A stretch of 64,000 bases of DNA from positions 1-64,000 of the forward strand of contig NZ_LGDW01000292.1 in the NCBI RefSeq assembly GCF_001280005.1. Reading direction: 5' to 3'. The notes below the pieces were generated by a model. It was not told the DNA's origin. It saw nothing but the letters and a program-made list of their open reading frames with translations, and did not search any database. Positions 1-64,000 of the stretch are shown here, piece after piece; position 1 is the first letter of the stretch; each line of letters starts with the position of its first letter. The stretch comes from Streptomyces sp. NRRL WC-3618 (GTDB lineage: Bacteria; Actinomycetota; Actinomycetes; Streptomycetales; Streptomycetaceae). A program made the position numbers and the translations under genes.

Positions 1-90
1 GACGAGCAGCGCCGCCAACGCGGCCAGGGCCGCGACCACGGCGGCGAACACTGCGGGTGGACGTCTGCGACTGAAAATACGTCTGCGCAT
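1..90 (-). CDS. Secreted glycosidase, N-terminal signal peptide only (runs off window)
   Basis: Only the first 30 codons lie in the window; the gene continues beyond the left edge. It starts [14 protein letters not shown] and runs into an Ala/Leu-rich hydrophobic core, so it is a Sec or Tat-like signal peptide. GAGG sits a few bases upstream of the ATG. The signal peptide and upstream DNA are about 95 percent identical to those of the GH62 gene ending at 6040. By inference this is a paralogous secreted carbohydrate-active enzyme, but its catalytic domain is not visible. Confidence 0.6.
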   Translation of the reverse strand, partial: MRRRIFSRRRPPAVFAAVVAALAALAALLV

Positions 91-212
91 CAGGACCTCA
101 TTATCCTTGAGCAAGCGACTCCGGTTCGGCCCGTCAAGGGCTGCCCGGAGGCGGTGTGGTGGGGCCCTCGCGTCCGATATGCCGAACAAGGGTCGAAGTG
201 TCGAGCAATTGG

Positions 213-240
213 ATGATAAGGATCCAGTGGTCGGCGTCAA
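213..240 (-). promoter_or_regulatory. Promoter of the left-edge glycosidase
   Basis: On the minus strand this reads TTGACG, 16 bases, TATCAT. The same two hexamers with the same spacing are kept in the second copy at 6164-6191, although the spacer bases differ. That conservation supports a housekeeping-sigma promoter with a leader of about 115 nt. Confidence 0.55.
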
Positions 241-264
241 TACCTCTCGCGAAATTCGCAGGCG

Positions 265-278
265 GAAACGTTCGCAGA
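265..278. promoter_or_regulatory. Possible LacI-type operator, copy 1
   Basis: GAAACGTTCGCAGA is conserved exactly with 6216-6229 while the flanking bases diverge. Its GAAACGTT core resembles LacI-family operators that control sugar catabolism genes in Streptomyces. It lies about 25 bp upstream of the -35 box. Function is inferred. Confidence 0.35.
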
Positions 279-474
279 CCGAAACCGGGCGGCTTCAAGT
301 CCCGTGGTTGCACGGGACTTTGGCGTGAGGGGCAGGCAGCGGTGCGGGTGCGGGCTTGGTGATCATCACGGACCCCGACCAGGTCGCTCATCTGAGCCTC
401 CGGTCGGCCAGGGGGTGTTTCGAAAGTCCCGTGCGGCGCCCGCGGTGTCCGGTGCGTACTCTCGGCGTGAATGA

Positions 475-790
475 TCATGGGCTTGGCCGGCAGCTCGGCG
501 CCGGAGGGAAGGAGGCCTCCCTCGGCCGATTCTGCTGGTCCCCCAGGCCCCTGGCCCAGAACTCGCTCGGGCCGTGGACGGCGACGTCGGTCGCCCTGGC
601 CATGGCGCGGTCGATCTCGGCGTCATCGCCGCTGCCGACCGCAGCCCAGAGACGGCTGAAGCCCGTGCCACCGCGGCGGTGGACGACCTCGGCTGCGGCG
701 TCGTTGGGCAGAGGCCAGGCCGGGAGTGTGGCCAGGCCCAGGCTCGTGAGGCAGTCGAGCGGGTAGGACTCCGGCAGGTTGCTGTGACGT
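475..790 (-). pseudogene. Gene remnant of unknown function
   Basis: On the minus strand a frame ending in TGA at 475-477 reads like real protein: it contains ESYPLDCLTSLGLATLPAWP and AEVVHRRGGTGFSRLWAAVG, with Streptomyces-like codon use. Upstream, near 790, the protein-like reading moves to another frame (about 790-960, containing RVVDLDLACIGTAPDPGTRP), so a frameshift or junction is likely. No start codon with a ribosome site was found. I do not recognise the family. Confidence 0.35.
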
Positions 791-1046
791 GCGGGAACGC
801 AGACCCCGCGACCGTCCGCCCGGCGAACCGCCGGGCGGGCTCGCGCAGGTCGACGCAGTGGCCCGGAACGCGGCCCGTGGGCCGCGTTCCCGGGTCGGGA
901 GCGGTGCCGATGCAGGCCAGGTCCAGGTCAACGACCCGGGCCTTGTCTGTTTCCTGACCGCCGACGCCGGCGCGGAGGCCGACGGCCCGGCGCGCACGCC
1001 ACGGGTGGGTGGCGTTGCTGCCGGGCCGTCAGTCACTCACGCGGTC

Positions 1047-2849
1047 TCACTTCCCGTGCAAAGCCCTGCGGCGACGTCCGCGAAGCGCCAGCACGCCGCC
1101 GACAGCGATGACCAGCAGGCCACCGAGGCCGCCGTACGTGACCGCGCTGCTCGCCCCGGTGGAAGCCAGGTCGCCGGACGCGCTGCTCGGGGTCGGCTGG
1201 CCGGCGGGTGCGGCGCCGATCTTCGCCTCCGCCTGCGCCCGGGTGCCGGTCGTGCCGAGCGCCGAGACAGCCGGCGCGGGGGCGGCCGGCACGGCGGTCT
1301 TCGTGGGGACGGGCGACGGCTTGTCAGCGGCAGTCCCCGACGCGGGCTTCAGCTGAAGAGTCGTGATCGAGTACGGCGGCAGCGTCTGTGCGACCGCCGT
1401 GCCGCGCTTCGCCGTCGTGAGGGCGGTGTCTCCCTGGCCGTACGAAACGGTCGTGACCGCCCCTGCGGCCGGGGTGAATCCGGCGTACGAGAGCGACACC
1501 TGCGCCGCGTTCTCCGGGCTCTTGTTGGTCAGCATGACGTTCAGACCGCCGTTGCCGCTCCGCACCGCGTGCACAGTGACCGACGAGTTGCCCGAGGACG
1601 ACTTGACGATGGTGTCGCCAGGCTGCGCCAGCGCGGTCAGCGAGCGGATGCCCCAGTAGATGGGGAAGGGCGTGTCGCGCGACGGTTCGCACTTCCCCCC
1701 GGCGCAGGTTCCGGCGGAGAGCACACCCCCGTCCTGGTAGTCGGTCTGGCCGTGGACGGTGGTGGGTGCTTGGTCCGTGCCGTTGTGCAGGTTCCACCAG
1801 TCCACGTGGGTGGCGCCCTGCTCGAACCAGGTCATGTAGGTGTCCGGCGCGAACAGGGCCGCGGCCTGGCTGGTCTGGGCGGGCGAGCCGACGGCGCCGT
1901 TCTCGGTGACCGCGATCTCCACCGAAGCGGCGCGCGAGCCCGTGTACTTGGCGATCAGAGAGCGCAGCTCGGACGTGGTAGCGGCGATCCGGGAGGGGGT
2001 GTTCAGCAGGTCGGCCGTGGTTTTGCCGCCCGGATACCAGTGGACGATGACGAAGTCGATCGAGCTTCCCGCGATGGAGAGCACCGTGTTGTTCCAGTCG
2101 GCGGTGTCACCGGGAGCCTTCTCCTTGTCCGGCCAGCCGCCGGGGGTGGTGAGCACCGCTCCGATCTTCACCGTCGGGTCCACGGCCTTCATCGCCTTCG
2201 AGTAGGCGACGAGGTTCTTCCCGTACTCCTTCGGGCTCTTGTCGGCGTGGTTGTCGGTTTCCCAGCCCTTGCCGTTGCCGTAGTGCCCGTTGCCGTAGAC
2301 CTCGTTGCCGATCTCCCAGTACTTCACGCCGTAACCCTTTTCGACGTTGGCGTACTTGACCCAGTCGGCGGCCTCCTGGGCAGTGCCGGAACCGTAGTTC
2401 GCGGTCAGGATCGGCTGGGCGCCGACCTTCTTCGCGATGGTCATGAAGCGGTCGAAGTTGGTGTTGGAGGGGATCCAGCCCTTGCCATCGCCGTGGGTGT
2501 GGGTCTTCCAGTGGTATTCGTCCGCGCCGGAGCCGCCGGGATAGCGCAGCTGCCGAACTCCCGCGGCCTTCATCAGCGATGTGACCTTGGCGTCCCCCAT
2601 GTGCTCGTCGCCGAAGCCCAAGTTGAGGCCGGCACCGCTGCTGGGCACCGTGCCCAGGGAGGTACCGGCGTCCACCTTGATGCCGACGGTCGCCGCGGCG
2701 TCCGCGCTGGGCGCCAGGGCGCCGACACCGGCCGAGGCGGCGAGCACCGCCACCGCCCCCGCGACAAAGCGCCGGCGCATCGGGCTACGGCGGGGCGTGC
2801 GCCCCCGAGGCATCGGCTGCTCGGCGGATATCGGGTTGTCTGGTGACAC
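1047..2849 (-). CDS. Cell-wall-anchored clan GH-A alpha-L-arabinofuranosidase-like glycosidase
   Basis: This 600-residue secreted enzyme probably releases arabinose from plant arabinan or arabinoxylan. The start is GTG at 2849 with GGAG six bases before it. After an Arg-rich signal peptide comes a TIM-barrel catalytic domain. WEIGNEVYGNG gives the acid/base Glu183 (the NE motif of clan GH-A), and AVTENGAV gives the likely nucleophile Glu316. A beta-sandwich follows, then a Pro/Ala linker, LASTG at 561-565, a hydrophobic helix and an RRRR tail. LAxTG is the motif used by Streptomyces class E sortases, so the enzyme should be covalently wall-bound. It resembles GH51 most (YPGGSGADEYHWK), but the exact family needs a profile search. 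Confidence 0.8.
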   Translation of the reverse strand: MSPDNPISAEQPMPRGRTPRRSPMRRRFVAGAVAVLAASAGVGALAPSADAAATVGIKVDAGTSLGTVPSSGAGLNLGFGDEHMGDAKVTSLMKAAGVRQLRYPGGSGADEYHWKTHTHGDGKGWIPSNTNFDRFMTIAKKVGAQPILTANYGSGTAQEAADWVKYANVEKGYGVKYWEIGNEVYGNGHYGNGKGWETDNHADKSPKEYGKNLVAYSKAMKAVDPTVKIGAVLTTPGGWPDKEKAPGDTADWNNTVLSIAGSSIDFVIVHWYPGGKTTADLLNTPSRIAATTSELRSLIAKYTGSRAASVEIAVTENGAVGSPAQTSQAAALFAPDTYMTWFEQGATHVDWWNLHNGTDQAPTTVHGQTDYQDGGVLSAGTCAGGKCEPSRDTPFPIYWGIRSLTALAQPGDTIVKSSSGNSSVTVHAVRSGNGGLNVMLTNKSPENAAQVSLSYAGFTPAAGAVTTVSYGQGDTALTTAKRGTAVAQTLPPYSITTLQLKPASGTAADKPSPVPTKTAVPAAPAPAVSALGTTGTRAQAEAKIGAAPAGQPTPSSASGDLASTGASSAVTYGGLGGLLVIAVGGVLALRGRRRRALHGK

Positions 2850-3348
2850 GTGGGGCTCCGATCGGGTGTTGACACAGAGTGCGTAGCGCCGCTGACCACG
2901 GCTCGCCCTCGTCGGTACGCCCCTAAGTGGCCACTCAGAGCGGAAAGGTTGCCGCCTTGATTATTTTTTTTCGCCGAGACCCGGCCGCACACCGCCCCGC
3001 GGTGGCCGAGCGGCTGAAGCCGCACAAGAAGCACGGGAAAAGACAGACGGCGGCCGCCGCCACCGCGTGTGCGACATCCCGTGGGTTCCCGTGGTTCTTG
3101 CCGGAACCCTGAGCCCTGACCTGGGGCTTCTCTCTCGCTCGCGTGATCGGCCGGTCAGTGACGTGACTTCGGGATTCCTGAAGCTTTCTCGTCCGATCTG
3201 ATCAGTCCGCAGTCTGGTCGAAGGCGGGGAGGCGCATGCTGTCGACGCCGGCGGTGGTGAGAAAACTCGACAGAGCTCTGGAGAACTCACGGGATGTCGC
3301 ACTGAGGCGCTTGAGTCTCCAGCCGCCGGAGAGTTCAGGATCTCACTC
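2850..3348. other. Divergent intergenic region
   Basis: About 500 bp separate the anchored glycosidase from the MerR gene. It holds a run of eight T at 2963-2970 and the MerR-type promoter described separately. I see no convincing gene here. Confidence 0.6.
3311..3341 (+). promoter_or_regulatory. MerR-type promoter with 19 bp spacer
   Basis: TTGAGT (3311-3316) and CAGGAT (3336-3341) are separated by exactly 19 bp. The spacer contains the dyad CTCC-AGCCGC-CGGAG. MerR-family activators typically act on promoters with over-long 19-20 bp spacers and bind a dyad within them. The -10 box ends seven bases before the merR ATG, so the transcript is probably leaderless and the gene autoregulated. Confidence 0.55.
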
Positions 3349-4257
3349 ATGGACGACGAACGCCCCGACGTGCTCACCATTGGCCGGCTCGCGCACCGCA
3401 CCGGACTTCCGGTACGTACCCTGCGCTTCTGGTCGGACGAGGGGGCGGTGCCGCCTGTGGGCCGTTCCGCGGGCGGCTACCGGCTGTACGACGCCGAGTC
3501 CGTGGCCCGCGTCGAGCTGGTCCGGACCCTGCGGGAGCTGGGCCTCGGGCTCGACGACGCGTGCCGTGTCCTGAGCGGCCGCACCACGGTCGCCCAGGTC
3601 GCCGACGCGCATGTGGCCGCGCTCGACGCGCAGATCCGCTCCCTCAAGGTGAGCCGGGCCGTCCTGTCCACCGTGGCGAAACGGGGTTCGACCGTTGAGG
3701 AGACAGCACTGATGAACCGGTTGGCGCGGCTTTCCGCCGCCGAGCGCAAGCAGATCATCGACGAGTTCAAGGAGGAGGTGTTCGGCGGCCTCGACGACCC
3801 GCGCCTGCGCGACCGCATGCGCGCCTTCAGCATCGAACTGCCCGACGATCCCACACCTGAGCAGGTCGACGCCTGGATCGAACTGGCCGAACTGGTGCGG
3901 GACCCCGGGTTCCGCACCCGGTTGCGCACATGGATGGAGCTCAACACGCCCATACCGGGGCAGGGCCCTCCCCCCGGGGCGTCCATCTGGTGGGCCAGGC
4001 AGATCGTGCAGACCGTCGCGGAGGTCAGAAAAGGCGGGGTCGCTCCCGAGGGGCCGGCAGCGGCCGAGGTGCTGGCCGAGCTGTTCGGTGACGCCGATCG
4101 GGCCGCCGTGCTGCGCGGCCTGGAGGCCGGGATCGAGGCAGGAGCGGAGCACTACCGCAGGCTCGTCGCCCGTGTGCGCGGGCAGAGTTCGTCGCCCGAC
4201 GCGACCGAGGAGCTGGAATGGCTGGCGCGGGCCCTTCGCGCCGCGGATCAGACCTGA
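3349..4257 (+). CDS. MerR family transcriptional regulator
   Basis: A 302-residue regulator. Residues 10-75 form the MerR winged-helix DNA-binding domain (LTIGRLAHRTGLPVRTLRFW, then GGYRLYDAE), and a helical dimerisation segment follows. The C-terminal part from about residue 110 is longer than in small metal-sensing MerR proteins and has no metal-binding Cys cluster, so an organic effector is more likely. The ATG at 3349 lies directly at the predicted transcription start. It sits between two arabinofuranosidase genes, but nothing in the sequence ties it to sugar control. Confidence 0.85.
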   Translation: MDDERPDVLTIGRLAHRTGLPVRTLRFWSDEGAVPPVGRSAGGYRLYDAESVARVELVRTLRELGLGLDDACRVLSGRTTVAQVADAHVAALDAQIRSLKVSRAVLSTVAKRGSTVEETALMNRLARLSAAERKQIIDEFKEEVFGGLDDPRLRDRMRAFSIELPDDPTPEQVDAWIELAELVRDPGFRTRLRTWMELNTPIPGQGPPPGASIWWARQIVQTVAEVRKGGVAPEGPAAAEVLAELFGDADRAAVLRGLEAGIEAGAEHYRRLVARVRGQSSSPDATEELEWLARALRAADQT

Positions 4258-4260
4258 CCT

Positions 4261-4445
4261 GGTGCTCGACCTCGGCTCGGGGCAGGCCGCCGACCTTGCG
4301 GTGCCGCTCGACCGGGGCGAGCTGATCGCCTACGGGCCGCGGCTGTCCGACAACGGCGCCACCCGGCTGGGGACGGCGGCGTTGGTCCGGAGGCCGGACC
4401 CGGACACGACACGCGCCATCACGCTTGCCCGTTACGCCGCCATGC
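4261..4445 (+). pseudogene. Possible 3' gene remnant
   Basis: Directly after the MerR gene another frame reads LVLDLGSGQAADLAVPLDRG and continues to ARYAAMRPRG, which looks like real protein. It has no start codon or ribosome site of its own. It may be the C-terminal remnant of a deleted gene. No family is recognised. Confidence 0.25.
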
Positions 4446-4472
4446 GCCCGCGGGGGAAACCCACGAAAGGAA

Positions 4473-4503
4473 GGAACCCCGGCCGACCCTCGACCGGGGT
4501 TCC
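4473..4503. terminator. Bidirectional terminator hairpin
   Basis: GGAACCCCGG and CCGGGGTTCC form a perfect 10 bp stem around an 11-base loop, with AA before and CAAG after. It lies between convergent genes (MerR from the left, the GH62 gene from the right), so it probably ends both transcripts. Confidence 0.7.
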
Positions 4504-4609
4504 TCAAGGTGGTGAGTATCGGTCAGCGGGTGGAGTCGCCCACGCCGTAAACCACTCGTCTACGCGTCGGCGGACCGCCCCACATCGCGATCACCGTGGA
4601 TCAGGCGGG

Positions 4610-6191
<1,582 letters not shown>

Positions 6192-6215
6192 TAGTTCTGA
6201 CAAAATTCGCGGGAA

Positions 6216-6229
6216 GAAACGTTCGCAGA
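6216..6229. promoter_or_regulatory. Possible LacI-type operator, copy 2
   Basis: GAAACGTTCGCAGA is identical to 265-278. It sits upstream of the -35 box, and no LacI-family gene lies in the window. The role is inferred from conservation and the AACGTT core. Confidence 0.35.
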
Positions 6230-6456
6230 CTTAAACCAGGCGGCCTCAAGCCCCGTGCCCGTAGGGGTCTTTGGCGTGAGGAGCAGGCAACGGTCCGGGC
6301 AGGGCCCGGTCATCATCACGGACCCCGACCAAGTCGCCCACCTGCGCCTCTGATTCGGCCAGGTGCCGACCCCGCTCACGGCGGAGCCGGGCACTCACTG
6401 ACGCCGGTCGGTCGACGTGTGCCCGCGGCGGTCGTCCACGGTGCGGGGAGCGCCGA

Positions 6457-6548
6457 GTCGACGGCCTGCCGTACGAGTTCGACGCGCCCGACGCACTCGA
6501 AGACATGGTCCGCGCCCGTCGGCAGCACATCCCGTACCCCGTCCGTCG
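6457..6548 (-). pseudogene. Fragment of Zn-alcohol dehydrogenase gene
   Basis: These 92 bases match 15631-15722, inside the intact alcohol dehydrogenase gene, with a single mismatch. Translated on the minus strand the fragment keeps RDVLPTGADHVFECVGRVEL. Neither flank resembles the rest of that gene. It is a dispersed internal fragment, not a decayed whole copy. Confidence 0.8.
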
Positions 6549-6602
6549 TCGTCTTCATGGTCGGCCGTACGTCGAGGACATGGCCGCTCATCGCCCGCGC
6601 GG

Positions 6603-6878
6603 GTGTCTTTCTGCGTCAACGTACTGGGCGCCGAGCAGGGCGAGTTCTGCCGTGGTTTCGCGAAAGGCGGGGCGGGCAGGTTCGCGGGCGTCAGCTACTA
6701 CGCGGCCCCGGTCTCCGGCTCCCCGCGCCTCGCGGGCGCCCCCGACTGGATCGACCGCACAATTCAGGCAGTGCACACGGGAGGCGACCACTTGATCGTC
6801 GCGGGGCGGGTGGACGCGCTGGGGTCGGGCGAGGACGAGGGCACTCCGCTGCTGTTCCATCGGGGGCAGTTCCTCTGA
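6603..6878 (+). pseudogene. C-terminal fragment of a flavin reductase-like protein
   Basis: The frame reads FCVNVLGAEQGEFCRGFAKG, then RFAGVSYY and HLIVAGRV, and stops at 6878. This matches the C-terminal half of the flavin reductase domain family (NAD(P)H:FMN oxidoreductases of two-component monooxygenases). The N-terminal FMN-binding half is missing; upstream sequence is unrelated. The piece is truncated and probably not expressed as an enzyme. Confidence 0.65.
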
Positions 6879-7016
6879 CCCAGCCCTCCCGAGTCATTGG
6901 ACCGCTGCAGATGACACGGGCAGCGACAGCACGTACCGGGTCGGCGAACAGAGCAGGCGTGGCAGTTGCACCTACGCGCGTCCACCACTTCAGGGCTCCT
7001 GACCACCGACCTCGAA

Positions 7017-7676
7017 CTAGCCCGCCGGCTCCGGCAGTCGGGCACCCCGGCTGTCGGCGACGCGGAGCACGTCACCGAGTACCTGCGTAACGGCCCGCAG
7101 CGCGCGCCGCAGGGTGTCCTCGCCCGCCTTGAGGTCGTCCAGGACCACCTTCGCACCCCCAAGTACGTCTGCTCCGTCCCGGAGTTGGTCCGCCTCGATC
7201 TCGTCCGCGAGCCGGGACAGCCGACCTGGGACGCCGCCCGTGGACAGGAAACAGGGCTTGCCGTTGTCGCTCTCCCACGGCAGCAGCCGCAGCCCGACGG
7301 GAGGCGTGGAGCAGGCGTTGCGGTCGTACGTCACGGGCTCACCCCGGTGGGGTGGGCTGCCGTCGGCGTCTCATGCATCATGGGGGTCCCTTCCGAGGGG
7401 ACCGACCACGGTCAGGAAGCGCTGGACATCGGCGTCACCGCCGGTCAGAGCGACCTCGGCCGCCGCCTTGAGGCCGGGGCCGCCGGACTTCCATAAGTTG
7501 ACGATCCTGCCCCGGTCGGTCGCCGGCACCGGGTCGATGACCTCGCTGCCGGGCACCTCCACCGCGGCGGCGGGCACAGCCTCCACGACGCCGCCTGCGA
7601 GAGCCAGGGGCAACAGGCCAAGACTCACGGCGTGTATGGAGCGTCTGACCCTCCCCACGTCGCCCGGCCTGTACAT
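7017..7676 (-). pseudogene. Secreted ALF-repeat-like protein split by an in-frame TGA
   Basis: The first half (7374-7676) starts ATG at 7676 and has a signal peptide. It then contains RIVNLWKSGGPGLKAAAEVAL, which resembles the short ALF repeats of actinobacterial secreted proteins. TGA at 7371-7373 interrupts it. Twelve codons later in the same frame a second well-coded stretch begins (GTG at 7334) and ends at 7017; it contains RNACSTPPVGLRLLPWES. Either one gene carries a nonsense mutation, or two small genes are translated separately, the second from the GTG. The broken neighbours favour decay. Function unknown. Confidence 0.5.
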
Positions 7677-8046
7677 TCTTCGGTTCAAAGGACGCTCGCC
7701 TCGATTACCGACAATTCGTTCTGCCGGTCGTTGACTATCGGCACGGCGAGCATAGCTTTGAATATCTTGGGTGCGAATCCGATATCCGGTCGACGGGCGG
7801 AACGGGTGGCCGACATTCTGTTTTCCGCTCCCGAGGCCGATCGACAGCAAACCGACAGAAAGGCGACGACCGGGCACCCTTCGCGTGCTCGACAACGCCA
7901 GGGCAAGGGGTATTGAAAAGCTATGGATCAGTAACGTCGTTGACGATCGGCGAACCCGTGAGCCAGGTTCGAGCCACACCTTTACTCTTTGATTGCCAAA
8001 TGGGCACACCTGCAATGATTCAGGCGGCACGCCCGAAAAGGAGTGC
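7677..8046. other. AT-richer divergent intergenic region
   Basis: About 370 bp of noticeably lower GC than the surroundings lie between two divergent secreted-protein remnants. It presumably held both promoters. No gene, RNA or clear repeat was seen. Confidence 0.5.
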
Positions 8047-8325
8047 GTGGTGCTTTTCCGCGCCCGTAACTTTATGATTTCTGGGGCTGTCGGTTTACTT
8101 GCCGCCGCCATCGGAATTCCACTCGCCGTCGCCGATGACTCCGCCGTTGCCAAGGCCGTGGCCACCGCCCCGTGACCGGCGGACGTCCCGCCGGTCGCGG
8201 TGGAGGACTACAACTACCCCGGCGCCGCCGATGTTCTCGCGAACCGGGGCATCACGCTGAAGAAGGGCGACGGCCACATCCTGGTCGTGGACTGCAACGC
8301 CTCGGCCGACCAGATCAGGGCCACG
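8047..8325 (+). pseudogene. Small secreted protein broken by an in-frame TGA and truncated
   Basis: AAAGGAG precedes GTG codons at 8047 and 8050. The reading starts with a clean signal peptide (FRARNFMISGAVGLLAAAIG, ending PLAVADD). TGA at 8173-8175 stops it. The same frame then continues with VEDYNYPGAADVLANRGITL and KKGDGHILVVDCNASADQIR, the conserved body of a small Streptomyces secreted protein. After about 8325 the reading no longer looks like protein. The gene therefore carries both a nonsense codon and a 3' truncation. Confidence 0.5.
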
Positions 8326-8387
8326 CATCTGCGCGTACTCCACACGCGGAAGCATGCGATGCCGAGCCACCAACTGCTCGCACTCGA

Positions 8388-8507
8388 CTTTCGCCGACCC
8401 GTCACGGGGCGCAGTTCGGCGAACTCCGAGCCGTTGCGTGTGATGTGGACGGTCTCACCGTCATCGACCGCGTCCATGACGGCGGCGGAGTTGTCGCAGA
8501 ACTCGCA
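8388..8507 (-). pseudogene. Phd/YefM-type antitoxin fragment
   Basis: The frame contains NSAAVMDAVDDGETVHITRN and GSEFAELRPVTGRR, typical of the DNA-binding part of Phd/YefM antitoxins. The N-terminal residues and the toxin-neutralising C-terminus are replaced by unrelated sequence, and no toxin gene is adjacent. It is a fragment. Confidence 0.5.
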
Positions 8508-8508
8508 C

Positions 8509-8565
8509 TCATCCCTTCATCGTGAGCTTGTAGGTCAGCACCTTGTACTCCCACTGTGCGGACAT
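8509..8565 (-). pseudogene. 5' fragment of a DUF4177-like gene
   Basis: AAGGGAGA stands eight bases before ATG at 8565. The reading MSAQWEYKVLTYKLTMKG stops at 8509. The opening WEYKVLTYK is characteristic of DUF4177-type small proteins, which are normally about 60 residues. Only the first 18 codons remain before the junction with the antitoxin fragment. Confidence 0.45.
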
Positions 8566-8643
8566 GTGCCGGTCTCCCTTCGCGTCGTGCATTCCGGATG
8601 CGTTCTCTTGTTCTCCTGACCTCATCAGGGCGTGCCGGTCGGG

Positions 8644-10545
8644 CTAGCTGCTGCCCGGTCCGCCCAGGTGCCGGGCGAGGAAGTGGTCTGCCGCGCGGTA
8701 CATGTCGATGTTGTTCTCCGGGTTCACGAAGCCGTGGCCTTCGTCCTCCTTGACCATGTACTCGACTTCGAGGCCGCGAGCGCGCAGCCTGTCGACGATC
8801 TGGTCGGACTCGGCCTTGACGACACGGGGGTCGTTGGCGCCCTGGACCACCATCAGCGGCGTGCGGATGTCGTCGACGCGGCTGAGGGGTGAACGGGCCC
8901 ACAGGTCCGCTTCCTGCTCGGGGTCATCGGGGTTCCCGGCGTACAGGTACCAGTTGTTGACCAGGTAGGGCTTGACGAACTCCGGTACGTTCCGCAGGTA
9001 GGTGACGAGGTTGGAGGGGCCGCAGAAGTCGATCGCGGCGGCGAAGACGTCGGGGGTGAAGGAGACGCCGACCAGGGTGGCGTAGCCGCCGTACGAGCCG
9101 CCGAAGATCGCGACGCGGTCCGGGTCCGCGTATCCCTGCTCGACGGCCCAGTGGACGGCGTCGATGAGGTCGTCGTGCATCGCGCCGCTCAACTCCCCGA
9201 TGCCCGCCTTGAGGAACGCCTTGCCGTAACCGGTCGAGCCGCGGAAGTTGACCTGCAGCACCGCGTACCCGCGGTTGGCGAGGAGCTGGGCGCTGGGATC
9301 GAACCCCCAGCTGTCCCGGTGCCAGGGCCCGCCGTGGACGAGCAGGACCAGAGGCAGCCGCGCGGGCTGCACCCCCACGGGCAGCGTCAGGTAGGAGGGA
9401 AGCTCCAGTCCGTCGCGCGCGGGGACCGTGACCGGCGCCATGGGGGCGAGGACTTCGGCGTCCAGGTGCGGGTAGGGCCTGAAGAGCATACGGTTCTGCC
9501 TGGTGGTGTGGTCATAGAGGTAGGTGACACCGGGGTCGCGGTCGTGGTTGAAGCTGACGACCCACCGCTGCCCGCTCACGTCCGACGACAGGGCCAGCAG
9601 GTCGCCGTCGGACAGCTTCTCCAGGTTCTCCAGGACCGCGGCGAAGTCCGGGTTCAGGGGCCGGATCACCTGCCGCTCTCCGAGGTAGCGCACCCCCATC
9701 AGCTCCCCGGTGCGCCGGTCGCAGATGAGCGGCGAGGGCAGCGTGGGGAAGACCGCGGAACGCGGGTCGAGGTCGAAGAGCGGATGGCTGTCGACCTCGG
9801 TCTCCGCGCCGGAGGCCAGGTCCAGCCGCACCACCCGGGTCCGGTCACTGTCGCGGCTGGATCCGATCCACGCACCGGTGCCGTCCGGGGTGAGCTGGAA
9901 CGGCTGGATGTCCAGCGGGTAGTCGGAGCCGTCGAACGTGATGACCGGCCGCATCGTCCCTGCCCCGGGGTCCCACTGCGACAGCTCGATGTCGCCGTCT
10001 GCTGTCAGCCCGTGGGCGTACAGCTTGCCGTCGGGCGTGTGCAGCAGACCGCCGATATGGCCTGGGTTCTGCGCCAGCACTGTCAATTCGCCGGTGGCGA
10101 CGTCGAGTTCGTAGAGGTCGAACTCAAGGGGATTGCGGTGGTTCAGGTGCAGGGTCGCCTTGCCCGGCCGGGCGACGCTCGTCTCGAAACCGACGGCCCT
10201 GGCCCCGGGGAAGGGGGTGAGGTCGACCACCTTGGCATCCGGGTCGTCCAGGTCTACCCGGTAGATGTGGTAGTTCTCGTCGCCGCCGCCGTCCTGCTCG
10301 TACAGCAGCCAGCGCGGATCGTCGGTCCAGTGGTAGCGGAGCACGCTGCGGTTGTCGTCGGCGGTGACGCAGCGCGCTTCCTCGTCCGAATCGACGCTCT
10401 CCACCCATACGTTGAGGCGCTCCCGCCACGGAGCCAGGTAGGCGATCCTGGTTCCGTCGGGCGAGATCGTTGCGCCGGCACGGACGGGAGAGCCGAAGAA
10501 TTCCTCAACGGTGAGGTGCGGGACCTCGTGCGGAATAGCGGGCAT
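8644..10545 (-). CDS. S9 family prolyl oligopeptidase-like peptidase
   Basis: A 633-residue cytoplasmic peptidase with no signal peptide. Residues 1-370 form the beta-propeller that limits access to small peptides. Residues 380-633 are the alpha/beta hydrolase domain: GGSYGG places the nucleophile at Ser484, GANDPRV the acid at Asp572 and DEGHGF the base at His604. LVHGGPWHRD supplies the oxyanion region. ATG at 10545 follows AAGGAG. It lies 59 bp downstream of a tetR gene on the same strand and is probably co-transcribed with it. The substrate is unknown; acyl-aminoacyl or dipeptidyl peptidase activity are both possible. Confidence 0.85.
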   Translation of the reverse strand: MPAIPHEVPHLTVEEFFGSPVRAGATISPDGTRIAYLAPWRERLNVWVESVDSDEEARCVTADDNRSVLRYHWTDDPRWLLYEQDGGGDENYHIYRVDLDDPDAKVVDLTPFPGARAVGFETSVARPGKATLHLNHRNPLEFDLYELDVATGELTVLAQNPGHIGGLLHTPDGKLYAHGLTADGDIELSQWDPGAGTMRPVITFDGSDYPLDIQPFQLTPDGTGAWIGSSRDSDRTRVVRLDLASGAETEVDSHPLFDLDPRSAVFPTLPSPLICDRRTGELMGVRYLGERQVIRPLNPDFAAVLENLEKLSDGDLLALSSDVSGQRWVVSFNHDRDPGVTYLYDHTTRQNRMLFRPYPHLDAEVLAPMAPVTVPARDGLELPSYLTLPVGVQPARLPLVLLVHGGPWHRDSWGFDPSAQLLANRGYAVLQVNFRGSTGYGKAFLKAGIGELSGAMHDDLIDAVHWAVEQGYADPDRVAIFGGSYGGYATLVGVSFTPDVFAAAIDFCGPSNLVTYLRNVPEFVKPYLVNNWYLYAGNPDDPEQEADLWARSPLSRVDDIRTPLMVVQGANDPRVVKAESDQIVDRLRARGLEVEYMVKEDEGHGFVNPENNIDMYRAADHFLARHLGGPGSS

Positions 10546-10604
10546 GGGAAGACTCCTTCGGGTTTCGCCTGGTTCAGTCCGGCATGTTCCTGAGGCTCGG
10601 CGTC

Positions 10605-11264
10605 TCAGGCGACGGGGTCGCCGATGGCTCCGCCGGTGGCGGTGCGGATCGCCTGTGCGTAACGCCGGGCGAGGGCCGGCACGTCCTCGAACTCCGTCAG
10701 GTCGGAACCGGCGAGGATGGCCGCGCCGATGTGCTCGTCGAGGACCCGCACCACCGAGGCTGCCGACGCCGCGTACAGCCGCACCTGAAGATCATCGGCC
10801 GGGCGCTCAAGACGGCCACTCATGATCGCGCTCAGCTCTCGTTCCGTCTGGTCGCAGGCCATCAGCCACGCCGTGCGCAGTGCGGGCTCGGTGTCGGCGA
10901 GACGGATCATCTTCATCGCGAGCATCTCGTCGGCAAAGTCGACGGGCGGCTTCTCTTGACCGAGTCGGGTCAGCGCCGTCACCAGATGCTCCGTAAGGGA
11001 AACCTCCCGCGGCCAGGCGTGCAGCACGCTCAGGAGCGTGACGACGCCCTGCGTCACGATCGGCTCGGCGCAGCTCTCCTTGCTGCGAAAGTGCCGCCAG
11101 ATGGTGCGGGTCGACAGGCCCACGGCCTCCGCGATCTGATCACCGCTGGTCGCGGCCACTCCCTGCTCCCAGAACAGCCGCGCCGCCTCCCTGGAGATCT
11201 CAAGGCGCAGCCGTGCACGCCGCTGCTCGCTCATCCCTCCCCCGCTGCGCTTGTTCGTCATCAT
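10605..11264 (-). CDS. TetR family transcriptional regulator
   Basis: About 219 residues. The N-terminal helix-turn-helix is clear: REAARLFWEQGVAATSGDQI, then STRTIWRHFRSKE. The C-terminal ligand domain is divergent, as usual. I chose ATG at 11264 (tandem ATG ATG) because AAGGGG precedes it; the longer in-frame GTG at 11312 lies inside the operator palindrome. It precedes the S9 peptidase gene in the same direction and probably represses both from the palindrome at 11307-11321. Confidence 0.82.
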   Translation of the reverse strand: MMTNKRSGGGMSEQRRARLRLEISREAARLFWEQGVAATSGDQIAEAVGLSTRTIWRHFRSKESCAEPIVTQGVVTLLSVLHAWPREVSLTEHLVTALTRLGQEKPPVDFADEMLAMKMIRLADTEPALRTAWLMACDQTERELSAIMSGRLERPADDLQVRLYAASAASVVRVLDEHIGAAILAGSDLTEFEDVPALARRYAQAIRTATGGAIGDPVA

Positions 11265-11586
11265 TGGGCCGACCCCTTTTCTTACGCACGTCTTCAAACG
11301 ACAGTATGTCACTAAGTGACACTAGCGACCCGACCGCAGCGGCTCGGTCCCGGGGATCGAGAGGAGGCAGCTGCGCAACGGGGAGTGCCTGCCCGGGCGG
11401 AATCCTTCGAGCGGTGGGCCGGACAGCTCAGAGGACAGGGTCGTGAGACAAAAGTGCCGTGTCCCTCGAATGAGACGTGCATAAAGCCCAGGTCACCGCA
11501 GCGGCACGGGACATTCCGAATGCGGTCCTACATTTCCCTCCGCGACTGATGCCCCGCTGAACCACGCCGGAATGCCTCGGAATCCC
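11265..11586. other. Intergenic region upstream of tetR
   Basis: It contains the tetR operator near 11307. The rest, up to the 3' end of the MFS gene, shows no convincing gene. Confidence 0.5.
11307..11321. promoter_or_regulatory. Palindromic operator upstream of tetR
   Basis: TGTCACTAAGTGACA is a perfect 15 bp palindrome (7 bp arms, one central base), 43 bp upstream of the tetR start. TetR proteins usually bind such sites next to their own gene, so autoregulation is likely. Confidence 0.6.
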
Positions 11587-12909
11587 TCACCCCACAGCCC
11601 CCACCACTCGACCCACCCCACGCCGCCGAATCACCAACGCCATCAGCGCCGCCGCCGCGCACAGCGCCCCCGACGCGTACCAGACCACGTCGTACGAGCC
11701 GAAGACATCCCGTGCCAGGCCGCCGAGGAAGGCGACGAGGGCCGCGCCGACCTGGTGGGAGGCGAGGACCCAGCCGAAGACGATCGCGCTGTCGTCGCCG
11801 TAGTGCTCACGGCACAGGGCGACGGTGGGTGGGACCGTGGCGACCCAGTCGAGGCCGTAGAAGACGATGAAGAAGATCATCGGTGGGTGGACGGAGGGGG
11901 CGAGCAGCATCGGGAGGAAGAGGAGCGAGACGCCGCGCAGCGCGTAGTACACCGCCAGGAGGCGGCGCGGGTCGTAGCGGTCGGTGAACCAGCCCGAGGC
12001 GATCGTGCCGGCCACGTCGAAGACGCCGACGACCGCCAGCAGTGAGGCGGCGGCCGTGATGGGCATGCCGTGGTCGTGGGCGGCGGGCACGAAGTGGGTC
12101 TGGATCAGGCCGTTGGTGGAGGCTCCGCAGATCGCGAAGGTCCCGGCGAGCAGCCAGAACGGCCCGGTGCGCACCGCCGACAGCAGCACCCGGATCGTGC
12201 GGCGGGCCGCCCCCTGGACGGGGGCCGGCTTCGGTACGAACTCCGTTGCCCCGTACGGCTTCAGGCCCACGTCCGCCGGGTGGTCGCGCAGCAGCAGCCA
12301 GACGAAGGGCACGACGGTGAGGGCGGCCAGGGACACCGTCACCGCCGCGGGGCGCCAGTCGTACGTCTCGATGATCCACGACAGCAGCGGCAGGAAGATC
12401 AGCTGGCCGGAGGCGGACGCGGCGGTCAGGATGCCCGTCACCAGGCCCCGTCGCTCGGTGAACCAGCGGTTGGTGACCGTCGCCGCGAAGGCGAGCGCCA
12501 TGGAACCGGTGCCCAGGCCGACCAACAGGCCCCAGCACAGCATCAGTTGCCAGGCCGCCGTCATCCACACGGTCAGGCCGGAGCCGAGCGCGATGACCGC
12601 GAGGGCGACCGCGACGACCCGCCGGATACCGAAGCGGTCCATCAGCGCGGCGGCGAAGGGGGCTGTGAGCCCGTAGAGCGCGAGGTTGACGGAGACGGCG
12701 GCGCCGATCGTGCCGCGCGACCAGTCGAACTCGTCGTGGAGCGGGTCGATGAGCAGCCCCGGCAGGGAGCGGAAGGCGGCGGCGCCGATGATCGTCACGA
12801 AGGCGACGGCGGCGACGAACCAGGCCCGGTGGACGCGGAAGCGCGGGGCCCGGCCGGGCTTCCGGAGATCGTCGGCGGCGTCGGTTGTCTGTCTTGAGGT
12901 CGTCGTCAC
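11587..12909 (-). CDS. MFS transporter
   Basis: A 440-residue membrane protein with about twelve hydrophobic helices in two halves. The first loop motif is visible as MDRFGIRR and its counterpart as TDRYDPRR. The subtype is like the monocarboxylate/oxalate-formate antiporter group (WSRGTIGAAVSVNLALYG). The start is GTG at 12909. It diverges from the GlxA-type regulator with 71 bp between starts, so that regulator may control it. Substrate unknown; a small organic acid or drug is plausible. Confidence 0.82.
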   Translation of the reverse strand: MTTTSRQTTDAADDLRKPGRAPRFRVHRAWFVAAVAFVTIIGAAAFRSLPGLLIDPLHDEFDWSRGTIGAAVSVNLALYGLTAPFAAALMDRFGIRRVVAVALAVIALGSGLTVWMTAAWQLMLCWGLLVGLGTGSMALAFAATVTNRWFTERRGLVTGILTAASASGQLIFLPLLSWIIETYDWRPAAVTVSLAALTVVPFVWLLLRDHPADVGLKPYGATEFVPKPAPVQGAARRTIRVLLSAVRTGPFWLLAGTFAICGASTNGLIQTHFVPAAHDHGMPITAAASLLAVVGVFDVAGTIASGWFTDRYDPRRLLAVYYALRGVSLLFLPMLLAPSVHPPMIFFIVFYGLDWVATVPPTVALCREHYGDDSAIVFGWVLASHQVGAALVAFLGGLARDVFGSYDVVWYASGALCAAAALMALVIRRRGVGRVVGAVG

Positions 12910-12980
12910 GTCGTCAAGCGTCCGACCTGCGAACTCCTCGGGCGAGTGGCCCGAAGGACAGTGTTCGCTAGGATCGGGCC

Positions 12981-14024
12981 ATGACCCTGCCCCGGAAGGA
13001 CACCCAGGCAGACCCGGACTTCCGCCCCCACCGCGTCGTCGTCCTGGTCCTCGACGGCGTGCTGCCCTTCGAACTGGGCATCCCGCACCGCATCTTCGGC
13101 CGGCCCAGGGACTCCCTGCGCCGGTATCTGTACGAGGTCGTGACCTGCTCGATCCGGCCGCCGGGCCCGGTCGAGACCGACGCCGACTTCGCCATCCACG
13201 TCGCCCACGGCCCGGAGGCCCTGGCCACCGCCGACACGGTGATCGTCCCGGCGTCGTACGAGCTCGGGCCGGTCTTCGAGGAAGGCGTGCTGACGGACGA
13301 ACTGGCCGCCGCCCTCGCCCACATCCGGCCCGGCACCCGGCTCGCCTCCATCTGCACCGGCGTGTACGTACTCGCCGCCGCCGGCCATCTGGACGGCCGC
13401 CCGGCGACCACGCACTGGTCCGACGCCGAGCACTTCCAGCGGACCTTCCCGAAGGTCAGGGTCGACGCGGACGTCCTGTTCATCGACGACGGCGACGTAC
13501 TCACCTCGGCCGGTGTCGCGGCCGGTATCGACCTGTGCCTGCACATGGTGCGCCGCGACCACGGCGCCGCCGTCGCCAACGAGGTGGCCCGCCGTACGGT
13601 CGTACCGCCGCACCGCGACGGCGGGCAGGCGCAGTACATCCAACGCCCGCTCCCGGAACCCCAGTTGGCGACCACGACCACCGCCCGCGCGTGGGCACTC
13701 GGGCGGCTGCACGAACCGCTCCAGCTGCGTGACATGGCGGAGCAGGAGTCGATGTCGGTACGTACGTTCACGCGCCGGTTCCGTGAGGAAGTCGGCGTCA
13801 GCCCGGGGCAGTGGCTCACCCAGCAGCGGGTGGAACGGGCCCGGCATCTCCTGGAGTCCACCGGCCTGTCCGTCGACCAGGTGGCCCGCGACGCGGGTTT
13901 CGGCACGGCCCAGTCGATGCGGCAGCACCTACAGGCGGTGCTCGGGGTCACCCCCACCGCGTATCGCCGTACCTTCCGGGCCGGGGGCGTCGAGACAACC
14001 GGGAGCGGCAGGATCGCCCACTGA
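12981..14024 (+). CDS. GlxA-type AraC family transcriptional regulator
   Basis: 347 residues. The N-terminal half is a DJ-1/PfpI-like domain (HRVVVLVLDGVLPFELGIPH; nucleophile-elbow region ASICTGVYVLAAAG with Cys). The C-terminal half holds two AraC helix-turn-helices: MSVRTFTRRFREEVGVSPGQ and SVDQVARDAGFGTAQSMRQH. Such proteins regulate neighbouring catabolic or transport genes. It is divergent from the MFS gene, and its last 96 bp overlap tail-to-tail with the next MFS gene. Confidence 0.87.
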   Translation: MTLPRKDTQADPDFRPHRVVVLVLDGVLPFELGIPHRIFGRPRDSLRRYLYEVVTCSIRPPGPVETDADFAIHVAHGPEALATADTVIVPASYELGPVFEEGVLTDELAAALAHIRPGTRLASICTGVYVLAAAGHLDGRPATTHWSDAEHFQRTFPKVRVDADVLFIDDGDVLTSAGVAAGIDLCLHMVRRDHGAAVANEVARRTVVPPHRDGGQAQYIQRPLPEPQLATTTTARAWALGRLHEPLQLRDMAEQESMSVRTFTRRFREEVGVSPGQWLTQQRVERARHLLESTGLSVDQVARDAGFGTAQSMRQHLQAVLGVTPTAYRRTFRAGGVETTGSGRIAH

Positions 14025-15260
14025 GCCAACAGAGCCGGCAGGAGCGGCCGTTACGACGGTGTCGGCACCCCTCGCCGCACGGCCACCGGAGCGCGTCTCG
14101 CCCCACCAGCCGACGGCCGTCAGCAGGAGCGTCAGGGCCACGCCGGCCAGGACCGCGGTGGACGGTGCCGTCACCTGGAGCAGGGCGCCCGCGAACGAAC
14201 CCGCCGCCGCGTAACCCGCCCCGGCAGCCGCGTACATGACCGAGTAAGCCGCGGCCAGGGTGCTGGGCGGCAGCGCCTCGCGCAGGGACAGGTTGCGGGT
14301 GAGCAGCGCACCCGACTGGAGCATGCCGCTCACGGCCAGCGCGGCGGCGATCCCGGCCATCGTCGGTATCAGCGCGGCGCCGGCCACGCACACGGCCATT
14401 CCGACGATCAGGACCACGCTGCGGGTGCGCAGCCGCCCCGGCCAGGTTCTCAGGCCGTAGAGGAAGGCACCTAGTCCCGCGGCGACCGCCATTCCCGCGA
14501 GTATCGGGCCGGACCAGCCGACACCGATTCCGCGCTGTTCGAGAAGCGCGGGCAGGACGAGTTCGGCGAGGCCGAGCAGGGTGAGGCTGGCGGCGCCGGT
14601 GACGAACACCGGCCAGGCGCCAACGAGGAGACCGAGCAGCGAAGGACCCGCCCCCTCCTTTCCCTGGCCCTGTCCCGGCGTGTCGTCCCTCCCCCAGCCC
14701 GCTGGAAGCAGCCACAGGCCCGCGACGGCCGACGCCATCAGAACGGCGGCGAGGAGCAGCGGGAGGCGTGGTGCCGCGCCCAGCGCGAGGCCGGTGACGG
14801 CGGCCGGGGAGACGGCCCACACGCCCGACATCAGCATCGTCTCGGCGGACATCGCCTGCGCCACGGCCCGCGCCGGAACCAGGTCGGTGAGCAGCGCGCG
14901 CAACGCGCCGGCGCTCGCGGCCGGAGCGCCGCCGGCCACGAACGCGAACGCGGCGAGAACCACGGGATGCGCCCCCGGGAAGACCCCGAGTCCCACGAAC
15001 CCCGCGGTCCCGGCCACGAGCCCGCCGGCCAGTTGCCTACGGGCCCGGTCGGGACGCAGCCGCAGACCGAGAGCCGGAGCGCCGACGATCTCCCCGAGCA
15101 CGTACACGGCGGCGAGAACCGCGCCCAGGGCGTAGCCGCCCGGCCGTTCACGCACCAGGAACACCAGGGCCAGCGGCGCCATGGCCACCGGCATACGGGC
15201 GCCGACGGAGGTGCAGGACCAGATCAGGACCTGCTTGGTGGCGACGTCGCGATAGCTCAT
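13929..15260 (-). CDS. MFS transporter (second)
   Basis: About 443 residues with twelve predicted helices and a Gly/Ala-rich hydrophobic composition. The C-terminal tail after the last helix is polar (ARGADTVVTAAPAG and on). I start at ATG 15260 (MSYRDVATKQ); an upstream ATG would add 17 residues without a ribosome site. The tail overlaps the 3' end of the AraC gene by 96 bp on the opposite strand. Substrate unknown. Confidence 0.78.
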   Translation of the reverse strand: MSYRDVATKQVLIWSCTSVGARMPVAMAPLALVFLVRERPGGYALGAVLAAVYVLGEIVGAPALGLRLRPDRARRQLAGGLVAGTAGFVGLGVFPGAHPVVLAAFAFVAGGAPAASAGALRALLTDLVPARAVAQAMSAETMLMSGVWAVSPAAVTGLALGAAPRLPLLLAAVLMASAVAGLWLLPAGWGRDDTPGQGQGKEGAGPSLLGLLVGAWPVFVTGAASLTLLGLAELVLPALLEQRGIGVGWSGPILAGMAVAAGLGAFLYGLRTWPGRLRTRSVVLIVGMAVCVAGAALIPTMAGIAAALAVSGMLQSGALLTRNLSLREALPPSTLAAAYSVMYAAAGAGYAAAGSFAGALLQVTAPSTAVLAGVALTLLLTAVGWWGETRSGGRAARGADTVVTAAPAGSVGSVGDPAAPGCLDAPGPEGTAIRGGGDPEHRL

Positions 15261-15348
15261 GGCCCGAAGGTAGAGGCCGGGACCGACAATGCCCCAGGGG
15301 ATTTCCAGCACCTGTGGATAACCAGCGACCGGCAGCCCGCCGTGCCGC

Positions 15349-16398
15349 TCAGAACGTCAGCACCCCCCGCGCCACCCGCCCCGCCTGCGCGTCCCCCACC
15401 GCCTTCTCGAAGTCCTCCACCGGATACGTCTGCGTCACCAACTCGTCGAGCAGCAGCCGCCCTTCGCGGTACAGCTCGGCGTAGAGCGCGATGTCCCGCT
15501 GGGGGCGGGAGGAGCCGTAACGGCAGCCGAGGATCGACTTGTCCAGGAACATCGACGCGACGACGAAGGCCGCCTCCGCCGTGGCCGCCGGGACGCCGAG
15601 CAGGACCGCCTGGCCGTGCCGGTCGAGCAGGTCGACGGCCTGCCGTACGAGTTCGACGCGCCCGACGCACTCGAAGACATGGTCCGCGCCCGTCGGCAGC
15701 ACGTCCCGTACCCCGTCCGTCGAGGTCAGGAAGTGGGTCGCGCCGAACCGCCGTGCCACCCCCTCCTTCGCCGGGTTCGCGTCCACGGCGACGATCCGCA
15801 GGGCGCCCGCGATCCGCGCGCCCTGGAGGACGTTCAGCCCGACCCCGCCCGTGCCGATCACCACGACGGTGTCGCCGCGGTCGACCCGGGCCCGGTTGAG
15901 CACGGCGCCCACCCCGGTGAGGACGCCGCAGCCGATGAGCGCGGCCGACGGCATCGGGATGTCCTTCGGGATGCGTACCGCCTGTACGGCCTTCACCACC
16001 GTGCGTTCCACGAAGGCCGAGTTGCACGCGAACTGGAACACCGGCTGCCCGCCCCGCGTGAAGGGCCGCCCCGGCCGACCGATCGCCTGCCGGCACATGG
16101 TCGGCCGCCCCCGGTCGCAGTCGGCGCACGCCCCGCAGTTGGCGAGCGTCGACAGCGCCACGTGATCCCCGGGCGCCACATGGGTGACACCGGCTCCGAC
16201 TGCCTCCACCACCCCCGCGCCCTCGTGCCCGAGCACCACGGGAACGGGGAAGGGAATGGTGCCGTCCACAACCGACAGGTCGCTGTGGCAGAGCCCCGCC
16301 GCCGAGATCGCGACGAGCACCTCCCCCGCGCCGGGATCCCGCACCTCCAGATCATCGACGACCTCGATCCGCTTCCCGTCGAACAGCACACCGCGCAT
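15349..16398 (-). CDS. Zinc-dependent alcohol dehydrogenase (MDR family)
   Basis: 349 residues. LCHSDLS and GHEGAGVVEAVG supply catalytic zinc ligands, and CGACADCDRGRPTMC is the four-Cys structural zinc loop. GTGGVGLNVLQGA is the Rossmann dinucleotide site with a downstream acidic residue (VAVDAN), suggesting NAD(H). The family oxidises alcohols to aldehydes. The ATG overlaps the stop of the upstream acyl-CoA dehydrogenase gene by one base (TGATG), so the two are translationally coupled in one catabolic operon. A 92-base fragment of this gene is found at 6457-6548. Confidence 0.88.
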   Translation of the reverse strand: MRGVLFDGKRIEVVDDLEVRDPGAGEVLVAISAAGLCHSDLSVVDGTIPFPVPVVLGHEGAGVVEAVGAGVTHVAPGDHVALSTLANCGACADCDRGRPTMCRQAIGRPGRPFTRGGQPVFQFACNSAFVERTVVKAVQAVRIPKDIPMPSAALIGCGVLTGVGAVLNRARVDRGDTVVVIGTGGVGLNVLQGARIAGALRIVAVDANPAKEGVARRFGATHFLTSTDGVRDVLPTGADHVFECVGRVELVRQAVDLLDRHGQAVLLGVPAATAEAAFVVASMFLDKSILGCRYGSSRPQRDIALYAELYREGRLLLDELVTQTYPVEDFEKAVGDAQAGRVARGVLTF

Positions 16399-17567
16399 CA
16401 GCCGACCCCCTCGGGTCCGTTTGATCGCCTAGGTTCCTTGGGCAGTCCGAGCACGCGCTCGGCGATGATCGTGCGCTGGATCTGGTCGGAGCCGCCGTAG
16501 ATCGTGTCGGCCCGGGAGAACATGAACAGGTGCTGCGCGGCGTCGAGTTCGTAGGGCGCCGTCCGCGACCACGCCACCGGTCCCACGGCGGCCTCCGCGC
16601 CCCGCACCAGCATGGCCAGCTCGCCGAGCCGTTGGTGCCAGCCGCCCCACAGCAGCTTGGCCACGCTCGGCGCTCCGGCATCGCCCGAACCGCCCAGTGT
16701 TCGCAGCGAGTTCCAGCGCATCACCCGTAACTCGGCCCACTGCCGCACGAGTCGCTCCCGTACGACGGGATCCTCGACCGCGCCGCTGTCGACGGCGGCC
16801 CGGACCACGCGCTCCAACTCCCTGGCGAACCCGATCTGTTGGGCGAGCGTGGAGACGCCTCGCTCGAAACCGAGCAGGCTCATCGCGACGCCCCAGCCGC
16901 CGCCCTCGGCTCCGACGAGGTGGTCCGCGCGCGCGTGCGCCCCGTCGAAGAAGACCTCGTTGAACTCGCTGGTCCCGGTCAGCTGCCGGATGGGCCGGAC
17001 CTCGATGCGCCCAGGCTGGTCCATGGGGACGAGCAGAAAACTGAGCCCACGGTGCCGGACCGACCCCGGTTCCGTCCGGGCGAGCACAAAGCACCAGTCC
17101 GCCTCATGGGCGAGGGACGTCCAGATCTTCTGTCCGGTGATCCGGTACGACCCGTCGGCGGCCCGCTCGGCCCTCGTACTCACCCCGGCGAGATCGGACC
17201 CGGCGCCGGGCTCGCTGTACCCCTGACACCAGAGTTCCTCGCCGGCGGCGATCGGCGGCAGGAACCGGGCCCGCTGCTCCTCGCTGCCATGCGCGAGAAG
17301 CGTAGGAGCAAGCAGATTCTCCCCGATGTGCCCAGACCGCGCAGGCGCCCCGGAACGCACGTACTCCTCGGCCCAAACAACCTGTTGGGTAAGCCCGACA
17401 CTCCGGTTCCCGTACCCGCTCTCCCCCCAGGAAAGCCCGATCCACCCCCCCTTCCCAAGAACCCGCTCCCAACTCCGCCGCTCAAGCCCTCCACCAACAT
17501 GAGCACAAAGCCAACCCCGAGCTTCCGCCCGAAACTCCTCATCCCCGACGCCGAATCCAAACTCCAC
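16398..17567 (-). CDS. Acyl-CoA dehydrogenase
   Basis: 389 residues, FAD-dependent, introducing a double bond into an acyl-CoA. Typical stretches are WCQGYSEPGAGSDLAGVST (the acyl-CoA/FAD loop), KIWTSLAHEADWCFVLART, and near the end a GGSDQIQRTIIAERVLGLPK segment. The GTG start at 17567 follows GGGGAG. It lies upstream of the alcohol dehydrogenase with a one-base overlap and downstream of the SDR gene. Two further acyl-CoA dehydrogenases lie 4-6 kb away under the same predicted operator. Confidence 0.88.
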   Translation of the reverse strand: MEFGFGVGDEEFRAEARGWLCAHVGGGLERRSWERVLGKGGWIGLSWGESGYGNRSVGLTQQVVWAEEYVRSGAPARSGHIGENLLAPTLLAHGSEEQRARFLPPIAAGEELWCQGYSEPGAGSDLAGVSTRAERAADGSYRITGQKIWTSLAHEADWCFVLARTEPGSVRHRGLSFLLVPMDQPGRIEVRPIRQLTGTSEFNEVFFDGAHARADHLVGAEGGGWGVAMSLLGFERGVSTLAQQIGFARELERVVRAAVDSGAVEDPVVRERLVRQWAELRVMRWNSLRTLGGSGDAGAPSVAKLLWGGWHQRLGELAMLVRGAEAAVGPVAWSRTAPYELDAAQHLFMFSRADTIYGGSDQIQRTIIAERVLGLPKEPRRSNGPEGVG

Positions 17568-17609
17568 AGGGCTCCCCTCTCAACATGGGACGCGTAGACC
17601 CACCTGTAG

Positions 17610-17657
17610 GGGCGCGGGCTGTATCGATGTGCGGCTCCGCCGCGTGGGCGCGAACAA
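17610..17657. repeat. Streptomyces extragenic repeat, copy 1
   Basis: The stretch starts with GGGGCGCGGGCTGTATCGAT and continues with TGCGGCTCCGCCGCGTGGGC. Related copies lie at 46601-46656 (inverted), 46726-46752 (partial) and 55335-55394, always between genes. It is GC-rich and self-complementary in part, so it may act as a transcript end or stem-loop. Confidence 0.6.
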
Positions 17658-17699
17658 CCACAACGAACCCGCACCCGCCAAACCACAAGCACCCCCGAG

Positions 17700-18614
17700 C
17701 TACTGGGCGTTGGGCCGAGCCCCATCCCGCGCCGCTCTCTCCATCTCCTCCAACCGCACAAGCATCGGCATCGGATCCACCCCCACAGACCCCGGCAAAA
17801 ACTCCGCGATCCCCTCCACCGTCCACCCGCCGGAGGCATACGCCGCCCGCAACTCCCTAGGCTGCGCCCACACCGCGATCTTCGGTCCGGCGACCGTGTA
17901 CACCTGCCCGGTGATCCCCTGCTCCTTCGCCCGGTCGGACAGCAGGTACACGACCAGGGCCGCCACATCCTCCGGCTCCCCGATCTCCGCCAGCTCCATG
18001 GGCACGTTCGCCGACATCCGCGTACGAGCGACCGGCGCCACCGCGTTCGCGCTCACCCCGTACTTGTGCAGCCCCAGCGCGGCGCTCCGTACGAGCGAGA
18101 TGACGCCGCCCTTCGCCGCGCTGTAGTTGGCCTGCGACACGGACCCCTGGTGGTTCCCGCTGGTGAAGCCGATCAGCGTCCCCGACCGCTGCTGCCGCAT
18201 CACCGCCGAGGCCGCCCGGAACACGGTGAAGGTGCCCTTGAGATGGGTGGCGACGACGGGATCCCACTCCTCCTCGGACATGTTGAACAGCATCCGCTCG
18301 CGCAGGATCCCGGCGACGCACACGACGCCGTCGAGGCGTCCGTACGACGACAGCGCCACGTCGACGACCCGCTGACCGCCGGCCATGGTGGACACGTCGT
18401 CGGCCACCGCGACCGCCTCGCCCCCGGCCGCCTCGATCTCCTTGACGATGCCCTCGGCGATCTCGCTCGTCGGTGAGGCGCCGTCGATGGAGACGCCGTA
18501 GTCGTTGACGACGACCCGCGCGCCCTCGGCTGCCGCGCCCAGTGCCACCGCCCGCCCGATCCCTCGGCCGGCGCCCGTCACGGCGACCACCTTGCCTGCC
18601 AAGAAGTTCCCCAT
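17700..18614 (-). CDS. SDR family oxidoreductase (3-hydroxyacyl-CoA dehydrogenase type)
   Basis: 304 residues. TGAGRGIGRA at residues 13-22 binds NAD(P), DDVS follows the third strand, and YSAAKG is the catalytic Tyr/Lys motif. The C-terminal extension and overall character recall the dehydrogenase part of multifunctional beta-oxidation enzymes, so it may oxidise a 3-hydroxyacyl-CoA. Its start faces the cyclase-family gene, and the shared region carries the regulon palindrome at 18637-18651. It is the first gene of the leftward catabolic operon. Confidence 0.85.
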   Translation of the reverse strand: MGNFLAGKVVAVTGAGRGIGRAVALGAAAEGARVVVNDYGVSIDGASPTSEIAEGIVKEIEAAGGEAVAVADDVSTMAGGQRVVDVALSSYGRLDGVVCVAGILRERMLFNMSEEEWDPVVATHLKGTFTVFRAASAVMRQQRSGTLIGFTSGNHQGSVSQANYSAAKGGVISLVRSAALGLHKYGVSANAVAPVARTRMSANVPMELAEIGEPEDVAALVVYLLSDRAKEQGITGQVYTVAGPKIAVWAQPRELRAAYASGGWTVEGIAEFLPGSVGVDPMPMLVRLEEMERAARDGARPNAQ

Positions 18615-18636
18615 GTCCGGCCCCTTCCCGCGGTTT

Positions 18637-18651
18637 CTGACGGACCGTTAG
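18637..18651. promoter_or_regulatory. Catabolic regulon operator, site 1
   Basis: CTGACGGACCGTTAG matches the palindrome CTGACGGnCCGTCAG in all but one base. It lies 22 bp upstream of the SDR start, in the divergent region with the cyclase-family gene. A second, shorter inverted element (TGACCCGTCA) follows at 18658-18667. Probably a TetR-family binding site; the regulator gene is not in view. Confidence 0.65.
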
Positions 18652-18721
18652 ATTTTATGACCCGTCAGATATGCGGAGGCAAGCCCCGGGAGGGGTCCGG
18701 TCTCCAGGAAGGACCGGACCG

Positions 18722-19657
18722 ATGCCGCTGCCGGCCGAGTTCCACGAGATCGCCAAACGCGTGAACAACTGGGGGCGTTGGGGGGCTGCCGACGAGATCG
18801 GCACTCTCAACCTCATCACCGACGCCGTCGTACGGGACGCCGCCGCGACCGTCCGCAGCGGCCACCGCGTCCCGCTCGCCCTCCCTCTCCAGCAGGACGG
18901 CGTCCAGACCGGGGCGATTCCGGGCCGACTGAACCCCGTACACGCCATGGTCCAGATCAACCAGGAGCTGTTCGGGCCGCCGGGCGGCGGAACCGTGGCG
19001 ACGAGCGACGACATCGTGACCCTGGGGCTCCAGTGCGCGACCCACTGGGACGCCCTCGCCCACGCCTCCCATTCCGGGAAGCTCTACAACGGCCGCCCGG
19101 CGGACACGATCACGGCGCACTCCGGGGCCGAGTTCGGCGGCGCCGACAAGGTGCGGCACGTCGTCTCGCGCGGGGTGCTGCTGGACGTGGCACGCGCCCG
19201 GGGCGTCGACCGGCTGGACGGGGGGCACGCGGTCACTCCGGAGGACCTGGAAGCGGCGGAGGAACTGGCGGGCACGCGCGTGCGTGCCGGTGACATCGTG
19301 CTCGTACGGACGGGGCAGATCCAGGTGTACCTGGCCGGCGACAAGCACGGGTACACGTATCCCTCGCCCGGACTGTCGATCCGTACACCGGAGTGGTTCC
19401 ACGCGCGGGACGTCGCGGCGGTCGCGAACGACACGCTGACCTTTGAGATCTTCCCGCCCGAGTCGGAGGATCTCTGGATGCCCGTCCACGCACTCGACCT
19501 GGTGGAGATGGGGATGCCGCAGGGCCAGAACTGGAATCTCGAAAAGTTGTCCACAGCCTGTGGACAAGAATGCCGGTACGAGTTCCTGCTGTCGGCGACG
19601 CCCGAACCGTTCACGGGCGCCACGGGCAGTCCGGTGGCACCCGTAGCGATCCTCTAG
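18722..19657 (+). CDS. Cyclase family protein (kynurenine formamidase-like metal hydrolase)
   Basis: About 311 residues. I start at ATG 18722 because AAGGA lies ten bases before it; an upstream in-frame ATG at 18671 would lie in the operator region. The family motif appears as CATHWDALAH at residues 105-114, where His and Asp bind Mn or Zn. Members hydrolyse amides, lactones or cyclic carboxylates. Its divergent partner is the SDR gene, so it likely opens a ring or hydrolyses an intermediate in the same pathway. Confidence 0.82.
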   Translation: MPLPAEFHEIAKRVNNWGRWGAADEIGTLNLITDAVVRDAAATVRSGHRVPLALPLQQDGVQTGAIPGRLNPVHAMVQINQELFGPPGGGTVATSDDIVTLGLQCATHWDALAHASHSGKLYNGRPADTITAHSGAEFGGADKVRHVVSRGVLLDVARARGVDRLDGGHAVTPEDLEAAEELAGTRVRAGDIVLVRTGQIQVYLAGDKHGYTYPSPGLSIRTPEWFHARDVAAVANDTLTFEIFPPESEDLWMPVHALDLVEMGMPQGQNWNLEKLSTACGQECRYEFLLSATPEPFTGATGSPVAPVAIL

Positions 19658-20107
19658 CGTCTGCCGAGCCCCTATCGAGCCCCCGTCGAGCCCTCATCGA
19701 GCCCCTGTCGAGCTTCCGTCGGCCGGTCGGCGGCGCGCCATTGCCCACCCCAAGTACGGCATCGCGCGCCGCCACCCGCCTTCGACGTTCCCGCTCCATC
19801 CCCCCCGGGACCCTGAAGGAGCCGACGCCGAACCACGATCCGCACTCGTCGAGGGCCCCCGTCACCGAACCCTCGCCGTCCCCTCCGGCGAATCGCGCTG
19901 AACACAAGCGTGTTCACGCGGTCACGTCACGTCAACACCTGTTCGGAGATTTGCCACTTACGTCCGTTTTGCGACGGCCGCGCACGGGGGCACACCCCGG
20001 CGCACCGCACCGCACCCGGCCCGGAAACCCCGGCGTTTCTGCACCTGTGCCCCGCCACGCGCCGCGCCGGGCATCCCGAACGCGCGCCGCACCGCCAGGA
20101 CTTGCCG
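19658..20107. other. Convergent intergenic region
   Basis: About 450 bp between two convergent genes. Apart from the 11 bp tandem repeat at its left end I see no gene, promoter or clear hairpin. Confidence 0.5.
19665..19719. repeat. Five 11 bp tandem repeats
   Basis: The unit CGAGCCCCTAT occurs about five times with small changes, right after the cyclase-family stop codon. A simple sequence repeat; it may mark slipped-strand expansion. Confidence 0.7.
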
Positions 20108-20701
20108 TCAGACGGCTTCGTACGCCGCCATGCCCCCGTACAGGGAGGCGGTGGCCTTAGCTGTGGCTGTGGCTGTGGTTCCAGCCGCAGCCGCAACCGT
20201 AGATGTGGCCGTAGCCGTGGCCGCGTCATCGCTCTCGTCCGTGTTCGCGTAGGACGCCGGGGCCGGGCAGCGGTCCAGTTCGCACCAGATGCGCTTGCCG
20301 ATGCCCTCGGGGCTCCACCCCCACCGGTCCGCGAGCCCGTCGACCAGTTCCAGCCCGCGCCCGTTGGTGTCGTCACCCCCGGCATGCCGGGGCGCGGGTG
20401 GCCGGGCGCTCAGGTCGGCGACCTCCAGCCGGACAACCCCGCCGGACACACCCTGGGCGCAGGACCGCGCACCGGACCGCGCGCCGAACACCCCGTGGAA
20501 CCCCAGCCGCAGTACGGCCGGACACCCGGTGTGCACCACCGCGTTGGTGACCAGCTCCGAGACGAGCAGGATCAGCGTCTCGGAGAGCGGGTCGTCGTCC
20601 GACACCCCCGACCCGGCAAGCCACGACCGCGCCCATCTCCGGGCCCGCCCCACTTCTGCGGGGTCGGGCCGGATCTCCAGCTGCACTTGAAGCACCTGCA
20701 C
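20108..20701 (-). CDS. ATP-binding anti-sigma/serine kinase-like regulator (HATPase)
   Basis: 197 residues. The N-terminal 140 residues are an RsbW-type HATPase domain: the N box is ILLVSELVTNAVVHTGCPAV and the G box is DDTNGRGLELVDGLADRWGW. The tail is a low-complexity Ala/Thr stretch encoded by GCTGTG-like hexamer repeats at about 20157-20225. Streptomyces carry many such proteins, which inhibit sigma factors or partner a regulator. No sigma-factor gene is adjacent; the STAS gene at 27 kb is a distant candidate partner. Confidence 0.82.
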   Translation of the reverse strand: MQVLQVQLEIRPDPAEVGRARRWARSWLAGSGVSDDDPLSETLILLVSELVTNAVVHTGCPAVLRLGFHGVFGARSGARSCAQGVSGGVVRLEVADLSARPPAPRHAGGDDTNGRGLELVDGLADRWGWSPEGIGKRIWCELDRCPAPASYANTDESDDAATATATSTVAAAAGTTATATAKATASLYGGMAAYEAV

Positions 20702-21215
20702 CGCTCACACCATCCGAACCGGCGGACACATCGCCTCGCGCCGCACGAGGGCCACGATCGTAGCCATTTTTTGCATGCCCAGAACAGTAGTTGGGACATC
20801 GGCCAGATCAGGGATCACGGACCGTGTATCCCTTACGCGAAAGCATGGTTGACGTACAGTCACGCCAACAAGCGCTTCGGGCATATTCCAACGCGAAGGA
20901 GTACGCCTGCGGCATACTGTGCGACGCTCGCCACGGGTAGTCGAACAGACGGCCGCAGAACCGCGATCCGCCCCGCGAGCGGCACGCACCGCCGAATCCG
21001 GGGCCGCCTCAGGGGCGACACCGGGATGGCTCGGCCTCGGAACCACTCGCATTCCACAGAAGGTACCGGAGCGAACACCCGACTCCAGGCCGTGACGAGT
21101 CACGCCTAGGACACAACCCGATATCAACGCTGAGTAATCTCAAAACATCTCGACTACCTTTCCATCGCGCCACAATCGGCGGCATTATTCCGGCCATACT
21201 CAACTGATGCCCTAG
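20702..21215. other. Intergenic region upstream of HATPase gene
   Basis: About 510 bp. Short frames occur on both strands (for example a 23-codon minus frame ending just before the HATPase start), but none has both a ribosome site and recognisable content. It must contain the HATPase promoter. Confidence 0.45.
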
Positions 21216-22121
21216 TCACCGCACCTCGGCCAGTAACTCGTCGGCGAGCAACTCCTCACACTCCGTCACCGATCCGGGCCGCCGGGCCCGCACCCACGCC
21301 CGCTTCAGATACAGATGAACGTCCGACTCCCAGGTGAAGCCCATCCCGCCGTGCACCTGGACGCAGTCCCTGGCCCCGCGCACGGCGGCCTCGTCGGCGA
21401 GCAGCCGGGCCGCCGCGACGTCCGCCGGGTCGACGGTGACGGCTGCCGCGTACACCGCCGCCCGGGCCACCTCGACGCGCACCAGCATCCCGGCGCACAG
21501 ATGCTGCACGGCCTGGAATGCTCCGATCGGCCGCCCGAACTGCTCACGCGTCCGTGCGTGTTGCACGGCCAGCTCGCACACCCGGGCGGCGCTGCCGAGC
21601 TGCTCGGCGGCGGTGAGGAGAGACGTCAGGAGTACGTCCGTACGGCCGCCGTCGGCGTCCGGCTCGACGGCCGCCGCGCCGGCCACCCGGTGCAGCGGCG
21701 TGAGCGGATCCACCGACCGGATCGCCACCGCCCCCGCCGCGCCCCCGCGCACGACATCGGCCGCGGCCAGCCACTCCACCACCCCGCCACCGTCGACGAC
21801 GGTCACCACCGCCTCCCCCGTCGCCGCCCCCGGGACCTCCCCCGCCGCGAGATGCGTGGCGATCAGCGGCCCAGGCAGCAGGACGCGCCCCGCCTCCTCG
21901 AACGCCAACACCGCCTCGGGCAGCCCGAGTCCGACGCCGCCCGCCTCCTCCGGCAGCCGCAGCGCGAAGAACCCGGCGGTCCCCAGCTCCCGCCACAGCC
22001 CCCGGTCCAGCTCGGATCCCTCGGCGACCTCCCGCAGCCGCTCGCGCCCGAACCGCGCCGCCAGCAGCCCCCGGACGCCTTCCCGCAACGCCTGCTGGTC
22101 TTCAGTGAGTTGGAAACGCAT
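21216..22121 (-). CDS. Acyl-CoA dehydrogenase (small subunit type)
   Basis: 301 residues, shorter than the usual 380. It has the N-terminal helical domain (QLTEDQQALREGVRGLLAAR) and the C-terminal HARTREQFGRPIGAFQAVQH and VQVHGGMGFTWESDVHLYLK motifs, but the central beta-domain is reduced. Such short members usually pair with a full-length partner to form a heteromeric enzyme, as known for steroid side-chain FadE proteins. It follows the longer gene by 9 bp in the same operon. Confidence 0.85.
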   Translation of the reverse strand: MRFQLTEDQQALREGVRGLLAARFGRERLREVAEGSELDRGLWRELGTAGFFALRLPEEAGGVGLGLPEAVLAFEEAGRVLLPGPLIATHLAAGEVPGAATGEAVVTVVDGGGVVEWLAAADVVRGGAAGAVAIRSVDPLTPLHRVAGAAAVEPDADGGRTDVLLTSLLTAAEQLGSAARVCELAVQHARTREQFGRPIGAFQAVQHLCAGMLVRVEVARAAVYAAAVTVDPADVAAARLLADEAAVRGARDCVQVHGGMGFTWESDVHLYLKRAWVRARRPGSVTECEELLADELLAEVR

Positions 22122-22130
22122 GGGCCGGTG

Positions 22131-23267
22131 TCACCGTCCTTTCGGCAGCCCGAGAACGCGTTCGGCCACGATGCTGTGCTGGATCTGGGAGGTGCCGGCG
22201 GCGATGGTGTACGACAGTGAGGACAACCGGTCGAGCACCCAGGGCTGTTCGAGATCCAGGGCCGCGCCGCCCGCACCCCCCAGCACCTCCGCCGCCGCCT
22301 CGTACAACTCCTGCCGGGCGTGCGAGTACCGCAGCTTGAAGACCGACCCGCCGACTCCCGGCACCCCCGCGCTCGCCTCGCTCACGTTCCACTGCGTCAG
22401 CCGCCACAGCGCCCGGAACTCGGCGTTCAGCCGACCGAGACGGCGGCGCAGCACAGGGTCGTCCCAGCGCCCGTTCTCCCTAGCCGCCAGGGCGAGTTCG
22501 CCCAGCACCCGGCGGCAGGCGACCACCTCCCCGACGAACGCCGTGCCGCGCTCGAAGGACAGCGTCACCATCGTCACGCGCCAGCCGTCGTTCTCCTCGC
22601 CGACCCGGTTGGCGACCGGCACCCGGACCTCGTCGAGGAAGACCTCGGCGAACTCGTTCGACCCGGCGAGCGTGCGCAGCGGCCGTACCGTGATGCCCGG
22701 CGCGTCCATGGGCATGGCCAGCCAGGTGATCCCGCGATGCTTGGGCGCGTCCGGGTCGGTGCGCACCAACAACTCGCACCAGTCGGCGACTTCGGCGTGC
22801 GAGGTCCAGATCTTGGCGCCGCTCACCACGTAGTCGTCGCCGTCGCGCCACGCGCGCGTGCGCAGCGCCGCGAGGTCCGATCCGGCGTCCGGCTCACTGA
22901 ACCCCTGGCACCAGACCTCCTCGCCGCGCAGCACGGGCGGCAGCCAGCGCGCCCGCTGTTCGTCACTTCCCTCGGCGGCGACGGTCGGCCCGGCGTGCAG
23001 CAGCCCGACGAAGTTCGCCCCCACATAGGGCGCGCCGGCCTTCTCCGTCTCCTCCAGGAAGATCATCCGTACGGCGGGGCCGGCGCCCCAGTGGACGTCG
23101 CCGTACCCGGCGTCGTACAGCGTCCGCTGCCAGCCGAGGTCGTACGCGCGCCGCCCGGGCCAGTCGTCCGGCGAGGGCTTCGCCGGCAGCGAGGGGAGCG
23201 CCTTGCCCAGCCACTCCCTCAACCGGGCCCGGAATTGCGCCTCTTGGGGAGTGTCGGAGAGGTCCAC
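22131..23267 (-). CDS. Acyl-CoA dehydrogenase (large subunit type)
   Basis: 378 residues. WCQGFSEPDAGSDLAALRTR and GAKIWTSHAEVADWCELLVR are the substrate and FAD segments; the C-terminus ends QIQHSIVAERVLGLPK. The start is GTG at 23267, sharing one base with the amidohydrolase stop (TAGTG), so the two are coupled. With the short dehydrogenase downstream it probably forms a heteromer. It is part of the leftward operon starting at 24460. Confidence 0.87.
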   Translation of the reverse strand: MDLSDTPQEAQFRARLREWLGKALPSLPAKPSPDDWPGRRAYDLGWQRTLYDAGYGDVHWGAGPAVRMIFLEETEKAGAPYVGANFVGLLHAGPTVAAEGSDEQRARWLPPVLRGEEVWCQGFSEPDAGSDLAALRTRAWRDGDDYVVSGAKIWTSHAEVADWCELLVRTDPDAPKHRGITWLAMPMDAPGITVRPLRTLAGSNEFAEVFLDEVRVPVANRVGEENDGWRVTMVTLSFERGTAFVGEVVACRRVLGELALAARENGRWDDPVLRRRLGRLNAEFRALWRLTQWNVSEASAGVPGVGGSVFKLRYSHARQELYEAAAEVLGGAGGAALDLEQPWVLDRLSSLSYTIAAGTSQIQHSIVAERVLGLPKGR

Positions 23268-24460
23268 TACTTGTCCAGGTCGAGGCCGAGCATGCGGATG
23301 GCGTTGCCGCGCATCAGCTTGTAGACGGTCTCGTCGTCGAGGTCCTTCACATGGTCGAGGGCGACCTCCTTGGTGTGCGGGAAGGTCGAGTCGACGTGCG
23401 GGTAGTCGGTCTCGAAGGTGGCGTTGTCCCGGCCGACGACGTCCAGCGAGGCGACGCCGTGCTTGTCGCGGAAGAAGCAGCAGAAGATCTGCCGGTAGTA
23501 GTACGTGGACGGGGGTTCGGGGATCAGATCCCGCACCCCGCCCCACGCGCGGTGCTCCTCCCACACGTCGTCGGCGCGCTCCAGGGCGTACGGGATCCAG
23601 CCCATCTGCCCTTCGCTGTACGCGAGTTTGAGTGCCGGGAACTTCACCAGCACCCCGCTGAACAGGAAGTCCATCATCGACGCCATCGCGTTGTTGAAGC
23701 TCAGCGAGGCCTGTACGGCGGGCGGCGCGTCCGGGGAGGCGGCGGGCATCTGGCTGCTGCTGCCGATGTGCATGTTGACGACCGTCCCGGTCTCCTCGCA
23801 CACCGCGAAGAACGGGTCCCAGTAGCCGGAGTGGATCGACGGCAGCCCGAGGTACGTCGGGATCTCCGAGAACGTCACCGCGCGCACCCCGCGTGCGGCG
23901 TTGCGCCGGATCTCCGCGACCGCCAACTCGACGTCCCACAAGGGGATCAGGCACAGTGGGATCAGCCGGCCGCCGCTGTCGCCGCACCACTCCTCCACCA
24001 TCCAGTCGTTGTAGGCGCGCACGCAGGCGAGGGCTACTTCCTTGTCGTGCGCCTCGGCGAAGGTCTGCCCGCAGAACCGGGGGAAGGTCGGGAAGCAGAG
24101 GGAGCCCTCGACGTGGTTGAGGTCCATGTCCGCGAGCCGGGCCTTCGGGTCCCAGCAGCCGCGCCGCATCTGCTCGCGGGTGATGCCGTCGAGGGTCATC
24201 TCGTCCCGGGAGAACCCGACGGCCGCGATGATCCGCTTGTACGGGAACTGCAGGTCCTCGTACTGCCACCAGTCGGTGAGCGGACCGTCGGGGTCGGTCG
24301 TGATCCGGTACTTGCCGCCCACGTAGGCGAGTTCGCCGATTCCGGCGGTGAATGGCTTGGGTCCCCTGTCCCGGTACCTGGCCGGCAGCCAGGTCTCGAA
24401 GAGGTGCGCGGGTTCGATCACGTGGTCGTCGACGCTGATGATGCGGGGCAGTTCGGTCAT
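23267..24460 (-). CDS. Amidohydrolase family protein
   Basis: 397 residues of the amidohydrolase_2 type, a metal-dependent TIM barrel acting as hydrolase or decarboxylase. DDHVIEPAHLFETWLP near the N-terminus, TVVNMHIGSSSQ in the middle and FETDYPHVDSTFPHTKE near the end carry the expected metal and active-site residues. ATG at 24460 follows GGAGGGG. It is the first gene of the operon with two acyl-CoA dehydrogenases. Decarboxylation or C-C hydrolysis of a ring-cleavage product are possibilities; the substrate is unknown. Confidence 0.85.
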   Translation of the reverse strand: MTELPRIISVDDHVIEPAHLFETWLPARYRDRGPKPFTAGIGELAYVGGKYRITTDPDGPLTDWWQYEDLQFPYKRIIAAVGFSRDEMTLDGITREQMRRGCWDPKARLADMDLNHVEGSLCFPTFPRFCGQTFAEAHDKEVALACVRAYNDWMVEEWCGDSGGRLIPLCLIPLWDVELAVAEIRRNAARGVRAVTFSEIPTYLGLPSIHSGYWDPFFAVCEETGTVVNMHIGSSSQMPAASPDAPPAVQASLSFNNAMASMMDFLFSGVLVKFPALKLAYSEGQMGWIPYALERADDVWEEHRAWGGVRDLIPEPPSTYYYRQIFCCFFRDKHGVASLDVVGRDNATFETDYPHVDSTFPHTKEVALDHVKDLDDETVYKLMRGNAIRMLGLDLDK

Positions 24461-24507
24461 GGGTCCCCTCCGCCTGGCGGGTGCCGATGGATAGATTGGC
24501 AGATCAT

Positions 24508-24522
24508 CTGACGGGCCGTCAG
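24508..24522. promoter_or_regulatory. Catabolic regulon operator, site 2
   Basis: CTGACGGGCCGTCAG is a perfect 15 bp palindrome 47 bp upstream of the amidohydrolase start. It is the best copy of the motif also found at 18637 and 24595. Confidence 0.7.
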
Positions 24523-24594
24523 TTGTGCCCCTCAGAAGGTTAGTCCCGCGCCTATGGACCGACAAGGCGTGAAGCCCTACGCTCCCCGCACGAT

Positions 24595-24609
24595 CTGATG
24601 GACCGTCAG
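24595..24609. promoter_or_regulatory. Catabolic regulon operator, site 3
   Basis: CTGATGGACCGTCAG differs from the consensus by one base. It lies 22 bp upstream of the acyl-CoA synthetase start, the same distance as site 1 from the SDR gene, suggesting the repressor covers the promoter or start. Confidence 0.65.
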
Positions 24610-24631
24610 CCACTGTGCCATTGGGGGCAAC

Positions 24632-26188
24632 GTGAACGTCGTCGACACCGCACACGCCCTGGGTTCGGCCCGTACCCTCTGGGAGCTGGTGTTCCGGCGC
24701 GCCGAACTCACCCCCGAGCGGCCCGTCTTCCTCCAGGACGACCGCTCGCTCACCTTCGGCGAACTCCGCACCCGCGCCGAGCGGGTGGCGGCGGGCCTGT
24801 ACGGCATGGGCGTACGGCCCGGCACGGTCGTCGCCTGGCAGCTGCCCACCCGTATCGAGACCGCCCTGCTCTCCTTCGCGCTGGCCCGCCTCGGCGCCAC
24901 GCAGTCGCCGGTCATCCCCTTCTACCGGGACCGCGAAGTCGGCTTCGCCCTGCGGGAGTCGAAGGCGGAGTTCTTCGCGGTACCGGGCGTGTGGCGCGGC
25001 TTCGACCACACGGAGATGGCGAGGCGGCTCGGCGCGAAGGGCGTCTTCCCTGCGTACGACGGCGACGAACTCCCGGACGGGGACCCGTCGTCGCTGCCGC
25101 CACCGCCCGCCGACGGCACCTCGGTCCGCTGGATCTACTGGACCTCGGGCACGACCTCCGACCCCAAGGGCGTGCTCCACACGGACCGTTCACTCATCGC
25201 GGGCGGCGCGTGTCTCGCCCACGCGCTGCGGCTCACCGAGTCCGACGTGGGCTCGATGGCCTTCCCGTACGCCCATATCGCCGGCCCCGACTACACCGTG
25301 ATGCTGCTGCTCTACGGCTTCCCGGCGGTGATGTTCGAGCAGTTCGCGCTGCCGGACGCGCTCGAGGGGTACCGCAAGCACGGGGTCACGGTGGCCGGCG
25401 GTTCCACGGCCTTCTACTCCATGTTCCTCGCCGAGCAGCGCAAGCAGCCGGACGTTCCGGTGATCCCCACCCTGCGGCTGCTCGCGGGCGGCGGGGCGCC
25501 CAAGCCGCCGGAGGTCTACCACTCGGTCGTCCGCGAGATGGGCGTGCAGCTCACGCACGGCTACGGGATGACCGAGGTGCCGATGATCACCATGGGGGCC
25601 CCGGACGACACGGTCGACAACCTGGCGACGACGGAGGGGCGTCCGCCGGAGGGGATGGAGATACGGGTGGTGGAGGGCGAGGTGCGGCTGCGCGGGGAGG
25701 CCGTCTGCCAGGGGTATCTGGACCCCGCGCAGACCGCCGAGGCCTTCGACGCGGACGGCTTTCTGCGCACCGGTGATCTGGGATTCCTCACCGGGAGCGG
25801 GCACTTGGTGCTGACCGGGCGGCTCAAGGACGTCATCATCCGCAAGGGCGAGAACATCTCGGCGAAGGAGATCGAGGACCTGCTGCACACGCATCCGGGG
25901 GTGGGCGATGTGGCGGTGGTGGGACTGCCGGACGCGGAGCGCGGGGAGTTGGTTTGCGCGGTGGTCGAACAGGCGCCGGGTGGTGGTGAGTTGACGCTGT
26001 CCGCGCTGACCTCGTATCTGCGCGCGGAAGGGCTGTCCGTGCACAAGCTGCCGGAGCGGCTGGAGCTGGTGGACGCCCTTCCGCGCAACGACGCCCTGCG
26101 GAAGGTGCTCAAGTACAAGCTGCGCGAGCGTTACTCGGGGCCGGTGCCCTCGCCCGAGCCCTCGTCCGAGTCCGACACGTCGAAGTAG
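24632..26188 (+). CDS. Acyl-CoA synthetase (ANL superfamily)
   Basis: 518 residues. It activates a carboxylic acid to acyl-AMP and then acyl-CoA. Motifs: YWTSGTTSDPKGVLHT (AMP-binding loop), HGYGMTEVPMI, RTGDLGFL, LKDVIIRKGENISAKEIED and the catalytic lysine region near NDALRKVLKYKL. The start is GTG at 24632 behind GGGGG. It diverges from the amidohydrolase/dehydrogenase operon and carries the same operator, so it probably performs the entry step of the pathway. Its last 58 bp overlap the EF-hand gene on the other strand. Confidence 0.88.
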   Translation: MNVVDTAHALGSARTLWELVFRRAELTPERPVFLQDDRSLTFGELRTRAERVAAGLYGMGVRPGTVVAWQLPTRIETALLSFALARLGATQSPVIPFYRDREVGFALRESKAEFFAVPGVWRGFDHTEMARRLGAKGVFPAYDGDELPDGDPSSLPPPPADGTSVRWIYWTSGTTSDPKGVLHTDRSLIAGGACLAHALRLTESDVGSMAFPYAHIAGPDYTVMLLLYGFPAVMFEQFALPDALEGYRKHGVTVAGGSTAFYSMFLAEQRKQPDVPVIPTLRLLAGGGAPKPPEVYHSVVREMGVQLTHGYGMTEVPMITMGAPDDTVDNLATTEGRPPEGMEIRVVEGEVRLRGEAVCQGYLDPAQTAEAFDADGFLRTGDLGFLTGSGHLVLTGRLKDVIIRKGENISAKEIEDLLHTHPGVGDVAVVGLPDAERGELVCAVVEQAPGGGELTLSALTSYLRAEGLSVHKLPERLELVDALPRNDALRKVLKYKLRERYSGPVPSPEPSSESDTSK

Positions 26189-26679
26189 CGGGCCAACGCG
26201 TCGACGATCTCCGTCTCGCCGACTTTGCCGTCCGCGTCGGTGTCCAGCGTCGCGGCGGCCATGGCGGCGATGTCCTCGGGCACGCCGAGCGCTTTGAGGA
26301 CGCGCTCGGTGTCCCCGAGGGTCGCCGCGCCGTCGCCGTCCAGGTCCGCGACGGCCAGGGCCGCGTGCAGGAAGGGGCGGGCGATCTCGGCGAACCGGCC
26401 GGGGCTGTCGTGCAGCCGCTTCACGGCGCCGTTCACGAACTCGTCGCGGGTGATCCGCTGGTCGCCGTCCCGGTCAGCAATCCCCGCCATGCCCTGCCAG
26501 AAGGCCTCGGCGCCGCCGTAGAGGGCCTGGCCCTTGTCGGACCGGGCGGGAGTGCCGAACTCGGCGAGCAGCGCCTTGGCCGCCACGTTGAAGTCCTCGC
26601 GGTCGATGTAGCCGTTGCCGTCCTGATCGAAGACGGTGAACCGGGCGGCGATCTTCCGCCCGTACTCGGAGCTGACCAT
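26131..26679 (-). CDS. EF-hand calcium-binding protein (calerythrin-like)
   Basis: About 182 residues from ATG 26679 (MVSSEYGRKI, matching the usual start of the family). Four calcium loops are visible: DQDGNGYIDRED, DRDGDQRITRDE, DLDGDGAATLGD and DTDADGKVGETE. The third is weaker because a Gly replaces the last acidic position region. It resembles actinobacterial calerythrin and sarcoplasmic calcium-binding proteins, thought to buffer or sense calcium. A longer start upstream is possible but unsupported. Confidence 0.85.
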   Translation of the reverse strand: MVSSEYGRKIAARFTVFDQDGNGYIDREDFNVAAKALLAEFGTPARSDKGQALYGGAEAFWQGMAGIADRDGDQRITRDEFVNGAVKRLHDSPGRFAEIARPFLHAALAVADLDGDGAATLGDTERVLKALGVPEDIAAMAAATLDTDADGKVGETEIVDALARYFDVSDSDEGSGEGTGPE

Positions 26680-26736
26680 GTCTGTCGGGCCCGCCTTACG
26701 TCTGCTGCGTACGTCTGTGTCGTACCTGTGCGTTTT

Positions 26737-26795
26737 ACCTCTGCGCCGAGGTTCTTGTATGACCTCTGCTACCGCTGCCACCTCTGCGCCGAGGT
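26737..26795. repeat. Two direct copies of a 16 bp palindromic element
   Basis: ACCTCTGCGCCGAGGT occurs at 26737-26752 and again, identical, at 26780-26795. Each has 5 bp inverted arms (ACCTC and GAGGT). They lie 58-116 bp upstream of the EF-hand start, so they could be twin operator sites for that gene. Confidence 0.5.
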
Positions 26796-26887
26796 CTTTC
26801 TGGCACGGAGCGTACGACGTGCGGACGGCGACGGGGGCGGGAAAGCGGCGCCTGTGCCAAGACTGGGGGAATTCCGGGACAACGGAG

Positions 26888-27286
26888 TCATGCGGGCGTG
26901 GCGGCCTGGAGGGGGGTCGCGGCCTCGTCGGTGGCCGTGGTGAGGTCCGCGTAGACGTCGAAGAGGCGGCGGACGCCCAGGGCGCCGAGGACCCGGTTGA
27001 CGTGGTGGGCGTGGGCGCTGTCCGCGGCGCCCTGCGCGGGCAGGATCAGGCGCAGGCTGCCCTGGCAGGAGCGCATCAGCCGACGGGTGGCGATGAGGAC
27101 GCCGACGCCGCTGGAGTCGCAGAAGACGACCTCGGAGAGATCGAGGACGACCCGGTGGCGGCCGTCGGCCACCGCACTGTGCACGCGTTGTCGCAGCTCC
27201 GGCGAGGTGACCAGGTCCATCTCCCCGGACACCTGGAGCACGGTCCAGCCGCCGCGCTCGCCGTCGGTCACCTTGAACGACACCAT
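26888..27286 (-). CDS. STAS domain anti-sigma factor antagonist
   Basis: 132 residues from ATG 27286 (MVSFKVTDGE), supported by GAGG four bases before it. LQVSGEMDLVTSPELRQRVH and LDLSEVVFCDSSGVGVLIAT are the STAS hallmarks; Ser in DSSGVG is the residue normally phosphorylated by an RsbW-type kinase. It would release a sigma factor by binding the cognate anti-sigma. It is divergent from the sigma/anti-sigma pair, but that anti-sigma is of the zinc-finger type, so the partner is more likely a HATPase protein. Confidence 0.85.
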   Translation of the reverse strand: MVSFKVTDGERGGWTVLQVSGEMDLVTSPELRQRVHSAVADGRHRVVLDLSEVVFCDSSGVGVLIATRRLMRSCQGSLRLILPAQGAADSAHAHHVNRVLGALGVRRLFDVYADLTTATDEAATPLQAATPA

Positions 27287-27651
27287 CACGCCTCTATCCG
27301 ACTCGTCCGACTCGTCCGCCACAAACGGAAGCTTGACCTTCGCTTCCTGTCGACGCGGCTGCCCAACAGCCGTGCCATCAAACACCGCACATCTACTCGG
27401 CCGAGATCGCAAGAGACTTGCAAGCGGTTTCAGAGGGCTTGTTTCGGTCACCCGTGATCCTGTTTGATCAAAAAAGGCGCGCGGAAGGTCACGATCGGTC
27501 ATTCTCCGTCGGTTCTTTACCCTCCGGAGCGCCTCTGAGAGCGCACAATGCCGCAAAGCCGAGTGGGCTGTCAGAGGGGCCGACTACATTCGAGGAGAGG
27601 GTGGGCGACCGCCGGACCTGGACGGCAGTACGGGGGGGGTGAGGGGGCAGC
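27287..27651. other. Divergent promoter region of STAS and sigma-factor genes
   Basis: 365 bp with a poly-A/T patch (TTGATCAAAAAAGG near 27462). It must hold both promoters. On the minus strand GTTT, 15 bases, GGGCAG loosely resembles a stress-sigma promoter, but the match is partial. Confidence 0.4.
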
Positions 27652-28281
27652 ATGGCGAAGCAGGACACACCGCCCCGCTGGGACCGCAAGATGCAGCAGC
27701 GGCTCGCGCGCGGGGAGGCAGCCGCGCTCGGCGAGCTGTACGACCGGTTCGCCTCCCTCGTGCACGGCCTCGCCCACCGCGTCCTCGGCGACGAACAGGC
27801 GGCCGACCGCATCACGCGCGAGGTCTTCGCCCACGTCTGGCAGCACCCCGACACCTACGACCCCAAACAGGGCCCGCTGCGTTCCTGTCTGGCCACCCTG
27901 ACCCACCGCCTCGCGGTCCAGCGCCTGCGCCAGACGGAGACGGCCGCGCTGGCCCAGGGCGACGCCACGGAGCCCACTGGCACCACGGAGACCACGGGCA
28001 CCACTGGCTCGACGGGCTCCCTGGAGGAACTGGAACGCCGGGTCCGCCGCGCCTCCGTCGCCGCCCGCGCCGACTACATCGTCACGTCGATGCCCGCCCC
28101 GCTGCGCGCCGCCCTGGAGCTGGCGTACTTCCAACGGCGCGACTACCGCCAGACCGCCGCCGACCTGGGCGTCACGGAGGCCGAGGCCCGCCGCCGCCTC
28201 CGCCTCGGCCTCCAACTCCTGTCCACGGCCCACGACACGGGCACACCAGGAGCACCCCCCGAATACGGGGGTGCGGTGTGA
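27652..28281 (+). CDS. RNA polymerase sigma factor (ECF-like)
   Basis: 209 residues. Region 2 spans about residues 20-95 (ELYDRFASLVHGLAHRVLGD, EVFAHVWQHPDTYDP), and region 4 about 145-190 (AYFQRRDYRQTAADLGVTEA, a helix-turn-helix). A Thr/Gly-rich linker (PTGTTETTGTTGSTGS) joins them. The stop overlaps the GTG of the anti-sigma gene by four bases (GTGA), giving coupled synthesis of the pair. Confidence 0.82.
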   Translation: MAKQDTPPRWDRKMQQRLARGEAAALGELYDRFASLVHGLAHRVLGDEQAADRITREVFAHVWQHPDTYDPKQGPLRSCLATLTHRLAVQRLRQTETAALAQGDATEPTGTTETTGTTGSTGSLEELERRVRRASVAARADYIVTSMPAPLRAALELAYFQRRDYRQTAADLGVTEAEARRRLRLGLQLLSTAHDTGTPGAPPEYGGAV

Positions 28282-29633
28282 GCGGCGCGGGCAACGAGGA
28301 CGGGGACTGGGAGGGGTACGCGGGGGAGGGCACCCAGGGCCACAGGGGCGAGGGTGCCGGTGCCGACGGCGGCAACGGACCGGGACCTGCACCGGCCACC
28401 GGCGCCGGCCCGCCCCGTATACCGATGCCGCGCTCCTCGGTCGAGGACACGGGCCGCCCCCTGCCCGACGCCCCTGAGGCGGCTGCCGTCCCCTCAGTCT
28501 CTCTGGCCCCTCTGGTCCTGGAACACGACGTACTGAGGTCGCTGCTCGGGGCCTGGGCGCTGGCCGCCTGCGCGCCGGAGGAGACGCTCGCCGTCGAGGA
28601 GCACCTCGGGGAGTGCGGGGCCTGCGCGGACGAGGCGCGGCGGCTGCGCGAAGCGGTCGAGCTGTTGCAGCGCCCGGACCCCCTCGACCTGGACCCGACC
28701 CTGCGCACCCGCGTCCTGCAAGGCTGCCTCGACCGGCGCCCGCCACGCATCCCGGTACCGGAGTGGGCGGCCCCCTACGACGCGGAGACCGCCCGCCTCG
28801 ACGCCCTGCTCCAGGACTTCGGCGACGCGGAGTGGCACGCGCACGTGCGGCTGCGCTGGTTCGAGGGCGACAAGCAGACGACCCGGCGTACGACGGTCGC
28901 CGGTGTCATCGCGCATCTGCTGAGCGTGGACGGCCTGGTCGCGGTCGCGCTGGGCCTCGACGACCCGCTCACCGGCGAGCACAAGACGCCGGTCGCACCG
29001 ACTCCGGCGGCGCGTACGGAGGCGTACTGGCGCGCCTCATACTTCCCGCCGACGCGGTCCGTACGGGTGCCGTGGCGGGAGCAGAGCCACGGCATCGTAC
29101 GTACCGCGGCCTTCGCGGGCGACGGGTCCGGCAAGCTTCCGGTGCCGTACGGCGAGTTCGAACTGCCACTGCACCAGGCGATGTTGGACCGCGCCTTCGA
29201 GTGCTGGGTGCACGCGGGCGACATCGCGGAGGCGGTCAGCTACCCGTACACCCCGCCCGCCCCGCCCCACCTCCACGGCATGATCGCCCTCGCCGCCCGC
29301 ATGCTCCCGGAAGCCCTGGCCGCCCGCCGCCGGGCAGGCCTGGCCTCCCCGAGCCGGACGGCCCGCCACCTGGTCCCGGCCGGCGAACCGGGCCGCAGCC
29401 TGCGCCTGGAGATCGAGGGCTCGGGCGGCGGCGAGTGGCTGATCCCCCTGGACTCCCCGGCCGCGCTCCCCTCGGCCGCCCACGAGGTGGCCCATGTGGC
29501 CCTGGACGGCACGGAGTTCTGCCAGCTGGCGGCGGGACACGTATCACCGGAGGAAGCGGCGGCGGGACAGGACGGGGACCGCGAGGCGATCAGGGATGTG
29601 CTGTTCGCGGCGGCGTCGCTGAGCCGGATGTAG
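28278..29633 (+). CDS. Zinc-finger anti-sigma factor fused to a maleylpyruvate isomerase-like domain
   Basis: 451 residues. A disordered Gly/Pro-rich N-terminus precedes an anti-sigma zinc finger: His109, Cys113 and Cys116 in HLGECGACADE give the H-x3-C-x2-C motif. From about residue 185 (RWFEGDKQTTRRTTVAGVIA) it continues as an MDMPI_N/DinB-like four-helix domain related to mycothiol-dependent maleylpyruvate isomerase. GTG at 28278 overlaps the sigma-factor stop. It probably binds the adjacent sigma factor and releases it on a thiol, zinc or mycothiol-linked signal; the isomerase-like domain may be the sensor. Confidence 0.82.
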   Translation: MSGAGNEDGDWEGYAGEGTQGHRGEGAGADGGNGPGPAPATGAGPPRIPMPRSSVEDTGRPLPDAPEAAAVPSVSLAPLVLEHDVLRSLLGAWALAACAPEETLAVEEHLGECGACADEARRLREAVELLQRPDPLDLDPTLRTRVLQGCLDRRPPRIPVPEWAAPYDAETARLDALLQDFGDAEWHAHVRLRWFEGDKQTTRRTTVAGVIAHLLSVDGLVAVALGLDDPLTGEHKTPVAPTPAARTEAYWRASYFPPTRSVRVPWREQSHGIVRTAAFAGDGSGKLPVPYGEFELPLHQAMLDRAFECWVHAGDIAEAVSYPYTPPAPPHLHGMIALAARMLPEALAARRRAGLASPSRTARHLVPAGEPGRSLRLEIEGSGGGEWLIPLDSPAALPSAAHEVAHVALDGTEFCQLAAGHVSPEEAAAGQDGDREAIRDVLFAAASLSRM

Positions 29634-30066
29634 GTCTATCGGGGCGCACGAACGCGAGCCGGTCCCGCGCACGAGGCCAGGCGTCTCCTGGAAGCGAGGT
29701 GGGGCTCATGGCGGGCGCTCCCGCATGCCGACCAGGGCAGGCATTGAACGCGTCCGTATCTCCGGCGTGGAGACCGGAATAGCTCCACCGCGGTGTTCGG
29801 ACCGGTAATTCAAGATCGGCGTCAAGGGCTTCGCCGGGCCACCGTCAGATCCACTTCGGATTTCGGCCAGCCACCGCATGGATCCCGCAGGTCGGTGATC
29901 CTGCCGCACCTCCGATTCGACTCAATCGCGCCCAGCCGAAACATTGCGGTGGGAACCGTCCGCAGCCATGCGACTCGGGACGGTTGCCCTGGCGTCTGAA
30001 AGGCGACTTGTGTCGGGCGGGAAACCTCCCGTTCAATTGATCCAAAACAGGGAGGCGGAAAACGCG
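29634..30066. other. Upstream region of the metabolite gene cluster
   Basis: About 430 bp with no convincing gene. It should contain the promoter of the seven-gene set that follows. One inverted repeat is listed separately. Confidence 0.5.
29954..29985. promoter_or_regulatory. Inverted repeat upstream of the cluster
   Basis: AACCGTCC and GGACGGTT form a perfect 8 bp inverted repeat with a 16-base gap; GGG and GCCC extend it imperfectly. It lies about 80-110 bp before the first gene and could be an operator or a leader hairpin. Confidence 0.4.
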
Positions 30067-31080
30067 ATGTCCCATCCGAGCGCCGCCAGAAAACCAAGCC
30101 TGTATCACACCACACCGATGGTTTCCATCCTTGACGCCCCGGGTGCGGGTTATGTCGAGAACGCCGAGGTCGAGCAGCGGGTCATCGGTTCGCACGGTGA
30201 ATTGCGGACGTGCATTGTTCCGGAACACGAGCGAGATCGACTACAGGAACTCGACGCCGACTACGTCATTCTTTGGCACCGGGTTTCCCTGGACGCGGAC
30301 TTCTTCGAAAAGAACAGGACCTGCCGTGCGGTCGTCTGCGCGAGCGTCGGTTATGACCACGTCGCCGTCGAGGCCGCCCATGCCCGCGGGATTGCCGTTT
30401 ATCACGTCCCCCATTACGGCACCGAAGAGGTGGCCGACCACACGTTGGCCTTGTTCCTCGCCCTGGCGCGCCGGCTCGGGGACCTGAGCGGCCATGTACG
30501 GGACGGCGGCTGGGACTGGCGGACGATCGGTGACGCGCGACGGCTGAGGGGCAGCGTGTGGGGCGTCATCGGGCTCGGGCGTATCGGGCTCGCGGTGGCG
30601 GAGCGGGCCAAGGCGTTCGGTATGCGGGTCGTCTTCCACGATCCGTACAACCATCCCGGCATCGAGAAATCGCTCGGTATCGAGCGCCACGCAGATCTGA
30701 ACACGCTGCTGGAGGTGTCCGACGCGGTCAGCCTGCACGTGCCGCTCGACGCCGGCACCCGCCATCTGCTGGACGGTGAGCGGCTGCGCAGGATGAAACG
30801 TGGCGCGGCGCTCATCAATACGGCGCGTGGCGCGCTCGTCGACATCGAGGCCCTCAAGGGAGCACTGACCGAGGAACGGCCTGCCTGGGCCGCGCTGGAC
30901 GTGGTGGAGGGAGAGCCTTCCCTTCCCGATTGGCTGCGCGACCATCCGCAGGTGCTGCTCAGCCCGCACGCCGCTTTCTACTCGGTGGAATCCTTCGCCG
31001 AACTGCGCACCCGAGCCGCCGAAGCGGTGGTTCAGCTGATCAATGGGGCGCCCGTCACCTCAGCCATTCTCGTGCCCTGA
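30067..31080 (+). CDS. D-2-hydroxyacid dehydrogenase family protein
   Basis: 337 residues; reduces a 2-oxo acid or oxidises a 2-hydroxy acid with NAD(H). The start is ATG 30067 behind AGGGAGG. The Rossmann glycine motif GLGRIG is at 169-174, followed by HDPYNHPG, where Asp suggests NAD. The catalytic set is visible as NTARGALVD (Arg), DVVEGEP (Glu) and LSPHAAFYS (His). It resembles C-terminal-binding-protein-like dehydrogenases. It is the first gene of the cluster, 42 bp before the radical SAM gene, and may supply or remove the keto or hydroxy acid partner of the aminotransferase. Confidence 0.85.
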   Translation: MSHPSAARKPSLYHTTPMVSILDAPGAGYVENAEVEQRVIGSHGELRTCIVPEHERDRLQELDADYVILWHRVSLDADFFEKNRTCRAVVCASVGYDHVAVEAAHARGIAVYHVPHYGTEEVADHTLALFLALARRLGDLSGHVRDGGWDWRTIGDARRLRGSVWGVIGLGRIGLAVAERAKAFGMRVVFHDPYNHPGIEKSLGIERHADLNTLLEVSDAVSLHVPLDAGTRHLLDGERLRRMKRGAALINTARGALVDIEALKGALTEERPAWAALDVVEGEPSLPDWLRDHPQVLLSPHAAFYSVESFAELRTRAAEAVVQLINGAPVTSAILVP

Positions 31081-31122
31081 ACTCAGACGTCCCGCATCGC
31101 CATACGTTCCGAGGAGCACACA

Positions 31123-32298
31123 TTGACCACGGAAGCCGCCAAGAGCGAAGTCAACGGGGATTGGACGGACTGGAAATGGCAGCAGCGCAACGCGGTGCGG
31201 ACTGCGAAGCAGTTCCGCCGTAGCTTTCCCGATTGCGATCAGGATCTGGTGGACCTGATCGAACACCACAACACCACCAAGAAGTTCCAGGTGACGCCCT
31301 ACTACTTAAGCCTCATCCCCACGGATCCCAGTACCGGGGGCCCACTCGGCACCGACCCGCTGTGGAAGCAGGTGGCCCCGTTCGGTACCGATGGATCGAC
31401 CGACCCGTACAGCTATGACGGGAAGACCGAGAACTGGGAACTCCCGCACGAGATGGTGACCCCCATCGCCCAACACAAGTACGACAACCGCATCATCGTG
31501 CGTTACGCGAATGTCTGTCACGCGTACTGCCAGTTCTGTTACGAAGCACTGCGCACACTCGACAAAGAGTCCTCCAAAGAGGTGTTCAACCGGGAATACT
31601 GGCAGGCAACGCTCGAATATGTTCGCATGCACCCGGAGGTCGAGGAAATGATCCTGAGCGGCGGAGAGCCGCTCATGCACAGCAATGACCAGATCGACCA
31701 GGCGATGGGCGAAGCCCTGGCGGTCCGCCCCGACCTGATTCTGCGCATCCATACGCGCGCGCTGACGTTCAATCCTTACCGTGTCGACCCCGGACTCGCC
31801 GACGTACTCGCCCGGCACAGGGTCACCGCGATCGGCCTGCACATCACGCATCCCCGTGAGCTCACCCCCGAGTTCGACACGGCGATCGCGCGCCTGCGCA
31901 GCGCCGTGCCCATCCTTTTCGCGAACGTGCCGTTGCTGGCCGGCGTCAACGACGACCCCGACACCATGCGGGACCTGTGCATGGGGCTCTACCGGCGGGG
32001 CGTACACGCGGGCTACCTGTACCACTTCATGCCGCACAGCCCGGAGGCCGAGTTCTTCCGTGCCTCCGTACAGCGCGGAGTGGAGATCGTACGGTCGCTG
32101 AAGCGGCACATCTCCAACCCGGCTGTTCCCGAGTACGTGCTGCCGCACGCCACCGGCAAGTACACCGTTCCGCTGACGGACGTGGGTGCCGCGGACGCCT
32201 TTCCCCGGCATGCCGTCGACGACGACGGCTTCCGGGTGCTGGAATTCGTCAACTGGCAGGGCGAGCACGTCCGTTACCCGGACGTGGAGACCGCATGA
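31123..32298 (+). CDS. Lysine 2,3-aminomutase-like radical SAM/PLP enzyme
   Basis: 391 residues; predicted to shift an amino group from C2 to C3 of an amino acid. The 4Fe-4S ligands are Cys132, Cys136 and Cys139 (C-x3-C-x2-C, as in aminomutases), LSGGEPL is the SAM-binding GGE, and Lys346 in HATGKYTVPL fits the PLP lysine. The start is TTG at 31123 behind GAGGAG. Codon 62 is TTA (31306-31308), which in Streptomyces needs the bldA tRNA, so production should be developmentally timed. The length is close to lysine and glutamate 2,3-aminomutases; the substrate cannot be read from sequence. The stop overlaps the next ATG by four bases. Confidence 0.85.
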   Translation: MTTEAAKSEVNGDWTDWKWQQRNAVRTAKQFRRSFPDCDQDLVDLIEHHNTTKKFQVTPYYLSLIPTDPSTGGPLGTDPLWKQVAPFGTDGSTDPYSYDGKTENWELPHEMVTPIAQHKYDNRIIVRYANVCHAYCQFCYEALRTLDKESSKEVFNREYWQATLEYVRMHPEVEEMILSGGEPLMHSNDQIDQAMGEALAVRPDLILRIHTRALTFNPYRVDPGLADVLARHRVTAIGLHITHPRELTPEFDTAIARLRSAVPILFANVPLLAGVNDDPDTMRDLCMGLYRRGVHAGYLYHFMPHSPEAEFFRASVQRGVEIVRSLKRHISNPAVPEYVLPHATGKYTVPLTDVGAADAFPRHAVDDDGFRVLEFVNWQGEHVRYPDVETA

Positions 32299-33479
32299 CC
32301 GAGCGGGCCACGCATGCCCCCGTGACGAGTTGTGCGGCCGCCCGGCTGGAGAAGACGGTGTCGGCCGACGCCGTACGGCACAACCTGGCGCTGCTGCGGG
32401 CGGAGGCCGGGGGCCGACGGGTGATGCCGGTCGTCAAAGGCGACGCGTACGGGCTCGGGGCCCGCGCCGTCGCCACGCTCCTGGTTGCCTCCGGAGTGGA
32501 GGCGCTGGCCGTGGACACCGTCGCCGAGGGAGTCGACCTGCGGGAACACGGCATCGACCGGCCGATTCTGGTGATGGACGTGGACGTGTCCGACAACGCG
32601 TCGGCCTGCGCCACGTACGGGCTGATGCCCGCCGTCGCCACCGTGGGACAGGTCGAACGCCACTGCGGTGCGGGCCACCGGCAGGGCGGTCCCGTCACCG
32701 TGTGGCTGCGTACCAACATCGGCTTCAACCGGTTCGGACCACGCGAGGACCAGGACTTCGAGGTCGTCCTCGACGCTCTGCGCGAGGCCCGTGCCAAGAT
32801 CGACGTGGCCGGGGTCTTCGCCCACCTGTCCAGTTCCGCCTGGGACGAGAAGGAAACGGCCGAACAGGCCACCACCTTCCAGTCCCGGGTGCATCAGGCA
32901 CGGGCGGTACTGGGCGCACACCTCTCCGCGAGCCTGGCCGCGACCCACGGACTGCTGCACCCCGCCGCCCTGCACGGCACGGACTGGATCCGGCCGGGCC
33001 TCGGCCTGTACGGACTGCTCCTGCCCGCCGGCCGGAACCTGTCCGGCTGGCAGACCTCCGGCCTGGACCGGCTCCGGCCCGCCCTCACCGTCCGGGCCCG
33101 GGTGCTCGACCTGATCGACGTCACCCGGGACGAGGGCCTCGGCTACGACCGTTCCTGCGCCGTACCGCCCGGCCGGTGCCTCGCCTCGGTCGCCATCGGC
33201 TTCTCCCGCGGCATCACCGGCTCAGCGGCCGGCTTCTCGGGCCTGCTGCACGGGCGTACCTGCCCCATGGTCGGCAAACCCGGCATGGACTGCACACAGT
33301 TCGACGTGACGAAGGTGCCCGGTGTGCGGCCGGGCGACTGGATGACCTTCATCGGGCCCGAACCGGCCGGTGGCCCCGTGGTGCGCACCGCTGAGGACAC
33401 CGCCGCGGAACTCGGGCTGAGCCTCTACGAGTTGCTCGCCGTGCTCCGGATGCCCGTACGCCTCGAAGACCCGCGATGA
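32295..33479 (+). CDS. Alanine racemase-like PLP enzyme (fold type III)
   Basis: 394 residues; probably epimerises an amino acid at C-alpha. PVVKGDAYGLGARA puts the PLP lysine at Lys48; EGLGYDRSC carries the second catalytic base Tyr284; and GKPGMDCTQFDVT matches the substrate-binding Met-Asp motif near the C-terminus. The ATG at 32295 overlaps the aminomutase stop (ATGA), a sign of coupled translation. The usual house-keeping Alr would not be expected in such an operon, so a pathway-specific amino acid (perhaps the aminomutase substrate or product) is the likely target. Confidence 0.85.
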   Translation: MTERATHAPVTSCAAARLEKTVSADAVRHNLALLRAEAGGRRVMPVVKGDAYGLGARAVATLLVASGVEALAVDTVAEGVDLREHGIDRPILVMDVDVSDNASACATYGLMPAVATVGQVERHCGAGHRQGGPVTVWLRTNIGFNRFGPREDQDFEVVLDALREARAKIDVAGVFAHLSSSAWDEKETAEQATTFQSRVHQARAVLGAHLSASLAATHGLLHPAALHGTDWIRPGLGLYGLLLPAGRNLSGWQTSGLDRLRPALTVRARVLDLIDVTRDEGLGYDRSCAVPPGRCLASVAIGFSRGITGSAAGFSGLLHGRTCPMVGKPGMDCTQFDVTKVPGVRPGDWMTFIGPEPAGGPVVRTAEDTAAELGLSLYELLAVLRMPVRLEDPR

Positions 33480-33534
33480 CCGTCCCGATCCTGGGACGGT
33501 TCCCCGTCCAGACCCCGGACAAGGTGGAGGACAC

Positions 33535-34635
33535 GTGACCGAAGACAGCGCCCTGGAGCGGATCCCGCCCCGCGAGGGTGTGATGCGCGCCGCCCAAGCA
33601 GCGCCGCCGGGCTCGGTGGAAGCCCAACTGAACGCCTGCCTGCGTGGCCCGGTCGAGCCGTTGGAGCTCAGCGAGGCCCACCGGTCGCTGCTGACAGCCC
33701 TCGGCTCCGCACTCGAGCAGGGCGAGCGGAGCCAGGATCCGGAGGCCCTGCTCGACGTACACCGCAGCGCGTACACCGTGTACGAGACACTGCTCGGCCA
33801 TCCTCTCGGGCCGGCCGCCCACGAACGCAGCGCCTGGTTCAACGCCTTCCGCTGGACGTACGAGGAAGCGGTGCTGCGCGGCGACACCGAGGACATCGCC
33901 GAGCGGTTGCCGAGCGCCGAGGACGCGACGCGGCCGGCCTTCGTGCGGGACTGGTTCCTCACCGAGGCCAAGGAACGCAGCACCCTCGACCGAGCCGTCG
34001 AGACGCACCTCGCCGAGCACGCCACCGTGGAGCAACTGGCCCGCTTCATCCAGGCCGACGGGTACCTCAACTACCGCTTCTACGACGCTCTCGTGCTGGC
34101 ACAGCCGCACTTCATGGAGACGGTCAAACACGAGATCAGCCGGCATCTGTGGGACGAGTGCGGGGAGGGCGAGAAGCGGAACGCCCACACCCTCCAGTTC
34201 ACCCGCAGCCTGCGCACCCTCGGACTGTCCCTGCCCGCCGTCCCGCCGTGGGAGGACTGGCGCCCCTACGCCGGACACAACCTGTACTTCGTGCTCGCCG
34301 GCAACCGCAGGCACTACTTCAAGGCACTCGGCAGCCTGGCCATGCCCGAACTCTTCGACGTGGACCGGGACGCGGCCGTCGTCAGGGGACTGGAACGGCA
34401 CGGCTACACCGCGGACACCGACTTCGAGTTCTTCTACAACCACATGGAAGGAGACGCGGAACACGGCCCCGAGTGGCTGGACGGTGTGGTGCTCCCCATC
34501 GTCGACGTCGAGCCCCAGGCGGGGATCGAGCTCATCACCGGCGGGGCGATGCGCATGCTCGCCATGCGCCGCTACAACGAGTACCTCGCCGACTGTCTGG
34601 GCCTGGACCCCGCCCTGACCGACGAGAACGGGTGA
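33535..34635 (+). CDS. Haem-oxygenase-like diiron oxidase/oxygenase (HDO)
   Basis: 366 residues of all-helical, iron-containing redox enzyme type. Metal-ligand candidates lie in KHEISRHLWDECGEG (Glu200, His204, Glu208) and in HMEGDAEH (His303, Glu305, Asp307, His310); both segments are signatures of the haem-oxygenase-like diiron superfamily, which includes UndA, BesC and SznF. Members use O2 to cleave C-C bonds, hydroxylate amines or desaturate. GTG at 33535 follows GGAGG. The residues before 100 are not recognised and may be a helical extension. Substrate unknown, but the context says an amino acid. Confidence 0.8.
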   Translation: MTEDSALERIPPREGVMRAAQAAPPGSVEAQLNACLRGPVEPLELSEAHRSLLTALGSALEQGERSQDPEALLDVHRSAYTVYETLLGHPLGPAAHERSAWFNAFRWTYEEAVLRGDTEDIAERLPSAEDATRPAFVRDWFLTEAKERSTLDRAVETHLAEHATVEQLARFIQADGYLNYRFYDALVLAQPHFMETVKHEISRHLWDECGEGEKRNAHTLQFTRSLRTLGLSLPAVPPWEDWRPYAGHNLYFVLAGNRRHYFKALGSLAMPELFDVDRDAAVVRGLERHGYTADTDFEFFYNHMEGDAEHGPEWLDGVVLPIVDVEPQAGIELITGGAMRMLAMRRYNEYLADCLGLDPALTDENG

Positions 34636-34644
34636 ACCCCGGAC

Positions 34645-35721
34645 GTGGCGAACCCCTTTCCCTCCCTGGAGATGACCGAGCGGAGCTCCGGACGGCGCGC
34701 CCGTGAGCGGCTGAGCACCAACGAGAACGAGTTCGGCCCCGCGCCGGAGGTGCTCCGCGCCATCGGGGAAGCGGCGTCCGAAGCCCACCGCTATCCCGAC
34801 TGCGACCACTTCGTCCTACGACAGCGGCTGGCCGACGAACTGCGCACCGAGCCGGACCACGTCCGTATCGGCTCCGGGGTCGACGGGCTCCTCGGCGAGA
34901 GCGTCCGGGCCTTCCTCGGGCCCGGACGCACCGCCGTGACCAGCGCCGTCACCTATCCCACGTTCGCCTACCTCGCCCGCTCACGCGGGACGGCCGTCCA
35001 TCCGGTGCCCCTGCGCTCCGGCGCTCTCGACCCGGACGAGCTGGCCCGAACCGCACACGAGACCCGCGCCGACGTCATCTACGTCGCCGATCCCGACAAC
35101 CCGACAGGCAGGTCGCAGGGCGCCCAGGCGGTGCTGAACCTGGCGGACGCACTGCCCCTCGCCACTCTCCTGATCGTCGACGGCGCCTACGCCGAGTACC
35201 AGGACCCGTGCCACCGGCTGACCGCGAAGGAGGTGGGAGGACGGCGCATGCTGTGGCTGCGCAGCTTCTCCAAGGCGTACGCACTCGCCGGGCTCCGGAT
35301 CGGCTACGCCGTCGGCGACCCCGACCTGCTCGCCGCGTTGGACGACGGCGCGGAGCACTACGTCGTGGGCCGGGTGGCCGAGTCCGCGGCCCTCGCCGCG
35401 CTCGACGCCACCACGCATCTCGACCGGGTCCTCGCGCAGACCGCGGAGGGACGAGCGCACTACACGGCGGAGCTGGGCGCACTCGGACTCACCGTGCTGC
35501 CCGGCCGGACCAACTTCGTCACCGCCCGCACGGCCGCCCCCAAGACGGCGGAACACCTCGCCGACGTACTCGCGCAAGCGGGGATCTTCATCCGCCGGCT
35601 GACCGCCCCCGGCATGACCGACTGCGTACGGATCAGCATCGGACCGGCCTCGCAACGCGCGACGGTACTGGAGGCCGTCGCCCACCACCTCGCCCGTCGC
35701 CCTGTCGTCCCCACCATCTGA
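34645..35721 (+). CDS. HisC-like class I/II aminotransferase
   Basis: 358 residues. LSTNENEFGPAPEVLRAIGE is the N-terminal signature of histidinol-phosphate aminotransferases; DPDNPTG binds the cofactor ring, and SFSKAYALAGLRIGY contains the PLP lysine Lys210. The start is GTG at 34645, 9 bp after the diiron enzyme gene. Within this cluster it more likely transaminates or C-C cleaves a pathway amino acid than makes histidine. Confidence 0.85.
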   Translation: MANPFPSLEMTERSSGRRARERLSTNENEFGPAPEVLRAIGEAASEAHRYPDCDHFVLRQRLADELRTEPDHVRIGSGVDGLLGESVRAFLGPGRTAVTSAVTYPTFAYLARSRGTAVHPVPLRSGALDPDELARTAHETRADVIYVADPDNPTGRSQGAQAVLNLADALPLATLLIVDGAYAEYQDPCHRLTAKEVGGRRMLWLRSFSKAYALAGLRIGYAVGDPDLLAALDDGAEHYVVGRVAESAALAALDATTHLDRVLAQTAEGRAHYTAELGALGLTVLPGRTNFVTARTAAPKTAEHLADVLAQAGIFIRRLTAPGMTDCVRISIGPASQRATVLEAVAHHLARRPVVPTI

Positions 35722-35731
35722 GGGAGCCCTC

Positions 35732-36943
35732 ATGGCCCGTTCCCCCCACGACCTGACCGCCACCCAGATCGCCGAGTCGGTGTGCCCGGGGCACCCGGAC
35801 AAAGTCGCCGACCAGATCTCGGACAGCGTGCTGGACGCGTTCCTCGCCGCCGACCCGCATTCCCGGGTCAACTGCGAAACCCTGGTCACCCGGGGCAGCG
35901 TGGTCGTCACCGGCCAGATCACCTCCACCGCGGACGTGGACGTGGAGAGCACCATCCGCGAGGTGCTCCACGACGTGGGCTACCACGACCCCGCACGGCA
36001 CGGGCTGTCCGCCGACAGCAGCGAGATACGCATCCAGCTGGACCGCCAGTCACCGGAGATCGCCCACGGTGTCGACCTGGGAGGCGCCGGCGACTCGGGC
36101 ATCGTCTACGGCTACGCCACCGACGAGACACCGGAGCGGATACCCCTCAGCTGCGTACTGGCCCACGACATCGCCCGGCGTGTCAGCACCGCGCGGGACG
36201 ACGACGGCGGCAGGCTGCTGGGGCCGGACGGCAAGGTCCAGGTTCAGCTGACCGAGGGACCGGGCGCGGGCTCGGGCGGGGAGACGGGGCGGCGGGCGGT
36301 CGTCGTGGTGTCGGCCCAGCACCCCACCGCACTCGGGCTCGAGGAACTGGCCGGCATGGTGGCCGACAAGCTCGTCGGCCCCGCCTTGCGGGAGCGCGAC
36401 GTCACCCCCGCGCAGATCCATGTGAACCCCGTGGGCACCTTCGTCGTGGGCGGCCCCGCGGCCGACGCGGGCCTGACCGGCCGCAAGCTGATGGTGGACT
36501 CCTACGGCGGGCTGGTGCGCCATGGCGGAGGCTGCTGCTCGGGCAAGGACGCCACCAAGGTCGACCGTTCCGGTGCGTACGCCGCCAGGTACCTGGCGGT
36601 GAACCTGGTCGCCGCCGGACTGGCGCGGCGCTGCCGGGTCGGACTCGGGTACGCCATCGGCCGCCCGCTCCCCGTGTGGGTGGACGTGAACTTCCTGGGC
36701 ACCGGCACGGTGGACGCCGAGCGGGTCGCCAGGGCGCTTCCGCACCTGGTGGATCTGCGGGTGGAGTCCGTGATCGAACACCTGGGGCTGCGCTCGGTGC
36801 CCTTCCGGCCGACCGCGACCTTCGGCCACTACGGCCGCTCCGACCAGGAATTCACCTGGGACACACCCGGGCTGGCCGAGAAGTTCCGGGAGCACTTCAC
36901 TACTTCAGGTGATTCCAACTCCGCCTCGGAGACCGCGCTCTGA
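35732..36943 (+). CDS. metK: S-adenosylmethionine synthetase, divergent cluster-associated paralogue
   Basis: 403 residues; makes SAM from methionine and ATP. HPDKVADQISDSVLDAFL, GYATDET and KVDRSGAYAARY are conserved MetK motifs. Two motifs deviate: the loop normally GAGDQG reads GAGDSG (118-123), and GGGAFSGKD reads GGGCCSGKD (265-273). The usual SEGHPDK is CPGHPDK. It begins 10 bp after the aminotransferase gene. No methyltransferase is encoded nearby, so it may simply feed the radical SAM step or an unusual SAM-consuming reaction. It is not the expected housekeeping copy. Confidence 0.85.
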   Translation: MARSPHDLTATQIAESVCPGHPDKVADQISDSVLDAFLAADPHSRVNCETLVTRGSVVVTGQITSTADVDVESTIREVLHDVGYHDPARHGLSADSSEIRIQLDRQSPEIAHGVDLGGAGDSGIVYGYATDETPERIPLSCVLAHDIARRVSTARDDDGGRLLGPDGKVQVQLTEGPGAGSGGETGRRAVVVVSAQHPTALGLEELAGMVADKLVGPALRERDVTPAQIHVNPVGTFVVGGPAADAGLTGRKLMVDSYGGLVRHGGGCCSGKDATKVDRSGAYAARYLAVNLVAAGLARRCRVGLGYAIGRPLPVWVDVNFLGTGTVDAERVARALPHLVDLRVESVIEHLGLRSVPFRPTATFGHYGRSDQEFTWDTPGLAEKFREHFTTSGDSNSASETAL

Positions 36944-36949
36944 GCCAAC

Positions 36950-37016
36950 GGCGTGGGAGGGTCGGAATCATCCGGGGATGCCGGAAAATCCACCCTGAAA
37001 TCGACCCTCCCACGCC
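36950..37016 (+). terminator. 15 bp inverted repeat between metK and the GCS2 gene
   Basis: GGCGTGGGAGGGTCG (36950-36964) and its exact complement at 37002-37016 frame a 37-base gap that holds a second small hairpin (TCCGG-GGATG-CCGGA). It begins six bases after the metK stop. It could end the first transcript or attenuate readthrough into the GCS2 gene 43 bp later. Confidence 0.65.
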
Positions 37017-37059
37017 ATACGCACGCGAGAGCGTTCCCCTTCGTATCCCAAGGTGAGTC

Positions 37060-38421
37060 ATGTCTGTTGCGGCCGAAGCGTCCTCCCTCTCCCCGACGGA
37101 GCTGCGCAGCGTGTTCGAGAAGAGCACCTCGCGAGAACTCGTCGGCATCGAAGTCGAGTCCGCCGCTCTGGATCCCCGTACCGGGCTCGGAATTCCCTAC
37201 GACGGCGCGGCGGGAATCGGCGCCTATCTCGCCCACATGGTGTCGGTGACCGGAGGTGAGCCCCTGCACGACTGCGGATTCCTCGTCGGGGTCCGGCTTC
37301 CCGACGGCGGGCTCATCTCGCTCGAACACGGCGGAGCGGTGGAGTACTCGTCGCCCCCGGTGGCCTGCGTCGCCGATCTGATGGACCTCACCCGGCGCAC
37401 GCTGGCACAGTTCGCGGAGAACGCGGACCGCTTCGGTTTCGCACTGGTGCCCGGGTCCCAGTACCCGTTCACCACGTTCGAGGAAGTGCGGTGGATGCCC
37501 CACTCCCGCACCTCGATCATGCGCGAGCACTTCGAAAGCCTCGGCAACGAGGGCATGTTCGGCCCCCGCATCATGTCGATGATTCTCTCGACCCAGGTGT
37601 CGTTCGACTTCACCTCGCCCGTCGACCTCGCCGAAAAGCTCCGGGTCCAGGCCGCGGCGTCCACCCCGGCCGCCGCGCTCTTCGTCAACGCGCCCATGGA
37701 CGGGGGCGAGCCCTGCGGCGCGCTCTCCCGCCGCATGCAGTTCTGGAGCCGCGCGGACCCCGCCCGCACCCGCGTCATCCCGGTCACCCTCCGGGAGGAC
37801 TTCACCATCGACCGCTTCATCGAGTGGGCACTGACGCTGCCGATGGTGCACAGGGGACTGCCGGACGGAAGCAGGCAACGGGTGACTCCCGTCCCCTTCG
37901 CCACTCTGCTGGAGAAGGGCTTCGACGACGGCACGAAACCGGACCTCCAGGACTGGCGAGACCATCTGTCGCAGATCTTCCCGGACGTCCGGCTACGGGA
38001 CACCCTCGAACTCCGGGCGGTGGACGGGCCGCCCTACCCCGCCCTGGGCGCGGTGCCCGCCTTCTGGAGCGGTCTGACCTACGACGCCGCCGCCCGCGCC
38101 TCCGTATGGGAGCTCCTGCGCGGCATCAGCCCCGAGCAGCACCTCCAGGGCCTCGACGACATCGCGGTGCGGGGCATGGACGCGCAGCTGGCGGGCCGCC
38201 CCATGCGCGACCTGGCCGCGGAGCTGCTCCGTCTCAGCGAGTCCGGCCTGCGCGCCCAGATCGCCGCGGGGCGGGAACGGGAAGAGGCCGCCGCATACCT
38301 GGAGCCGCTCAAAGAGGTCGTACGCACCGGCGAAACCTTCGCCGACCGGGTACTCGCGCTGTGGCACAGCAAGCCCGAGCACTTTCCCGAGGCGTACGTC
38401 GACACGTACCGGATCCGCTGA
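37060..38421 (+). CDS. GCS2-type glutamate-cysteine ligase-like enzyme
   Basis: 453 residues; ATP-dependent ligase of the glutamate-cysteine ligase 2/EgtA-like group that joins the gamma-carboxyl of glutamate to an amine. ELVGIEVESAALDP and LISLEHGGAVEYSSPP are the ATP/Mg and glutamate-binding segments. ATG at 37060 follows AAGGTGAG. It is the last gene of the cluster and is separated by a strong hairpin, so it may also be transcribed separately. Probable role: gamma-glutamylation of the pathway amino acid, either as a step or for self-protection. A role in ergothioneine is less likely, as no egt genes are near. Confidence 0.82.
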   Translation: MSVAAEASSLSPTELRSVFEKSTSRELVGIEVESAALDPRTGLGIPYDGAAGIGAYLAHMVSVTGGEPLHDCGFLVGVRLPDGGLISLEHGGAVEYSSPPVACVADLMDLTRRTLAQFAENADRFGFALVPGSQYPFTTFEEVRWMPHSRTSIMREHFESLGNEGMFGPRIMSMILSTQVSFDFTSPVDLAEKLRVQAAASTPAAALFVNAPMDGGEPCGALSRRMQFWSRADPARTRVIPVTLREDFTIDRFIEWALTLPMVHRGLPDGSRQRVTPVPFATLLEKGFDDGTKPDLQDWRDHLSQIFPDVRLRDTLELRAVDGPPYPALGAVPAFWSGLTYDAAARASVWELLRGISPEQHLQGLDDIAVRGMDAQLAGRPMRDLAAELLRLSESGLRAQIAAGREREEAAAYLEPLKEVVRTGETFADRVLALWHSKPEHFPEAYVDTYRIR

Positions 38422-38508
38422 ACGGTTGCTCTGGTTGCGATGAGTTTGTTGCCGCCCCCAGGTCTACCCCCCGACCGAGACAGACAGCCGGCGCACCGGG
38501 AGTAAGCC

Positions 38509-39153
38509 ATGGGACTCATCCACATCGAGATGTTCGCGACCCTCGACCTCGTCGGGCAGGCGCCCGGCGGTCCCGACGAGGACCCGGCGGGGTTCCCCTT
38601 CGGCGGCTGGCAGGCGCCCCTGATCGACGACGTCACCGGGGCGCAGATCCTTGCCGCGTACGAGGGGACGGACGCCCTTCTGCTGGGGCGGCGGACGTAC
38701 GACCTCTTCGCCTCCTACTGGCCGCACCAGAAGGGCGGCGAGGACAACGAGATCGCCACGCTCTTCAACAGCATCCCGAAGTACGTGGCGTCCCGCGGCA
38801 CGCCCGACCTCCCGTGGGCCGGGTCCACCCAGCTCGGCCCGGATCTGGCGGGCGCGGTGCGCGAGATCCGCGACCGGCACAAGAACGTGAAGGTCGTCGG
38901 CAGCCTGGACCTGGTGCAGACCCTCCTGCGCGAGAAGCTCTTCGACCGTCTCGACCTCTGGGTGCACCCGATCGTCCTCGGCGTCGGCAAGAAGCTGTTC
39001 GAGGACGGCGCGGTCCCCACGAACGTCACCCTCCTCGAACCACCGGTGGCCAACCCCAAGGGCACGGTGTACCTCCGCTACGGCCTCGCCGAGGGCACGC
39101 CGGCGACAGGTGACATGAGCGCCCCGGACCGCGGCCTCAGCAACGACGCCTGA
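38509..39153 (+). CDS. Dihydrofolate reductase family protein (RibD C-terminal type)
   Basis: 214 residues. LLLGRRTYDLFASYWP and NVKVVGSLDLVQTLL, then LWVHPIVLGVGKKLF, match the RibD C-terminal/DHFR-like fold that binds NADPH. Streptomyces have many stand-alone copies with unknown reductase roles. ATG at 38509 follows GGGAG. It begins 87 bp after the cluster; nothing shows it belongs to that pathway. Confidence 0.85.
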   Translation: MGLIHIEMFATLDLVGQAPGGPDEDPAGFPFGGWQAPLIDDVTGAQILAAYEGTDALLLGRRTYDLFASYWPHQKGGEDNEIATLFNSIPKYVASRGTPDLPWAGSTQLGPDLAGAVREIRDRHKNVKVVGSLDLVQTLLREKLFDRLDLWVHPIVLGVGKKLFEDGAVPTNVTLLEPPVANPKGTVYLRYGLAEGTPATGDMSAPDRGLSNDA

Positions 39154-39180
39154 AACCGCCCCGGCAGGGCCCCGGCGCCG

Positions 39181-39222
39181 GTCTCGGTTCGCTGGTCTCG
39201 GTTCGCTGGTCTCGGTTCGCCG
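39181..39222. repeat. Three 14 bp tandem repeats
   Basis: GTCTCGGTTCGCTG occurs twice exactly and a third time with one change, between two convergent genes. No function is evident. Confidence 0.8.
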
Positions 39223-39273
39223 GAATGTGATCTCTTCCTGTGGGATCGGGCTGCCGGGGCCGCCGCCGATCAC

Positions 39274-40167
39274 CTACGCGAAGACGACCGTCCGGCGTCC
39301 GTTCAGCAGAATCCGTCGCTCCGCGTGCCACTTCACAGCCCGCGCCAGTGCCTGGCACTCCACGTCGCGGCCGATCGCCACCAGCTGGTCCGGCGTCACG
39401 TCGTGGGCGACGCGTTCGACCTCCTGCTCGATGATCGGGCCCTCGTCCAGGTCCGCCGTGACGTAGTGGGCCGTCGCGCCGATCAGCTTCACGCCTCGGG
39501 CGTGGGCCTGGTGGTAGGGCTTCGCGCCCTTGAAGCTCGGGAGGAAGGAGTGGTGGATGTTGATGATGCGGCCGCTGAGCGCCTTGCACAGGTCGTCCGA
39601 CAGGACCTGCATGTAGCGGGCCAGCACCACCAGCTCCACGTTCTCCTTGCGCACCAGCTCCAGCAGCCGCGCCTCCGCCTCCGCCTTGGTGTCCTTGGTC
39701 ACCGGGATGTGGACGAAGGGGACGTCGTACGAGGCGACCAGCTCGGCGAAGTCCGTGTGGTTGGAGACGACCGCCGCGATGTCGACCGGCAGGGCGCCGA
39801 TGCGGGCGCGGAAGAGGAGGTCGTTGAGGCAGTGGCCGAACTTGCTGACCATGAGGACGATCCGCATACGGTCCTCGGCGCGGTGGATCTGCCAGTCCAT
39901 CTGGAAGGCGTCACCGATCGCCGCGAAGCTCGCCCGCAGCTTCTCCACCGTCACCGGGGCCTCGCCCGAGAAGTGGACGCGCATGAAGAACAGTCCCGTG
40001 TCCCGGTCGCCGAACTGCTGGCTGTCCTCGATGTTGCAGCCGGTCATGAAGAGGTAGCTCGACACGGCGTGCACGATGCCCGGCTTGTCGGGGCACGAAA
40101 GGGTGAGGACGTACTGCTCGACGGGCCGCTCGGTGGCGGCCGTGGCTCGGCTGGACTGCTCGTTCAT
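39274..40167 (-). CDS. purU: Formyltetrahydrofolate deformylase
   Basis: 297 residues; hydrolyses 10-formyltetrahydrofolate to formate and tetrahydrofolate, balancing one-carbon units. Residues 15-95 are an ACT domain (YVLTLSCPDKPGIVHAVSSY). The catalytic formyltransferase-like domain carries NIHHSFLPSFKGAKPYHQA, with the family His, and ATAHYVTADLDEGPIIEQ with the catalytic Asp. ATG at 40167. It is downstream of and in the same direction as the gene at 40253. Confidence 0.92.
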   Translation of the reverse strand: MNEQSSRATAATERPVEQYVLTLSCPDKPGIVHAVSSYLFMTGCNIEDSQQFGDRDTGLFFMRVHFSGEAPVTVEKLRASFAAIGDAFQMDWQIHRAEDRMRIVLMVSKFGHCLNDLLFRARIGALPVDIAAVVSNHTDFAELVASYDVPFVHIPVTKDTKAEAEARLLELVRKENVELVVLARYMQVLSDDLCKALSGRIINIHHSFLPSFKGAKPYHQAHARGVKLIGATAHYVTADLDEGPIIEQEVERVAHDVTPDQLVAIGRDVECQALARAVKWHAERRILLNGRRTVVFA

Positions 40168-40252
40168 GCCGGACAGGGTCCCATAACCGCCCGGAGCGCC
40201 AGAATCCCGTCCGCCACCCGAAACGGACCGGACCGGACCGGACGCCCGGGTC

Positions 40253-40753
40253 CTACGCCGAGCGCGTCAGTATCCGCAGGATCTCCAGCGTGCGCGGCGG
40301 GACGTCCGGCTCCTCACCGTCGCTCGCCGCGAGGCGGACGTGGGCGTCCCGTGCCGCCCGGACCGCCTCCGGCCACCCCGCGTGGTCGAGATAGGCCGAG
40401 ACGGGGGCGTCCGGGCCGACCTGGTGCATGATCCGCAGGACGCGCAGGACGGCGGTGTCGACGAGGGCGGCTTCCTGGGAGTCCCGGAAGATCGTGCCCA
40501 CGTACTTCTCGGCGGACCAGCTGTCCAGCCAGGTGTCCTCGACCAGGCGGTACACGGCGTCGGTGACGTCCCCGTATCCGTCGACGCCGGCCAGCCAGAC
40601 GTCCCGCTGGAACACCGGATCGGAGAGCATGTGCAGCGCGGAGCGCACATTGCTGCGCCAGCGCCACCACGGCATGTCGTTGAGTGGCATGCCGCCCATG
40701 GTGGGGGAGCGACGGCCGCGACGGGAAGAGTCTTCCGAACCTTGCACGGTCAT
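40253..40753 (-). CDS. Conserved Streptomyces protein (SCO4402-type), function unknown
   Basis: Up to 166 residues; the conserved part begins near MPLNDMPWWRWRSNVRSALH, so the true start could be the internal ATG at 40696 or 40690. It contains no membrane segment and no recognisable catalytic motif; AEKYVGTIFRDSQEAALVDT is well coded. From memory it matches a family named after SCO4402 of S. coelicolor. It probably shares an operon with purU, whose start lies 85 bp downstream. Function unknown. Confidence 0.7.
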   Translation of the reverse strand: MTVQGSEDSSRRGRRSPTMGGMPLNDMPWWRWRSNVRSALHMLSDPVFQRDVWLAGVDGYGDVTDAVYRLVEDTWLDSWSAEKYVGTIFRDSQEAALVDTAVLRVLRIMHQVGPDAPVSAYLDHAGWPEAVRAARDAHVRLAASDGEEPDVPPRTLEILRILTRSA

Positions 40754-40870
40754 CGATCGTACGGTCCCCGTGAAAATGAGATCAACACCCCCTGTAATTC
40801 ACCTCCCCGTCACCAACTCTTGACCAAGGGTCACATCCCGGTTGGCTGTGTGACGGAATCGTGCGTGCAC

Positions 40871-42160
40871 ATGACCGGCAGGCGACGCACCCGCAGCCCC
40901 TTCCGCAACAACCTCCCCAGGTCGATGGGCGTGCTGGCCGTGTGCGCGGCGCTCGCCGCCGGCTGCGGGGTCGTCCCGGGGACCTCGGACGGTTCGGGCA
41001 GCGACATCACCGTCATGACCTGGGCCCCGGAGAACACCGACGCGACCAACAAGCCGGGCATGCCGGCCATGGCGCAGGCGTACGCCCGCTGGATCAACTC
41101 CACGGGCGGCCTGAACGGGCACAAGCTCAAGGTCCTCACCTGCAACGATCACAACGACCGGGTGGCCGCCGCGAAGTGCGCCCGCCGTGCCGCCCACGAG
41201 AACGTCGTCGCGGTCGTCGGCTCCTACAGCCAGTTCGGCGACGATTTCCTGGGCCCGCTGGCCTCCGCCGGCATCCCGTACATCGGCGGCTACGGCGTCA
41301 CCAACGACGAGTTCACCAACCCGATGTCCTACCCGGTCAACGGCGGCTCGCCCGCCCTCCTCGCCGGCCTCGGCAAGGAACTCGCCGCCGTCTGCGGTCC
41401 CGTCGCCCTGATCCGCCCCGACTCCATCGCGGGCGACCAGTTGCCCCAGCTCCTCGACTCCGGCCTGCGGGCCGGCGGGCACGCCCGGGCGCTGGACCAG
41501 CTGGCCGCCGAGGACGCCACCGAGTACGGCACGCAGACCAGGCTCGCCCTGCGACGGACGACGGACAAGGCCTCGCCGAGCGAGAACAAGGGGTGTGTGG
41601 TGCCGGCGCTCGGGGACCGCAACAACACCTTCATGGACTCCTTCCGGCGCGACCGCAAGGACTACCCGGCCGTGCGCACCGCCACCGTGCTCGGCAGCGT
41701 CGACCAGACGGTGATCAACGCGAACGGCGGAAAGTCGGGCCCGTACGAGGGCTCGTACATCACCGGCTGGTACCCGGTCGCCAGTGACCCCCGCTGGGAC
41801 CGGATGAAGAAGGTCATCAACGAAGAGGCCTTCAGCGACAACCGCGTCGACCCGCAGGACGCGGGCGTCCAGACCACCTGGATCGCGTACACCGTCCTGA
41901 AAGCGGTCGTCGAGTCGCTGGGAGAGGGCGAGGTGTCCTCGATCACCGTCCGGCGGGCCCTCGACAAGGGCCTGCGGGTCACCACCGGCGGCCTCACGCC
42001 GACGCTGCGCTGGCGCTTCGAGGACCTGCTCGAGGTAGTCGGCTTCCCGCGCCTGGTCAACACACAGGTGACCCTCCAGGTCGTCCGCGAGGGCCGACTC
42101 GTCGCCGCCCGCAAGGGCTTCGTCAACACGTCGAAGCTGCTGGAGAGCGTCGAGGACTGA
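40871..42160 (+). CDS. ABC transporter substrate-binding lipoprotein
   Basis: About 429 residues. The signal peptide ends in a lipobox LAAGC, so the protein is lipid-anchored outside the membrane. The rest resembles type 1 periplasmic-binding proteins for branched-chain amino acids (YARWINSTGGLNGHKLKVLT, VVGSYSQFGDDFLGPLASAG). No permease or ATPase genes are adjacent, so it is an orphan binding protein. I chose ATG 40871; in-frame GTG codons 7 and 2 codons upstream are alternatives. Confidence 0.8.
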   Translation: MTGRRRTRSPFRNNLPRSMGVLAVCAALAAGCGVVPGTSDGSGSDITVMTWAPENTDATNKPGMPAMAQAYARWINSTGGLNGHKLKVLTCNDHNDRVAAAKCARRAAHENVVAVVGSYSQFGDDFLGPLASAGIPYIGGYGVTNDEFTNPMSYPVNGGSPALLAGLGKELAAVCGPVALIRPDSIAGDQLPQLLDSGLRAGGHARALDQLAAEDATEYGTQTRLALRRTTDKASPSENKGCVVPALGDRNNTFMDSFRRDRKDYPAVRTATVLGSVDQTVINANGGKSGPYEGSYITGWYPVASDPRWDRMKKVINEEAFSDNRVDPQDAGVQTTWIAYTVLKAVVESLGEGEVSSITVRRALDKGLRVTTGGLTPTLRWRFEDLLEVVGFPRLVNTQVTLQVVREGRLVAARKGFVNTSKLLESVED

Positions 42161-42238
42161 GAGGGCTGAGGGAGCCGAGTGTGCTGCGGGCGGTCCCTTT
42201 CGGCGGGACCGCCCGTCAGGCCCGGAGCGGCAGCGGGG

Positions 42239-44071
42239 TCACAGCTGGGTGGACTGGCGCTCCGTCAGGCCGTACGGCCTCGCGATCGCGTTCCACAGCT
42301 CGGCCGCCTTGGCCTTCTGTGCGGTGGCGATACCGCTCTGCTGGTTGCCCTTCTGCGTCTGGCCCGTCGGCCGAGCCTGGCCCTTCCTGCAACCGTGCTT
42401 GCCCGCCACCTGGTCGGCCCAGGCCGCGTAGTGGTCGTCGGCCGACTGGGACGCGTGCCACGCCTTGGTGAGGGCGTCGGTCAGCTGGGCGTGCTCGGGA
42501 AGCTTGTCGACGGCCAGTGAGGACAGCCGGGTGACCAGCTCGCCGCGCTGCTGGGCCGCGCTACGCAGGTCCGAGGCCGCCTGGCCGAGGTTGGTGCAGG
42601 ACTTGACGTCCGCCACGGCCTTGATCACCGTGTCGCGGCTGTTGTTGCTGTCGGCGAGCAGCTTGTCCAGCTCGACGGCCTGCGCCTTGGCCGGGTCGGC
42701 GGCCGGCCCCTTGGACTCCTCCGGCGCGCCCGAGGTCGCCGCGACCGTCTTGCTCGCCGGGTCCTTGTCGCTGTCGCCTCCCACGCCGCTCAGCAGGGCC
42801 CCGGCGCCGACCCCGAGCACGGCGATACCGATCCCGAGGGCCGCGATGACGGGCACCCGCGAACGCTTCCGCCCGCCATGGCTGTCGTCCATGTCGTGGG
42901 GGCCGTGGGGCGCGCGGGGTGGCCCCCCGGCGGCCTGGAAGCCGTACGGAGCCTGCTGGGCGCCGTACGGAGCCTGCTGGGCGCCGTACGGAGCCTGCTG
43001 GGCGCCGTACGGAGCCTGCTGGGCGTAGGGCGGCGCGGGGGCGTGCTGCTGGACGCGGGGCAGCTGCTGGGTGCCGCCGGCCGGTACGTCGGCGCCGGGG
43101 CCGGTGCGGAAGAGGTTGTCGAAGTCGGAGGGCGGCTGACGGTTGTCGGCGCCGCCCTGGCCTATGCCGTACGCCCCTGAGGGCACCGGCGGGATGTACT
43201 GGGTGGCGTCGGCGTCCGAGCCGCCCGGGGCGGCCTGCGGTACGTGGCCCAGGTACGCGGTCGCCTCGGCGTGCGACTCGGGCGGCATCGCGCCGGGCAC
43301 CACGGGCGGCAGGAACTGCGTCGCCGCCTCGTTGACGTGCGGGGGCGCGGGGGCGTGCGCCGCGACCGGCGGAAGGTACTGGGTGGCCGGTTCGGCTCCC
43401 GGGCCGGGGGTGCTCGGCACCGGCGGGATGTACTGCGTCGCGCCGTCGTCGACAGGCGGCAGGGGGGCGCTGGGCGCGCCGCCGTACGGCCCGTAGGAGT
43501 CGTGGGGCTGGTACGACTCGTGCGGCTCGTGCTGGTACTGCGGGAGGGGGGCGCTCGGGGTCGGCTGGGCACCGTAGCCGGGCTGCTGGGTCCAACCGCC
43601 GGACACGCGCGGGTCGTTGTCCCACTCCGGTGCCGCCGGCGCCTGCTGCTGCGGTGGGGAGTGCGGGTGGAACTGGCCCTGGTCGCCCCACTGCTGATGC
43701 TGCTGGGCGTCGGGCGGCGCGGGCCACCCCTCCGCCACCTGAGGCTGAGCCTGGTGCTGACCCTGCCCCTGATACTGCTCCTGCCCCTGATGCTGACCCT
43801 GACCCTGATGCTGGTCCTGACCCTGATGCTGGTCCTGACCCTGACCCTGATGCTGGTCCTGGTGCTGGTTCATGTCCGGGCCCCACGGCTGGCCCCATGC
43901 CTGACCGCCGGTCGGGTTCGGGGCCGGGGGCTGCGCCGGGACGGGAACCGGCCGGGCGCCGCCGCTCCCCGTCATACCCGGCAGCAGCGGTTCGCCACCG
44001 TCGGAGGGCAGCACGATGCCTTCGCGCGCCACGCGCGGCGAGGGCTCCTCGCCCTGTCCACTCTGCGTCAC
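42239..44071 (-). CDS. Gln/Pro-rich repeat protein with one membrane segment
   Basis: About 610 residues from GTG 44071, supported by GGAG five bases before it. The N-terminal 400 residues are disordered and repetitive: QHQGQGQ-type repeats, three ATQY/FIPPVP-like repeats, and APYGAQQ four times in tandem (21 bp DNA units near 42955-43030). RKRSRVPVIAALGIGIAVLG starts a single transmembrane helix. The external 180-residue C-terminus has two Cys (KSCTNLGQ and KHGCRKG) that may pair. The topology suggests a cytoplasmic low-complexity tail and an extracytoplasmic domain. Function unknown. Confidence 0.75.
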   Translation of the reverse strand: MTQSGQGEEPSPRVAREGIVLPSDGGEPLLPGMTGSGGARPVPVPAQPPAPNPTGGQAWGQPWGPDMNQHQDQHQGQGQDQHQGQDQHQGQGQHQGQEQYQGQGQHQAQPQVAEGWPAPPDAQQHQQWGDQGQFHPHSPPQQQAPAAPEWDNDPRVSGGWTQQPGYGAQPTPSAPLPQYQHEPHESYQPHDSYGPYGGAPSAPLPPVDDGATQYIPPVPSTPGPGAEPATQYLPPVAAHAPAPPHVNEAATQFLPPVVPGAMPPESHAEATAYLGHVPQAAPGGSDADATQYIPPVPSGAYGIGQGGADNRQPPSDFDNLFRTGPGADVPAGGTQQLPRVQQHAPAPPYAQQAPYGAQQAPYGAQQAPYGAQQAPYGFQAAGGPPRAPHGPHDMDDSHGGRKRSRVPVIAALGIGIAVLGVGAGALLSGVGGDSDKDPASKTVAATSGAPEESKGPAADPAKAQAVELDKLLADSNNSRDTVIKAVADVKSCTNLGQAASDLRSAAQQRGELVTRLSSLAVDKLPEHAQLTDALTKAWHASQSADDHYAAWADQVAGKHGCRKGQARPTGQTQKGNQQSGIATAQKAKAAELWNAIARPYGLTERQSTQL

Positions 44072-44200
44072 CAGGACTCCTACTGATGGGGGACCTTGGG
44101 AATCGTCGGTTAACGCTACCGGGTCCCCGGAATCCGATTCACAAAACACAGGACCAGACCACTCCCCCACCAGCACCTCAGCGTCCCGCTGTGTCTCCCG

Positions 44201-45586
44201 TCACGCCGCCGCCCGCAGGTCCAGCCGCGCCCCGAACTCCCGGACCACCGGTTCCTCGCGGTACGGCTCCAGGCGCGCCTGGAGGTCCTCCAGGTACTCG
44301 GCGCCCCGGTTGGAGCGCAGGGTGCCCAGAAGTTCCACCGCGCGCAGGCCCGTGTGGCAGGCCTCCTCCACCTCGCGCTGCTGGACCTGTGCCGTGGCCA
44401 GCAGCACCAGCCCGATGGCCCGGCGCCGCGCCCGCGTCTCCGGGTGCCCGTCCAGCGCCTCCCGCGCGCACCGCGCCGCCGCCTCGGCCTGGCCGAGGTC
44501 CCGGTGGCAGTGCGCCAGCTCGTCGGCCAGGTACGCCCCGTCGAAGTGCGCGATCCACGCCGGGTCGTCCCCGGACTCCGGATCGGCCGCCTCCAGCGCG
44601 CTGACCGCGCGCCCCGACGCCAGCTGGGCCGACCGCGCGTCGCCCATCAGCGCGTGCCCCCGGGCCTCGGCCGCGTAGAACATCGCCTCCGCGCGCGGGG
44701 TGACCCTGCCGCGCGCCCCCTCCTGCGCCGCCCGCGCCAACTGCGCGATCTCGCGCGGGTTTCCGAGCTGTGCGGCGAGATGGCTCATGGAGGCGGCGAG
44801 TACGTACCCGCCGTACCCCCGGTCCCCCGCCGCCTGGGCGAGCCGGAGCGCCTGGATGTAGTAGCGCTGGGCGAGACCGGGCTGGCCGGTGTCGATGGCC
44901 ATGTACCCGGCGAGTTCGGTCAGCCGTGCGACGGCGGCGAACAGATCACGCCCCACCGCCTCCCGGTACGAGCCCGCCAGCAGCCCGGAGACGACGCTGT
45001 TCAGGTAGTGCACGACGACCGGACGCACATGCCCGCTGCCGTACTGGTGGTCCAGGTCCGTCAGCGACTGCGTCATCGCGCGCACCGCCGCCACGTCCGA
45101 CGGCCCCACCCGGGGCCCCGCCTGGCGCGCCACCTGGGAGTCGGGCGACGAGATCAGCCAGTCGCGGCTGGGCTCCACGAGCGCGGACGCGGCGACGGAC
45201 GAACCGGAGAGGAAGTCCCGCCGGCCCACGTCGCTGCGCCACAGCTCACACACCTGCTCGATGGCGCCGAGGACGGTCGGGGAGAACTGGAGCCCGACGC
45301 CCGAGGCGAGGTTCTTGCCGTTGGCCATGCCGATCTCGTCGATCGTGACCGTACGGCCGAGTTTGCGGCCGAGGGCCTCGGCGATGATCGCGGGCGCCCG
45401 GCCCCGGGGCTGCTGGCCGCGCAGCCAACGGGCCACGGACGTCTTGTCGTACCGCAGATCGTGGCCGTGCTCCGCGCCGCACATGTTGACTCGGCGGGCC
45501 AGCCCGGCGTTCGAGCAGCCCGCTTCCTGGATGAGCGCCTGCAGCCGTTCGTTCGGCTGCCGCGCGACGAGAGGCCTTGCGGCCAT
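44201..45586 (-). CDS. NsdA-like helix-turn-helix/TPR regulator
   Basis: 461 residues from ATG 45586, behind GGGGG. The N-terminal part looks like a divergent XRE-like DNA-binding domain (NERLQALIQEAGCSNAGLAR, then KTSVARWLRGQQPRGRAPAI). From residue 170 on it is helical TPR-like repeat (QRYYIQALRLAQAAGDRGYG, ARCAREALDGHPETRARRRA). The arrangement matches Streptomyces regulators related to NsdA, which represses sporulation and antibiotic production in S. coelicolor. Longer upstream reading into 46735 is only an artefact of open frame. Confidence 0.8.
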   Translation of the reverse strand: MAARPLVARQPNERLQALIQEAGCSNAGLARRVNMCGAEHGHDLRYDKTSVARWLRGQQPRGRAPAIIAEALGRKLGRTVTIDEIGMANGKNLASGVGLQFSPTVLGAIEQVCELWRSDVGRRDFLSGSSVAASALVEPSRDWLISSPDSQVARQAGPRVGPSDVAAVRAMTQSLTDLDHQYGSGHVRPVVVHYLNSVVSGLLAGSYREAVGRDLFAAVARLTELAGYMAIDTGQPGLAQRYYIQALRLAQAAGDRGYGGYVLAASMSHLAAQLGNPREIAQLARAAQEGARGRVTPRAEAMFYAAEARGHALMGDARSAQLASGRAVSALEAADPESGDDPAWIAHFDGAYLADELAHCHRDLGQAEAAARCAREALDGHPETRARRRAIGLVLLATAQVQQREVEEACHTGLRAVELLGTLRSNRGAEYLEDLQARLEPYREEPVVREFGARLDLRAAA

Positions 45587-45892
45587 GGCGTACCCCCCTG
45601 TGGCTGCGGTGCCGTGCCACGCACCGAGTTGACGTGTCTTCCGTGTCCGGAACCAGCGAAAGGATCCGGCCTTGAAGATCGATGCCCCGCAGACATGCCG
45701 ACAATGCGAGACATGTGAGGATTGCCGGGGTAAAGGCGGATGCCCGGCCCCTCCGCTGCCTACCCAGCCCTGTCCGGGATCCTCCTGCGCGCCCCCGCAC
45801 ATGCATCCATGCGCCCCGGATGCGGAATCGATGCACCTTCCCGGCGCATGTGACAGGCGTAACCCATGATTCCCACTAGAGTTGAGCTCATC
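45587..45892. other. Divergent promoter region
   Basis: About 306 bp between the NsdA-like gene and the primase-like gene. I see no gene or marked repeat here. Confidence 0.45.
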
Positions 45893-46546
45893 GTGGAAGA
45901 GACCATCGCGGGCCCTGATGCTGCCCAAATCCCCAAGCAACGCGGCGAATCCCTCTTGGAAACCGCCGTCCGGTACGCCGAAGAGCGCCACTGGGACGTG
46001 TTCCCGGGTACGTGGCTGGAAGCAGTCGACGGGATGCAGCGCTGCTCCTGCGGCGACACAGCGTGTGCCCTGCCCGGCGCACACCCGTCGCGCCCCGACT
46101 GGGTGACGCAGGCCACGGGCAGCGCGACCGTCGCGCGCCGGCTGTGGACCGAGCAGCCGACGGCGTCGATCCTGCTGCCGACCGGCCATACGTTCGATGC
46201 GATTGATGTGCCCGAGACTGCGGGGTTCCTTGCGCTGGCGCGCATGGAGCGGATGGAACTGACGCTGGGGCCGGTGACGTTGACGCCGGATCGGCGGATG
46301 CGGTTCTTTGTGCTGCCGGGGGCTTCGGCGAAGGTGCCGGATCTGGTGCGCAAGTTGGGGTGGGCGCCGGCTTCGCTCGACCTGATCGCGATGGGTGAGG
46401 GGGCGTATGTGGCTGCGCCGCCTACTCGGTACGGGTCTCGGGGGGCTGTGCAGTGGGCGTGCCGGCCTACGCCTGCGAATCGGTGGTTGCCGGATGCGGA
46501 GGAGTTGATCTCGCCGCTCGCTTACGCCTGCGGGCGGGATCGGTAG
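45893..46546 (+). CDS. Bifunctional DNA primase/polymerase-like domain protein
   Basis: 217 residues from GTG 45893; an in-frame ATG at 45866 would add nine residues. AVRYAEERHWDVFPGTWLEA and CSCGDTACALPGAHPSRPDW match the N-terminal prim-pol domain found in actinobacteria, with the Cys/His zinc-like cluster. The stand-alone protein lacks any helicase part, and the canonical acidic pair is not obvious, so activity is uncertain. It is divergent from the NsdA-like regulator. Confidence 0.65.
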   Translation: MEETIAGPDAAQIPKQRGESLLETAVRYAEERHWDVFPGTWLEAVDGMQRCSCGDTACALPGAHPSRPDWVTQATGSATVARRLWTEQPTASILLPTGHTFDAIDVPETAGFLALARMERMELTLGPVTLTPDRRMRFFVLPGASAKVPDLVRKLGWAPASLDLIAMGEGAYVAAPPTRYGSRGAVQWACRPTPANRWLPDAEELISPLAYACGRDR

Positions 46547-46600
46547 CTTTCGCGGTTCGGGGAGCCTGGTTCGCTTGTGCGGCGGCTGCGGGTGCGTTGT

Positions 46601-46656
46601 GGCTTGTCGCGCCCCGCGGCGGAGCCGCAGATCAAACACAGCCCCGCGCCCCTGAA
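46601..46656. repeat. Streptomyces extragenic repeat, copy 2 (inverted)
   Basis: The stretch GGCTTGTCGCGCCCCGCGGC continuing through GATCAAACACAGCCCCGCGC is the reverse complement of the element at 55335-55394. Confidence 0.65.
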
Positions 46657-46725
46657 GGCCTGCGGGTGCCGCCCGGCAGTCGTGTGCGGCTCGCACCCCT
46701 GAAAAGGCCCTGGTGGCCGCCCGCC

Positions 46726-46752
46726 GATCAAACACAGCCCCGCGCCCCTGAA
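46726..46752. repeat. Streptomyces extragenic repeat, partial copy 3
   Basis: GATCAAACACAGCCCCGCGC followed by CCCTGAA repeats the right half of the element at 46601-46656, 97 bp downstream in the same gap. Confidence 0.65.
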
Positions 46753-46803
46753 ACCCCGAAAGGCTCCCCTTGCCCTGTGGGGGGTGAGCCGTAGGCTCCT
46801 CGC

Positions 46804-47580
46804 ATGGTTGATGGGGTTGCCGTGCGTGTGCAGGGGCTTTGGAAGCGGTTCGGGGAGCAGGTCGCGGTTGCCGGGATCGATCTGGAGTTGCCCGCGGGGA
46901 AGTTCGTCGGGCTCGTCGGGCCCAACGGGGCCGGGAAGACCACCACGCTGTCGATGGTGACCGGGCTGCTGCGGCCCGATCAGGGCACCGTGGAGGTCGT
47001 GGGGCACGACGTGTGGCGTGACCCGGTCGAGGTCAAGGCACGGATCGGGGTGCTGCCCGAAGGGCTTCGGCTCTTCGAGCGGCTGTCCGGGCGCGAACTC
47101 CTCGCCTACTCGGGGCGCTTGCGCGGACTGCCGGGCGTCGAGGTCGACAAGCGGGCCGCCCAGCTTCTCGACGTCCTCGACCTGGCCGGCGCCCAGCACA
47201 AACTCGTCGTCGACTACTCGACCGGCATGCGCAAGAAGATCGGCCTCGCCGCCGCCCTCCTCCACAATCCCGAAGTCCTGTTCCTCGACGAGCCGTTCGA
47301 GGGCGTCGACCCGGTGTCGGCGCAGATCATCCGGGGCGTGCTGGAGCGGTACACGGCCTCCGGTGCCACCGTCGTCTTCTCCTCCCACGTCATGGAGCTG
47401 GTCGAGTCGCTGTGCGACTGGGTCGCGGTGATGGCGGCGGGACGGATCCGGGCGCACGGCCCGCTGGCCGAGGTGCGGGGCGACGCCTCCTCGTTGCAGC
47501 AGGCGTTCCTCGAACTCGTCGGGGCGGGCGGGCGCGACCACGGGTCCCACCTCGACTGGCTCGGCGGCGACGCCCGATGA
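46804..47580 (+). CDS. ABC transporter ATP-binding protein
   Basis: 258 residues. Walker A is GPNGAGKTT, the signature is DYSTGMRKKIGLAAAL, Walker B is VLFLDEPFEG, and SSHVMELVESL carries the switch His. The family (CcmA/ABC-2 type) usually powers export. The next gene overlaps by four bases and encodes the membrane partner. Substrate unknown. Confidence 0.88.
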   Translation: MVDGVAVRVQGLWKRFGEQVAVAGIDLELPAGKFVGLVGPNGAGKTTTLSMVTGLLRPDQGTVEVVGHDVWRDPVEVKARIGVLPEGLRLFERLSGRELLAYSGRLRGLPGVEVDKRAAQLLDVLDLAGAQHKLVVDYSTGMRKKIGLAAALLHNPEVLFLDEPFEGVDPVSAQIIRGVLERYTASGATVVFSSHVMELVESLCDWVAVMAAGRIRAHGPLAEVRGDASSLQQAFLELVGAGGRDHGSHLDWLGGDAR

Positions 47581-49187
47581 GCGCGGCGCCGAGCGCGGCG
47601 ACCTCGATCACACCCGTCGTCGTACGGCTGAAGCTGTCCCTGCTGCGCAACGGGCTGCGGCAGTCCGCGGGGCGGCGGACCGTGTACATCACCTCCCTCG
47701 TCGTCGTGGCGCTGCTCGCCGCGCTCCAGTTCCTCGGGCTGATCGCCCTGCGCGGCAACGCGCACGCCGCGTCCGTGACCGTGCTGCTCCTCGCGGTCAT
47801 GGCGCTGGGCTGGGCCGTCATGCCGCTGTTCTTTCCCAGCGGGGACGAGACGCTCGACCCGACCCGGCTGGTGATGCTCCCGCTGCGGCCCCGCCCGCTG
47901 GTCCGGGCGCTGCTCGTGGCCTCGCTCGTCGGCATAGGGCCGCTGTTCACGCTGTCCCTGCTCGTCGGGTCGGTGATCGCCCTGGCGCGCGACGCGGCGG
48001 GGTTCGTCGTGTCGCTCGTCGCCGTCCCGCTCGCGCTGCTCGTCTGCGTGGCGCTCGCGCGGGCCGTCGCCGCCGCCAACATCCGGCTGCTCAGCAGTCG
48101 CAAGGGGCGCGATCTCGCCGTGCTCAGCGGGCTGGTCATCGCGGTCGGGGCGCAGCTCGTCAACTTCGGTGTGCAGCAGCTCGGTACGGCCGGGCTCGGT
48201 CAACTCGATCCGGCCGCCGAGGTGTTGGCGTGGGTGCCGCCCGCTTCCGCCCTCGGGGCGGTGGACGCGGCGAGCGACGGGTCGTACGGGGTCGCGGTCG
48301 CCCAACTCGGGCTCAGTGTCGGTGCGTTGGTGTTGCTGTTGGGGGGCTGGGCGCGGACGCTCACCCGGCTGATGACCTCTGGGGACGGGTCCACTCTGCA
48401 GGCCGCCGAGCCTTCCGGTACCCGGGAGCGGGGCGCGGGCGGGCTCGCGCGGCTGCTGCCGGGCGGGCGTACCGGGACCGTCATGGAACGGAGTCTGCGG
48501 TACGCGTGGCGCGACCCCAAGACCAAGGCCGCGTGGGTGACTTCGCTGGCGATCGGGCTGATCGTGCCGGTGTTCAACGCGATGCAGGGCACCGGTTCGA
48601 TCTACTTCGCCTGCTTCGCGGCCGGGATGCTCGGCATCCAGATGTACAACCAGTTCGGCCAGGACACCTCCGCCTTCTGGATGGTCGCGATGACGATCTC
48701 GTCCACCCGGGACGCGTACGTCGAACTGCGCGGCCGGGCACTGGCGTTGCTGCTGATCAGCCTGCCGTACGCCACCCTCGTGGTCGTTGCCACCACCGCG
48801 CTGCTCGACGACTGGGCCACGTTGCCGGAGGCGCTCGGGCTGTCCCTCGCGCTGCTGGGGGCGATGCTGGCGGCCGGGGCGTGGTCGTCGGCGCGGTTCC
48901 CGTACTCGATCCCGCAGGAGGGCTACAAGAACGTCGCCCCCGGGCAGTCCGGGCTGGCGACGGTCGCCATCTTCGGCGGGATGGTCGGGGCCGCCCTGCT
49001 GTGCGCCCCGGTCATCGCCCTCACCATCTGGCTGAACGTCGCCTCGGGCGGCGACCGGTGGGCCTGGCTGCTGCTGCCCGGTGGCGCCGCGTACGGCGCC
49101 CTGCTCACCCTGCTCGGACTGCGGCTCGCCGCCCCGCGCACGGCACAGCGGCTGCCGGAGATCCTCGCGGCGGTCAGCAAGGGCTGA
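47577..49187 (+). CDS. ABC transporter permease
   Basis: 536 residues from ATG 47577, overlapping the ATPase stop (ATGA). About twelve hydrophobic segments are visible, with a charged cytoplasmic loop around residues 275-310 (GSTLQAAEPSGTRERGAGGL). It resembles the long exporter permeases of actinobacteria that pair with CcmA-type ATPases. Substrate unknown. Confidence 0.82.
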   Translation: MSAAPSAATSITPVVVRLKLSLLRNGLRQSAGRRTVYITSLVVVALLAALQFLGLIALRGNAHAASVTVLLLAVMALGWAVMPLFFPSGDETLDPTRLVMLPLRPRPLVRALLVASLVGIGPLFTLSLLVGSVIALARDAAGFVVSLVAVPLALLVCVALARAVAAANIRLLSSRKGRDLAVLSGLVIAVGAQLVNFGVQQLGTAGLGQLDPAAEVLAWVPPASALGAVDAASDGSYGVAVAQLGLSVGALVLLLGGWARTLTRLMTSGDGSTLQAAEPSGTRERGAGGLARLLPGGRTGTVMERSLRYAWRDPKTKAAWVTSLAIGLIVPVFNAMQGTGSIYFACFAAGMLGIQMYNQFGQDTSAFWMVAMTISSTRDAYVELRGRALALLLISLPYATLVVVATTALLDDWATLPEALGLSLALLGAMLAAGAWSSARFPYSIPQEGYKNVAPGQSGLATVAIFGGMVGAALLCAPVIALTIWLNVASGGDRWAWLLLPGGAAYGALLTLLGLRLAAPRTAQRLPEILAAVSKG

Positions 49188-49327
49188 CTCCGACGACGGG
49201 CCGCCGCCCGGCCGCCGCCCGGGATGGCAGTCCTTTTTGGTCGAACTTGCCTATGGCACGGGGTGTTTCGTCTGCCTTTCGCGGGGAGTGAGGGGTGAGG
49301 CACGCTTTTTCAGGGGGGAGCCCGCGC

Positions 49328-50143
49328 ATGGCCAGATGGTTCGGCAAATCCAGGTCCAGGAGCCACGACAAGGCCGGAGCCGCGGCGGAGTCCGAGAACC
49401 TCGAACCCCTCGGCGTCTCCGACGACCTGCGGCTGGCGTACGGCCGTACCCACGACCCGAAGCTCCTGCGCGGCTCGATCCAGGCCGCCGAGCTGGCCGT
49501 GCAGGTCTACCCGGTCAACGACATCCGTCACGCCGCCGCCCTGTCCTCGCTGTGCATGCTGCACCGGCTGAGCTGGGAACGGGACCGGGAGGCCCCCGAT
49601 CTGGTCAAGGCCGTCGACTACGGGCGCCGGGCCGTCGACACGTCACGGCCCGGCGATCCGGAACTCCCCCGGCACATGTCCTCCCTGGCCACCGCCCTCC
49701 AGGAGGTCTACGACAGCACCCAGGACGAGGAGTCCATCGACGAGGCCATCGCCCTGTACCGGGGCTGTCTGGACATCATGCCGACGGGCGGCAGCCCCGA
49801 GCGGGTCGAACAGCGCCTCAGCCAGGAGTCCAACCTCGCCAACTCCCTCCTGCGCAAAGGGCGCGCCAGCCGCGACGACGACACCCTGAACGAGGCCGCC
49901 GAGCACGCCCGCGCCGCACTCCACGACACCCCGGACGACCATCCGATGCACGCGGCGCGCCTCATCAACCTCGGCGGTGCACTCCTCGGGCTCGCCCAGA
50001 GCGGCCATCCGGAACACCTCAGCGGGTCGGAGGACATGTACGCGAGTGGACTCCGGGAGCTCCCGGCCGGCCATCCCGCACGCGCCGGCGTGGAGCAGAC
50101 GCTCACCATGATCCGAGGCCTGCGCCGACAGCTCGGGTACTGA
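49328..50143 (+). CDS. TPR-like helical protein linked to the CHAT/NTPase gene
   Basis: 271 residues from ATG 49328, with GGGGGGAG seven bases before it. A short basic N-terminus (MARWFGKSRSRSHD) is followed by degenerate helical repeats of about 45 residues (VKAVDYGRRAVDTSRPGDPE, DEAIALYRGCLDIMPTGGSP, LNEAAEHARAALHDTPDDHP). It ends 5 bp before the CHAT-NTPase gene, so the two are co-translated. A protein-protein scaffold or a substrate of the neighbouring protease is plausible. Confidence 0.78.
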   Translation: MARWFGKSRSRSHDKAGAAAESENLEPLGVSDDLRLAYGRTHDPKLLRGSIQAAELAVQVYPVNDIRHAAALSSLCMLHRLSWERDREAPDLVKAVDYGRRAVDTSRPGDPELPRHMSSLATALQEVYDSTQDEESIDEAIALYRGCLDIMPTGGSPERVEQRLSQESNLANSLLRKGRASRDDDTLNEAAEHARAALHDTPDDHPMHAARLINLGGALLGLAQSGHPEHLSGSEDMYASGLRELPAGHPARAGVEQTLTMIRGLRRQLGY

Positions 50144-50148
50144 CCGCC

Positions 50149-53100
50149 GTGCCGGACCAGCCCGCAGCCCAACTGACCCTGCGCGTCGAGGACTTCGCCG
50201 GGCCCGACCGTTGGCGGTGGGTGCTGGTGGCACCGGACGGCGAGGTCGTCGCCCGGCACGAGGTCCGCCTGGACCCGGCAGGACCCCAGTACGAGGCATT
50301 CCTCGACCTGCCCGGATATCTGCGCCGGCACGCGGCCCCGGACGTACGGGCCGAGCGGGAGCGGGAGATCGTCCGGGAGGTGGGCACCTGGATCGGCGCG
50401 GAGGTCCTCGGGCCCGTGGCGCCCGCCCTGCTCGCGTGGGCCCCGGCAGTGGTACGGGTCGTCGTGCCGGCGGACGTGCCCGCCGCGCGGCGCCTGATGT
50501 TCGTACCGCTGGAACTGGCCCATGCCGAGGGGCGGCCACTGGCCGTCCAGGACGTGACCCTGGTGACGCAGCTCGGGGCGGGCGGGGAGGGCGGATCGGG
50601 TGAAGGGCGTGACGACGGGCCGGTGCGGGTGTTGGCGCTGTTCAGTCTGCCCGAGGGCAGCCGGGCGCTGAACCTGCGGCGCGAACGGCTGGCGCTGACC
50701 CGGCTGTTCACCGTCGCGGCCCGCTCCGGGCGGGCGGTGGAGGTGCGCACACTGCAGTACGGGGTCACGCGGGAGCGGCTGCGTGCCGTACTGGCGCGGC
50801 CGGCCGGCTGGGACCTCGTCCATGTCTCCGGGCACGGCGCCCCCGGTGAGCTGCTCCTGGAGACCGACGCCGGGCGCCCGGACCGTGTCCCCGGACCCGA
50901 ACTCGTCGATCTCCTCGGTGCGGCCCGTGGCGTCCGTCTCGTGACCCTGTCGGCGTGCTGGTCGGCGGCGGCCGGGATCCCGCCGGCCGACGAGGCTGCC
51001 GAGGGCGCGGTCGTCGGGGCCGTCGCCGGGGACCTCGTCGAGCGGCTCGGGTGCGCGGTGCTGGCCATGCGGTACCCGGTGGAGGACGACTTCGCCATCG
51101 CCCTCGCGGAACGGCTGTACCGGCAACTGGTCGTCGAGGGGAGGGTGTTGCCCCGGGCGTTGGCGGGAGTGCTGGGCGAGCTGTCGACTGAGGCCGCCGG
51201 GGTGGGTTCCGCTCTCCGGGCGGGGACTCCGACGTTGTTCGGGGCGCGGGCGCTGGGGCTCACGCTGGGCGCGCCGGTGGGGGAGGCGGTGGAGGAGGAG
51301 GCGTCGCGCGAGGCGGGTGCCCTCGCCCAACTCCCGCCCGTACCGGAGCACTTCGTCGGCCGTGTCGCCCTCATGGCCCGCGCGAGCACCGTACTGGCCC
51401 CCCGCAGCGGGCTGTGCGGGATGCTGCTGCAAGGTATGCCGGGCGCCGGAAAGACCGCGTGCGCACGGGAGTTGGTCGCGACGCACGCCCACGCCTTCGA
51501 CCGGATCGTCTGGTTCACGGCACCCCAGGAACAGGAACAGGAGAACGACGAGCAGCCGGGCCAAGAGGGCGTGCTCGCCTCCTTCGCGCTGGTCCTGGAG
51601 CAGGCGGTGCCCGGACTGCGCTGCCTGCGTCTGCTGGACGGCGGCGCCGACGGGACCGACCGGTCGGCGGCCGAGTTCGTCGGTGCCGTCTCCTCGTGGC
51701 TGGAGCGGGAGCGGGCGCTGCTGGTCATCGACGGCATCGACACACTGCTGGCCCCCGAGCGGGCCTGGCGGGACCGGCGTTGGGGGGAGCTGGTCGGTGC
51801 GCTGGCCGCGCACACCGGGGCGGGGCGCCTGATCCTGTGCGGGCGGGTACGGCCGGCCGGGCTGGGGCCGCGCGTACCGACCGAGCCGGTCGATCTGCTG
51901 ACCTCGGACGAGGCCCTGCTGCTCGCCCGCGAACTCCCCCACCTGGCCCACCTGATCGACGGCCGACTCCCCGGCGCGACCCCCGCCGCCGCTCGCCGAC
52001 TCGGCGCCGATCTCCTCCAACTCGCCCAGGGCCACCCGAAGTTGCTGGAGCTGGCCGACGCCCAGGCGGCGGATCCGGAGCGTCTGACCCGACTGCTGGC
52101 CGCCGGAAACCGCGCCTCGACGGCCGCCGACAACAAGACCGGCAAGGGCGGCGATGGCAGCAATGGTGGAAGCAACGACGAGCAACTTCGCGTACTGCGG
52201 GCCTGGTCCACCGGCGTCGCCGCCGAACTCGCCCCCGCCAACCGCGACTTGTTCCACGTCCTGTGCTGCCTGGAGGAGACCGACCGCACCCGCCCGGCCG
52301 TCGACCACAACTGGCCCGACCTGCGCACCCGGCTCGGCCACCCGGACACACCGGTGGAGACGGCGCTGGCGACACTGGTCGCGCAGGGCCTGCTCACACC
52401 ACGGTCGGGACAGTCGTACGAGATCCAGGCCGCCATCGCCGCCGAGGGGCGGGCGCGGGCCGGTGAGGGGGTCCGGGAGCTGGTCGACACCCGACTCGCG
52501 GGCTACTGGGTGCGGGTGTTCGAGATGGCGTGGACTCGTGAGGGCACCGACGCCGAGGGCGCCCAGCTGGCCGGGCCGCTGCTCACGCACGCCGCGCTGG
52601 CCGCCGCTCCCTATCTGATCCGGCTGCGGCAGGAGTCGTCCGCCGCGACACTGCTGGAAGCCGTGCTGCGCCGGGACACCTCGGGCCCGACCAGGGCCCG
52701 CGTACTGCCCCTGTTGCGCCGGATCGCGGCCCGCGCCGCGTCCGCGCCGGGCAGCGGAGTCGTGCCGCCGACGGACGCGCTGGCCCGGGTGATCAGCGAG
52801 ACCGACCCGGTCCTCGCCGAACGCCTGGAACGCGCCGCTCTCGCCTCCGCGCTGGCCCGCGGCGACCACTCCGCCGCTGCCGCCGCGACCAGCGGCCTGA
52901 TCGACATCTGCGTACGCACCGGACGCCTGACCGAGGCGCTCGCCCTCGCCGACCAGGGCCTCGACCACGCGCGGCGGGCCGGCCTCGGCCCCTGGTCGAC
53001 GCTCCTGCGCGAGGTCCAGCGGCTGCACGTCCTGTCGCAGACCGCCCGCGCCGGCGAAGCCCTCGCCGAGGCCGACGCCCTGCACCGGCGGATGCGTGAC

Positions 53101-54423
53101 CTGCCCCGCGAACGTGGGCCGCGCGAGGGAGTCGACTGGTGGGAGGTCTGGGAGGAGCTGTGCGACACCGGGCAGCGCGCCGCGATCGAGGCGGGCGAGT
53201 GGCGGCGCGCGCTGGAGTACGCCGACGACCTGGGTGCCTCCAAACGGGCGCGCGGCGCGCCGGTCACCGACTACGCGCGGGCCCGGCTGCCCGCGTACAT
53301 GCCGTTGCTGCGGCTGGGCCGGACGGAGGACGCGCTGCGGCTGCTCGAGGAGTGCCGGGAGGTCTTCCAGGACGCCGGGGACTTCCTGTACCTGGGTGAG
53401 GTGTTCGGGGCGCTCGCCAACGTGGCGGACGTGCGCGGGCACGGCGAGGTGGCGATCGCCCGGGAACGGGACAGTCTGCGGTACGCGTACCGGGCGGGCC
53501 TTGTGGCGGTCGTCGCTGTCGGCCACGCCAACCTGGGCACGTATCTGCACAGCCACGCGCGGGACGCGGGAGGCGCGGTCGCCCACCATCTCGCGGGCGC
53601 TCTGCTCGCCACGCTCACCGGGGGCGGCCGGACGATGACGGCCGCGCTGTCCCTCGCGGGCGACCTCCAGGAGTTCGGGGCGGCTGCCGACGCCCAACTG
53701 CCGAGTAGCATCGAGGAGTTGTGCGCTCGGGTGGCCGAGGTGCCCGGGGTGGCCCTGGACCGGCTGCTGGCCGGCCTGGACCCCGGCCTCGTCCGCACCC
53801 GGGAGGCGCTCGCCGCGCTGGTCCGGGAGGCGCGCGAAAGCGCGGCGGCGGAGGGTGCGGCGGCGCACCGGCTCACCGCCGTACAGGCGGCGGCGTGGGG
53901 CATGACCTGGGAACCTGTGCTCGCGGCACTGGTGGCCGCCGAGCGGCGCAACAGCGCGGCGCAGGTCAAACTGCGCCAGCATCTCGCCCATCTCACCGAG
54001 TTGAACCCGATGTTCGGCCCCCTCGCCGGCGTACTGGTCCGGATCCAGTCCGGTGAGCGCGGTCCGGATGTGCTCGCCGGGCTGGATCCCCGCGACGCCG
54101 GGGTGGCGAGGCGCGCGCTCGACGCGCTGGCCGGCCGGGTGACCGTACCCGCCGAGCTGTGGACCGTGATGTATCTCGGCATCGCCCTCGGCAGCTTCGT
54201 CGCCGTCGCCCTCGGCCGGCCGGGGACCGGCGCGGTGACCCGCGAGAACCTGGACGGGTTCGCCGCCGATCCCCTCCTCGCGCCGATGGCCCCGGTCCTG
54301 GAGCGGATCCTCGCGGGCGAACGCGCCCCCGGGCTCGCGGCCGGTCTCCAGCAGCCGACGCATCGGGCCGCGATCGCGGCGGTGCTGCACCACATCAACG
54401 ACGTGGAGGCGGGCGCCCGTTGA
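50149..54423 (+). CDS. CHAT protease - STAND NTPase - TPR-like protein
   Basis: 1424 residues. Residues 1-380 end in a CHAT (caspase-like) peptidase: DLVHVSGHGAPGELLLE carries His225/His229, and LVTLSACWSAAA carries Cys270, followed by the typical VLAMRYPVEDDFAIALAERL. From about 395 comes a STAND/NB-ARC-type NTPase: Walker A GMPGAGKT at 429-436 and Walker B ALLVIDGID at 523-531. A winged-helix-like part leads into TPR-like repeats from about 870 to the end. GTG at 50149 lies 5 bp after the TPR-like gene. By analogy with known STAND-effector proteins, ligand binding to the repeats would drive NTP-dependent oligomerisation and protease activation. Ligand and target are unknown. Confidence 0.85.
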   Translation: MPDQPAAQLTLRVEDFAGPDRWRWVLVAPDGEVVARHEVRLDPAGPQYEAFLDLPGYLRRHAAPDVRAEREREIVREVGTWIGAEVLGPVAPALLAWAPAVVRVVVPADVPAARRLMFVPLELAHAEGRPLAVQDVTLVTQLGAGGEGGSGEGRDDGPVRVLALFSLPEGSRALNLRRERLALTRLFTVAARSGRAVEVRTLQYGVTRERLRAVLARPAGWDLVHVSGHGAPGELLLETDAGRPDRVPGPELVDLLGAARGVRLVTLSACWSAAAGIPPADEAAEGAVVGAVAGDLVERLGCAVLAMRYPVEDDFAIALAERLYRQLVVEGRVLPRALAGVLGELSTEAAGVGSALRAGTPTLFGARALGLTLGAPVGEAVEEEASREAGALAQLPPVPEHFVGRVALMARASTVLAPRSGLCGMLLQGMPGAGKTACARELVATHAHAFDRIVWFTAPQEQEQENDEQPGQEGVLASFALVLEQAVPGLRCLRLLDGGADGTDRSAAEFVGAVSSWLERERALLVIDGIDTLLAPERAWRDRRWGELVGALAAHTGAGRLILCGRVRPAGLGPRVPTEPVDLLTSDEALLLARELPHLAHLIDGRLPGATPAAARRLGADLLQLAQGHPKLLELADAQAADPERLTRLLAAGNRASTAADNKTGKGGDGSNGGSNDEQLRVLRAWSTGVAAELAPANRDLFHVLCCLEETDRTRPAVDHNWPDLRTRLGHPDTPVETALATLVAQGLLTPRSGQSYEIQAAIAAEGRARAGEGVRELVDTRLAGYWVRVFEMAWTREGTDAEGAQLAGPLLTHAALAAAPYLIRLRQESSAATLLEAVLRRDTSGPTRARVLPLLRRIAARAASAPGSGVVPPTDALARVISETDPVLAERLERAALASALARGDHSAAAAATSGLIDICVRTGRLTEALALADQGLDHARRAGLGPWSTLLREVQRLHVLSQTARAGEALAEADALHRRMRDLPRERGPREGVDWWEVWEELCDTGQRAAIEAGEWRRALEYADDLGASKRARGAPVTDYARARLPAYMPLLRLGRTEDALRLLEECREVFQDAGDFLYLGEVFGALANVADVRGHGEVAIARERDSLRYAYRAGLVAVVAVGHANLGTYLHSHARDAGGAVAHHLAGALLATLTGGGRTMTAALSLAGDLQEFGAAADAQLPSSIEELCARVAEVPGVALDRLLAGLDPGLVRTREALAALVREARESAAAEGAAAHRLTAVQAAAWGMTWEPVLAALVAAERRNSAAQVKLRQHLAHLTELNPMFGPLAGVLVRIQSGERGPDVLAGLDPRDAGVARRALDALAGRVTVPAELWTVMYLGIALGSFVAVALGRPGTGAVTRENLDGFAADPLLAPMAPVLERILAGERAPGLAAGLQQPTHRAAIAAVLHHINDVEAGAR

Positions 54424-54450
54424 CCGGTCGGTGGCTGGGATACTGCGCGT

Positions 54451-54645
54451 ATGGCGGACGCCCCGAAGATCAACGACGTACGGCTCGGCGACAACGGTGT
54501 GCTGGAGTTCTACGACGGCACGGCGTGGATCCTGTACCCGGATGTGCCCGACGACGACGGGCCGCCCCAGGCGCTGACCAAGGACTCCGCGGCCACGGAC
54601 TCCGCCACCTCGGACTCCGCGACCACGGAGGACCGGCCGCGGTGA
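54451..54645 (+). CDS. Small acidic protein linked to the CHAT/NTPase gene
   Basis: 64 residues. The first 35 look like a short beta-hairpin domain (INDVRLGDNGVLEFYDGTAW, then ILYPDVPDDDG); the tail is a Ser/Thr/Asp-rich stretch with ATDSATSDSATTEDRP. It begins 27 bp after the large gene and overlaps the membrane-protein start by four bases. The gene order suggests it is a working part of the locus, maybe an adaptor or a cleavage target. No known family. Confidence 0.65.
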   Translation: MADAPKINDVRLGDNGVLEFYDGTAWILYPDVPDDDGPPQALTKDSAATDSATSDSATTEDRPR

Positions 54646-55310
54646 CCACCGAACCGCCGCCCTCGCCGGAGCCGAGCACCGTCACCCCCTTCGACGCCCT
54701 CCCCTCCCCGCTCGACGCCGTGCCCGAACTGCGGGCCGCCGCACGGTGGATGATCGCCTCGTTCGGCGCCGTCGGGGCCGCGCTGGTCGGCGGCGGGCCG
54801 CTGGTTGCCGTCGGGAAGGTGCACGGGCTGGGCGAGGCACTGGTCGCGGGCGGCGCACTGGTCGTCGCGCTCGCCGGGGTCTGCCTCGCGGTCTGGCAGG
54901 TGAGCCGGGTGCTCGTACCGCCGATCACCACCGCCGCCACCCTCAACACCCCGGCGGTACGCGGCCTGCGCGAGCTGGTCGACGCCTCCCCGGCCGACTT
55001 CTTCGGCTCCGCCGCCACCGGCGTCGACGACCTGCTGCGCCACCGGACCGTCGCCGCGAACCTCCACCGCGCTCTCGCGGCCGAGACCGACCCGCACCGC
55101 CGCGAACTCCTGCGCGGGCACCTGGACCGGGCGAAGACCAACATCACCCGCACCGACCCCTTCGTACGCTGGCTGCTAGCCATGGCCCACGTATGGCAGA
55201 TCCGGACGACTTTCCACGAGGCCCGCCGCTGGTGCCTACTGTCGGTAGCCCTGGTGGCAACGGGCGCGGTGGCCTTCCTGACGGCAACGGGAGGATCTGG
55301 CAAGACCTGA
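54642..55310 (+). CDS. Membrane protein linked to the CHAT/NTPase gene
   Basis: 222 residues from GTG 54642 (GTGA overlap). Two hydrophobic helices lie near residues 35-90 (ASFGAVGAALVGGGPLVAVG, EALVAGGALVVALAGVCLAV) and another near the C-terminus (CLLSVALVATGAVAFLTATG). The region between is soluble and helical. Being the last gene of the four-gene unit, it could be the membrane effector or an immunity partner. Function unknown. Confidence 0.72.
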   Translation: MTTEPPPSPEPSTVTPFDALPSPLDAVPELRAAARWMIASFGAVGAALVGGGPLVAVGKVHGLGEALVAGGALVVALAGVCLAVWQVSRVLVPPITTAATLNTPAVRGLRELVDASPADFFGSAATGVDDLLRHRTVAANLHRALAAETDPHRRELLRGHLDRAKTNITRTDPFVRWLLAMAHVWQIRTTFHEARRWCLLSVALVATGAVAFLTATGGSGKT

Positions 55311-55334
55311 CACCGACCTGGCGCCCCGCGCCCC

Positions 55335-55394
55335 AAAGGGGCGGGCGCGGGGCTGTATCCGATCTGCGGCTCCGCCGCGGGGCGCGACAAGCCC
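55335..55394. repeat. Streptomyces extragenic repeat, copy 4
   Basis: Located just after the membrane-protein stop. It contains GGGGCTGTATCCGATCTGCG and continues CTCCGCCGCGGGGCGCGACA. The preceding CGCCCCAAAGGGGCG can fold back, so the element may end the four-gene transcript. Confidence 0.65.
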
Positions 55395-55434
55395 CCACCG
55401 CCCCGCAGCCAAAGAACCGCCACTAAACGGCGCG

Positions 55435-56358
55435 CTACCGGGCCAGCACACCCTCCAGAAACGGTTCGATGACCCCCCGCCAAGCCGACGGCTGGTCATA
55501 GTGCGCAAGATGCCCCGCGTCCACGACCTCCGCGTACTCGCCCCGAGGCAGAACGCGAACCATCTCCTGCGCCTCCGCCCGCCCCAACTCCCCGTCCAGA
55601 CCGCGCACGACAAGGGCGGGACACTGAACCTGCGCCAGTTCCTCCCAGTGCGCGTCGAACACCCATGTCTCCCGGGACTTGAGCATCTGCTCGGGTTCGA
55701 AAACGGGTCGCCAGCCGTCGGGGGACTCCTGCATCACCTCGACGTAGAACTCACCGCGCGCCGGACTGGGGCGCTCCACCCAGGGGTCGTCCTCGCCGAA
55801 CCACTTGCGTACGTCGGCGAGGGTGGCGAAGGGGGCGGGCCAGGCCTTGAACCAGTTCTCCCACTCGCGCTGGGTGGCCGCGCCCAGCGCGGAGGCCCGC
55901 ATGTCGCAGATGATGAGGGCACGCACCAGGTCGGGGCGTTTCGCGGCGAGCTGCCAGGCCGTCAGGGCGCCCATGGCGTGGCCGATGACGACGACCGGGC
56001 CGAGGTCCAGCTGTTCGATGGCCGCCTCGGCGTCCTCGACGTACGCCTCGCGGGTGTAGATGCCGTCGGGTGGACGGTCGCTCTGGCCGTGACCCCGCTG
56101 GTCGAGTGCGACGGCCCGGTGGTGTTCGCCCAGCCAGCGGGCGGCGGACGCCCAGTGCGAGGCGCGGCCCATGAGCCCGTGCAGTAACAGGACGCCGGGG
56201 GGCCGGTCGGGTGATTCACCCCGGGCCTGGTCCTCGCCGCTTTTGGGAGGGTCGGCGAACTCCCAGGCGGCGAGTCGTACGCCGCCCGCTCCGGTCACGT
56301 CGATACGCCGCGCCACAGGTCCTGGCACCCCCCTAGCTATCGAAGCTTCCTCACTCAC
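55435..56358 (-). CDS. Alpha/beta hydrolase fold protein with Ala in place of the nucleophile
   Basis: About 307 residues. LLLHGLMGRASHW gives the oxyanion hole, and DAGHLAHYDQPSAW the His. The nucleophile elbow reads VVVIGHAMGALTAW: the expected Ser of G-x-S-x-G is Ala. The fold is intact and the codon use normal, so this is not a random decay. The protein is either non-catalytic (binding) or uses another mechanism. The start is uncertain: GTG 56358 is chosen, while GTG 56430 gives a longer form and internal GTG codons a shorter one. Confidence 0.75.
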   Translation of the reverse strand: MSEEASIARGVPGPVARRIDVTGAGGVRLAAWEFADPPKSGEDQARGESPDRPPGVLLLHGLMGRASHWASAARWLGEHHRAVALDQRGHGQSDRPPDGIYTREAYVEDAEAAIEQLDLGPVVVIGHAMGALTAWQLAAKRPDLVRALIICDMRASALGAATQREWENWFKAWPAPFATLADVRKWFGEDDPWVERPSPARGEFYVEVMQESPDGWRPVFEPEQMLKSRETWVFDAHWEELAQVQCPALVVRGLDGELGRAEAQEMVRVLPRGEYAEVVDAGHLAHYDQPSAWRGVIEPFLEGVLAR

Positions 56359-56454
56359 TGGAGGACAGATTATCGAATACCCATTCGAAAAAACGGTCTC
56401 CGGCCGCAACACCCCTCGTTCGAGTGACACCCCTCAAGGAATGATCCGCGTGGC

Positions 56455-56590
56455 CGAGGGGAGATCTTCTGCGGGAGGCGGACCGCTCGGGGACAACGGT
56501 CCGAAGGGGATGACCCTGGGAGCTCGGGGCTCCGGGTCAGCACAGGGGAGGACAGGCCCCGGCGCCACTTGGCGCCGGGGCCCTCTTCGT
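56455..56590 (+). ncRNA. Candidate structured RNA with three hairpins
   Basis: Three successive perfect or near-perfect stems are packed in 103 bases: GGACCG/CGGTCC (56480-56502), a two-step stem GACCC..GGAGC/GCTCC..GGGTC (56512-56538) and a 12 bp terminator-like stem (56555-56582). No protein-like frame covers it. It could be a small RNA on the plus strand or a leader structure of the hydrolase gene on the minus strand. It matches no family I recognise. Confidence 0.4.
56555..56582. terminator. 12 bp stem, 4-base loop terminator
   Basis: GGCCCCGGCGCC and GGCGCCGGGGCC pair perfectly around ACTT, followed by CTCTTCGT on the plus strand. A very stable hairpin able to stop transcription in either direction. 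Confidence 0.7.
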
Positions 56591-56882
56591 GTTCGCGGCA
56601 CATCCTCACGCTCCCCCTCCCCGCCGGGCGACACCTCCGCCGACCCGGCCAAGAGCCCCCTACGTCATATGCCTCTCGCGACAGGGTGGCACGCGCGGCG
56701 GCCGCGCGCTGCGGTTCCGGACACTCAGTCCTGGATTGGCTCCCCGGAACCGCACGGACCCCAGAACGGGGCAACTTCCCCCTCGGTCACAGGTGTCGAC
56801 GGTACGTCGATCCGTGCCACGAAGTACGTGCCGGGAAGTCCGTGCCGGGAAGTCCGTACGGGAAACGGGAAAGGGGGCCGGG

Positions 56883-57575
56883 TCAGCGCTTCGCCACGAA
56901 CACGTGCGAGGCCACGTCCGCCTCCAGCTCGGCCGCCTCGCCGCCACTGCCGACCAGCACCCCGCCGGCCGCCGCCGTCACGCTCACCACCGAACCGGGC
57001 TGCACACCCGCGCGACGCAGCGTGTACATCAGCTGCGCGTCCGTCTGGATGGGCTCGCCGATCCGCCGTACGACAACCGTCTTGCCGTCGACACCGGGGT
57101 CGAGGTCGGCCAGCGAGACCATGCCCTCGTCCAGGAACGGGTCCGCGCCGTCCTTCTCGCCCAGCTCCTCAAGGCCCGGGATCGGGTTGCCGTACGGCGA
57201 CTCGGTGGGGTGGCGCAGGAGTTCGAGGACGCGGCGCTCGACGGCCTCGCTCATCACGTGCTCCCAGCGGCACGCCTCCGCGTGGACCTGCTCCCACTCC
57301 AGGCCGATCACGTCGACGAGGAGACACTCGGCGAGGCGGTGCTTGCGCATGACGCGGATGGCGAGGCGGCGCCCCTCGTCCGTGAGTTCCAGGTGCCGGT
57401 CGCTGGCGACCGCCACCAGACCGTCGCGCTCCATCCGGGCAACGGTCTGGCTGACCGTCGGGCCGCTCTGGTCCAGCCGCTCGGCGATCCGGGCGCGCAT
57501 GGGGACCACACCTTCCTCCTCCAGCTCGAGGATGGTGCGGAGATACATCTCCGTCGTATCGATCAGTCCGGACAT
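56883..57575 (-). CDS. dmdR1: DtxR/IdeR family iron-dependent repressor, DmdR1-like
   Basis: 230 residues, the length of DmdR1, the master iron regulator of Streptomyces. The N-terminal helix-turn-helix (MYLRTILELEEEGVVPMRAR, QSGPTVSQTVARMERDGLVA) is followed by the metal-binding dimer domain (RKHRLAECLLVDVIGLEWEQ, CRWEHVMSE) and an SH3-like C-terminus. ATG at 57575 follows AAGGGG. With Fe2+ it should repress siderophore genes. In S. coelicolor an antiparallel gene, adm, overlaps dmdR1; here too a long opposite frame exists, listed among the findings. Confidence 0.9.
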   Translation of the reverse strand: MSGLIDTTEMYLRTILELEEEGVVPMRARIAERLDQSGPTVSQTVARMERDGLVAVASDRHLELTDEGRRLAIRVMRKHRLAECLLVDVIGLEWEQVHAEACRWEHVMSEAVERRVLELLRHPTESPYGNPIPGLEELGEKDGADPFLDEGMVSLADLDPGVDGKTVVVRRIGEPIQTDAQLMYTLRRAGVQPGSVVSVTAAAGGVLVGSGGEAAELEADVASHVFVAKR

Positions 57576-57940
57576 TCGTGCCCCTTGATGAGATGTGCCG
57601 GAGGCTCGACGGCTCCGGCGCGTGCGCTGGCCCTGGCTTCAATTCTGACGCATACCACTGACAACCGTGCCGCCGCGTTGAAACCACCCGGTTACGGATA
57701 ACGGCGGCCGGGTACACAGCACGTTTTCACCGAGGGTAGGGCGCGGGGCGCGGTAACGGGCGGCGGCGCTGTTGACAGGGCAGTGGTCCAGACCTCACCG
57801 TGATCGGCGACACGAACCGATACGGACCGATAACCGATCGACACGGACCGACACGGACCGGCGCGGGCAGGCGCGGGCAGGCGCGGACCTGCCACGGACC
57901 TGGCGCGGGCCAATACGCCGATCTCCAGAAGGGCTTACCG
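57576..57940. other. Divergent intergenic region with short repeats
   Basis: It separates dmdR1 from the SIS gene. Between 57830 and 57912 there are short direct repeats (ACGGACCGAC-like and GGCGCGGGCA twice). No iron-box match was noticed. Confidence 0.5.
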
Positions 57941-58696
57941 ATGAGCGACAGCGAGTTGGCCGGGCAGTTCCTCGACGCCGCGATCGGGCTGTTGCAGCGC
58001 GTGCGCGACGAGGAGGCGGACGCCGTGACGGCCGCCGGCACGCTCATCGCCGACACCGTGGCCGCCGAGGGACGCCTGTTCGCCTTCGGCGCCGGGCACT
58101 CCTCGCTCGCCGCGCAGGACATCGTCTACCGCGCGGGCGGCCTCGCCCTGATGAACCTGCTGACCGTCCCCGGCGTCGTCGGCGTCGACGTCATGCCGGC
58201 CACCCTGGGCTCCGCCCTGGAGCGCGTCGAGGGTCTGGCGACGGCCGTCCTGGACACCTCACCGCTGCGCGCGGGAGACATCCTCGTGATCATCTCCCTC
58301 TCCGGCCGCAACGCCCTCCCGGTGGAAATGGCGCTGCACGCGCGTGCCCTCGGCGTGAAGGTCATCGGGGTGACCTCGGTGGCGTACGCGACGGAGACGA
58401 CGCCCCGGAACGCCTCGGGGACGTTCCTCAAGGACCACTGCGAGGTCGTACTGGACTCGAAGATCGCCCCCGGCGACGCCGTCCTCACCCTCGACTCCGT
58501 CCCGGCGCCCTTCGCCCCCGCCTCCACGGTCGTCACGTCGGCGCTGCTCCAGTCGGTCATGGCGACGGCGGCAGGCATCCTCGCCCAGCGGGGCATCGAG
58601 CCCCCACTGCTGCGCTCCGGCAACGTGGACGGCGGCCACGACTGGAACGCGCGCATCCTGAAGCAGTACGGCGACCGGATCTTCTACGAGCGCTGA
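57941..58696 (+). CDS. SIS domain phosphosugar-binding protein
   Basis: 251 residues from ATG 57941 behind AAGGG. RLFAFGAGHSSLAAQDIVYR and LVIISLSGRNALPVEMALHA, the SIS sugar-phosphate site with SxSG, define the domain. VIGVTSVAYATET completes it. The protein lacks a kinase or DNA-binding domain, so it may be a phosphosugar isomerase or a binding protein. It diverges from dmdR1; the same pairing occurs in S. coelicolor as far as I recall. Confidence 0.85.
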   Translation: MSDSELAGQFLDAAIGLLQRVRDEEADAVTAAGTLIADTVAAEGRLFAFGAGHSSLAAQDIVYRAGGLALMNLLTVPGVVGVDVMPATLGSALERVEGLATAVLDTSPLRAGDILVIISLSGRNALPVEMALHARALGVKVIGVTSVAYATETTPRNASGTFLKDHCEVVLDSKIAPGDAVLTLDSVPAPFAPASTVVTSALLQSVMATAAGILAQRGIEPPLLRSGNVDGGHDWNARILKQYGDRIFYER

Positions 58697-58712
58697 GCCG
58701 ACCGGTCCGAGG

Positions 58713-60134
58713 TCACCTGCCGAGCGCGGCCAGGTCCAGGGCCGTCGCGATCCGGGCGGCCACGTCCTCCGCGTACGTCGCGTCCGCGCGCTCGAACTGG
58801 CTCCGCCCGGCGCCCCGCAGAAACGTCACGACGCCCAGGGTGCGTCCCCGGCTGCGCAGGACCGCGCACAGCGCGTGCACCGACTCCGGCGGCCACTGGC
58901 GCTGTACGGCCCACGCGCGTGCCTGCTCGGCGGCGTACGACCCGGCGCTCGCCCGCACGGACCCGGCCCGCTCCACGCACTGCACCGCCGGGTGCCCGTC
59001 GCCGTAGCGCACCGGCAGTCCGGCGTGCCCGGCGAGCACGCTGGGCCCGGGCGCCCCGGTGGGTGTCGCGGCGGCGCGGACCAGTCGTACCGGCCCGTCG
59101 CCGCCGTTCGCCGTGCCGTCGGCCGCCGTACCGCCGATGAGGGCTATCCGGTCGATGAGCGCGTGGTCTGCGAAGCCGGCGAGGGCGAAGTCCAGGTGGG
59201 TGGTCGCGGCCTCGGCGGGGTCCTCGCACTCGGCGGCGGCACGCGCGGCGCGGTGCAGCTGGTTGGTACGGAACCGCAGCTGAGCCGCCTCCTGCTCGAT
59301 CTGCTTGCTCTCGGTGACGTCCTGGAACAGCCACCCCACACCGAGCGGAACCGGTTCTTCGGTGAGCGGCGAGGCCAGCCTCAGGAACCCGCTCCGCCAG
59401 CAGCGCCGCTTCTCCCCGTCGGGCATCCGCACGCTCACCCACATCTCGGCGGGCGCGGGCGGCGCGCCCTCGGCGAGTACGTGGGTCAGCGCGCTCTCCA
59501 ACTCCTCGACGCCCTGCCCGAGCAGCTCACCGAGGGGCCGCCCGAGTACGGCGGTACGCCCGACGCCGAGCGAGCGGGCGGCGTGCGCGTTGACGACGGC
59601 GGGCCGCAGATCGGCGTCGACGAGCACGACACCCCAGCTGGCGTCCTCGAACAGCGCCTCGCTCAGCGCGATCGACCGCTCGAGATCTATCTGCGCGTGC
59701 ACCTCGCTGAACGCGCAGTACAGCCCGGCGGGCTTGCCGTCGGGACCGGGTACGGCGGCGGACTGCGTCCGTACGAGCACGCGCCCGCCGTCCTTGGTCA
59801 GCAGCGCGAACTCGTGCACCTGACGCCCCGGCGCGTGCATCGCGGACAGCAGCCGCCCCTCGATCTCCTCGGCGTCGGCGCTGCGCACGGCCCACCCGGC
59901 GAACCCGTGCCGGCCGACGGCCTCGGCGGAGGTCCAGCCGAGGATGCGTTCGGCCTCGCGGTTCCAGTGGGTGACCACACCGTCCGCGTCGAAGGCGCAC
60001 AGGGCGGCGTCCATGCCGTCGAGAAGGGCTGCGAGCAGGTCGAATCCACCGCCGTCCGAACCTTCCGGGCCGTCCCTCTCGGGCTTGTCCGGCCCCAGCT
60101 CGTCGGTGGTCCCACTACGCCGGGAAGCACTCAC
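58713..60134 (-). CDS. PAS-PAS-GAF sensor/regulatory protein
   Basis: 473 residues from GTG 60134 (AGGGGG five bases before). First PAS at about 35-150 (LLDGMDAALCAFDADGVVTH, RILGWTSAEAVGRHGF), a second at about 155-280 (LFEDASWGVVLVDADLRPAV), then a coiled linker (SKQIEQEAAQLRFRTNQLHR) and a GAF-like domain. No kinase, phosphatase or HTH domain follows, so it may be a sensory subunit acting on another protein. The start is set by the ribosome site. Confidence 0.8.
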   Translation of the reverse strand: MSASRRSGTTDELGPDKPERDGPEGSDGGGFDLLAALLDGMDAALCAFDADGVVTHWNREAERILGWTSAEAVGRHGFAGWAVRSADAEEIEGRLLSAMHAPGRQVHEFALLTKDGGRVLVRTQSAAVPGPDGKPAGLYCAFSEVHAQIDLERSIALSEALFEDASWGVVLVDADLRPAVVNAHAARSLGVGRTAVLGRPLGELLGQGVEELESALTHVLAEGAPPAPAEMWVSVRMPDGEKRRCWRSGFLRLASPLTEEPVPLGVGWLFQDVTESKQIEQEAAQLRFRTNQLHRAARAAAECEDPAEAATTHLDFALAGFADHALIDRIALIGGTAADGTANGGDGPVRLVRAAATPTGAPGPSVLAGHAGLPVRYGDGHPAVQCVERAGSVRASAGSYAAEQARAWAVQRQWPPESVHALCAVLRSRGRTLGVVTFLRGAGRSQFERADATYAEDVAARIATALDLAALGR

Positions 60135-60350
60135 CTGAACCCCCTGCAGGCTGCGTCCGCACGTACTGCGCGACGGTTCGCTCACTCACCATCATTCAAC
60201 TCGAACGTGACGCAGCACACATCGAGTTCCCCCAAGTTCGAAGTAAATCGTTGTGCGGCGGAAAATCGGAAATTCGCCGTAGTCCGGGAACAAGCCCCTC
60301 CTGCCCCGCCCACCACCGGACCAAACCGACCATCCGGAATGCCGGGGCAT

Positions 60351-60869
60351 TCATGATCCCGCCCCTGTGCCCGATCGCGATGCCGATCCTGCGACCGTGC
60401 CCGCGTCCGTGTCCGCCAGCCGCAGATCGACCCAGAGGTCGCTCTCCCCGTCCAGCACATACCGCTCGACCTCGACGAACCCATGCTGGAGCGCGAAGGC
60501 GAGCCCGTCGTGGTTGGCGGCCAGGACGACGGTCTCGATCCGGTCGGCCCCCAGTTCCCGGGCGAGTCCGAGCCCGCGCGCGTAGATCTCCGCCCCGAAC
60601 CCACGCCGCCTAAAACCGGGCAGCACGCGCGCGATGACGGTCGCCACGGCCCGGTCGCCGTCACCGCCACCGGCGGGCGGCCGCACCGTGGAGCACCCCA
60701 CGAGGGTGTCGCCGAGATACGCGACCTCCAGCCGGTTTCGCGCACTGCGCGCGCGTACGTCGTCCAGGGACATGGCGGCAGGCGGAACGATCAGGTTGTG
60801 GACGAGCCGCCAGTCCTCAAGGGCGGCCTCGTCGACATCGCTGACGGAGACGATACGAAGATCAGACAC
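60351..60869 (-). CDS. GNAT family acetyltransferase
   Basis: About 172 residues. The acetyl-CoA motif appears as ARVLPGFRRRGFGAEIYARG. A Gly/Ala/Ser tail ends the protein. GTG 60869 is the best start found, though its ribosome site is weak. It diverges from a second GNAT gene at 60927. Substrate unknown. Confidence 0.78.
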   Translation of the reverse strand: MSDLRIVSVSDVDEAALEDWRLVHNLIVPPAAMSLDDVRARSARNRLEVAYLGDTLVGCSTVRPPAGGGDGDRAVATVIARVLPGFRRRGFGAEIYARGLGLARELGADRIETVVLAANHDGLAFALQHGFVEVERYVLDGESDLWVDLRLADTDAGTVAGSASRSGTGAGS

Positions 60870-60926
60870 AGCGCCAGGAAATCGCACGCTCCGGGAGATC
60901 GTCAACGGAGTAGTACCGTGCCGATC

Positions 60927-61379
60927 ATGGCTGACTGGGACATACGGCCGGCGACGACAGCGGACATCGAGCCGGTGGCGGAACTGCGCGCCGTGGTGAT
61001 GCGGGCAGATCTGGAACGGCTCGGGCGCTACGACGAGCACCGCGTCCGGCAGCGGTTCCGGGACGCGTTCGAGGCGGCCCACACCTGGGTGATCGAGGTG
61101 GGCGGCGAGTTCGCGGGCTGCGTGGCACTGCGCCCCGCCGCCGGCGCCCACGGTCCCGCGCACTGGCTGGAGCACTTCTACCTGGACCCGCGCCTCCAGG
61201 GCACCGGCATCGGCTCGGGCGTGCTGCGTGAGCTGCTCGAACGGTGCGACAGCGAGGGCGCCCTCGTCCGACTGAACGTCCTGACGGGCAGCCCGGCACG
61301 GCGACTGTACGAGCGGCACGGGTTCCGCGTGGAGAGCGAGGACGCGGTGGACGTGTTCATGGTGCGCGAGCGGGCGTGA
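60927..61379 (+). CDS. GNAT family acetyltransferase
   Basis: 150 residues from ATG 60927. LEHFYLDPRLQGTGIGSGVL is the acetyl-CoA-binding loop; LNVLTGSPARRLYERHGFRV is the typical C-terminal motif of the family. Substrate unknown. Confidence 0.85.
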   Translation: MADWDIRPATTADIEPVAELRAVVMRADLERLGRYDEHRVRQRFRDAFEAAHTWVIEVGGEFAGCVALRPAAGAHGPAHWLEHFYLDPRLQGTGIGSGVLRELLERCDSEGALVRLNVLTGSPARRLYERHGFRVESEDAVDVFMVRERA

Positions 61380-61424
61380 AGCCCGGGGCGCCCCGAGCGG
61401 ACCGTACGCCCCGGAGGGCAGCCC

Positions 61425-61832
61425 TCAGTCGATGACGGCGGTGACCTCGATCTCGACCAGGTGCTCGGGGACGTCCAGTGCCGCGACGCCTATCATTGTG
61501 GCCGGCGGGGTCGAGGTGGTGCCCAGTTTCGCGGCCGCCCGAGCGATGCCCTCCAGGAGCAGGGGCATCTTGTCGGGGGTCCAGTCGACGACGTAGACCG
61601 TCAGCTTCGCCACGTCGTCGAAGGAGGCACCGGCTCCGGCCAGGGCCGTGCCGACGTTGAGGTAGGAGTGCTCGACCTGCGCCGCGAGGTCGCCTTCGCC
61701 GACCGTGGTGCCGTCGGCGTCCCAGGCGACCTGTCCGGCGACGAAGACCAGCTTCGATCCGGTCGCGATCGACACCTGCTTGTAGACGTCGATCTGGGGC
61801 AGTCCTTCGGGGTTCAGCAGGGTGATGGCCAT
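61425..61832 (-). CDS. RidA family protein
   Basis: 135 residues from ATG 61832. KLVFVAGQVAWDADGTTVGE and KLTVYVVDWTPDKMPLLLEG and ATMIGVAALDVPEHLVEIEV match the RidA/YjgF fold. Archetypal RidA removes reactive enamines with an Arg in the RNCVKTTVF-like C-terminal segment; here that segment reads PATMIGVAALDVPEHLVEIE, without an equivalent Arg, so it may belong to another Rid subgroup with a different role. Confidence 0.83.
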   Translation of the reverse strand: MAITLLNPEGLPQIDVYKQVSIATGSKLVFVAGQVAWDADGTTVGEGDLAAQVEHSYLNVGTALAGAGASFDDVAKLTVYVVDWTPDKMPLLLEGIARAAAKLGTTSTPPATMIGVAALDVPEHLVEIEVTAVID

Positions 61833-62031
61833 GAACGTTCGCCTCTTCCTCGGTATCCGATGGTTACTCGGGAACCGTAGGAGAGTGGCCGCTGACATGG
61901 AAGAACGCACTTTTTGGTGACTGGGTAACCAGATGGTGACCCAGCAGTTCAGCGTCTCGGAAAAAAGAGGTTGATGCGCCGCCGGTCGCTTCCTAGGGTG
62001 GGATTACACACGAAGGGAGGTGATCGGGTAC

Positions 62032-62070
62032 ATGAGTGAAACCCGGACGCGTGAGGTGGCTGCGGGCTAG
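62032..62070 (+). CDS. Mini-ORF of 12 codons with a very strong ribosome site
   Basis: GGGAGGTGATC (62015-62025), an almost perfect match to the 16S anti-Shine-Dalgarno, precedes ATG at 62032. The frame MSETRTREVAAG ends at TAG 62068-62070. Two hairpins follow. Such an arrangement suggests a translated leader peptide or a small protein whose transcript ends at the 62152-62214 repeat. No downstream gene on the same strand follows closely, so a classic attenuator is unlikely. Confidence 0.5.
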   Translation: MSETRTREVAAG

Positions 62071-62099
62071 CGGCCTGCTACCACACCCTGTGCGGTGCC

Positions 62100-62133
62100 G
62101 GGCCGGCGTGGGTTAGTACCACGCAGCCGGCCC
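62100..62133 (+). promoter_or_regulatory. Hairpin after the mini-ORF
   Basis: GGGCCGGC and GTGG pair with CCAC and GCCGGCCC around a seven-base loop with a three-base bulge. It begins 29 bases after the mini-ORF stop. Confidence 0.55.
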
Positions 62134-62151
62134 AATCCAACGCAGTCACCC

Positions 62152-62214
62152 GACCCGCGAGCTCGCCGGTACGTCCGGCCGGCCCTTCCTCCGGAGGGAC
62201 CGAGCTCGCGGGTC
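62152..62214. terminator. 14 bp inverted repeat, bidirectional terminator candidate
   Basis: GACCCGCGAGCTCG (62152-62165) and its exact complement (62201-62214) bracket a GC-rich loop with its own small stem. It lies between the mini-ORF and the 3' end of the citrate synthase gene, 51 bp from that stop, so it probably ends both. Confidence 0.6.
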
Positions 62215-62265
62215 GCCTGCGTTCGAGGCCATGAGGGTCACACACACCCACCCGGTGCGCCGGAC

Positions 62266-63366
62266 TCAGCGGGCGATGCCCTCGTACCCCTCGATCTCGC
62301 GCGGGTCCCGCGTGCCCGGGCCGATGTAGCGGGCCGACGGGCGTACGAGGCGGCCGGTGCGCTTCTGTTCCAGGATGTGCGCCGACCAGCCTGCCGTGCG
62401 GGCGCACGTGAACATGGACGTGAACATGTGGGCCGGGACCTCGGCGAAGTCCAGGACGATCGCCGCCCAGAACTCGACGTTCGTCGCCAGAACCCGGTCC
62501 GGGCGGCGGGCGTGCAGCTCCGCCAGCGCGGCCTTCTCCAGGGCCTCGGCGATCTCGAAGCGCGGGGCGCCCAGCTCGCGGGCCGTACGGCGGAGCACGC
62601 GCGCGCGTGGGTCCTCGGCACGGTAGACGCGGTGGCCGAAGCCCATCAGGCGCTCGCCCTTGTCCAGGGCCTGCTTCACATAGGCGTCCGCGTCGCCCGT
62701 GCGTTCGATCTCCTCGATCATGCCGAGGACTCGGGAGGGGGCCCCGCCGTGCAGCGGGCCGCTCATCGCGCCGACCGCGCCCGACAGCGCCGCCGCCACG
62801 TCCGCGCCCGTCGACGCGATCACCCGCGCCGTGAACGTGGACGCGTTCATGCCGTGCTCGGCAGCGCTCGTCCAGTAGGCGTCCACGGCCGCCACATGCT
62901 TCGGGTCCGGTTCGCCGCGCCAGCGGATCATGAACCGTTCGACGACGGACTGCGCCTTGTCGATCTCGCGCTGCGGAACCATGGCGTGGCCCTGCCCGCG
63001 CGCCGACTGGGCGACGTACGACAGGGCCATGACGGCGGCGCGGGCCAGGTCGTCGCGGGCCGTCCGCTCGTCGATGTCGAGGAGGGGACGCAGGCCCCAG
63101 ACGGGGGCGAGCATGGCCAGCGCCGACTGGACGTCCACCCGGATGTCGCCGGAGTGGACCGGGATCGGGAACGGCTCGGCGGGCGGCAGGCCGGGGTTGA
63201 AGGCGCCGTCGACGAGCAGGCCCCAGACGTTACCGAAGGAGACGTGGCCGACCAGGTCCTCGATGTCGACGCCCCGGTACCGGAGTGCGCCGCCCTCCTT
63301 GTCCGGTTCGGCGATCTCCGTCTCGAACGCGACTACTCCCTCAAGGCCGGGTACGAAGTCGGACAT
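62266..63366 (-). CDS. Citrate synthase (type II-like, second actinobacterial copy)
   Basis: 366 residues from ATG 63366 behind AGGAG. It condenses acetyl-CoA and oxaloacetate. PLHGGAPSRVLGMIEEI holds the first catalytic His, MGFGHRVYRAEDPRA the second His, and FTSMFTCARTAGWSAHILEQ the C-terminal Arg segment. The length and features match the second citrate synthase of Streptomyces near pdxH. It diverges from pdxH. Confidence 0.9.
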   Translation of the reverse strand: MSDFVPGLEGVVAFETEIAEPDKEGGALRYRGVDIEDLVGHVSFGNVWGLLVDGAFNPGLPPAEPFPIPVHSGDIRVDVQSALAMLAPVWGLRPLLDIDERTARDDLARAAVMALSYVAQSARGQGHAMVPQREIDKAQSVVERFMIRWRGEPDPKHVAAVDAYWTSAAEHGMNASTFTARVIASTGADVAAALSGAVGAMSGPLHGGAPSRVLGMIEEIERTGDADAYVKQALDKGERLMGFGHRVYRAEDPRARVLRRTARELGAPRFEIAEALEKAALAELHARRPDRVLATNVEFWAAIVLDFAEVPAHMFTSMFTCARTAGWSAHILEQKRTGRLVRPSARYIGPGTRDPREIEGYEGIAR

Positions 63367-63636
63367 CAGGCGGCTCCTCTTGATGTGTGCGACGTGTGCG
63401 ACGGATTGGCGACAGCTGTACGGCCGTGCGGTCCGGGTGCGCGGATTTCCTGCCCGGTTCGGATCCACGGCCATTTACGCACTGCTCGCGGTCCGAAACG
63501 GTCACCTGGGTGATGCCCCGTTCGATCGGTCGTTCAATCGGACGACAACAGCACGATATCCCCGAGTGCCACCTTTGGGGAGCCCTGCGGCACTCAGTGC
63601 CACACAATGATGTCGCCGATACGGCAGGATGACTGT

Positions 63637-64000
63637 GTGACCGCTCGCGACGCCGCCCCCTTCGATGGCCCGTTCGATCCCCTCGATCCCCTCGATCCGG
63701 TCGATCTGGCCGCCATGCGCAAGCATTACCGCGCCGAAGGCCTCGCCGAGGGCGACCTGGCCCCCGGTCCCGTGGAGCAGTTCGCGCGCTGGTTCCGGCA
63801 GGCCGCCGCCGACGCCGGGCTCGTCGAACCCAACGCCATGGTCGTCTCCACGGCCGATGCCGACGGGCGGCCCACTTCTCGTACCGTGCTGCTGAAGCAG
63901 TACGACGAGCAGGGCTTCGTCTTCTTCACCAACTACGGCTCCCGCAAGGGCCGCGACCTGGCCACCAATCCGTACGTCTCGCTGCTGTTCCCCTGGGTCC
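63637..64000 (+). CDS. pdxH: Pyridoxamine 5'-phosphate oxidase, 5' part
   Basis: The first 121 codons are in the window; the gene runs off the right edge. It oxidises pyridoxine or pyridoxamine phosphate to PLP with [60 protein letters not shown] and [20 protein letters not shown] match the N-terminal half and the FMN-binding segments. GTG 63637 follows AGGA; the first residues include a DPLDPLD repeat, and a start at the internal ATG of MRKHY is possible. Confidence 0.88.

What the first reader, a model, noticed from the sequence alone, without database searches (positions are those of the whole stretch)
30067..38421. Compact, unassigned amino-acid-derived biosynthetic cluster
Seven plus-strand genes with short gaps or overlaps combine a D-2-hydroxyacid dehydrogenase, a lysine-2,3-aminomutase-like radical SAM/PLP enzyme, an alanine racemase-like enzyme, a haem-oxygenase-like diiron enzyme, a HisC-like aminotransferase, a SAM synthetase paralogue and a GCS2 glutamate-amine ligase. 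Motifs for each are visible. No NRPS, PKS, terpene or RiPP core is present, so standard cluster finders may miss it. The families act on free amino acids, which points to a small amino-acid antimetabolite or unusual beta/D-amino acid. I know no characterised pathway with this set. Product and order of steps are inference.
Basis: partly seen in the sequence, partly recalled or inferred. Interest (0 to 1): 0.88.

Follow-up and report, generated by a model that had tools for sequence, protein, structure and literature searches.

The report
Uncharacterised methionine-derived amino-acid cluster
A rare set of neighbouring enzyme genes in Streptomyces-type bacteria appears to turn methionine into an unknown small amino-acid product by way of an altered SAM-making enzyme, and it matches no pathway that was found.

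Summary
Seven plus-strand genes at 30067-38421 encode DH, KAM, ALR, HO, AT, MAT and GCS2, with gaps of -4 to 116 bp. The core DH-KAM-HO-AT-MAT recurs in the same order in eight other actinobacterial loci; ALR is in 5 and GCS2 in 3 of the nine. It is rare: KAM and the MAT paralogue were found in the same 3 of 394 family genomes.

New evidence points to methionine. (1) The cluster MAT is a separate clade with Gln where other MATs carry the Glu that binds methionine's amino group: 34 of 34 clade rows, against Glu in 82 of 84 other listed MATs and 9 of 9 housekeeping MATs. (2) DH is closest among solved structures to CtBP, which works best on 4-methylthio-2-oxobutyrate, and keeps an aromatic residue where CtBP holds the sulfur. 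(3) Methionine-salvage genes flank two of nine clusters. (4) KAM lacks lysine aminomutase's two Asp (positions recalled).

Best reading: an adenosylated hydroxy- and/or beta-amino methionine analogue loses MTA to give a small amino acid, exported or capped. Product, step order and the roles of AT and ALR are inference.

The parts
30067..31080 (+). DH: D-2-hydroxyacid dehydrogenase, CtBP-like; core gene
   Evidence: 2-Hacid_dh_C 175 bits; best solved relatives CtBP1/2, 188 bits, next kind 160; PHAAFYS against CtBP PHAAWYS; Phe304 is F in 9 of 9 cluster DHs
31123..32298 (+). KAM: KamA-family radical SAM/PLP 2,3-aminomutase-like enzyme, substrate probably not lysine; core gene
   Evidence: C132, C136, C139 and K346 invariant in 16 aligned rows; 139 bits (profile 200) to lysine 2,3-aminomutase 2a5h; below the cut-off of every NCBIfam model matched
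32295..33479 (+). ALR: alanine-racemase-like PLP enzyme, accessory, overlaps KAM by 4 bp
   Evidence: Ala_racemase_N 156 bits, C 58.5 bits; the genome's other copy scores 146 bits for the C domain, this one 62; in 5 of 9 clusters
33535..34635 (+). HO: haem-oxygenase-like diiron oxidase, HrmI-like; core gene
   Evidence: AlphaFold model pLDDT 87; best fold match HrmI 9n1x, TM 0.78/0.82; E110, E208, H218, H303, H310 in 18 of 18 rows, residue 307 D in 16 and E in 2
34645..35721 (+). AT: HisC-like class I/II aminotransferase; core gene
   Evidence: PRK08153 290 bits and hisC 236.5 bits, both under cut-off; K210 and R329 invariant in 9 cluster copies (their roles as PLP Lys and carboxylate Arg are recalled)
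35732..36943 (+). MAT*: methionine-adenosyltransferase paralogue with altered methionine pocket; core gene
   Evidence: metK 376 bits; the two other MATs of the genome score 544 and 556 bits; Gln62 at the human Glu70 position in 34 of 34 clade rows, A47N and T54R clade-specific
37060..38421 (+). GCS2: glutamate-amine ligase of the plant GshA type, accessory
   Evidence: GCS2 121.5 bits, TIGR01436 232 bits under cut-off 463; in 3 of 9 clusters

Best explanation
This is a small, uncharacterised, patchily distributed actinobacterial pathway that makes a methionine-derived amino acid. Methionine (or its 2-keto acid, made by AT) is changed at C2 and/or C3: KAM moves the amino group from C2 to C3, HO oxidises the product with a diiron centre and O2, and DH reduces a 2-keto-4-methylthio acid to the D-2-hydroxy acid. 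MAT* then adenosylates the sulfur of this altered methionine, so that MTA becomes a leaving group and is expelled by an internal or external nucleophile. The product is exported (EamA in some clusters) or capped, with glutamate by GCS2 here or by ATP-grasp ligases elsewhere. Shown: gene set, conservation, family assignments, predicted fold of HO, pocket substitutions of MAT*. Inferred: substrates, order of steps, MTA as by-product, the product. AT and ALR have no certain place.
For: MAT* carries Gln at the position of human Glu70, which binds the amino nitrogen of methionine (passages of PMC6850014 and PMC7271947), in 34 of 34 clade rows with a residue there (2 of 36 are fragments) and in 9 of 9 cluster loci; Glu is in 82 of 84 other listed MATs and 9 of 9 housekeeping MATs, while the Asp258, Gln113 and Lys289 positions are kept. 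DH is closest among solved structures to CtBP, which works best on 4-methylthio-2-oxobutyrate and whose Trp318 contacts the sulfur (passages of PMC6303947); cluster DHs have Phe there in 9 of 9, while three paralogues of the genome have Ala, Ala and Gly three residues after the His. Methionine-salvage genes (MtnA fusions, acireductone dioxygenase) flank two clusters in different fusion forms; one of these genomes has a second dioxygenase copy elsewhere. KAM and MAT* are present in the same 3 of 394 genomes. EamA exporters in L004 and L058, ATP-grasp ligases in L008.
Against: No substrate is shown for any enzyme. Salvage genes lie beside only 2 of 9 clusters: five further cluster genomes (G000, G634, G635, G1169, G1170) have their acireductone dioxygenase on another contig, G904 has none found, and L008's genome was not searched. 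In G633 the other dioxygenase copy lies about 3 kb from a MAT of the ordinary type, so salvage genes near a MAT gene are not unique to this cluster. The physiological substrate of CtBP itself is unknown. Two of 84 other MATs (P0297, P0316) also have Gln at the Glu70 position. The KAM-HO pair occurs on contigs where no MAT* was listed, so these two need not act on a methionine analogue. AT, and ALR where present, are not needed by the single-skeleton version.
Confidence: 0.5

Rival explanations
1. MAT makes ordinary SAM, and AT is the SAM-consuming enzyme: it eliminates MTA from SAM as a PLP enzyme (as ACC synthase, Mur24 or SbzP do), giving ACC or a gamma-substituted amino acid that KAM, HO and DH then modify.
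For: AT is a PLP aminotransferase-type enzyme in the core; MTA-producing PLP enzymes on SAM are known (passages of PMC7277169 and PMC10491745); salvage genes flank two clusters.
Against: AT's best matches are PRK08153 and hisC, and no ACC-synthase model was among the 25 of 60 families shown. It does not explain why MAT* lost the Glu that binds methionine's amino group, nor DH.
Confidence: 0.2
2. Two modules: AT, DH and MAT* make an adenosylated 2-hydroxy-4-methylthiobutyrate (a hydroxy-SAM) that alkylates an amine or hydroxylamine made separately by KAM and HO, giving a chelator-like amino-hydroxy acid.
For: AT, DH and MAT* form a natural methionine to hydroxy-analogue sequence; KAM+HO also occur together without a listed MAT* (17 of 76 distant HO rows share a contig length with KAM, 0 with MAT*).
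Against: No alkyltransferase gene is among the seven; the MAT* rows used are only the 36 of its own clade; the two halves are together in all nine actinobacterial loci compared.
Confidence: 0.2
3. MAT only raises SAM supply and the other enzymes act on an unrelated amino acid; the pocket changes in MAT are drift or tuning.
For: Biosynthetic clusters can carry extra MAT genes (recalled); human MAT Gln113Ala keeps about three quarters of its activity, so pocket changes can be mild.
Against: 34 of 34 rows with the same Glu to Gln change plus A47N and T54R, with catalytic positions kept in nearly all rows, in sequences down to 58% identity.
Confidence: 0.1

Closest known systems
HrmI/BelK lysine N-oxygenases (hormaomycin, belactosin)
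   Same: HO has the same fold and ligand pattern; HrmI is the best solved match by sequence and by fold.
   Different: About 25% identity; HrmI acts on lysine's side-chain amine (PMC13108848, section 8). I recall no aminomutase or MAT partner for it.
Lysine 2,3-aminomutase family (AblA, BlsG, Glu 2,3-aminomutase, EpmB)
   Same: KAM has the CxxxCxxC motif and an invariant Lys at the likely PLP site; matches annotated ablA or blsG on plasmid records are 27-31% identical.
   Different: Below all cut-offs of the models matched; no Asp at the two positions that bind lysine's side chain in 2a5h (alignment; positions and roles recalled).
PLP enzymes that expel MTA from SAM (ACC synthase, GnmY, Mur24, SbzP)
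   Same: MTA as leaving group is the shared idea (passages).
   Different: Here the sulfonium precursor is likely not SAM itself, because the MAT pocket is changed.
beta-Ethynylserine (Bes) pathway
   Same: Recalled: a haem-oxygenase-like diiron enzyme and a gamma-glutamyl ligase act on free amino acids.
   Different: No 2OG halogenase among the seven genes; KAM, DH and MAT have no counterpart there (recalled).
Oxetin, (2R,3S)-3-amino-oxetane-2-carboxylic acid of Streptomyces sp. OM-2317
   Same: A C4 beta-amino acid with one oxygen bridging C2 and C4, of the kind this enzyme set could make (passages of PMC8147305 and PMC12207814).
   Different: No link to this locus is shown. In the one paper search made for it (20 of 39 papers listed) no listed title or abstract start named a gene cluster for it.

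Membership tests
HDO (haem-oxygenase-like diiron oxidase) | seven-helix haem-oxygenase fold | tested here: met
   model pLDDT 87.1; HrmI TM 0.78/0.82
HDO (haem-oxygenase-like diiron oxidase) | 3 His / 3 carboxylate ligand set | tested here: met
   E110, E208, H218, H303, H310 in 18 of 18 rows, residue 307 D in 16 and E in 2; assignment inferred from the alignment to HrmI and SznF
HDO (haem-oxygenase-like diiron oxidase) | N-oxygenase as HrmI | not testable with these tools
   reaction type cannot be read from sequence; HDOs with the same primary ligands differ in function (PMC13108848, section 11)
Lysine 2,3-aminomutase | score above TIGR03820 cut-off | tested here: not met
   183 bits against 525
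Lysine 2,3-aminomutase | Asp at the positions of D293 and D330 | tested here: not met
   no Asp in the aligned stretches of the profile; positions and roles are recalled and the alignment near the PLP Lys is not certain
KamA-type radical SAM/PLP enzyme | CxxxCxxC and PLP Lys | tested here: met
   C132, C136, C139 and K346 invariant in 16 rows; that K346 is the PLP Lys is inferred
Methionine adenosyltransferase | above metK cut-off, ATP/PPi catalytic residues kept | tested here: met
   376 against 309 bits; His29, Lys181, Arg264, Lys285 and Lys289 positions kept in all rows with a residue there, Lys265 in 36 of 37
Methionine adenosyltransferase specific for methionine | Glu70 contacting the methionine amino group | tested here: not met
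   Gln in 34 of 34 clade rows
CtBP-type 2-hydroxyacid dehydrogenase | aromatic residue at the Trp318 position that contacts sulfur | tested here: met
   Phe in 9 of 9; CtBP has Trp, so this is met in kind only
CtBP-type 2-hydroxyacid dehydrogenase | reduces 4-methylthio-2-oxobutyrate | not testable with these tools
   needs an assay
ACC-synthase-type SAM cyclase | AT matches ACC synthase or GnmY models | tested here: inconclusive
   best NCBIfam matches are PRK08153 and hisC; 25 of 60 matches were shown and GnmY was not compared
Bes pathway | Fe/2OG halogenase gene present | tested here: not met
   none among the seven genes; that the Bes pathway has one is recalled

The most novel reading that the evidence does not exclude
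The cluster holds a natural methionine adenosyltransferase dedicated to a methionine analogue: it turns a 2-hydroxy-3-amino-4-methylthiobutyrate, made by KAM, HO and DH, into a sulfonium whose C2 oxygen displaces MTA to close an oxetane ring, giving oxetin or a close relative. This would be a biosynthetic route to the first reported oxetane natural product.
Probability: 0.12. Interest if true: 0.88.

Novelty: new variant of a known kind. Interest (0 to 1): 0.64.

Why it matters
If true, nature uses a retuned SAM synthetase to activate a methionine analogue as an electrophile, which would be a new use of MAT chemistry and a route to strained or unusual C4 amino acids. The conserved MAT*-KAM-HO signature gives a simple genome-mining handle for a class of small amino-acid products that lacks NRPS, PKS or RiPP genes, and would add a substrate class both to KamA enzymes and to the haem-oxygenase-like diiron oxidases, of which only about a dozen are functionally validated (PMC13108848, section 4).

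Tried and rejected
Tried without result: Pfam and NCBIfam on ORF 32186-33394 gave nothing because it is the wrong frame of ALR; the right frame is 31977-33479, with the gene starting at 32295. Viral-contig scans with KAM and HO alignments confirmed no relative. In the phage collection the five listed of 19 KAM matches are 28-30% identical. In 194 cyanobacterial-class genomes 14 match the KAM profile, at most 192 bits against 651-691 for the three family genomes, so I do not take them for orthologues. The KAM structure model (pLDDT 77, poor around residues 133-152) was not used further. The gvg (FVG) cluster was considered and dropped: the terms aminomutase, iron-containing, radical SAM and heme oxygenase do not occur in the text of PMC8064604. 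Ten paper searches were answered (two of them returned no paper); none listed this gene set by title or abstract start. Papers were seen as passages (PMC8064604, PMC7277169, PMC10491745, PMC6850014, PMC7271947, PMC6303947, PMC8147305, PMC12207814, PMC13185094) or as passages and named sections (PMC13108848: sections 4, 8, 11); none was read whole. Rejected: a lysine or arginine 2,3-aminomutase role for KAM (cut-offs); a Bes-type pathway (no halogenase).

Full report
Observation. The seven genes are as described, contiguous on the plus strand from 30067 to 38421, with gaps of 42, -4, 55, 9, 10 and 116 bp. The window belongs to a 9.3 Mb assembly; the loci with the same core are from Streptomyces, an actinomycete MAG, and G904, a family member of another genus.

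Conservation. The scan of genome contigs with an HO alignment gave 9 loci. Seven (L002-L008) carry DH-KAM-HO-AT-MAT in the same order; two (L009 Nocardia crassostreae, L010 Plectonema) carry HO alone within the stretch held. So nine loci including the window have the core. L005-L007 resemble each other and may not be independent. ALR is in 5 of 9 (window, L002, L003, L004, L008), GCS2 in 3 of 9 (window, L002, L003); the contig of L006 ends 0.9 kb after MAT, so its GCS2 cannot be judged. Other parts vary: a second class I/II aminotransferase after MAT in L005-L007 (Pfam for L005 only), an EamA transporter in L004 and L058, two ATP-grasp ligases in L008, and in L058 a class IV aminotransferase, a second radical SAM gene and a DAO-type oxidase.

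Rarity. HO at E <= 1e-60 was found only in the window's own genome among 396 genomes of the phylum. In 246 genus genomes 23 match at E <= 1e-3, but after the own hit (583 bits) the best is 158 bits, which I take for other diiron oxidases. KAM (E <= 1e-90) and MAT* (E <= 1e-145) were found in the same three handles of 394 family genomes.

KAM and HO as a wider pair. Among the best 120 rows for each, 42 of 120 HO rows share the length of their longest contig with a KAM row, against a mean of 0.4 for shifted lengths. Of the 76 more distant HO rows (P0173 on), 17 share with KAM and none with one of the 36 MAT* rows. In Burkholderia cenocepacia (L015) a KAM relative (48%) lies beside an ATP-grasp ligase, a PF10014 2OG oxygenase and an MFS transporter, with no HO in the 25 kb held; this hints that an oxygenase works with the KAM product. 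Against a universal pairing, N. crassostreae has HO and no KAM at E <= 1e-40, and the cyanobacterial HO homologues have no KAM near.

MAT*. The listing of 120 homologues breaks sharply between 36 rows (P0249-P0284, 58% identity or more) and the rest (52% or less) (the 7999 candidates sharing most words were scored). Cluster MATs score 372-397 bits on metK, the nine other MATs of the same six genomes 538-565. Human Glu70 binds the amino nitrogen of methionine together with Asp258, and Gln113 its carboxylate (passages of PMC6850014 and PMC7271947). At the Glu70 position the clade has Gln in 34 of 34 rows with a residue there (2 of 36 are fragments; one search printed 35 because the window's protein was added to the list that already held it), other listed MATs have Glu in 82 and Gln in 2 of 84 (P0297, P0316), and housekeeping MATs of these genomes have Glu in 9 of 9; the Gln113, Asp258 and Lys289 positions are kept. 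A47N and T54R nearby are in 34 of 34 and in 0 of 93 outside. Residue 47 falls at human Ala55 by counting from Glu57; that this lines the methionine pocket is recalled. The simplest reading is a substrate without the normal amino group at C2.

DH. The best solved relatives are CtBP1 and CtBP2 (188 bits, next kind 160). CtBP1 works best with 4-methylthio-2-oxobutyrate, and its Trp318 makes a sulfur-pi contact thought to confer this specificity, though its physiological substrate is unknown (passages of PMC6303947). The query has PHAAFYS against PHAAWYS; Phe at that place is in 9 of 9 cluster DHs (L058 has PHSAFYS). The three paralogues of the genome read PHLGAS, PHIGAM and PHIAGS, so Ala, Ala and Gly at the same distance from the His, by counting and not by a full alignment.

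Methionine salvage. L002 has an MtnA-phosphoribosyltransferase fusion, an acireductone dioxygenase and a HAD hydrolase on the opposite strand upstream of the cluster; L003 has an MtnA-MtnB fusion ORF starting 72 bp after GCS2, then an acireductone dioxygenase (the Mtn names are my reading of IF-2B, Aldolase_II, Pribosyltran and ARD). Ten handles were searched for the dioxygenase family and 9 match; G634 and G1120 give identical places, so this is 8 of 9 distinct genomes. G633 (L002) has two copies, one by the cluster; G636 (L003) has its only copy by the cluster; G000, G634, G635, G1169 and G1170 have it on another contig; G631, the HO-only Nocardia, has it about 48 kb from HO; G904 has none. 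This supports MTA as by-product but is not general.

KAM and HO. KAM is below the cut-offs of the models it matches. Against 2a5h the two stretches that hold D293 and D330 (positions recalled) have no Asp in the KAM profile. HO is a HrmI-like HDO by sequence (67 bits; profile 137) and fold.

Mosaic. DH, KAM, HO and AT of L003 are closest to L002 (84, 84, 91, 76%, against 74, 76, 79, 70% to the window), while MAT of L003 is closest to the window (91%, against 80% to L002, trimmed) and GCS2 is 90%. A recombination boundary between AT and MAT suggests that MAT*-GCS2 and DH-AT can be exchanged as blocks.

Interpretation. Three separate lines (MAT* pocket, DH relatives, salvage genes) point to a methionine-derived, thioether-bearing intermediate that is adenosylated and loses MTA. 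In the single-skeleton version, KAM moves the amino group to C3, HO oxidises C2, DH sets a D-2-hydroxyl and MAT* activates sulfur; ring closure by the C2 oxygen would give an oxetane. Oxetin, (2R,3S), from Streptomyces sp. OM-2317 (passages), has such a skeleton, but there is no direct evidence for it here. In the two-module version AT, DH and MAT* make a hydroxy-SAM that alkylates a KAM/HO product. AT and ALR fit neither perfectly. What is shown is the anatomy; the chemistry is inference.

Noticed in passing
L011:7332-10930, L012:7248-10975, L013:7331-10951: On three cyanobacterial plasmids an HO homologue (44-50% identity) lies directly behind a large gene annotated NACHT in two of them (hypothetical in L013), with no KAM in the stretch held. 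A possible unrelated system.
   Followed up: partly
L014:6875-8910: On a Salmonella plasmid a distant HO-like diiron oxidase gene (about 30% identity) is followed by a DMT transporter gene, as EamA genes lie after MAT in L004 and L058.
   Followed up: no
L009:9743-11104: Nocardia crassostreae has an HO homologue (65%) but no KAM at E <= 1e-40 in its genome, so HO can occur alone.
   Followed up: partly
L015:11935-16533: Burkholderia cenocepacia record: KAM-clade gene, ATP-grasp ligase, PF10014 2OG oxygenase and MFS transporter in a row; looks like a related amino-acid cluster.
   Followed up: partly
L003 against L002 and window, AT/MAT boundary: Mosaic cluster: the MAT-GCS2 block of L003 is closest to the window while DH-KAM-HO-AT is closest to L002.
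   Followed up: partly
L058:4123-6742 and 15694-16692: The G904 cluster ends in a second radical SAM gene and a DAO-type oxidase, and an AurF-type N-oxygenase homologue lies about 2 kb upstream of DH.
   Followed up: no
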